From a virus: a stretch of 21,436 bases of DNA. The DNA lies in IMG/VR virus record IMGVR_UViG_3300006928_000118, positions 1-21,436 of that record. One strand, given 5' to 3'. Under the pieces are notes generated by a model, which was given only the letters and a program-made list of their open reading frames with translations, made no database searches and was not told the DNA's origin. Below are positions 1 to 21,436 of the stretch, piece after piece. The translations under genes and the position numbers were made by a program. Position 1 is the stretch's first letter. Each line of letters begins with the position of its first letter.

Positions 1-116
1 AGAAAGAAGAAAAGAAAGATACGAGAAGTGCAAAACAAAAGAGAATGGATTCTCCTGATAGAGGAATTAACTCTCCTGCATTTAAGGAGTTTATGAGACA
101 GCAAGGAATGGGATAA
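1..116 (+). CDS. C-terminal end of an unidentified upstream protein (5' partial)
   Basis: An open frame runs in from the left edge (codons in phase with position 3) and ends at TAA 114-116. The visible 37 residues are very lysine/arginine-rich at first and end in KEFMRQQGMG. The tail is too short to assign a family. The stop codon is followed with no gap by the GTG start of the next gene, so the two are probably co-transcribed and perhaps translationally coupled. Judging by its neighbours it is likely a late or virion-related protein, but that is inference from position only. Confidence 0.6.
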   Translation, partial: KEEKKDTRSAKQKRMDSPDRGINSPAFKEFMRQQGMG

Positions 117-1472
117 GTGGCAACTAAAAGCACAGAAAAGAAAACCTCTTTAGAACCTTCAGAGGTTTTTTGTGCTGCTGGTTTATTGATTCCTACATCA
201 AAAATAAATGAACTTGTAAAGGATAATACTGGTGGAGATTTAATAAGTTGGGCAGCAACAGAAGGATTAAAAGCAGTATCTAATGTTAAACCTCTTGACA
301 ATAGGTTTAAGCAAATGTTTTCAACTGCTCCTACTCTGAAAGATAAAAAAAGAAATGATTTAGTTGCTAATATTGTGGCAGGATTTTCTGCTGCAATAGG
401 AGTTAAGAAATTTATTAAAAAGATGGGAGATAATGTAGATGTTTTACCTGCAGTTTATCTGACTGGTGCTCAGTGGCCTCAAGCAGTATCTGATTTTAGA
501 TTAAAAAATGAGGCAAGTGGATTTGATTATAACTCGTCAGATATGGTTGTAGAAGTTAATGACCATACTTACTATGGTATTTCTTTAAAGAAAAAGAAAA
601 ATGTAAAAGGTGCAGATCCTACAATTATTAATAAAGCATATTCTACATTCATAGATGGTCCTAAGTTTGAAAAACCAAGAGAAAAATTAAATAAGATACG
701 ACAGGAATATTTTCCAGAAGTTATACGGGAAGCACAGAGAGATGGAATAATTAATATTAAAGATTTGGAGAAGATGAGTAATGAGCAAATATGGAGTCAT
801 AAAGTTCAGGCTCCTAATGGGGGTAAGAAATATGATTTAATTAATATTAAAGGATTTAACTCTGATGATAAACCAGTGGATTTAAGTGATATTGAAGGTA
901 CTGTTGAAGGTAATACATTTTTTGATGCCACTAAGAAAGGTGAAGTAGGATTAAGGGATTATATTAATGCAGATCTTGCAAAAAATGATAATAAGTTATA
1001 TCAGGGATTTAATAATATTATTCAAGACAATGCAGAATATTTTGCTGATAGTTTAATTGATATTGTCTTAAAGACTAAAATGCAAACAAAACTAAAAGCA
1101 AAGGATATTGGTAATATGTTTTTTGAGTTTGCGTTAGTGACTGGATATGCAGATTATTCTCCCAATAAAAAAGATCCTAGTAAAGATAAGTTAGTATTAA
1201 AACCTGCAAAAGTTATACCTCAACATACAATACTATGTGGTTTAGCAAATCTAGCAGGGAATAAAAAACCATATAAGATGGAATTTGATAAAGCACAGAA
1301 GGAGGCCACTAATGCAGCAAAAATATTTTATAAGTTATCAAAGGATGGAACTACCATTTTAGATTTACAGTTAAGATATAAGGGAGATTTTAAACAACAA
1401 CCACAATTCTTTGCTACTTTATCTGATGATTTTATTATTCAGATGCAAGATGATTGTATAATCGAGAAATAA
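117..1472 (+). CDS. conserved phage protein, possible PD-(D/E)XK-like nuclease fold
   Basis: This 451-residue protein starts at GTG, directly after the upstream stop, with AAGGA at 103-107 as a ribosome binding site nine bases ahead. I do not recognise a named family. The middle of the protein (about residues 136-165) contains SDMVVEVNDH followed by YYGISLKKKK. An acidic residue at the start of one beta strand (D142) followed by a strand ending in SLK (S156, K158) is the layout seen in PD-(D/E)XK nucleases, where the (D/E)-x-K triad is sometimes S-x-K. This is a motif-level resemblance only, and the lysines may be coincidental. There is no signal peptide or membrane segment. The C-terminal third is mixed alpha/beta and unremarkable. 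A structural role in the virion is the main alternative, because the following genes look virion-associated. Confidence 0.75.
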   Translation: MATKSTEKKTSLEPSEVFCAAGLLIPTSKINELVKDNTGGDLISWAATEGLKAVSNVKPLDNRFKQMFSTAPTLKDKKRNDLVANIVAGFSAAIGVKKFIKKMGDNVDVLPAVYLTGAQWPQAVSDFRLKNEASGFDYNSSDMVVEVNDHTYYGISLKKKKNVKGADPTIINKAYSTFIDGPKFEKPREKLNKIRQEYFPEVIREAQRDGIINIKDLEKMSNEQIWSHKVQAPNGGKKYDLINIKGFNSDDKPVDLSDIEGTVEGNTFFDATKKGEVGLRDYINADLAKNDNKLYQGFNNIIQDNAEYFADSLIDIVLKTKMQTKLKAKDIGNMFFEFALVTGYADYSPNKKDPSKDKLVLKPAKVIPQHTILCGLANLAGNKKPYKMEFDKAQKEATNAAKIFYKLSKDGTTILDLQLRYKGDFKQQPQFFATLSDDFIIQMQDDCIIEK

Positions 1473-1479
1473 AAGTACA

Positions 1480-1486
1480 CTAAATA
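1480..1486 (+). promoter_or_regulatory. late-promoter-like CTAAATA element close to a start codon
   Basis: CTAAATA matches the cyanophage form of the T4 late promoter -10 element. It lies in the 19-base gap before the nucleotidyltransferase gene, with only five bases between it and ATG 1492. If transcription starts about six bases after the element, as for T4 late promoters, the RNA would begin at or next to the start codon. It could be a chance match in AT-rich DNA. Confidence 0.4.
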
Positions 1487-1491
1487 TAAGT

Positions 1492-2769
1492 ATGAAAAGT
1501 TTTTTCCAATTTTTAACTGAGGCAGGTACTTCGCAAGCAGCTACACAAGCAGCGAAGTTAAATCTCAAGAGTGATGGTCACGGGTCATGGTTAGATTCCC
1601 GTGGAAATCTCGTTGCGACTACTGAAAACGGGAAATTAAAGTTTACTACGAAGAAGATAAAACCTAAACCAGAAGGTCCAGTTCAGCAGATGGCAAAACG
1701 TCGTGCTGATGATGATCTTGCAGGTGCTCCATTGCAGAGAAAAGAAGCACCTAAACCCAAAAAAGTAACACCAGATGATGAAGAAGGTACACAATCAACA
1801 GGAGAACCATTAACTGTTGCGTTTGGTAGGTTCAATCCCCCAACATTAGGACACGGAAAACTTTTAGGAGCAGCAAAGAAAGCAGCAGCAGGTGGAGATG
1901 TAAAAATATATCCTTCTAGAACACAGGATAATAAGAAGAATCCTCTTGATCCTGATATGAAGATTTCATATATGAAGAAAATGTTCCCTGAGTATGAGGA
2001 GCAGATTATAAATGACCCTGAGATGAAGTCTATATTTGATGTATTGACTACAGCAAACTCAGATGGTTATAAGAATATTAATATTATCGTTGGTTCAGAC
2101 AGACAATCAGAATTTGAGAACTTAGCACAGAAATATAATGGAGAATTGTATGATTTTGATTTAATCAGAGTCATTTCTGCTGGTGTAAGAGATGCAGATG
2201 CTGATGGTGTAGAAGGAATGTCTGCATCTAAGTTAAGAAAAGCAGTTGTAGATGATGATTTTGAAGCATTCCGTAAAGGAACTCCTAAAGATCTAGATGA
2301 TGGTGACACAAAAGCACTATTTGACGCTGTTCGCACGGGAATGAAGCAGAAGAAAAAGAAAAAGGTAGAAGAATCTCTTGATTTATGGGAAATTGCTCCA
2401 AGATATGATCAACGAGGACTAAGAGAGCAATACGTTAAGAAGAAAATTTTTAATATTGGTGATTTAGTAGAGAATTTAAACACAGGATTGGTTGGTCGTA
2501 TCATAAGAAGAGGTACAAACTATCTTATATGTGTTACAGAACAAGATAACATGTTTAAATCATGGATTCGTGATGTAATGGAAGCAACAAAAAAATCTAA
2601 AGGTGTAAGACCTGCATCAGAAACAGGAATTTATGGTGTTTCTGCTAAAAATAGAGAGGTAGGAACTGCAGCACATCGTAAATATGCACAATCAATGGTT
2701 CCTGGTCAAGGAACAATATCTAATTTTAATATAGAACAGTTTATAAATAAGTATAGAAAAAATAAGTAG
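1492..2769 (+). CDS. nucleotidyltransferase (NMNAT/cytidylyltransferase-like), probably virion-associated
   Basis: The 425-residue product has a nucleotidyltransferase core at about residues 107-265. GRFNPPTLGH at 112-121 is the (T/H)xGH nucleotide-binding motif, and SASKLR at 244-249 is the second ATP-binding motif (ISSTxxR type). Enzymes with these motifs transfer a nucleotidyl group to substrates such as NMN or phospho-alcohols; the substrate cannot be read here. The N-terminus MKSFFQFLTEAG holds LTE before A, which fits the T4 gp21 prohead protease consensus (L/I-x-E, then A/G). Residues 28-50 form a small GDGHGSW-type module. Residues 318-350 (IFNIGDLVENLNTGLVGRII) look like a small SH3/KOW-type beta barrel. 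The linkers are lysine-rich. This arrangement recurs in T4-like marine phages. An enzyme carried inside the capsid is a reasonable inference but unproven. Confidence 0.85.
   Translation: MKSFFQFLTEAGTSQAATQAAKLNLKSDGHGSWLDSRGNLVATTENGKLKFTTKKIKPKPEGPVQQMAKRRADDDLAGAPLQRKEAPKPKKVTPDDEEGTQSTGEPLTVAFGRFNPPTLGHGKLLGAAKKAAAGGDVKIYPSRTQDNKKNPLDPDMKISYMKKMFPEYEEQIINDPEMKSIFDVLTTANSDGYKNINIIVGSDRQSEFENLAQKYNGELYDFDLIRVISAGVRDADADGVEGMSASKLRKAVVDDDFEAFRKGTPKDLDDGDTKALFDAVRTGMKQKKKKKVEESLDLWEIAPRYDQRGLREQYVKKKIFNIGDLVENLNTGLVGRIIRRGTNYLICVTEQDNMFKSWIRDVMEATKKSKGVRPASETGIYGVSAKNREVGTAAHRKYAQSMVPGQGTISNFNIEQFINKYRKNK
2742..2749 (+). promoter_or_regulatory. consensus T4-type late promoter TATAAATA
   Basis: TATAAATA is a perfect T4 late promoter -10 element. 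It lies inside the last codons of the nucleotidyltransferase gene (encoding part of FINKYRK), 29 bases before ATG 2779. It would allow independent late transcription of the lysine-rich protein cluster. In AT-rich coding sequence a chance match is possible. Confidence 0.5.
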
Positions 2770-2778
2770 ACGGGTATC

Positions 2779-4191
2779 ATGATTTCTAATTGGAGAAACG
2801 AACTGCGTGAAGTCGTAGATGAAATAGAATCAAAAGCTGCTAAAAAGGTAAAGGAAACCAAAGGTATAAACAATAAAATAATCATCAATCCTAAACTGGG
2901 AGAAGCAGTGGAGGAGATCGGTGGTGAGTTGATAGAAATGAAGGAAGTAGATGGTGGTGAAGAGAAAAAAGATAGTAAAGATGATGCTCAAGTTAAGCAA
3001 AAAGAAAAGCAAGGACAGCAAATGAAGAAGAGAGTCCTTCTTGCAAAATTAAGAGCAGTGAGAAGTGGTGGTGGTGCAGATATTATGGCATCATATGAAC
3101 CAGAAATTCAAGAAGCAAAAGTAGATAAAGGTCGTTCAGACTATGGTAAAGCATCTATTAGAAACTATAGAAGGTCTGGACCTGGTCATGGTGAACCAGC
3201 AATGTTTGATTCAGAGAATAAAAGGGGCAAGACTATTGATAAGCGTAGAGAAGAGCACAAGGCAAGAAGAGGTGTTAAAGGTGCAAAGGTTCCTGCATAT
3301 AAAGTTGATGAAGCAGTAAAGGGTGTAGATACTGATATGAGAAGAATGGCAGCACAAGATAGAGCAGCAGGAAAAGATAAAAAATTATCTCCTTCAAGAG
3401 GTAAGGCTAATGTTGCTAAGATGTATAAGGATATAAAGCATTTTCAAAAACTAACAAAAGAAGAAGTAATCGCAGAAAAAAGTTTAACTGCTGGTCAGAG
3501 AAGAGAATTGCCTAATAGTGACTTTGTATTTCCTGGTAAAGGTGAAGGTCCAGAAGGTAAGCAAAGAGGTGCATATCCTATCAATGATAAGAAACGTGCT
3601 CGTGCTGCATTATCAATGGCAGCAGCACATGCTTCACCTGAGAAAGAAGCAAAGGTTAAGGCAGCAGTCAAGAAAAAGTTTCCTGACATACAACAGGAAG
3701 AAAATGCTTTAGAAAAACGTGCAAAGGAGAATGAAAAGGCAAGAAAATTCTTGAAGAAAGATGCTAAAGATAGTGGTTATACTGATATAGCACTGAAAGC
3801 ATCTATGTCAAAAGGTGCTGGTGTTAGTGAGAGTGCTATGACATTGATTGGTAGAGCAAGGAAAAAGGTAGAGAAGAAACCTGAGAAAGCAATGGATGCT
3901 GGTGCAAAAGCAAGAAGAGCAATGAAGAGAAGAGAACATGCCAAGTATGTTTCTGGTAGTACTGATAATGTTCCTGATGATATTAGAGAAGAAGACAAAG
4001 CATTTAACTTTGTTCTTGATAAGATTAAAAAGGAGGTTGGAAAGAGTGGGTATATAAGTAAAAATAACCCTAGAAAACCTCAAAGTGATGCTGAGAAAGC
4101 AAAGGTTCGTGCTCACCAAGCAAAAGTTGATAAAGAAAATGCAGCAGCAAGAGCAAAAGACCCATCACAGGGTCGTTATCCAAAGGGTTAG
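2779..4191 (+). CDS. lysine-rich mosaic phage protein with a DUF6582-like module
   Basis: The 470-residue product is extremely rich in K, R, E and A and has no membrane segment. Several modules can be seen. An N-terminal SNWRNELREV motif recurs in the protein at 4399. Residues 118-175 (GRSDYGKASIRNYRR and KRREEHKARRGVKGAK) form a block conserved in cyanophages. Residues about 241-304 read LPNSDFVFPGK, YPINDKKRARAALSMAA, EKEAKVKAAVKKKFPDI; this is the pattern I recall for DUF6582, a small helical module seen in phage head-assembly proteins. The rest is probably disordered or helical. IQEA at 110-113 and VIAEK at 230-234 resemble prohead protease sites. DNA-binding or internal head protein roles fit the charge, but the function is unknown. 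The start is the first ATG after the previous stop and has no clear Shine-Dalgarno sequence. Confidence 0.8.
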   Translation: MISNWRNELREVVDEIESKAAKKVKETKGINNKIIINPKLGEAVEEIGGELIEMKEVDGGEEKKDSKDDAQVKQKEKQGQQMKKRVLLAKLRAVRSGGGADIMASYEPEIQEAKVDKGRSDYGKASIRNYRRSGPGHGEPAMFDSENKRGKTIDKRREEHKARRGVKGAKVPAYKVDEAVKGVDTDMRRMAAQDRAAGKDKKLSPSRGKANVAKMYKDIKHFQKLTKEEVIAEKSLTAGQRRELPNSDFVFPGKGEGPEGKQRGAYPINDKKRARAALSMAAAHASPEKEAKVKAAVKKKFPDIQQEENALEKRAKENEKARKFLKKDAKDSGYTDIALKASMSKGAGVSESAMTLIGRARKKVEKKPEKAMDAGAKARRAMKRREHAKYVSGSTDNVPDDIREEDKAFNFVLDKIKKEVGKSGYISKNNPRKPQSDAEKAKVRAHQAKVDKENAAARAKDPSQGRYPKG

Positions 4192-4193
4192 TA

Positions 4194-4409
4194 ATGACTT
4201 ATCCTGCACCCGATAAGATACCTTATGATGCTTGGTTTGATCTTGAATATAAGTATGAACCATATGATGATTTACCATTAAAATTTAATGATAGATTTGA
4301 TATGTACGGTTCTTCGGATGCAGATTACGCTTTTTCTATGCATGAGCAAGCATATACACTCGCTACTCAATATCATACTACTATAGGAGGTTCAGAAAAT
4401 GTCAAATAA
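4194..4409 (+). CDS. small acidic tyrosine/aspartate-rich hypothetical protein
   Basis: This 71-residue protein starts two bases after the previous stop and ends 11 bases into the next gene. It is rich in D, Y and P near the N-terminus (PAPDKIPYDAWFDLEYKYEP) and unlike its basic neighbours it is clearly acidic. No family was recognised, and there is no signal or membrane segment. The opposite charge might suit binding to the basic mosaic proteins beside it, but that is speculation. Its tight packing between two conserved genes supports it being a real gene. Confidence 0.65.
   Translation: MTYPAPDKIPYDAWFDLEYKYEPYDDLPLKFNDRFDMYGSSDADYAFSMHEQAYTLATQYHTTIGGSENVK
4385..4390 (+). promoter_or_regulatory. 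strong Shine-Dalgarno AGGAGG
   Basis: A full AGGAGG lies eight bases before ATG 4399, inside the end of the preceding gene. It fixes the start of the cysteine-containing mosaic protein and contrasts with most other starts in the window, which lack a recognisable ribosome binding site. Confidence 0.8.
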
Positions 4410-5364
4410 ATCAGGAGATAGTTCACTTCACGATTGGTTTAATAAATCGAAATCTTCTGATGGTAAGAAGGGTTGGGTTCAATTGGGTGGTAAATATGCT
4501 GGTAAACCTTGTGCCAAGCAACCTGGTCAGACTACTAAACCTAAATGCGGATCTAGTAAAATGAAACGTAATCTAAATAAGGATGAAGAGCAGGCTGCTT
4601 TCAGACGTAAAAATAAGAAAGATCCTAATCCAAATCGCAAAGGAAAGGCAATCAACGTGGCTACTGAAGAAAAACAAGTAGAGATTACTACTATTGCAAA
4701 GGAACTTGACAAAGCAAGTAAATTGCATAAACGTCAGTCTAAAGAACTTACTAACGCAAGTAAATTGCATAAGGGTCAAGCAGATGAACTAAGAAAACAT
4801 GCTGAAGACATGAAAGAAGCGTGTTGGAAAGGTTATGAAAAGAAAGGTATGAAGACTATGTTTGGAAAAAGATATCCAAACTGTGTCAAGAAGACTAAAA
4901 AAGAAGAAGTGGAATTAAAATCTGTACAAGATATAGTTAATGAAAAGGCAGGTGAAAAAGATGCTTGCTATCATAAGGTAAAGTCACGTTATAAGGTATG
5001 GCCAAGTGCATATGCTTCAGGAGCACTTGTAAAATGTCGTAAAAAAGGTGCTTCAAACTGGGGAAATAGTACTAAGAAAGAAGAGTACTCTAACTGGAGA
5101 GATGAATTAGAATATGTACAAGAAGGTGCTGCATGGACAAAGAAAGAAGGTCAAAATAAGGAAGGTGGTTTGAATGAGAAGGGTAGAAAGTCTTATGAGC
5201 GTGAGAATCCTGGTTCAGATCTAAAAGCACCAAGCAAAAAGGTTGGTAATAAAAGGAGAGCATCATTCTGTGCTCGTATGAAGGGCATGAGAAAGAGACA
5301 GAAACCTTCTAATAATACTGGTGATGATAGACTATCTAAGTCATTAAGAGCATGGAATTGCTAA
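4399..5364 (+). CDS. modular cysteine-containing phage protein with DUF5872-like and DUF6321-like modules
   Basis: The 321-residue basic protein is a string of short modules. Residues 5-85 (SLHDWFNKSKSSDGKKGW, then GKPCAKQPGQ, PKC) resemble a cysteine module I recall as DUF5872. Residues 103-130 are two 14-residue repeats sharing ASKLHKxQ. Residues 141-164 (ACWKGYEKKGMKTMFGKR, NCVKK) and 188-222 (DACYHKVKSRYKVWPSAYAS) are blocks common in marine phages. SNWRDEL at 231-237 matches the start of the protein at 2779. Residues 244-321 (AAWTKKEGQ, GGLNEKGRKSYEREN, RRASFCARMKGM, SLRAWNC) match what I recall as DUF6321. Paired cysteines (38/50, 142/162, 190/213) suggest zinc binding or disulfides. 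The function is unknown. A virion or packaged role is inferred from context. The DUF names are from memory. Confidence 0.82.
   Translation: MSNKSGDSSLHDWFNKSKSSDGKKGWVQLGGKYAGKPCAKQPGQTTKPKCGSSKMKRNLNKDEEQAAFRRKNKKDPNPNRKGKAINVATEEKQVEITTIAKELDKASKLHKRQSKELTNASKLHKGQADELRKHAEDMKEACWKGYEKKGMKTMFGKRYPNCVKKTKKEEVELKSVQDIVNEKAGEKDACYHKVKSRYKVWPSAYASGALVKCRKKGASNWGNSTKKEEYSNWRDELEYVQEGAAWTKKEGQNKEGGLNEKGRKSYERENPGSDLKAPSKKVGNKRRASFCARMKGMRKRQKPSNNTGDDRLSKSLRAWNC
4705..4788 (+). repeat. two tandem 42-base coding repeats (ASKLHKxQ units)
   Basis: Units 4705-4746 and 4747-4788 each encode 14 residues. They share an identical core GCAAGTAAATTGCATAA and the protein pattern L-x-x-ASKLHK-x-Q-x-x-E. They probably form a short amphipathic helix. 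The flanks of each unit have diverged, so the duplication is not recent. Confidence 0.75.
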
Positions 5365-6077
5365 ATGAAGTAGCACCTCCTGGTTGGGGACATACCAAGG
5401 CAGAGAAGGAGAAGACAAAACCTGACAAACCCAAGTCAAAGATTGGTGGGACTGCTGCTGCATTCAAGAGAGCATTAGATGATGGTAGATTTAAGGGACT
5501 ACCTGGTAGCACAACAAAGAAGGAAAAGACTGCTGATATGTTTAAATTGATGTACTCTATGAAAAAGAAGGGTGCTAAACCACATTATAAACCTGGCACT
5601 GATAAGAAATACAAAAAATATCAAGAAGAGGAAACTAATCCTCGTATTCCTAGAAAGAAGGGACAACCTGCTAATTCTAAAAAGCACTCTGATCTCTATA
5701 CAGATGAAAATCCAAAAGGTACTATTCATGGTCTTGGATTTAAAGATGTTGCAACTGCTAAAGCATCTGTTACTAAAATTCGCAATTCATCAAGATCTCA
5801 TGCTCACAAAATACAGGCAGCAGTTGCTATGGAACAGAGAGCAAGAGAAATGGGTAAGACTTCGGAAGCAGCAGTCTATCGAAAATTCATCAATACGATG
5901 AAAGAAAAAACAAAAAGGATGAATGAATCCGTTGAAAATAATATGGTAGATAATAATCTTTTTCAAAATGCTTATGCTGGTTCCTATGAGCAGTTAAAAA
6001 AGAAGATAGGTAGTAAAGAGAAGCACGATAAACCTGCGTTTAAAGACTTCATAAAAAAAGCAAAAAATAGAAAGTAA
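5352..6077 (+). CDS. lysine-rich conserved phage protein with a helical C-terminal module
   Basis: The 241-residue basic protein overlaps the end of the preceding gene by 13 bases. The N-terminus ELLNEVAPPGWGHTKAEKEK is a proline/glycine and lysine-rich leader. Residues 32-52 (GGTAAAFKRALDDGRFKG) form a second short block. Residues about 112-190 are strongly conserved among marine phages: HSDLYTDENPKGT, GLGFKDVATAKAS, SRSHAHKIQAAVAMEQRA, AAVYRKFINTMKEKTK. The last of these should form a helical bundle. The C-terminal tail is again lysine-rich. No catalytic motif is evident. Together with the two preceding genes it forms a cluster of basic modular proteins, probably late, whose role may be internal head or DNA-associated. 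A shift to ATG at a later position is unlikely because the APPGWG leader is itself conserved. Confidence 0.78.
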   Translation: MELLNEVAPPGWGHTKAEKEKTKPDKPKSKIGGTAAAFKRALDDGRFKGLPGSTTKKEKTADMFKLMYSMKKKGAKPHYKPGTDKKYKKYQEEETNPRIPRKKGQPANSKKHSDLYTDENPKGTIHGLGFKDVATAKASVTKIRNSSRSHAHKIQAAVAMEQRAREMGKTSEAAVYRKFINTMKEKTKRMNESVENNMVDNNLFQNAYAGSYEQLKKKIGSKEKHDKPAFKDFIKKAKNRK

Positions 6078-6100
6078 GCATATCTGTAAGATATCAAGGT

Positions 6101-6108
6101 TATAAATA
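6101..6108 (+). promoter_or_regulatory. consensus T4-type late promoter TATAAATA
   Basis: A perfect TATAAATA lies in the 66-base intergenic gap, 35 bases before ATG 6144. A small hairpin (ATATCT / AGATAT, 6080-6094, loop GTA) sits just upstream but has no T-run, so I do not call it a terminator. Intergenic position and consensus make this the most convincing late promoter in the window. Confidence 0.75.
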
Positions 6109-6143
6109 TTCATTAGCAAAGAAATTCTTACGAGAGAAACGAC

Positions 6144-6677
6144 ATGGCACTTTGGGGAAATAACGATAATATCACGTCACGAGGAACTGTGACTGTTGAC
6201 TATGCTGCCAAAACTGTATTGGGCAATGGTGGTGGTTCTGGTACACAATTTGGTGCTACTGGTTCTGCACAAGTTGGTGATGTAATTAGATTTACTAAAG
6301 GTGGAACTTATTTTGGGGATGCTGTAATTACTGCTATTACTGATGCAAGAAACTTAGCAATTGGTTCAACTAATGGTTTAAGTGGTGCTGCTATTAGTGG
6401 TGCTCAGTTTACTGTTTCTCAACTTCCTAAGTATACCATTGGAGATCCTTCATTTAGAGAAGCTAATCCTGATGGCACTGATGAGTATGTATTTGGTGTT
6501 GCTGATAATGCAATAGATACTGGAACAGCCTATGAAACAGGTGCTGGATGGGTTGGTGTTCAGACTTATATGGATACTAATGGTAGTCTAAGAGTTAAGA
6601 AAGAAATCTTAGTTGCTATGTCAGGTATCAGCACAGGTAATGCTCCTGTTTATCCATCTAATCCTCCTTCTAACTAA
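6144..6677 (+). CDS. small glycine/threonine-rich virion structural protein
   Basis: The 177-residue product begins MALWGNNDNITSRGTV and is rich in G, T, A, V and I with few charged residues. That is typical of beta-rich phage capsid decoration, neck or tail surface proteins. Segments such as GDVIRFTKGGTYFGDAVIT and GLSGAAISGAQFTVSQLPKY suggest repeated beta hairpins. The final 15 residues are P/S/N-rich and probably flexible. It sits alone behind a consensus late promoter, which fits a protein needed in many copies. I recognise the type from cyanomyovirus genomes but cannot name its position in the particle. Its composition differs sharply from the lysine-rich genes just upstream. Confidence 0.8.
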   Translation: MALWGNNDNITSRGTVTVDYAAKTVLGNGGGSGTQFGATGSAQVGDVIRFTKGGTYFGDAVITAITDARNLAIGSTNGLSGAAISGAQFTVSQLPKYTIGDPSFREANPDGTDEYVFGVADNAIDTGTAYETGAGWVGVQTYMDTNGSLRVKKEILVAMSGISTGNAPVYPSNPPSN

Positions 6678-6696
6678 TACTAGATAAAAACTTAAT

Positions 6697-7116
6697 ATGA
6701 TATTTACTGAATTGACGGAGGATAACTTCCTCCTTTTTGCTATTAAGAACTATGAGAATCCACAGGCAGTGACCAAAGAGGATTTTGATAAGGATCTTAA
6801 TCACTTCAAATATATCAAAAGATTATTGAAACGATATAAGAATACTGGTCAATTAAAAAGCCATCTTCTTTTAAATCATTTTATTATTCTTTATAATATT
6901 TTTGGAGAAGCAACGACCCCAATGTTGTTTTACAAAATAGAAGAAGATCTGTGGTCTTCTATGAAAACATTTGTAATGTTCTTAGGTAAGTTACCTGAGT
7001 ATCCAAAATGTTATATACATGATATACAGGTTGATCTGTATTGTTTATCTGAACTCTATAAAATTTATAACAAAGATGGAAAAGAAGAAACTAGAAAGAA
7101 TAATAAGAATAATTAG
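6697..7116 (+). CDS. conserved small phage protein (DUF7207-like)
   Basis: The 139-residue protein has the pattern DFDKDLNHFKYIKRLLKRY, GQLKSHLLLNHFIILYNIFG, MLFYKIEEDLWSSMKTFVMF. This block is highly conserved among T4-like phages and is found next to replication genes; I recall it as DUF7207. It looks all-helical and soluble, with no catalytic residues evident. The last residues (EETRKNNKNN) lie in the region overlapping the next gene. The role is unknown. Position just before a small conserved gene and the primase suggests a link to DNA metabolism, but this is inference. Confidence 0.82.
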   Translation: MIFTELTEDNFLLFAIKNYENPQAVTKEDFDKDLNHFKYIKRLLKRYKNTGQLKSHLLLNHFIILYNIFGEATTPMLFYKIEEDLWSSMKTFVMFLGKLPEYPKCYIHDIQVDLYCLSELYKIYNKDGKEETRKNNKNN

Positions 7117-7270
7117 AGAAGAGATGGGATCTGGTGCTGTGGTCCCTACCAATTCTACTGGTCCTAATGTTGCAGAATTTTCTCCTGTAATGGGTAAAGT
7201 TGAGAAGAGAAAGAAATTTATAAAGATGCCTCCTGGTTCTAGGAAACGTTGGATGAAAGACAAAGACTAG
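7076..7270 (+). CDS. small basic conserved phage protein
   Basis: The 64-residue product starts at ATG 7076 inside the end of the preceding gene (41-base overlap, different frame). It begins MEKKKLERIIRIIREEMGSG and has a middle VVPTNSTGPNVAEF and a basic end PPGSRKRWMKDKD. In T4-like marine phages a protein of this kind (short helix, GSG-V-PTN segment, then a K/R-W tail) often follows the DUF7207-like gene, which supports this start over an earlier non-ATG one. The function is unknown. Confidence 0.72.
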   Translation: MEKKKLERIIRIIREEMGSGAVVPTNSTGPNVAEFSPVMGKVEKRKKFIKMPPGSRKRWMKDKD

Positions 7271-7291
7271 ATGTATATAATATCACAATTT

Positions 7292-7299
7292 AATAAATA
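7292..7299 (+). promoter_or_regulatory. late promoter element AATAAATA
   Basis: AATAAATA matches the NATAAATA late-promoter pattern in the 51-base gap and ends exactly 22 bases before ATG 7322. It is flanked by inverted arms GTATATA (7273-7279) and TATATAC (7310-7316), which may be chance in such AT-rich DNA. Confidence 0.62.
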
Positions 7300-7321
7300 T
7301 TATTGGTAATATATACTTAAG

Positions 7322-7699
7322 ATGAGACAGAGCGACGCTATATTAGATCGACTGGAGAGAGTCATTGAAACTCTTCAGGAGAACAACCAGAAGATGGGGC
7401 AGATGCTTGCTGTCCATGATGAAAAGTTAGATAAACAGGATAGAATAGATGCAGTATTATTTGAGAAAGTGGAATCGCTTCACAGAGAAGTTAACCGTTC
7501 GACTGCGGAGATTAAGGCAGGATGTGAGAGAGATATTCGATTGGTAGATAATCGACTCCGCATTATGGAGAAAAAGATGTGGAGTATTTTTGGTGCATTA
7601 AGTATAATAAGTTTCGTTGTTAGTCCAGTTGGACAGAAATTTGTTGGTTCTGCATTGACACAAGATGCTCGAGCTACTATAATACAAGAAACTAGATAA
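7322..7699 (+). CDS. coiled-coil protein with one C-terminal membrane segment
   Basis: The 125-residue protein has a long heptad-rich coiled coil (about residues 5-85: ILDRLERVIETLQENNQKM, VESLHREVNRS) followed by a membrane segment at about 87-102 (WSIFGALSIISFVVSP) and a short tail. This layout resembles XhlA/hemolysin-type phage membrane proteins that accompany lysis genes, and also some small tail or inner-membrane accessory proteins. I cannot assign it to lysis, because no endolysin or holin is adjacent. It has its own late promoter, so late expression is likely. No ribosome binding site is visible. Confidence 0.72.
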   Translation: MRQSDAILDRLERVIETLQENNQKMGQMLAVHDEKLDKQDRIDAVLFEKVESLHREVNRSTAEIKAGCERDIRLVDNRLRIMEKKMWSIFGALSIISFVVSPVGQKFVGSALTQDARATIIQETR

Positions 7700-7708
7700 A
7701 CTTCGTGA

Positions 7709-8680
7709 ATGGATCTTATTGATTCAAAATATATTGGATTAGTTTCAACAAAATTATCTAAGTTCAAAAAAGTTAAGGTTAATCTGTACAACTTCCGTTG
7801 TCCTATTTGTGGTGACTCTAAAAAGCAACGCAATAAGGCAAGAGGATATCTTTATGGTATCAAAACCAATACTAATTTTAAGTGCCATAATTGTGGTGCT
7901 TCAATGTCTTTCAGTAATTTTTTAAAAGAAGTTGATCCTTTTCTTCAAAAGCAATATGCTATGGAGAAGTTTAAAGAAGGATTTGCTGGTGGTAGGAATT
8001 TCGTTGTAGAAGAACCAGAACTTAAGTTTGAGACACCTAAGTTCAAACCTAAGTTGGATTTACCTAAAGCGTCAGAAAATCATATAGCAAAACAATATCT
8101 AGAGAAAAGAAAACTAGATTCAACTAAGTTTTATTACACTGATAAGTTTAAAGAATGGTCAAATTCTCATAAACATACGTTTGATGATTTGACATATGAT
8201 GAACCAAGGATTATTATTCCTTTGTTCTATAAGAACACCTTGATTGGATTCCAAGGAAGATCATTAGGTCCGAGCAAGGTTAAATATATTACAGTAATGA
8301 TTAATGATGAAGCACCAAAAATCTACGGACTGGATAACATCAGAGGAGATGCTCCAGTCTTCGTTACAGAAGGACCGTTCGACAGCACGTTCATTCGCAA
8401 TAGCATCGCTATGTGCGGTGCAGACGGTGATGTTGGGAAGTGGGGTGTTAGCACTCCTGTTTGGGTTTATGATAACGAACCAAGGTCTAAAGAAATTACG
8501 TCAAGAATCTCCAGCACCATTGCCGAAGGAGGTTCCGTTGTTATCTGGCCAACAAGTATAAAAGAAAAGGACATAAACGATATGTTCCTTGCTGGACATG
8601 ATGTTCAGAGTATAGTAGAATCAAACATATATAAAGGACTAGAAGCAAATCTCAAATTTACTACTTGGAAACGAATATGA
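7709..8680 (+). CDS. 61: DNA primase, T4 gp61 type
   Basis: The 323-residue enzyme makes RNA primers for lagging-strand synthesis and works with the gp41 helicase at the phage replication fork. An N-terminal zinc ribbon is formed by C31-P-I-C34 and C59-H-N-C62. A TOPRIM-like segment follows at about residue 215 (VFVTEGPFDSTFIRNS), with the glutamate of the EGPFD motif as the likely metal ligand; downstream VYDNEPRSK supplies the usual acidic DxxxE-type residues. Length is close to T4 gp61 (342). It begins nine bases after the upstream gene and its stop TGA overlaps the nrdA start as ATGA, so translation of the two is probably coupled. The TOPRIM half uses more C-ending codons than the rest of the gene. 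Confidence 0.93.
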   Translation: MDLIDSKYIGLVSTKLSKFKKVKVNLYNFRCPICGDSKKQRNKARGYLYGIKTNTNFKCHNCGASMSFSNFLKEVDPFLQKQYAMEKFKEGFAGGRNFVVEEPELKFETPKFKPKLDLPKASENHIAKQYLEKRKLDSTKFYYTDKFKEWSNSHKHTFDDLTYDEPRIIIPLFYKNTLIGFQGRSLGPSKVKYITVMINDEAPKIYGLDNIRGDAPVFVTEGPFDSTFIRNSIAMCGADGDVGKWGVSTPVWVYDNEPRSKEITSRISSTIAEGGSVVIWPTSIKEKDINDMFLAGHDVQSIVESNIYKGLEANLKFTTWKRI

Positions 8681-10971
8681 CCAACGGCATTAAAGTCAAG
8701 AAAAGAAATGGTAGAGGGATTGAGACCCTTGACCTAGAAAAGATGCATAAGATGGTTGAGGAAGCAACCAAAGGTCTTGCAGGAGTCTCTGCAAGTCAGG
8801 TAGAGATACAATCAGGTATACAATTCTATGATGGTATTACTACTGCAGAGATACAAGATATTCTTATCAAGTCTGCAAGTGATTTAATCTCTTTAGAGAA
8901 TCCTAATTACCAGTATGTTGCTGCAAGATTATTACTTTTCTCTATTAGAAAAGGTCTTTATGGTAAAATACGTGAGATGCCCACGTTAGAGAACCATATC
9001 ATCAAATGCGTTAACCAACAGGTCTATGATCCAGAAATTTATTCAAAATATTCCAAAGAAGATATCCAGAAAGCAGATGGATACATTGATCATACTAGAG
9101 ATTTTCTTTTTACATATGCTGGTCTTAGGCAGGTCGTAGATAAATACTTGGTACAAGACAGAAGTGGTGGAGGAGTATACGAAACACCTCAGTTCATGTA
9201 CATGATGATTGCTCTAACCATTTTTGCAGAATATCCTAAAGAAAAGAGGTTAAGTTATGTCAGAAGATACTACGACGCAATCAGCAAGCACAAACTCAAC
9301 ATCCCAACACCAATCATGGCAGGTGTCAGGACACCCATTCGTCAATTTGCATCTTGTGTTCTGGTTGATATTGATGACACCCTCGATAGTATCTTTAGCA
9401 GTGATATGGCTATTGGCAAATACGTCGCACAACGTGCTGGTATCGGGATTAACGCAGGCCGAATCAGAGGCATCAACTCTAAAATCAGAGGTGGAGAAGT
9501 TCAGCACACAGGTGTTGTCCCCTTCCTTAAAAAATTTGAATCAACTGTCAGATGTTGCACTCAAAACGGGATCAGAGGCGGCTCAGCAACTGTCCATTTT
9601 CCTATCTGGCATCAGGAAATCGAAGACATCCTCGTCCTCAAAAACAACAAAGGTACAGAAGACAATAGAGTAAGAAAATTAGATTATAGTATTCAATTAA
9701 GTAAGTTATTCTATGAACGTTTTATCCAAAATAAAGAAATCTCGTTATTTTCCCCTCATAATTGTCCTGGGTTGTATGAGAGTTTTGGGACCGATAAGTT
9801 TGATGACTTATATTGCCGTTACGAATCAGATGAATCCGTCCCTAGAACAACCATTGGAGCCCAAGAACTTATCCTCGACCTATTAAAGGAGAGAGCAGAG
9901 ACTGGTCGTATCTATATCATGAATATAGACCATTGCAATGAGCATTCATCATTTAAAGATAAGATTGAGATGAGTAACCTATGTCAGGAAATAACTCTTC
10001 CTACATATCCTATTACTCATATTGATGATCACCTTGGAGAGATTGCACTCTGTATTTTAAGTGCAGTTAATGTAGGTAAGATAAGGTCAGACGAAGAATT
10101 GGAGGATTTATGTGACCTTGCAGTTCGTGGATTGGAAGAGTTGATAGATTATCAGCAATACCCTGTAAAGGCAGCAGAACTTGCTACAAAGGCACGTAGA
10201 AGTCTTGGGGTAGGATTTATCGGTCTTGCACATTATCTTGCTAAATTGGGATATGATTATGGATCTCAAGAAGCATGGGATGCTGTTCATGGACTTGCAG
10301 AATCTTTCCAATATTATTTGATAAAAGCATCTAATGAGATTGCAAAAGAGAAGGGATGGTGTGAAAACTTTGGACGCACTAAGTATTCAGATGGTATTTT
10401 GCCAATAGATACATATAAGAAAGACGTAGACGAAATTTGTTCACAACCATTACACCATGATTGGGAATCTCTTAGGGCATCTATCTTGGAACACGGTCTC
10501 AGGCACTCAACACTGTCTGCACAAATGCCATCGGAGAGCAGTTCCGTTGTGTGCAATGCCACAAACGGAATCGAACCACCTAGAGATTACTTGTCCGTTA
10601 AAAAATCAAAGAAAGGACCACTTAAGCAAATTGTTCCGTCTTATGGGACTTTAAAGAATAACTACACCTTGTTGTGGGAAATGCCGAACAACACTGGTTA
10701 CATAAATATTGTCTCTGTGATGCAAAAATTCTTTGATCAAGCGATCTCTGGAAACTGGTCTTATAATCCAGAGCATTATGAAAATGCTGAAGTGCCTGTT
10801 AGTGTAATGGCACAAGATCTCTTGACAACATATAAGTATGGATGGAAGACTAGTTATTATCAAAACACTAATGATATGAAATCTGATGAAATAGATGAAT
10901 CTAGTTTAGAAAATTTGCTTGAAGACCTAGAAAACGCTAACGAAGAGGAGTGTGAATCCTGTGCCATCTGA
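8677..10971 (+). CDS. nrdA: ribonucleotide reductase class Ia, large (alpha) subunit
   Basis: NrdA reduces ribonucleoside diphosphates to the deoxy forms, using a radical delivered by NrdB. The 764-residue protein begins with an ATP-cone-type allosteric region (IKVKKRNGRGIETLDLEKM and on to about residue 90). Active-site residues are all visible: C227 (FASC), N434-L-C436-Q-E438 and C459 (ALC). Y727-Y728 of the radical path lie in KTSYYQNTND, and the C-terminal redox pair is C759/C762 in ECESCAI. The phosphate-binding loop reads PSESSSVVCNATNGIEPP. I chose ATG 8677, which overlaps the primase stop as ATGA, over an upstream TTG at 8665. The gene is directly followed by nrdB. Codons 9241-9660 are unusually rich in C-ending forms. 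Confidence 0.96.
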   Translation: MTNGIKVKKRNGRGIETLDLEKMHKMVEEATKGLAGVSASQVEIQSGIQFYDGITTAEIQDILIKSASDLISLENPNYQYVAARLLLFSIRKGLYGKIREMPTLENHIIKCVNQQVYDPEIYSKYSKEDIQKADGYIDHTRDFLFTYAGLRQVVDKYLVQDRSGGGVYETPQFMYMMIALTIFAEYPKEKRLSYVRRYYDAISKHKLNIPTPIMAGVRTPIRQFASCVLVDIDDTLDSIFSSDMAIGKYVAQRAGIGINAGRIRGINSKIRGGEVQHTGVVPFLKKFESTVRCCTQNGIRGGSATVHFPIWHQEIEDILVLKNNKGTEDNRVRKLDYSIQLSKLFYERFIQNKEISLFSPHNCPGLYESFGTDKFDDLYCRYESDESVPRTTIGAQELILDLLKERAETGRIYIMNIDHCNEHSSFKDKIEMSNLCQEITLPTYPITHIDDHLGEIALCILSAVNVGKIRSDEELEDLCDLAVRGLEELIDYQQYPVKAAELATKARRSLGVGFIGLAHYLAKLGYDYGSQEAWDAVHGLAESFQYYLIKASNEIAKEKGWCENFGRTKYSDGILPIDTYKKDVDEICSQPLHHDWESLRASILEHGLRHSTLSAQMPSESSSVVCNATNGIEPPRDYLSVKKSKKGPLKQIVPSYGTLKNNYTLLWEMPNNTGYINIVSVMQKFFDQAISGNWSYNPEHYENAEVPVSVMAQDLLTTYKYGWKTSYYQNTNDMKSDEIDESSLENLLEDLENANEEECESCAI

Positions 10972-12118
10972 ATTAAAAGGAATGACTGTCTTCAATACTG
11001 AAGATGTCAACACCAAGAAACAACCTATGTTTTTTGGTAAACCTTTAGGTGTTCAACGTTATGATAATTTTAAATATCCACAATTTGAGAATCTAACTAA
11101 GCAACAGTTAGGGTATTTTTGGAGACCTGAAGAGGTATCTCTACAGAAAGACCGTGGAGATTATCAAACATTGAGACCAGAGCAGAAGCATGTTTATACT
11201 TCTAATCTGAAGTACCAGATTATGTTAGACTCTGTGCAGGGTAGAGCACCTGGTATGGCATTTTTGCCATATTGTTCTCTTCCTGAACTTGAAGCATGTA
11301 TGGAAGTATGGTCTTTTATGGAAATGATTCATAGCAGATCATATACCTATGTGATTAAGAATGTTTATGCAGATCCCTCAGAAGTTTTAGATACTATTAT
11401 TAAAGAACCAAAGATACTAGAACGTGCTGCTAGTGTTACTAAGTCTTATGATGATTTCATTAATGAGGCACAGATATGGGGACAGAGTAGTCTTTGGAAA
11501 GATATGGATCCTTCATTGAATACATCTCTACCTGTTCTGGAGATGAAAGAATTAAAAAGAAAACTCTATCGGGCAGTAGCTAATGTCAATATTTTGGAAG
11601 GTATCCGCTTTTATGTTAGTTTCGCTTGTAGTTTTGCTTTTGGTGAACTTAAGCTTATGGAAGGTTCGGCTAAAATCATATCTCTAATTGCTAGAGATGA
11701 GAACCAACACCTCGCCATCACCCAAAATATATTAAACAATTGGAAAAAGGGTGATGATAAAGAGATGGTAGAAATCGTAAAGGAAGAAGAAGAATGGACA
11801 TATCAAATGTTTGATAAGTGTGTCAATGAAGAGAAGAAGTGGGCAGAGTATTTGTTCAAAGATGGTAGTATGATTGGTCTAAATGATAAACTACTTCATC
11901 AGTATGTTGAGTTTATTGCTAACAAGAGACTAAGAGGAATTGGATTAAAACCTAAGTATGATATTCCTGCTAAGAACAATCCATTACCTTGGACAGAGCA
12001 CTGGATTAGTTCTAAAGGATTGCAAGTAGCACCACAAGAGACAGAAGTTGAGTCTTATATGGTTGGTGGAATCAAACAAGATGTTAAAAAAGACACATTT
12101 AGTGGATTTAAATTGTAG
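10961..12118 (+). CDS. nrdB: ribonucleotide reductase class Ia, small (beta) subunit
   Basis: NrdB carries the di-iron centre and tyrosyl radical that start NrdA catalysis. Numbering from Met 10982, D83, E114 and H117 are iron ligands and Y121 is the radical tyrosine (IHSRSY motif). The second helix pair supplies the glutamate of ILEGIRFYVSF and the E/H of ARDENQHLA. The C-terminus ends in SGFKL, the tail that docks NrdB onto NrdA. The start is uncertain: GAGGAG at 10945-10950 favours GTG 10961 (385 residues), overlapping nrdA by 11 bases; GTG 10952 is too close to that site; ATG 10982 would give 378 residues, nearest to E. coli (376). No terminator is seen after the gene. Confidence 0.95.
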   Translation: MPSELKGMTVFNTEDVNTKKQPMFFGKPLGVQRYDNFKYPQFENLTKQQLGYFWRPEEVSLQKDRGDYQTLRPEQKHVYTSNLKYQIMLDSVQGRAPGMAFLPYCSLPELEACMEVWSFMEMIHSRSYTYVIKNVYADPSEVLDTIIKEPKILERAASVTKSYDDFINEAQIWGQSSLWKDMDPSLNTSLPVLEMKELKRKLYRAVANVNILEGIRFYVSFACSFAFGELKLMEGSAKIISLIARDENQHLAITQNILNNWKKGDDKEMVEIVKEEEEWTYQMFDKCVNEEKKWAEYLFKDGSMIGLNDKLLHQYVEFIANKRLRGIGLKPKYDIPAKNNPLPWTEHWISSKGLQVAPQETEVESYMVGGIKQDVKKDTFSGFKL

Positions 12119-12125
12119 TTTCTGA

Positions 12126-12142
12126 TTAAATAGTTGTATAAT
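12126..12142 (+). promoter_or_regulatory. possible promoter: TTAAATA late-like element and TATAAT -10
   Basis: The short gap after nrdB contains TTAAATA (12126-12132, one base off the CTAAATA form, 24 bases before ATG 12157) and a perfect sigma70 -10 TATAAT (12137-12142). A matching -35 is poor (TTGTAG at 12113-12118, 18-base spacer). Either element could serve the small gene cluster that follows. Confidence 0.35.
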
Positions 12143-12156
12143 AGTTGGTATAAAGC

Positions 12157-12381
12157 ATGACAGTAATCGTTTGTCCACTGACCTGTGCTTGGCCAGATTC
12201 TCTATACAGAACTTACATGAACGGAAGACTTAAAAAAATAGATATGAAGGCAAGACTTAACGGTATGAAAGCTGGTCTTGCTAATGAGTCGTGGTATCCT
12301 GAATGGGATGATCGTCAAAGAGGTGCTGCCCAACGCATTCTAAATAATGCATTGGAAGTCCTTGACGAGTATGACTATTAA
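12157..12381 (+). CDS. small conserved phage protein
   Basis: The frame gives 74 residues from ATG 12157 or 54 from ATG 12217. The second form, MNGRLKKIDMKARLNGMKAG followed by ANESWYPEWDDRQRGAAQ and a LDEYDY end, looks like the compact helical proteins common in cyanophages. The extra N-terminal 20 residues (including two Cys) are less typical, so the shorter form may be the true one. Neither start has a clear ribosome binding site. It overlaps the next gene by 11 bases. The function is unknown. Confidence 0.62.
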   Translation: MTVIVCPLTCAWPDSLYRTYMNGRLKKIDMKARLNGMKAGLANESWYPEWDDRQRGAAQRILNNALEVLDEYDY

Positions 12382-12811
12382 GTATGAGAATCCTTGGAGA
12401 TATAATAGAAAGGTATTTGAATCTACTGATATTAATGAATATTACGGATTTGTTTATCGTATCATAAATAAGACTAACGGAAGAGAGTATATTGGTCGTA
12501 AATACTTCTGGCAGTTTAGAACCCCAAAGGGTAAAAAACGAAAAGTAAAATCTGAATCTGATTGGAAGAAATATTATGGGTCTTGTCCTGAACTTAAAGA
12601 AGAGATTGGGAAGATGGGCAGAGAAAATTTTAGTAGAACTATCCTATCTTTACATACTACAAAAGGAAAAACAAACTTTGAAGAAACCCGACAACTCTTT
12701 GCAAACGGAGTTCTTACAGAGTCCCTTGACGACGGAACACCAAAGTACTATAATAGCAACATCCTCTCAAGGTACTTCAGAAAAGACTATTATGGAATTG
12801 AAAACGACTGA
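12371..12811 (+). CDS. GIY-YIG-like endonuclease domain protein (Seg-type homing enzyme relative)
   Basis: From ATG 12371 the product has 146 residues. The segment YYGFVYRIINKTNGREYIGRK contains a GIY-like element (GFVY) about ten residues ahead of YIG. The downstream block KYFWQFRTPKGKKRK, SDWKKYYGS and FSRTILSL is a pattern shared by phage-encoded GIY-YIG proteins related to T4 Seg enzymes. GIY-YIG enzymes cut DNA with one metal ion and often spread themselves or mark neighbours in co-infections. I cannot see a separate DNA-binding domain, so it may be a domesticated or minimal enzyme. The nucleotide sequence near 12660-12780 is richer in C-ending codons than the rest. An upstream in-frame ATG at 12347 lies within the previous gene and gives an unlikely N-terminus. 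Confidence 0.72.
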   Translation: MTIKYENPWRYNRKVFESTDINEYYGFVYRIINKTNGREYIGRKYFWQFRTPKGKKRKVKSESDWKKYYGSCPELKEEIGKMGRENFSRTILSLHTTKGKTNFEETRQLFANGVLTESLDDGTPKYYNSNILSRYFRKDYYGIEND

Positions 12812-12980
12812 AGATATCGTTGCTCATACTAGAGAGTGGGCAATTGACAAAATCGAAGAAGCAGAATTGTGTGGTGACAAGATTGCACTTTATGCAGAAT
12901 TTGGTGATTGGATTGATCTAGAAGAAATTGAAGAACTTGAGATTGTTTCGATTGAAGAACTAAACGATTCTTCTGATTAA
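12792..12980 (+). CDS. small acidic hypothetical protein
   Basis: ATG 12792 starts a 62-residue acidic protein (MELKTTEDIVAHTREWAIDK to IEELNDSSD) that overlaps the end of the GIY-YIG gene by 20 bases. It is helical in character with many E, D and I and no cysteine pairs beyond one Cys. A longer in-frame extension upstream lies wholly within the preceding gene and is basic and unlike the rest, so I reject it. No family was recognised. Small acidic phage proteins often bind or inhibit host proteins, but nothing here shows that. Confidence 0.6.
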   Translation: MELKTTEDIVAHTREWAIDKIEEAELCGDKIALYAEFGDWIDLEEIEELEIVSIEELNDSSD

Positions 12981-12988
12981 TTTTTACT

Positions 12989-12995
12989 CTAAATA
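12989..12995 (+). promoter_or_regulatory. late promoter element CTAAATA upstream of talC
   Basis: CTAAATA lies in the 37-base gap and ends exactly 22 bases before ATG 13018, the same distance as at 7322 and 15297. No Shine-Dalgarno sequence is present in the predicted short leader. Confidence 0.62.
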
Positions 12996-13017
12996 TTACA
13001 CTAACTTATTGACTGAG

Positions 13018-13665
13018 ATGAAAATCTTTTTAGATACTGCGGAAACCGATATTGTCCGTAAGCATTATAAGACTGGTCTTATTGATGGTCTAACAACTAA
13101 CCCTACTCTTATTCGTAAGAGTGGTAGAAAGCATGAGGATGTTTACCAAGAGTTTAAGGAGATTGGTGTAACGGATCTTAGTATGGAAGTTATTGGTAAT
13201 GCTGAGAATATGATTTCTGAGGGCAAGAGACTTCATAGAAAGTTTGGTAAGATGGCAACCATTAAAGTACCTTGTACTGTAGATGGTCTTATTGCCTGTA
13301 AGGAACTAGCAGCAGAAAAGATAAGAGTGAATGTTACTCTTATATTCTCACCTTCACAAGCAATCCTTGCAGCAAAAGCAGGTGCAGCATATATCTCACC
13401 TTTTGTTGGAAGAGTAGAGGATAATTCATTTGATGGTGTTGCCCTTATAAAAGAGATTGCTGCTATATACAGAAAGCAGTATATAACAAAGACTGAAGTT
13501 CTTGCTGCTTCTCTAAGAGATGTTCATAGTGTATCTAGATGTTATGCGGATGGTGCTGACATTGTTACGATGCCACCAGCAGTATTTGAGAAAATGTATA
13601 AGCATATATTAACAGACAAAGGACTAGAGCAATTCGACAAAGATTATGAGGAAAGTATCAGGTAA
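13018..13665 (+). CDS. talC: transaldolase, TalC family
   Basis: TalC moves a three-carbon dihydroxyacetone unit between sugar phosphates in the non-oxidative pentose phosphate pathway. Cyanophages carry it to divert host carbon toward NADPH and ribose for dNTPs. The 215-residue protein starts MKIFLDTAET. K83 in ATIKVP is the Schiff-base lysine, with D6 and N28 (TTNP) in place. SPFVGR carries F129; phenylalanine at this site marks transaldolase activity, whereas tyrosine is found in fructose-6-phosphate aldolases. I chose ATG 13018 over an upstream TTG (13009) because MKIFLDTA is the family N-terminus. A late-type promoter lies in front, and the next gene begins six bases after the stop. Confidence 0.95.
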   Translation: MKIFLDTAETDIVRKHYKTGLIDGLTTNPTLIRKSGRKHEDVYQEFKEIGVTDLSMEVIGNAENMISEGKRLHRKFGKMATIKVPCTVDGLIACKELAAEKIRVNVTLIFSPSQAILAAKAGAAYISPFVGRVEDNSFDGVALIKEIAAIYRKQYITKTEVLAASLRDVHSVSRCYADGADIVTMPPAVFEKMYKHILTDKGLEQFDKDYEESIR

Positions 13666-13671
13666 AGGACA

Positions 13672-13908
13672 ATGATCGTAGTAAGGTGCAAACAATGTGG
13701 CACTGAGGTAAAAAGTCCACATAGTTGTGGATGCCCTAATATGCTAACAGTTACTGGTGATACGTTCACTGCAGTTGACCTAACTAGTATTGTAGTGGTA
13801 ACATCTAATCAGAAAAAGGAAAAAGACGGCCTTACTTCAGAGGATTTACAGTGGCAGGAACAGCGACGAAAACGAAAAGTACGCAAACTAAACTTCGAGG
13901 TTCGATGA
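13672..13908 (+). CDS. small zinc-ribbon-like protein
   Basis: The 78-residue protein has C6-x2-C9 and C19-G-C21 (RCKQCGTEV, SCGCPN), which can bind one zinc ion, then a beta-like middle part and a basic tail (QRRKRKVRKLNFEVR). The conserved opening MIVVRCK-CG is typical of a small protein found near talC in cyanophages. It could bind nucleic acid or a protein partner; the function is unknown. AAAGGA sits just before the start. Its stop overlaps the next start as ATGA. Confidence 0.75.
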   Translation: MIVVRCKQCGTEVKSPHSCGCPNMLTVTGDTFTAVDLTSIVVVTSNQKKEKDGLTSEDLQWQEQRRKRKVRKLNFEVR

Positions 13909-14255
13909 CTGAAGAAACCATCAAACAAATTTGCTATACCAAAGAAGAAGTAGACTCAATGATTGAGTTTGCTGTTGAAGAAGCACGACGCATAGATGAA
14001 GAATCTATGGCAAAGCATAATAGAGAAGCAACTATTATTAGTATGATTCTTGGGTTCACTTGTCTTGCATTATTTGTTGATGGTCTTCTTAGAATTCTAG
14101 GAATCATTCCACCATTCATGCATCTTGATGTAAATATTATTGATAAGATTACTGATAGAGTAGAAACTGATGTGGTGGATAAGATAAGGCAAGTTCAGGT
14201 TATTGAAAAGATAAGACAAGTACCAATTAAGAGGTTGTTCAGTGGAGGAGCTTGA
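13905..14255 (+). CDS. membrane protein with one transmembrane helix and amphipathic tail
   Basis: From ATG 13905 (ATGA overlap with the previous stop) the product has 116 residues. An acidic helical N-terminus (residues 1-40) is followed by a hydrophobic stretch at about 43-68 (IISMILGFTCLALFVDGLLR, then ILGIIPP). The C-terminal part (about 75-112) repeats I-D-K-I and IRQV units (NIIDKITDRVETDVVDKIRQ), suggesting a coiled-coil. A longer frame from GTG 13851 would extend into the previous gene and adds an unlikely basic leader, so it is rejected. An inner-membrane or lysis-timing role is possible. No family was recognised. Confidence 0.7.
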   Translation: MTEETIKQICYTKEEVDSMIEFAVEEARRIDEESMAKHNREATIISMILGFTCLALFVDGLLRILGIIPPFMHLDVNIIDKITDRVETDVVDKIRQVQVIEKIRQVPIKRLFSGGA

Positions 14256-14280
14256 CTAGATAACTTGGATCTACTATACT
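14252..14280 (+). promoter_or_regulatory. near-consensus sigma70 promoter (early-type)
   Basis: TTGACT (14252-14257) and TATACT (14275-14280) are each one base from consensus and separated by the ideal 17 bases. The -35 overlaps the stop codon of the preceding gene, and transcription would start near 14287, about 17 bases before ATG 14304. It probably drives the four-gene run 14304-15275 from host RNA polymerase. Confidence 0.68.
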
Positions 14281-14303
14281 ATTAGAGCAAACAACTCAAA
14301 GCA

Positions 14304-14522
14304 ATGACGCTTACTTCAAAGTTTAGGAAAGACATAAGCATCCTTCGGGCTGCTGCTAATAGAGAAATTTATTTGGATGTAAAAAATCCAAAGTTGTTTA
14401 AAAAAGTTAAGAAATATTACGAAAGGGTGGAATTAGTTCAGTTTACGGGTGAACCACTGGAAGATTATGATATACTAATGGATGTAATTGCAGAAGACCT
14501 TCAATCAGTTGAAGTAAAATGA
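14304..14522 (+). CDS. small conserved cyanophage protein
   Basis: The 72-residue product reads MTLTSKFRKDISILRAAANR, then YLDVKNPKLFKKVKKYYERV and a short acidic C-terminus. It appears alpha/beta with a basic middle. It is the first gene behind a strong sigma70-type promoter and its stop overlaps the next start (ATGA), so early expression is expected. Conserved hypothetical proteins of this shape are known in cyanophages, but I cannot give a function. Confidence 0.68.
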   Translation: MTLTSKFRKDISILRAAANREIYLDVKNPKLFKKVKKYYERVELVQFTGEPLEDYDILMDVIAEDLQSVEVK

Positions 14523-14785
14523 TGGTACTACTTGAAAGATTCCCTTATCGTTACGTTGAGAACGGTACTCTAGAAAACGGTAAACCAGATTTCCGTATTC
14601 AAAAACAAGATCGTTATACAAAGAGATACAAGGACATGTATCTCTGTGATAACGGAATGCAGTTGAGTCAAGCAATGGAAGACTTTGAATACACAAAGTG
14701 GCTTGACCCTGATGGTGTTCCTTGTTATATTAAAGATGAAGCATCAGCACCTGACACAGATGAAGGAGGGAGGTACAGAGTATGA
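14519..14785 (+). CDS. small conserved hypothetical protein
   Basis: The 88-residue protein begins at ATG 14519 (a second ATG follows immediately at 14522). It has aromatic and basic patches (RFPYRYVENG, DRYTKRYKDMYLCDNG) and an acidic C-terminus. There is no motif for catalysis, membrane insertion or metal binding. It is translationally coupled on both sides: ATGA with the gene before, and a four-base overlap with the gene after. It is probably early, from the promoter at 14252. Confidence 0.65.
   Translation: MMVLLERFPYRYVENGTLENGKPDFRIQKQDRYTKRYKDMYLCDNGMQLSQAMEDFEYTKWLDPDGVPCYIKDEASAPDTDEGGRYRV
14764..14773 (+). promoter_or_regulatory. double strong Shine-Dalgarno (AGGAGGGAGG)
   Basis: AGGAGGGAGG ends eight bases before ATG 14782, inside the end of the preceding gene. 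It offers two overlapping anti-16S matches and is the strongest ribosome binding site in the window. It supports the reality of the 56-residue gene that follows. Confidence 0.78.
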
Positions 14786-14952
14786 GTGAAGACGCTAACC
14801 GCATTGCTTCAGCACTTGAAAGGATAGCTACGGCTCTTGAAAAAGGTGCTCATATAAACATTGATCATGGTCATATAGAACATATAGATCATGTTGATGC
14901 TATTGATAATATTCAACATGGAGATGTTGATGTTCACAATCATTCTTTCTAA
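14782..14952 (+). CDS. 56-residue histidine/aspartate-rich protein
   Basis: This gene is easily missed because of its size. The N-terminal half (MSEDANRIASALERIATALE) is a short amphipathic helix. From residue 24 on the protein is a run of H, D and I in repeated IDH/IEH/VDV units ending HNHSF, with nine histidines in 33 residues. Such spacing could bind divalent metals or give pH-dependent charge. A very strong Shine-Dalgarno sequence precedes it, and its TAA shares one base with the next ATG. Similar short proteins with a SALERIATALE-like helix and a His-rich tail occur in cyanophages, as far as I recall. The function is unknown. Confidence 0.75.
   Translation: MSEDANRIASALERIATALEKGAHINIDHGHIEHIDHVDAIDNIQHGDVDVHNHSF
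14872..14889 (+). repeat. tandem 9-base repeat CATATAGA(A/T)
   Basis: CATATAGAA (14872-14880) is followed directly by CATATAGAT (14881-14889), with a degenerate copy CATATAAAC at 14851-14859. These encode the H-I-(E/D) units of the His-rich tail and suggest that the tail grew by short tandem duplication. Confidence 0.6.
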
Positions 14953-15275
14953 TGAGATTCAAAGCATTAGTTCATGTTAGGTTAAGAGGTTCTGTATCCG
15001 ACGCTGCTGGTAATGCAGTAATGAATAATACGAAGAGGATTGCTCCTCTTCTTGAACCACATCTGTTAAGGATTGGTAAGTGTATTGATTTTTGGTTTGA
15101 TGCAGAGACTGAGGAGATAGCAAGAGAGCAGATGGATCTTCTATCTGATAGGATGCTTTCTAATACTGTGATAGAAGATTGGGAATATGAATTAGAGGAG
15201 ACTGAAGAGACTGGAATAGGAGACATATCGAATGATAATGCTGGTACATCCAAGCATCACTTGTTCGATAAATAA
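14952..15275 (+). CDS. purS: PurS-like subunit of phosphoribosylformylglycinamidine synthase
   Basis: PurS pairs with PurL and PurQ in the fourth step of purine synthesis, converting FGAR to FGAM with glutamine as ammonia donor. The 107-residue product matches the small PurS fold: a first beta strand FKALVHVRLRGSVSDAAGNA, a middle LRIGKCIDFWFDAETEEIAR, and a final NTVIEDWEYELEE. It has a C-terminal extension of about 23 residues, acidic then ending HHLFDK, beyond the usual 80-85. PurL and PurQ are not in the window; cyanophages commonly carry pur genes elsewhere. Start ATG 14952 shares one base with the previous stop. It is the last gene of the early-type run. Confidence 0.82.
   Translation: MRFKALVHVRLRGSVSDAAGNAVMNNTKRIAPLLEPHLLRIGKCIDFWFDAETEEIAREQMDLLSDRMLSNTVIEDWEYELEETEETGIGDISNDNAGTSKHHLFDK
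15267..15274 (+). promoter_or_regulatory. late promoter element GATAAATA overlapping the purS stop
   Basis: GATAAATA matches NATAAATA, overlaps the final codons and the TAA of the purS-like gene, and ends exactly 22 bases before ATG 15297. It would let the following small coiled-coil protein be expressed late while purS is early. Confidence 0.62.
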
Positions 15276-15296
15276 ATCAGAGTTTAGTCTTTAATT

Positions 15297-15581
15297 ATGT
15301 CATTCAAAGGAACAGCAGGAAAGTCGGCAAGTGGAGCATCTATGTCAAAGTATGATGTAGAAGTAGAAGCAAGGTTGCAAGCTCTAGAGAAGGATGCACA
15401 TCCAGTACCTACAGGAGCAACACAAAAGAAAGTTGAGGATAGACTAGCAGCATTAGAAAAAGCAGTTGCAGATATTGGTGCAAAATGTGATGCAAGAGCC
15501 TCAGGTGGTTCAGGTGGTTCATCTGAAAGATTGGAAACTTTAATTGCAGAAGTTAAGAAACATTTCAAAATCAACATGTAA
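15297..15581 (+). CDS. small coiled-coil protein, probably late
   Basis: The 94-residue protein has a G/S/A-rich opening (MSFKGTAGKSASGASMSKYD), two heptad-type helices (VEVEARLQALEKD and VEDRLAALEKAVADIGAK) joined by a proline-containing turn, a GGSGGS linker, and a basic final helix (IAEVKKHFKI). The layout suggests an oligomer through paired coils with a flexible joint, as in small accessory structural proteins. It stands alone between a late promoter and a terminator, so it is a one-gene transcription unit. No family was recognised. Confidence 0.7.
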   Translation: MSFKGTAGKSASGASMSKYDVEVEARLQALEKDAHPVPTGATQKKVEDRLAALEKAVADIGAKCDARASGGSGGSSERLETLIAEVKKHFKINM

Positions 15582-15588
15582 AATATTA

Positions 15589-15612
15589 GGGGGTTGACAA
15601 CCTCCTTTTTTT
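15589..15612 (+). terminator. intrinsic terminator after the coiled-coil gene
   Basis: GGGGGTT (15589-15595), loop GAC, and AACCTCC (15599-15605) form a seven-pair stem with one G-U pair, extendable by an A-T pair, followed by seven T residues (15606-15612). It lies eight bases after the stop codon and is the only clear intrinsic terminator in the window. Confidence 0.78.
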
Positions 15613-15622
15613 ATGGCATACT
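15594..15622 (+). promoter_or_regulatory. sigma70-type promoter sharing sequence with the terminator
   Basis: A consensus -35 TTGACA (15594-15599) sits across the loop of the terminator hairpin. CATACT (15617-15622) is a -10 with four of six matches at 17-base spacing. Transcription would start near 15629, where a hairpin of the structured RNA begins. Confidence 0.55.
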
Positions 15623-15628
15623 ATATTT

Positions 15629-15827
15629 GTTGAGTTGACGAACCCAACATGGGAGTGACTGAATCAAACTTGCTGGCATAAGGCTAGTTAAGGTGATGCG
15701 TCAGGCGTGGTGGCCGCTAGGGGAGTCCCTAGAACTATCTTACCAGATAGGACGTAGACAGTGAGGTAAAAATCTACTAATGTAGCAATGCCCCTTACTT
15801 GTTGGTACACATTAATCCAACCTCCCA
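15629..15827 (+). ncRNA. structured non-coding RNA or 5' leader (candidate riboswitch-like element)
   Basis: This stretch has no gene but many complementary segments. TGGGAG (15650-15655) can pair with CTCCCA (15822-15827) as a closing stem. Within it: CTGGCAT (15673-15679) with ATGC (15696-15699) and CAG (15702-15704); CTAGGG/CCCTAG (15717-15732, loop GAGT); CTATCT/AGATAG (15735-15750, loop TACC); GTGAGG (15761-15766) with CCTTAC (15793-15798) enclosing CTAC/GTAG (15774-15785); GTTGG/CCAAC (15801-15821). A further hairpin lies at 15629-15648 (GTTGAGTT/AACCCAAC, one mismatch). The element ends just before a late promoter and precedes a fucosyltransferase. The wcaG RNA motif, known from cyanophages upstream of exopolysaccharide genes, is a candidate identity that I cannot confirm. 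tRNA is excluded: no T-loop or acceptor stem. Confidence 0.55.
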
Positions 15828-15828
15828 C

Positions 15829-15835
15829 CTAAATA
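15829..15835 (+). promoter_or_regulatory. late promoter element CTAAATA upstream of the glycan island
   Basis: CTAAATA lies 18 bases before ATG 15854 and directly after the last paired segment of the structured RNA. Late transcripts starting here would lack that RNA, unlike transcripts from the upstream sigma70-type promoter. Confidence 0.66.
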
Positions 15836-15853
15836 TTAAACTAGAACTAGATA

Positions 15854-16690
15854 ATGATAGGTTTTAATGCACTGGGATATCTTGGACGTTTGGGAAATCA
15901 GATGTTCCAATATGCAGCACTAAAAGGTATTGCTAAGAATAAAGGATATCAATACTGCCTTCCACCAGTAGCAAGTGAGAATGAATGGAGCAGTGTTGAA
16001 GAATATTACCACGAAATAAATCAACGTAAAGCAGGTCATATATTATTTCATCCATTTATAATGGAAGGAAGTCATCAATTAAATCTTCAGTTTATTGATA
16101 AAAATCGTCCTGTTATAAATGAAAAGACATTTGCTTTTGATGAAGTACTCTTTAATACCTGTCCTGATTGGGTAGATATTAGAGGGTTTTTTCAAACAGA
16201 AAAGTATTTCAAACATATTAAGGATGAGATAAAAAAAGATTTCACGTTTAAAGATTCAATATTAGAACCATGTAAGGGAATGATAGATGACTTTAATGAA
16301 CCACCACTATCATTACATATTAGAAGAACCGATTATATAACGGATGCAAATCATACTGCTTTAGGAATTGATTATTATGAGAAAGCACTAGAAGAGTTTC
16401 CAATGGAAGTTCCTGTTCTGGTTTTTTCGGATGATCCTAAGTGGTGTAATGACCAAGAACTGTTTGATGATGATAGATTTTTGATTGCAGAAGGTAATAG
16501 TGGGTATGTTGATATGTGTTTGATGACTTTATGTTCAGGACATATTATTGCTAACTCTTCTTTCTCTTGGTGGGGTGCATGGTTATCTGATAGTAAACAA
16601 GTTGTTGCACCTTCTCAGTGGTTTACTGGATCTAATAATGACAGTAAAGATACTAAGGACATTTATTGTGAGGGGTGGAAAATTATCTAA
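15854..16690 (+). CDS. GT11 alpha-1,2-fucosyltransferase
   Basis: GT11 enzymes move L-fucose from GDP-fucose to the 2-hydroxyl of a galactose, making H-antigen-type ends. The 278-residue protein has all expected motifs: GRLGNQMFQYA at 11-21; HIRRTDY at 155-161, where the double arginine contacts GDP-fucose; VFSDDPKWC at 190-198; and IIANSSFSWWGAWL at 231-244. Length is usual for bacterial GT11 proteins, and there is no membrane anchor, so it should act in the cytoplasm on lipid-linked or nucleotide-linked sugars. It is the first gene of a glycan operon behind both an early-type and a late-type promoter. Its TAA shares a base with the next ATG. The acceptor cannot be read from sequence. Confidence 0.92.
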   Translation: MIGFNALGYLGRLGNQMFQYAALKGIAKNKGYQYCLPPVASENEWSSVEEYYHEINQRKAGHILFHPFIMEGSHQLNLQFIDKNRPVINEKTFAFDEVLFNTCPDWVDIRGFFQTEKYFKHIKDEIKKDFTFKDSILEPCKGMIDDFNEPPLSLHIRRTDYITDANHTALGIDYYEKALEEFPMEVPVLVFSDDPKWCNDQELFDDDRFLIAEGNSGYVDMCLMTLCSGHIIANSSFSWWGAWLSDSKQVVAPSQWFTGSNNDSKDTKDIYCEGWKII

Positions 16691-17217
16691 TGCTTAATAC
16701 TTTTTCTTTGTTTTCTATTAATGGTTATAGAGTAAATATAAAAGATTGGTCTAAAAAACATAGAGATCGTATACTAGATTTAGTTCCTGATGTTCAGAAG
16801 CAATCTAATATAGGATCTCGAATACATTATACTGATTATCATAATAGTACACTACCTCCATATCATAGTGAATTAATGAAGGTATTGACACCATATCTTG
16901 AAGATTTTTTAAAAGAGAATGGAATAAATCATATAGCAACATTATGGTGTCAGAAGTATAAATCTGGGGATTATCATCCACCACATGATCATGGATCTAC
17001 TGGTTTTTCTGCTGTTTTATATGCTAAACTAGATTCAGATGTTCATCCTAGTACACTATTCTTTCCACCTTTTCCTTCAGAGAACGGAACTAAAGTATCT
17101 AAATCTTTTCGAGTAGAAGAAGGTGATTTAATTATTTTCCCTGCTCATGTTCTTCACATGGCTCCTCCTCATTATGATGATAAAATGCGTGTGATTTTTT
17201 CTTTTAATTTAATTTAA
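16690..17217 (+). CDS. 2-oxoglutarate/Fe(II)-dependent oxygenase
   Basis: From ATG 16690 (TAATG overlap) the product has 175 residues. The iron-binding facial triad is visible: HPPHDHG at 96-102 gives the first histidine and aspartate, and H156 in FPAHVLHMAPP the distal histidine. R167 in KMRVIFSFNL is the likely 2-oxoglutarate ligand. GFSAVLYAKL is the core strand. This is the short phage type related to the putative 2OG-Fe(II) oxygenase family common in marine phages. In this operon a sugar or lipid hydroxylation is plausible, but related phage enzymes sit in many contexts, so the substrate is open. A start at 16675 would overlap the fucosyltransferase gene and is not needed. Confidence 0.83.
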   Translation: MLNTFSLFSINGYRVNIKDWSKKHRDRILDLVPDVQKQSNIGSRIHYTDYHNSTLPPYHSELMKVLTPYLEDFLKENGINHIATLWCQKYKSGDYHPPHDHGSTGFSAVLYAKLDSDVHPSTLFFPPFPSENGTKVSKSFRVEEGDLIIFPAHVLHMAPPHYDDKMRVIFSFNLI

Positions 17218-17939
17218 TGAAAGTTGCAATTACATTTATAGGTACTAACAAGTATCTTGATTTTTTACCACAGTATTATGAAAACATAGAGAAGTATTTT
17301 CTTCCTAATAGTGAGAAAGTTATTCTTGCTTTTACTGATGGAGAACTAGATGATGTGCCACGCAATCTTAAGGTCTATAAGCAAGAGCATTTAGATTGGC
17401 CTTATATTACTCTTAAAAGATTTGAGATCATTAATAAGGCAAGAGATGTTATTGAAGAATGTGATTGGTTAGTTTTTATAGATGCTGATGCACTAGTTGT
17501 AGATTATATAAGTGAATATGAATTTTTTAATTTTACCAAACCTTTATTTGGTGTACATCATCCATGTCATGCTCTTGGTATGGAACCCCATACTAAAGCA
17601 CCAGGTGCATATGAGCAAAATCCTAAGTGTGAAGCCTATGTAGATACTTCTAAAGGACTGCCTCCTGTTTATTGGCAAGGATGTTTCTGGGGTGGTAAAG
17701 TTCCTGAAGTATGTGATATGATAGATGAGTTAGAAGCAAGAGTTAATCGTGATTTAGAAAATGATATTGTTGCTGTGTGGCATGATGAAACACAGATCAA
17801 TAGATACTTTTTAGAAAGAACTCAAGATGTACATACCTTTGGTCCTGAGTTTGCATTCCCTGAAGTATTTGAAGCACAATGTAACTTTTCTCCAAAAATC
17901 GTTCATCTTGCAAAAGATAACTCTAAATATCACAGGTAA
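17217..17939 (+). CDS. GT6 glycosyltransferase (ABO blood-group / alpha-1,3-Gal(NAc) transferase family)
   Basis: GT6 enzymes add galactose or GalNAc in alpha-1,3 linkage, keeping the donor configuration. The 240-residue protein has the family signature in order: WPYITLKRFEII at 61-72, the metal-binding DAD at 89-91 in FIDADALVV, FGVHHPCH at 111-118, YWQGCFWGG at 152-160, and VWHDETQINRYFLE with the catalytic HDE at 189-191. It lacks the N-terminal membrane anchor of animal enzymes and matches the short catalytic-core form of bacteria. Bacterial relatives often have NxN in place of DxD; DxD is retained here. A GT6 gene in cyanophage P-SSM2 has been described. It begins one base into the previous stop codon. 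GT6 animal enzymes use Fuc-alpha-1,2-Gal acceptors, which the GT11 enzyme two genes upstream could make. Confidence 0.9.
   Translation: MKVAITFIGTNKYLDFLPQYYENIEKYFLPNSEKVILAFTDGELDDVPRNLKVYKQEHLDWPYITLKRFEIINKARDVIEECDWLVFIDADALVVDYISEYEFFNFTKPLFGVHHPCHALGMEPHTKAPGAYEQNPKCEAYVDTSKGLPPVYWQGCFWGGKVPEVCDMIDELEARVNRDLENDIVAVWHDETQINRYFLERTQDVHTFGPEFAFPEVFEAQCNFSPKIVHLAKDNSKYHR
17923..17929 (+). promoter_or_regulatory. late-promoter-like CTAAATA inside the end of the GT6 gene
   Basis: CTAAATA overlaps the last codons of GT6 and ends 19 bases before ATG 17949, a spacing close to that of the other late promoters. It could give the methyltransferase genes a separate late transcript. Confidence 0.48.
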
Positions 17940-17948
17940 ATAAATTTT

Positions 17949-18617
17949 ATGTCACTTTGTAATCGTTTTATTAGAATCTCGGATATTCCAAAAGCAAGGA
18001 GGTTGAGAGATGGTCATAATTGGATTCACAAATATCCACATCTAACCAGTTTGGGTAACCATTGGGATAGAGATGAAGCACTATTGAAGTGGGTATTTGC
18101 ACTATGTAACTTTGGTATAGGGGAGAGTGGTAAAAAGGTAATAGATTTAGGAACAAACAATGGTTGTGTCCCTCATGTAGTTGCAGACTGGGGTAATGAA
18201 ACAATCGCAATGGATTGTATTAATCCAGACTATCCACCCCCACCATCTGCTTGTACTATGCTAGTGGCAGATGCTTTTAAGTGGTTGGCAGAGTTGGAAG
18301 AAGAAAGTATTGATGTTGTATTTGATATCTGTGCAGTTCATCTTTTTGATATTACACATGATGATGAGATTGGTAACTATGGACTATTCAATATTGGTAA
18401 ATTAGTTCACCGTGTCCTTAAAAAGGGTGGTAGAATGATTATATCATCTGATGCTGGTGATGAAGATCATGGCGAGTTCTCTAATGCAGAGACCTTTATT
18501 AAGATGATTGAGAAGTCTGGGTTAAAACTGACTTCTCCTTTTGACTATACAGTTGATGATGATACATTTTATAGTCACCCATACAAAGTTGTTTCATTAG
18601 TATTTGAAAAAGTATGA
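17949..18617 (+). CDS. SAM-dependent methyltransferase (class I)
   Basis: The 222-residue protein has the class I fold. Motif I is VIDLGTNNG at 64-72, which binds the amino-acid end of SAM. An acidic residue follows at the end of strand 2 (AMDCINPDY), then LVADAFKW as motif II/III, FDICAVHLFDI as motif IV, and LKKGGRMIISSD as the post-motif. No N-terminal anchor is seen. Its place between a glycosyltransferase and a TylF-type enzyme suggests sugar methylation, though the substrate is not defined by sequence. The stop overlaps the next start as ATGA. It is separated from GT6 by a nine-base gap, one of the few breaks in the operon. Confidence 0.84.
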   Translation: MSLCNRFIRISDIPKARRLRDGHNWIHKYPHLTSLGNHWDRDEALLKWVFALCNFGIGESGKKVIDLGTNNGCVPHVVADWGNETIAMDCINPDYPPPPSACTMLVADAFKWLAELEEESIDVVFDICAVHLFDITHDDEIGNYGLFNIGKLVHRVLKKGGRMIISSDAGDEDHGEFSNAETFIKMIEKSGLKLTSPFDYTVDDDTFYSHPYKVVSLVFEKV

Positions 18618-19312
18618 ATTTAAAAGATTTAGAACTGGTCAATGCCCTTGACCAGAGTTTTTATGATGGTTTTAATTCTTTTATGTTGAGTTCCGACTTA
18701 AAAGTATTCGGAAAACTATTAGCACGTACTCAATTATTTGATAAGGTAAAGGATATACCAGGTGACATCGTTGAGTGTGGAGTATTTAAAGGAACAGGTC
18801 TCTTTACTTTCTTAAAGTTAAAGAGATATTTTTGTCCTAATACAGGTAAGAAAATTATTGGATTTGATTTTTTTGATTCGGAGAAGTTGACTTCTAGTTT
18901 ATCTGAACAGGATAAAGAAGCAATGACGACTTTATTTGAGGGTAGAAACTTTCAACACGAGTCCTCATTCCAAACTGAACTTGATTATACTATCCGTAAG
19001 TCTGGTTTTGAGGATCATGAATATGAACTTATAGGTGGTGATATATCGAAAACTGTGGTAGAATTTGTATCACAAAGACCTGGTGCAAAGATTTCACTAT
19101 TGTATCTGGATTTGGATTTAGATGCTCCTACTTATGATACTCTTGTAGCATTGTGGGATAGGGTCAGTAGTGGGGGTATAGTTGTCTTTGATGAGTATGC
19201 TTTCCATAACTGGTCTGAATCTGTTGGTGTTGATAGATTCTTTGCTGATAAAGATATTAACATTGAATCTCTTAACTTTGTTGCACCTTCTGCTTACGTT
19301 GTAAAACCATGA
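18614..19312 (+). CDS. TylF/macrocin-type O-methyltransferase
   Basis: TylF-family enzymes put a methyl group on sugar hydroxyls using SAM and a divalent metal. The 232-residue protein shows GDIVECGVFKGTG at 50-62 (SAM-binding loop), IIGFDFFDSE at 81-90, the metal-binding LLYLDLDLDAPTYDTL, and GGIVVFDEYAFHNW. The acidic D-L-D-x-D run and the later FDEY are the family metal ligands. Phage and marine bacterial relatives usually sit in surface polysaccharide clusters, as here. The gene overlaps its neighbours by four bases at both ends. With the preceding methyltransferase it suggests a glycan bearing two methyl groups, or methylation of two sugars. Confidence 0.86.
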   Translation: MNLKDLELVNALDQSFYDGFNSFMLSSDLKVFGKLLARTQLFDKVKDIPGDIVECGVFKGTGLFTFLKLKRYFCPNTGKKIIGFDFFDSEKLTSSLSEQDKEAMTTLFEGRNFQHESSFQTELDYTIRKSGFEDHEYELIGGDISKTVVEFVSQRPGAKISLLYLDLDLDAPTYDTLVALWDRVSSGGIVVFDEYAFHNWSESVGVDRFFADKDINIESLNFVAPSAYVVKP

Positions 19313-20679
19313 ACAAACTTGTCATCTTTGATTTAGATGGTGTCCTTATTGATAGTAGGGATATGCATTATGATGCACTTAACCGTGCTCTTGCAAAGGT
19401 AGATGAAAAGTATGTCATAACAAGAGAAGAACATCTAAGTGCCTATGATGGTTTACCAACTACAAGAAAACTAGAACTCCTTACAGAGAAGAAAGGTTTA
19501 CCAGTAGTTGAGTATGATAATATCTGGCAAGATAAACAGACAGCAACTCTGGATATATTCTCTGAATTAAAACCAGACTATGAGTTAATGCATTATTTTC
19601 AGCAACTCAAAGATAAAGGATATAGTATTGCAGTTGCTAGTAATAGTGTACGTAATACTGTTAAACTTGTTCTACTTCGTCTAGGTTTATTAGAGTTTGT
19701 TCATTATTACTTAAGTAATGAAGATGTGTTCAGAAGTAAACCATTCCCTGAAATGTACTGGCGATGTATGATTGCCTGTAATGCTCTTCCAAAAGATACT
19801 GTTATCTTTGAAGACAGTCATATTGGTAGGCAGGGTGCATTAGATAGTGGTTCTCATCTAATTGCAATTGAAGATAGACCTGATCTTGACCAGAGTAAGA
19901 TTGATAAGGTCTTTAAGATCCTTGACACTCAAAAAGTAACACACATCCCTTGGAAATCAGAAAAAATGAATGTTTTAATTCCTATGGCAGGTGCTGGCAG
20001 TCGCTTTGCACAAGTTGGATATAGTTTTCCTAAACCTTTAATTGAGGTTAATGGTAAACCAATGATACAAGTCGTGTTGGAGAACCTTAATATTGAGGCA
20101 AACTATACCTTTGTTGTCCGTAAGGAGCATTATGAGAAGTATAGTTTGCAGTATCTACTAACTTTGATTGCACCTAACTGTAACATTGTACAGGTTGATG
20201 AATTGACAGAGGGTTCTGCTTGTACTACGATGTTAGCAAAAGAATTTATTAATAATGATGATCCTCTTCTCCTTGCCAACTCCGATCAGTTTATGGAGTG
20301 GAATAGTAATGAGTCTTTGTATGCTTTTAATGCTGATGGTATTGATGGGGGTATATTAACTTTTAAAGCAACTCATCCCAAGTGGTCTTATGCAAAGGTA
20401 GGTAAAGATGGATTTGTATCAGAAGTGGCAGAGAAGAAACCAATTAGTGATGATGCTACTGTTGGCGTATATTATTGGAAGAAAGGTTCTGATTATGTAA
20501 AATATACAGAGCAAATGATTGAGAAGGATATTAGAACCAATGGTGAGTTTTATATCTGCCCAGTATTCAATGAAGCAATTGCTGATGGTAAGAAGATAAG
20601 AATCAAAGAGATAGAAAGGATGTGGGGTATAGGAACTCCTGAAGATTTATCTTATTACTTAGAACATTATAAAGGATGA
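19309..20679 (+). CDS. fusion of HAD phosphatase and sugar nucleotidyltransferase
   Basis: The 456-residue protein joins two domains. Residues 1 to about 205 are a beta-phosphoglucomutase-like HAD hydrolase: nucleophile D8 and D10 in FDLDGVLIDS, SNS at 111-113 as motif II, K144 in RSKPFPE, and FEDSHIGRQGA at 167-177 as motif III/IV. From about M220 begins a nucleotidyltransferase: MNVLIPMAGAGSRFAQVG with the GxGxRF nucleotide loop, FPKPLIEVNGKPMI with the substrate lysine, SDQF as the metal-binding Asp, and a terminal WGIGTPEDL. Together they could remove a phosphate from a sugar phosphate and activate a sugar to its NDP form, as in heptose or mannose-type routes. The donor and the sugar are unknown. 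Fusion ensures equal amounts. It overlaps its neighbours by four bases. Confidence 0.88.
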   Translation: MNKLVIFDLDGVLIDSRDMHYDALNRALAKVDEKYVITREEHLSAYDGLPTTRKLELLTEKKGLPVVEYDNIWQDKQTATLDIFSELKPDYELMHYFQQLKDKGYSIAVASNSVRNTVKLVLLRLGLLEFVHYYLSNEDVFRSKPFPEMYWRCMIACNALPKDTVIFEDSHIGRQGALDSGSHLIAIEDRPDLDQSKIDKVFKILDTQKVTHIPWKSEKMNVLIPMAGAGSRFAQVGYSFPKPLIEVNGKPMIQVVLENLNIEANYTFVVRKEHYEKYSLQYLLTLIAPNCNIVQVDELTEGSACTTMLAKEFINNDDPLLLANSDQFMEWNSNESLYAFNADGIDGGILTFKATHPKWSYAKVGKDGFVSEVAEKKPISDDATVGVYYWKKGSDYVKYTEQMIEKDIRTNGEFYICPVFNEAIADGKKIRIKEIERMWGIGTPEDLSYYLEHYKG

Positions 20680-21146
20680 AACTAATTGCTCATAGAGGTA
20701 ATACACACGGACCTGATGAGGACAAAGAAAACCATCCTGATTACATTGATAAATGTTTATCGGAGGGATTTGATGCTGAAATTGATGCTAGATATGATTC
20801 AATAACTAACGTCTTTTGGTTAGGTCATGATGAACCCCAGTACAAGGTAAGTTGGAAGTGGATGGCAAATCGTCACGAACTTCTATGGATACACTGTAAA
20901 GATATTACAACTTTACATGAGTTTGCTAAGTATAATGCCAGTAAAACTTATAATTTCTTTTGGCATCAAGAAGATGACTTTACTTTAACAAGTCATAATT
21001 ATATTTGGACATTTCCTGCTAAACCTTATACTCCCAAATCAATCATTGTTATGCCTGAATGGAATACTAAAGTTAGTAATTTAAGTGATTGGAGAGCAGT
21101 TAATTGTTTTGGAATCTGTAGTGACTATGTGGGGCATTTAAAATGA
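20676..21146 (+). CDS. short glycerophosphodiester phosphodiesterase-like (GDPD-like) protein
   Basis: The 156-residue protein starts LIAHRGNTHGPDEDKENHP. H6-R7, E35 and D37 (AEIDAR) and H51 (LGHDEPQY) match the N-terminal catalytic residues of GDPD barrel enzymes. The usual family length is about 240-250, so about a third of the barrel is missing at the C-terminal side. This short form is a recurrent companion of HAD and nucleotidyltransferase genes in marine bacteria and phages, so it is probably a distinct complete family rather than a damaged gene. A role in phosphodiester-linked sugar metabolism is a guess from context. It overlaps both neighbours by four bases, which argues for a functional gene. 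Confidence 0.8.
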   Translation: MKLIAHRGNTHGPDEDKENHPDYIDKCLSEGFDAEIDARYDSITNVFWLGHDEPQYKVSWKWMANRHELLWIHCKDITTLHEFAKYNASKTYNFFWHQEDDFTLTSHNYIWTFPAKPYTPKSIIVMPEWNTKVSNLSDWRAVNCFGICSDYVGHLK

Positions 21147-21436
21147 GAATAGCAGCATGTTTCGCAGGACAACCTCGTTTTATTAATGAGTGTGCTCCTA
21201 GCATCTTACAAAATGTATTCAAGGATCAACAAGTAGATGTCTTTGCACATTTATGGTTCTGTGATGAGTTGCACAATGATACTTTTAAGTATGGTGGAGA
21301 TGGTGGATGGGTAGATTATAGAATACCCAAGACTGCTATTGATGATTTTATCAAACACTATAAACCTGTTGATCTAAAAGCAGAACCTAGTGTTCATTTC
21401 TATGACCCTTATATGGAAGAGGGATTTGATATACCT
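21143..21436 (+). CDS. start of a probable glycosyltransferase-like protein (3' partial)
   Basis: ATG 21143 overlaps the previous stop (ATGA). The first 98 residues are in the window and run off its right edge without a stop. The opening MRIAACFAGQPRFINECAPS followed by VDVFAHLWF matches a family of bacterial and phage surface-glycan proteins that begin with a G-Q-x-R motif and a D-V-F-x-H-x-W strand, usually listed as glycosyltransferase-like or hypothetical. The remaining sequence (DLKAEPSVHFYDPYMEEG) fits the same pattern. The gene continues the glycan operon. Confidence 0.75.
   Translation, partial: MRIAACFAGQPRFINECAPSILQNVFKDQQVDVFAHLWFCDELHNDTFKYGGDGGWVDYRIPKTAIDDFIKHYKPVDLKAEPSVHFYDPYMEEGFDIP

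Follow-up and report, generated by a model that had tools for sequence, protein, structure and literature searches.

Many marine cyanophages carry a gene for a GT6 glycosyltransferase as the constant companion of a gene for a GT11 fucosyltransferase: wherever the dependence was testable, in 80 IMG/VR loci and 27 whole genomes, no GT6 gene was found without GT11. We detected this pair in a 21,436-base IMG/VR record, referred to here in its full length as the window. This one-way dependence, the adjacency of the two genes through rearrangement, and the existence of gmd–fcl–GT11–GT6 cassettes together make it very likely that both enzymes serve the same fucose-containing glycan pathway. The window is a fragment of a T4-like marine cyanophage, and its nearest records were single-cell marine virus contigs and P-SSM2, all of them marine cyanophage genomes. 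The phage origin given in the initial annotation was thereby confirmed, and its gene coordinates were correct.

The operon and its two glycosyltransferases

The coordinates of the operon and its flanking features are given in Table 1. The initial annotation had described GT11, an oxygenase, and GT6 as one tight operon, in agreement with the 1-nt stop/start overlaps (TAATG) at 16690 (GT11/oxygenase) and 17217 (oxygenase/GT6), which resemble those of translationally coupled operons. The oxygenase ORF as listed starts with GTG at 16675, and the ATG at 16690 is the likelier start. In DSL-LC03, the gene in the position of the small conserved protein is annotated as a glycerophosphodiester phosphodiesterase.

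Table 1. Features of the GT11–GT6 operon and its surroundings in the window
Feature	Coordinates	Strand	Evidence and remarks
Terminator-like hairpin with T-run	15588–15606	+	Ends the previous unit; consensus scan only
manA RNA (RF01745), candidate riboswitch/cis-regulatory leader	15628–15831	+	160.9 bits, full length
GT11 fucosyltransferase, 278 aa	15854–16690	+	PF01531, phrog_2644, GT11 motifs, structure model
2OG-Fe(II) oxygenase, lineage-specific insert	16690–17217	+	PF13759 (2e-10), phrog_81 (5e-37)
GT6 transferase, 240 aa; DAD 89–91, QGC 154–156, WHDE 188–191, K233	17217–17939	+	PF03414, phrog_3317, structure model
SAM-dependent methyltransferase, downstream cluster	17949–18617	+	PF13847 at cut-off; homologs in 20 GT6 loci
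TylF-like methyltransferase	18614–19312	+	PF05711 (6e-12)
HAD hydrolase fused to sugar nucleotidyltransferase	19309–20679	+	PF13419 (1e-24), PF00483 (8e-12); homologs in 40 GT6 loci
Small conserved protein	20676–21146	+	phrog_34507; without Pfam match
Beginning of next gene, truncated at contig end	21143–21436	+	phrog_13607, function unassigned

Profile searches upheld both family assignments. The GT11 ORF matched Glyco_transf_11 (PF01531; 1.7e-25, 90.4 bits against a cut-off of 23.9) and phrog_2644 (4e-112), and the GT6 ORF matched Glyco_transf_6 (PF03414; 3.2e-21, 75.9 bits against a cut-off of 25) and phrog_3317 (1e-100). The GT6 protein also matched NCBIfam NF041524 (1e-49) with 169 bits, below the curated cut-off of 250. 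For GT11, a sequence search of the PDB returned no significant relative; its structure model (pLDDT 94.3) matched the GT-B fucosyltransferases FUT8, POFUT1, NodZ, and plant FUT1. Residues H155, R157, R158, D160, NQMFQ 15–19, and S238–W240 were invariant across 65 aligned GT11 sequences, all 65 of which keep the HxRRxD motif, and this layout agrees with the published description of the family (PMC8439653). The linkage formed is likely α-1,2, a prediction from sequence that falls short of certainty because one GT11 enzyme forms an α-1,3 linkage (PMC4202792).

Relatives of GT6 with solved structures were BoGT6a (3.8e-23) and human ABO (about 2e-20). Its structure model (pLDDT 95.6) adopts the GT-A fold and superposes on BoGT6a with Z 32.2 and an rmsd of 1.4 Å over 223 residues, and on ABO with Z of about 27. 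With the phage GT6 profile, BoGT6a (206 bits) and ABO (about 133 bits), both users of fucosylated acceptors, outscored α-1,3-galactosyltransferase (100 bits). All but one of 82 distinct GT6 sequences retain the DxD and WHDE motifs, and the exception has a gap at that place. Retention of DxD (as DAD) suggests that the enzyme is probably metal-dependent; bacterial GT6 proteins mostly carry NxN rather than DxD (PMC3961637). We expect the enzyme to be a retaining transferase, probably one that adds a hexose or HexNAc in α-1,3 linkage.

The donor and acceptor sites of this GT6 clade depart from those described before. Characterized vertebrate GT6 enzymes have the donor tripeptides LGG/AGG, MGA, GGA, or HAA (PMC6351642), whereas the phage clade has QGC in 80 of its 81 readable distinct sequences. 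QGC differs from the ABO-type tripeptides at positions 266–268 (LGG/AGG, MGA) and matches no characterized GT6. Where ABO has His-Pro-Gly/Ser, the phage enzymes have His-Pro-Cys, and across the clade the acceptor-contact Thr is replaced by Ala/Ser and a 4-residue insertion after the HHPCH motif alters the acceptor loop. The residue at human position 268 is larger than Gly and the residue at 266 is polar, which would favor UDP-Gal over UDP-GalNAc as the donor; we offer this as a guess of low confidence.

The initial annotation had counted the oxygenase as a member of the pathway, a view that the relatives did not support. Most of them have no gene between GT11 and GT6; in the others this slot is occupied by methyltransferases (some of the FkbM type), an oxygenase, an NAD-dependent epimerase, or what may be a sulfotransferase. 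A close homolog of the window's oxygenase lies between the pair only in the near-identical L026, and a different oxygenase fills the slot in L035. Given this mostly empty or variable slot, the oxygenase is not needed for the pair, and we rejected it as an obligatory third step. It may nevertheless modify the glycan; many oxygenases of the 2OG-Fe(II) kind occur in cyanophages (PMC3037559).

The manA RNA leader scored far above its gathering score of 55.2, stops 22 nt short of the GT11 start codon, and was conserved in 8 of the 11 close relatives examined. manA RNA, a candidate riboswitch, has been reported from cyanophages and marine sequences, where it precedes genes of mannose or fructose metabolism as well as others (PMC2864571). 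Since several other cyanophages have it far from the GT11–GT6 pair, or have it and no GT11 at all, we did not retain it as a dedicated regulator of the pathway. In one relative, a tRNA gene lies between the manA RNA and GT11 (L002:5105–5177). The motif CTAAATA, which resembles the T4-type late-promoter motif, occurs at window position 15829, 25 nt upstream of the first GT11 codon, and at five other sites.

Co-occurrence of GT11, GT6, and the fucose-supply genes

A GT6 profile search of IMG/VR yielded 259 relatives, and among the best 80 of these loci GT11 was nearby in 75; the other five are truncated by the end of their contig close to GT6. A wider dereplicated set gave GT11 with GT6 in 97 of 101 loci, but that set was partly found via GT11 and a few of its entries are fragments of one locus, which makes 75/80 the less biased figure. 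Of 27 whole genomes of cyanophages, 14 encode GT6, and each of these has exactly one GT11, either next to GT6 or within about 1.5 kb of it. Another eight have between one and four GT11 genes but lack GT6, and five classic cyanophages serving as controls had neither. The non-control genomes were chosen for having GT6 or GT11, and these counts thus bear on dependence and not on prevalence. When IMG/VR loci were selected by GT11 instead (n = 80), 42 had GT6 and 38 did not. By our own arithmetic, chance would place one GT11 within 1.5 kb on either side of GT6 in a genome of about 190 kb in about 1.6% of cases. The recurrence of the pair in 75 of 80 GT6 loci argues against chance, and the one-way dependence, in which GT6 occurs only with GT11 and not the reverse, fits an enzyme acting after GT11.

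Co-conservation in related phages had been set beforehand as a test that could refute the pairing; the pair withstood it in both the GT6 loci and the GT6 genomes. The rarity that the initial annotation had ascribed to GT6 was not borne out, with 71 phage records and 259 IMG/VR stretches carrying it and its presence in cyanophages known since 2014, when two such phages were noted (PMC3961637). In GT11-only cyanophages such as those at L230, L235, L238, and L240, GT11 is often present in two or three copies with one other gene of about 0.8 kb between them, an arrangement that is perhaps an alternative module.

The pair has stayed together through changes of order and of partner. GT11 lies downstream rather than upstream of GT6 in two separate clades of the GT6 tree, from which GT11 appears to have changed side at least twice with the pair intact. 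The GT11 genes that accompany GT6 do not form one clade: their tree shows 10 label changes, at least five of them forced by well-supported branches, although both the GT6 and the GT11 tree come from quick searches and contain long bacterial branches, which makes deep placement uncertain. A second, distinct phage GT6 lineage, comprising P-SSM2 (L114:17262–17957) and L252, lacks the loop insertion and has the tripeptide AGG, which is also that of BoGT6a and of many A transferases. The P-SSM2 protein carries a DVD motif, and in both members of this lineage GT11 is found about 1.3–1.5 kb away. Between the window and the otherwise syntenic L002, L032, and L034, protein identity was 59–68% for GT11 versus 85–99% for GT6 and the next three genes. 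At fourfold sites the signal was weaker (60–65% versus 65–84%), and for this reason we do not claim recombination as the source of a rapid GT11 replacement within the conserved operon.

We also searched bacteria for the pair. GT6 was found within about 2 kb in 5 of 80 bacterial GT11 loci, two of the five being near-duplicates. Contigs of bacterial and archaeal genomes, scanned for the sequence pattern, contained no phage-type GT6, and a host origin of this type was set aside on that result. Of 386 Cyanobacteriota genomes, 10 have a GT6; the eight sequences read are of the NxN type and come from low-GC genomes of 1.7–2.1 Mb. At two Cyanobacteriota loci (L289 and L292), in low-GC genomes of gut-type appearance, an NxN-type GT6 adjoins GT11.

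Genes for fucose supply extend the pair to a four-gene cassette. The order gmd–fcl–GT11–GT6 was found in 19 non-redundant loci, in 10 of which (L003, L014, L038, L039, L043, L049, L052, L053, L055, and L079) the gaps are below 70 nt with no intervening gene; L035 has the same order except that a single 2OG oxygenase gene separates GT11 from GT6. At the genome level, where we required gmd over its curated cut-off and a strong fcl match (390–473 bits, below the curated 500), both genes were present in 8 of 14 GT6 genomes, 3 of 8 GT11-only genomes, and none of the 5 controls, and a clear gmd–fcl set was absent from the other 6 GT6 genomes. The 21,436-base window contains neither gene. In L032 and L034, whose gene order follows that of the window from talC through the downstream cluster, gmd–fcl starts 5.5 kb past GT6; because the window stops 3.5 kb past GT6, we predict gmd–fcl about 2 kb beyond the contig end. 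The cassette in relatives also makes it highly probable that GT11 uses GDP-L-fucose, a donor that we infer from this gene order. Functional coupling of the two transferases is likely, given that GT6 never occurs without GT11, GT11 occurs without GT6, and such cassettes exist.

A proposed pathway and its alternatives

We propose that the window operon belongs to a glycan cassette of cyanophages. In many relatives, gmd and fcl would convert host GDP-mannose to GDP-L-fucose, from which GT11 would transfer fucose onto a glycan, probably in α-1,2 linkage. GT6 would then act on the fucosylated glycan in a metal-dependent step, adding a hexose or HexNAc, probably in α-1,3 linkage; which sugar it adds is a guess. 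This two-step logic would be that of the conversion of blood-group H to A/B, or of the E. coli O86 O-antigen. The carrier would most likely be the envelope polysaccharide (LPS or exopolysaccharide) of the infected host. As an overall account, fucosylation by GT11 followed by GT6 on a host-envelope glycan is the explanation we moderately favor. We infer the shared glycan and the order of action from the co-occurrence pattern above, and hold it somewhat probable, as the simplest interpretation, that GT6 acts on the fucosylated product of GT11. That the product is a true A or B trisaccharide is doubtful, given the unprecedented QGC, the replacement of the contact Thr by Ala/Ser, and the insertion in the acceptor loop.

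The same features of the acceptor site, the loop and the contact Thr, are unlike those of known users of Fuc-α-1,2-Gal and would suit a different arrangement, in which GT11 and GT6 serve different residues of one surface polysaccharide and neither needs the product of the other. Neighboring genes in O-antigen-type clusters often work on different residues, which lends this arrangement some plausibility. It would not, however, require the dependence of GT6 on GT11 that was observed, and the pair survives rearrangement and partner change; we regard it as rather unlikely. A more radical alternative, which has been considered for the LPS clusters of cyanophages (PMC3037559), is that the genes act only as filler in headful packaging and perform no function under selection. 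Cluster content does differ among phages, but the near-universal retention of DxD and WHDE in GT6 (81/82) and of HxRRxD in GT11 (65/65), and the persistence of the pair through rearrangements, make this highly improbable.

The location of the glycan is a separate question. The pair could decorate the virion, at a tail fiber or the capsid, and in ACG-2014f a tail-fiber gene does lie about 5.5 kb from GT6, while the cluster content would fit either target. Nevertheless, the nearby epimerases, methyltransferases, nucleotidyltransferases, and annotated capsular polysaccharide biosynthesis protein look more like an envelope-polysaccharide set, and the literature reads such phage clusters as LPS clusters (PMC3037559, PMC9602691), so that decoration of the virion appears improbable. 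A glycan on the host surface rather than the virion is fairly probable, the envelope itself being a guess drawn from cluster content only. Against the proposal, Snyder 2009 (cited in PMC4390846) calls the LPS of marine Synechococcus compositionally simple in its title, which leaves no known natural acceptor; the 6 GT6 genomes with no clear gmd–fcl set likewise count against it.

Taken in its fullest form, the host-envelope pathway would give T4-like cyanophages a self-contained gmd/fcl/GT11/GT6 route to a blood-group-like, fucosylated, and α-capped glycan on the surface of picocyanobacteria, with a QGC GT6 whose donor or acceptor specificity is new among studied GT6 enzymes acting in a switch of host antigen during infection; we advance this only tentatively. 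If true, cyanophages, which are very abundant at sea, would use enzymes of their own to assemble a histo-blood-group-like structure, and the cyanophage "LPS genes", long known but without a functional explanation, would gain a concrete product. The structure could mark infected cells in a way detectable by lectin or mass spectrometry. A DxD-bearing GT6 clade with a distinct predicted donor pocket would also inform the evolution of GT6 specificity.

Comparison with known systems

Parts of this picture have been described before. Phage records already annotate the GT6 and GT11 families, P-SSM2 being annotated with both, and GT11 together with GDP-fucose genes has been reported in cyanophages, as in S-SCSM1 with gmd, fcl, and GT11 (PMC9602691). 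Our literature search found no description of the rule that governs the pairing, of the cassette of four genes, or of a GT6 clade with QGC, a weak negative in that most subscription journals lay outside its scope. The cyanophage LPS gene clusters of P-SSM2, S-SSM7, S-SM2, and S-SCSM1 (PMC9602691, PMC3037559) are clusters of the same kind as that of the window, from which the present account differs in the pairing rule, the cassette, and the blood-group-like logic, none of which appeared in the papers found.

The closest functional parallel is the E. coli O86 O-antigen, in which an α-1,2-fucosyltransferase (GT11) and WbnI (GT6) produce a blood-group-B-type epitope (PMC4202792). The phage pair belongs to the same two CAZy families and would likewise serve a Gram-negative surface glycan, with fucosylation preceding the GT6 step. 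Unlike the O86 pair, that of the window is phage-borne, its GT6 has DAD where most bacterial GT6 proteins have NxN and QGC as its donor tripeptide, its product is a prediction, and in many phages gmd–fcl lies in the same operon. BoGT6a from Bacteroides ovatus (PDB 4AYJ) is the closest solved structure, with about 31% identity, and shares WHDE and the C-terminal Lys with the phage GT6. It is metal-independent (NAN), has AGG, and transfers GalNAc to 2'-fucosyllactose (PMC3961637), whereas the phage enzyme has DAD and QGC, carries the insertion in its acceptor loop, and is shorter at the C-terminus. Human ABO, at about 27% identity, resembles the phage GT6 in its fold, DxD, WHDE, and an HP motif followed by a small residue, but has LGG or MGA at 266–268 in place of QGC, and a Golgi anchor and stem that the phage enzyme lacks.
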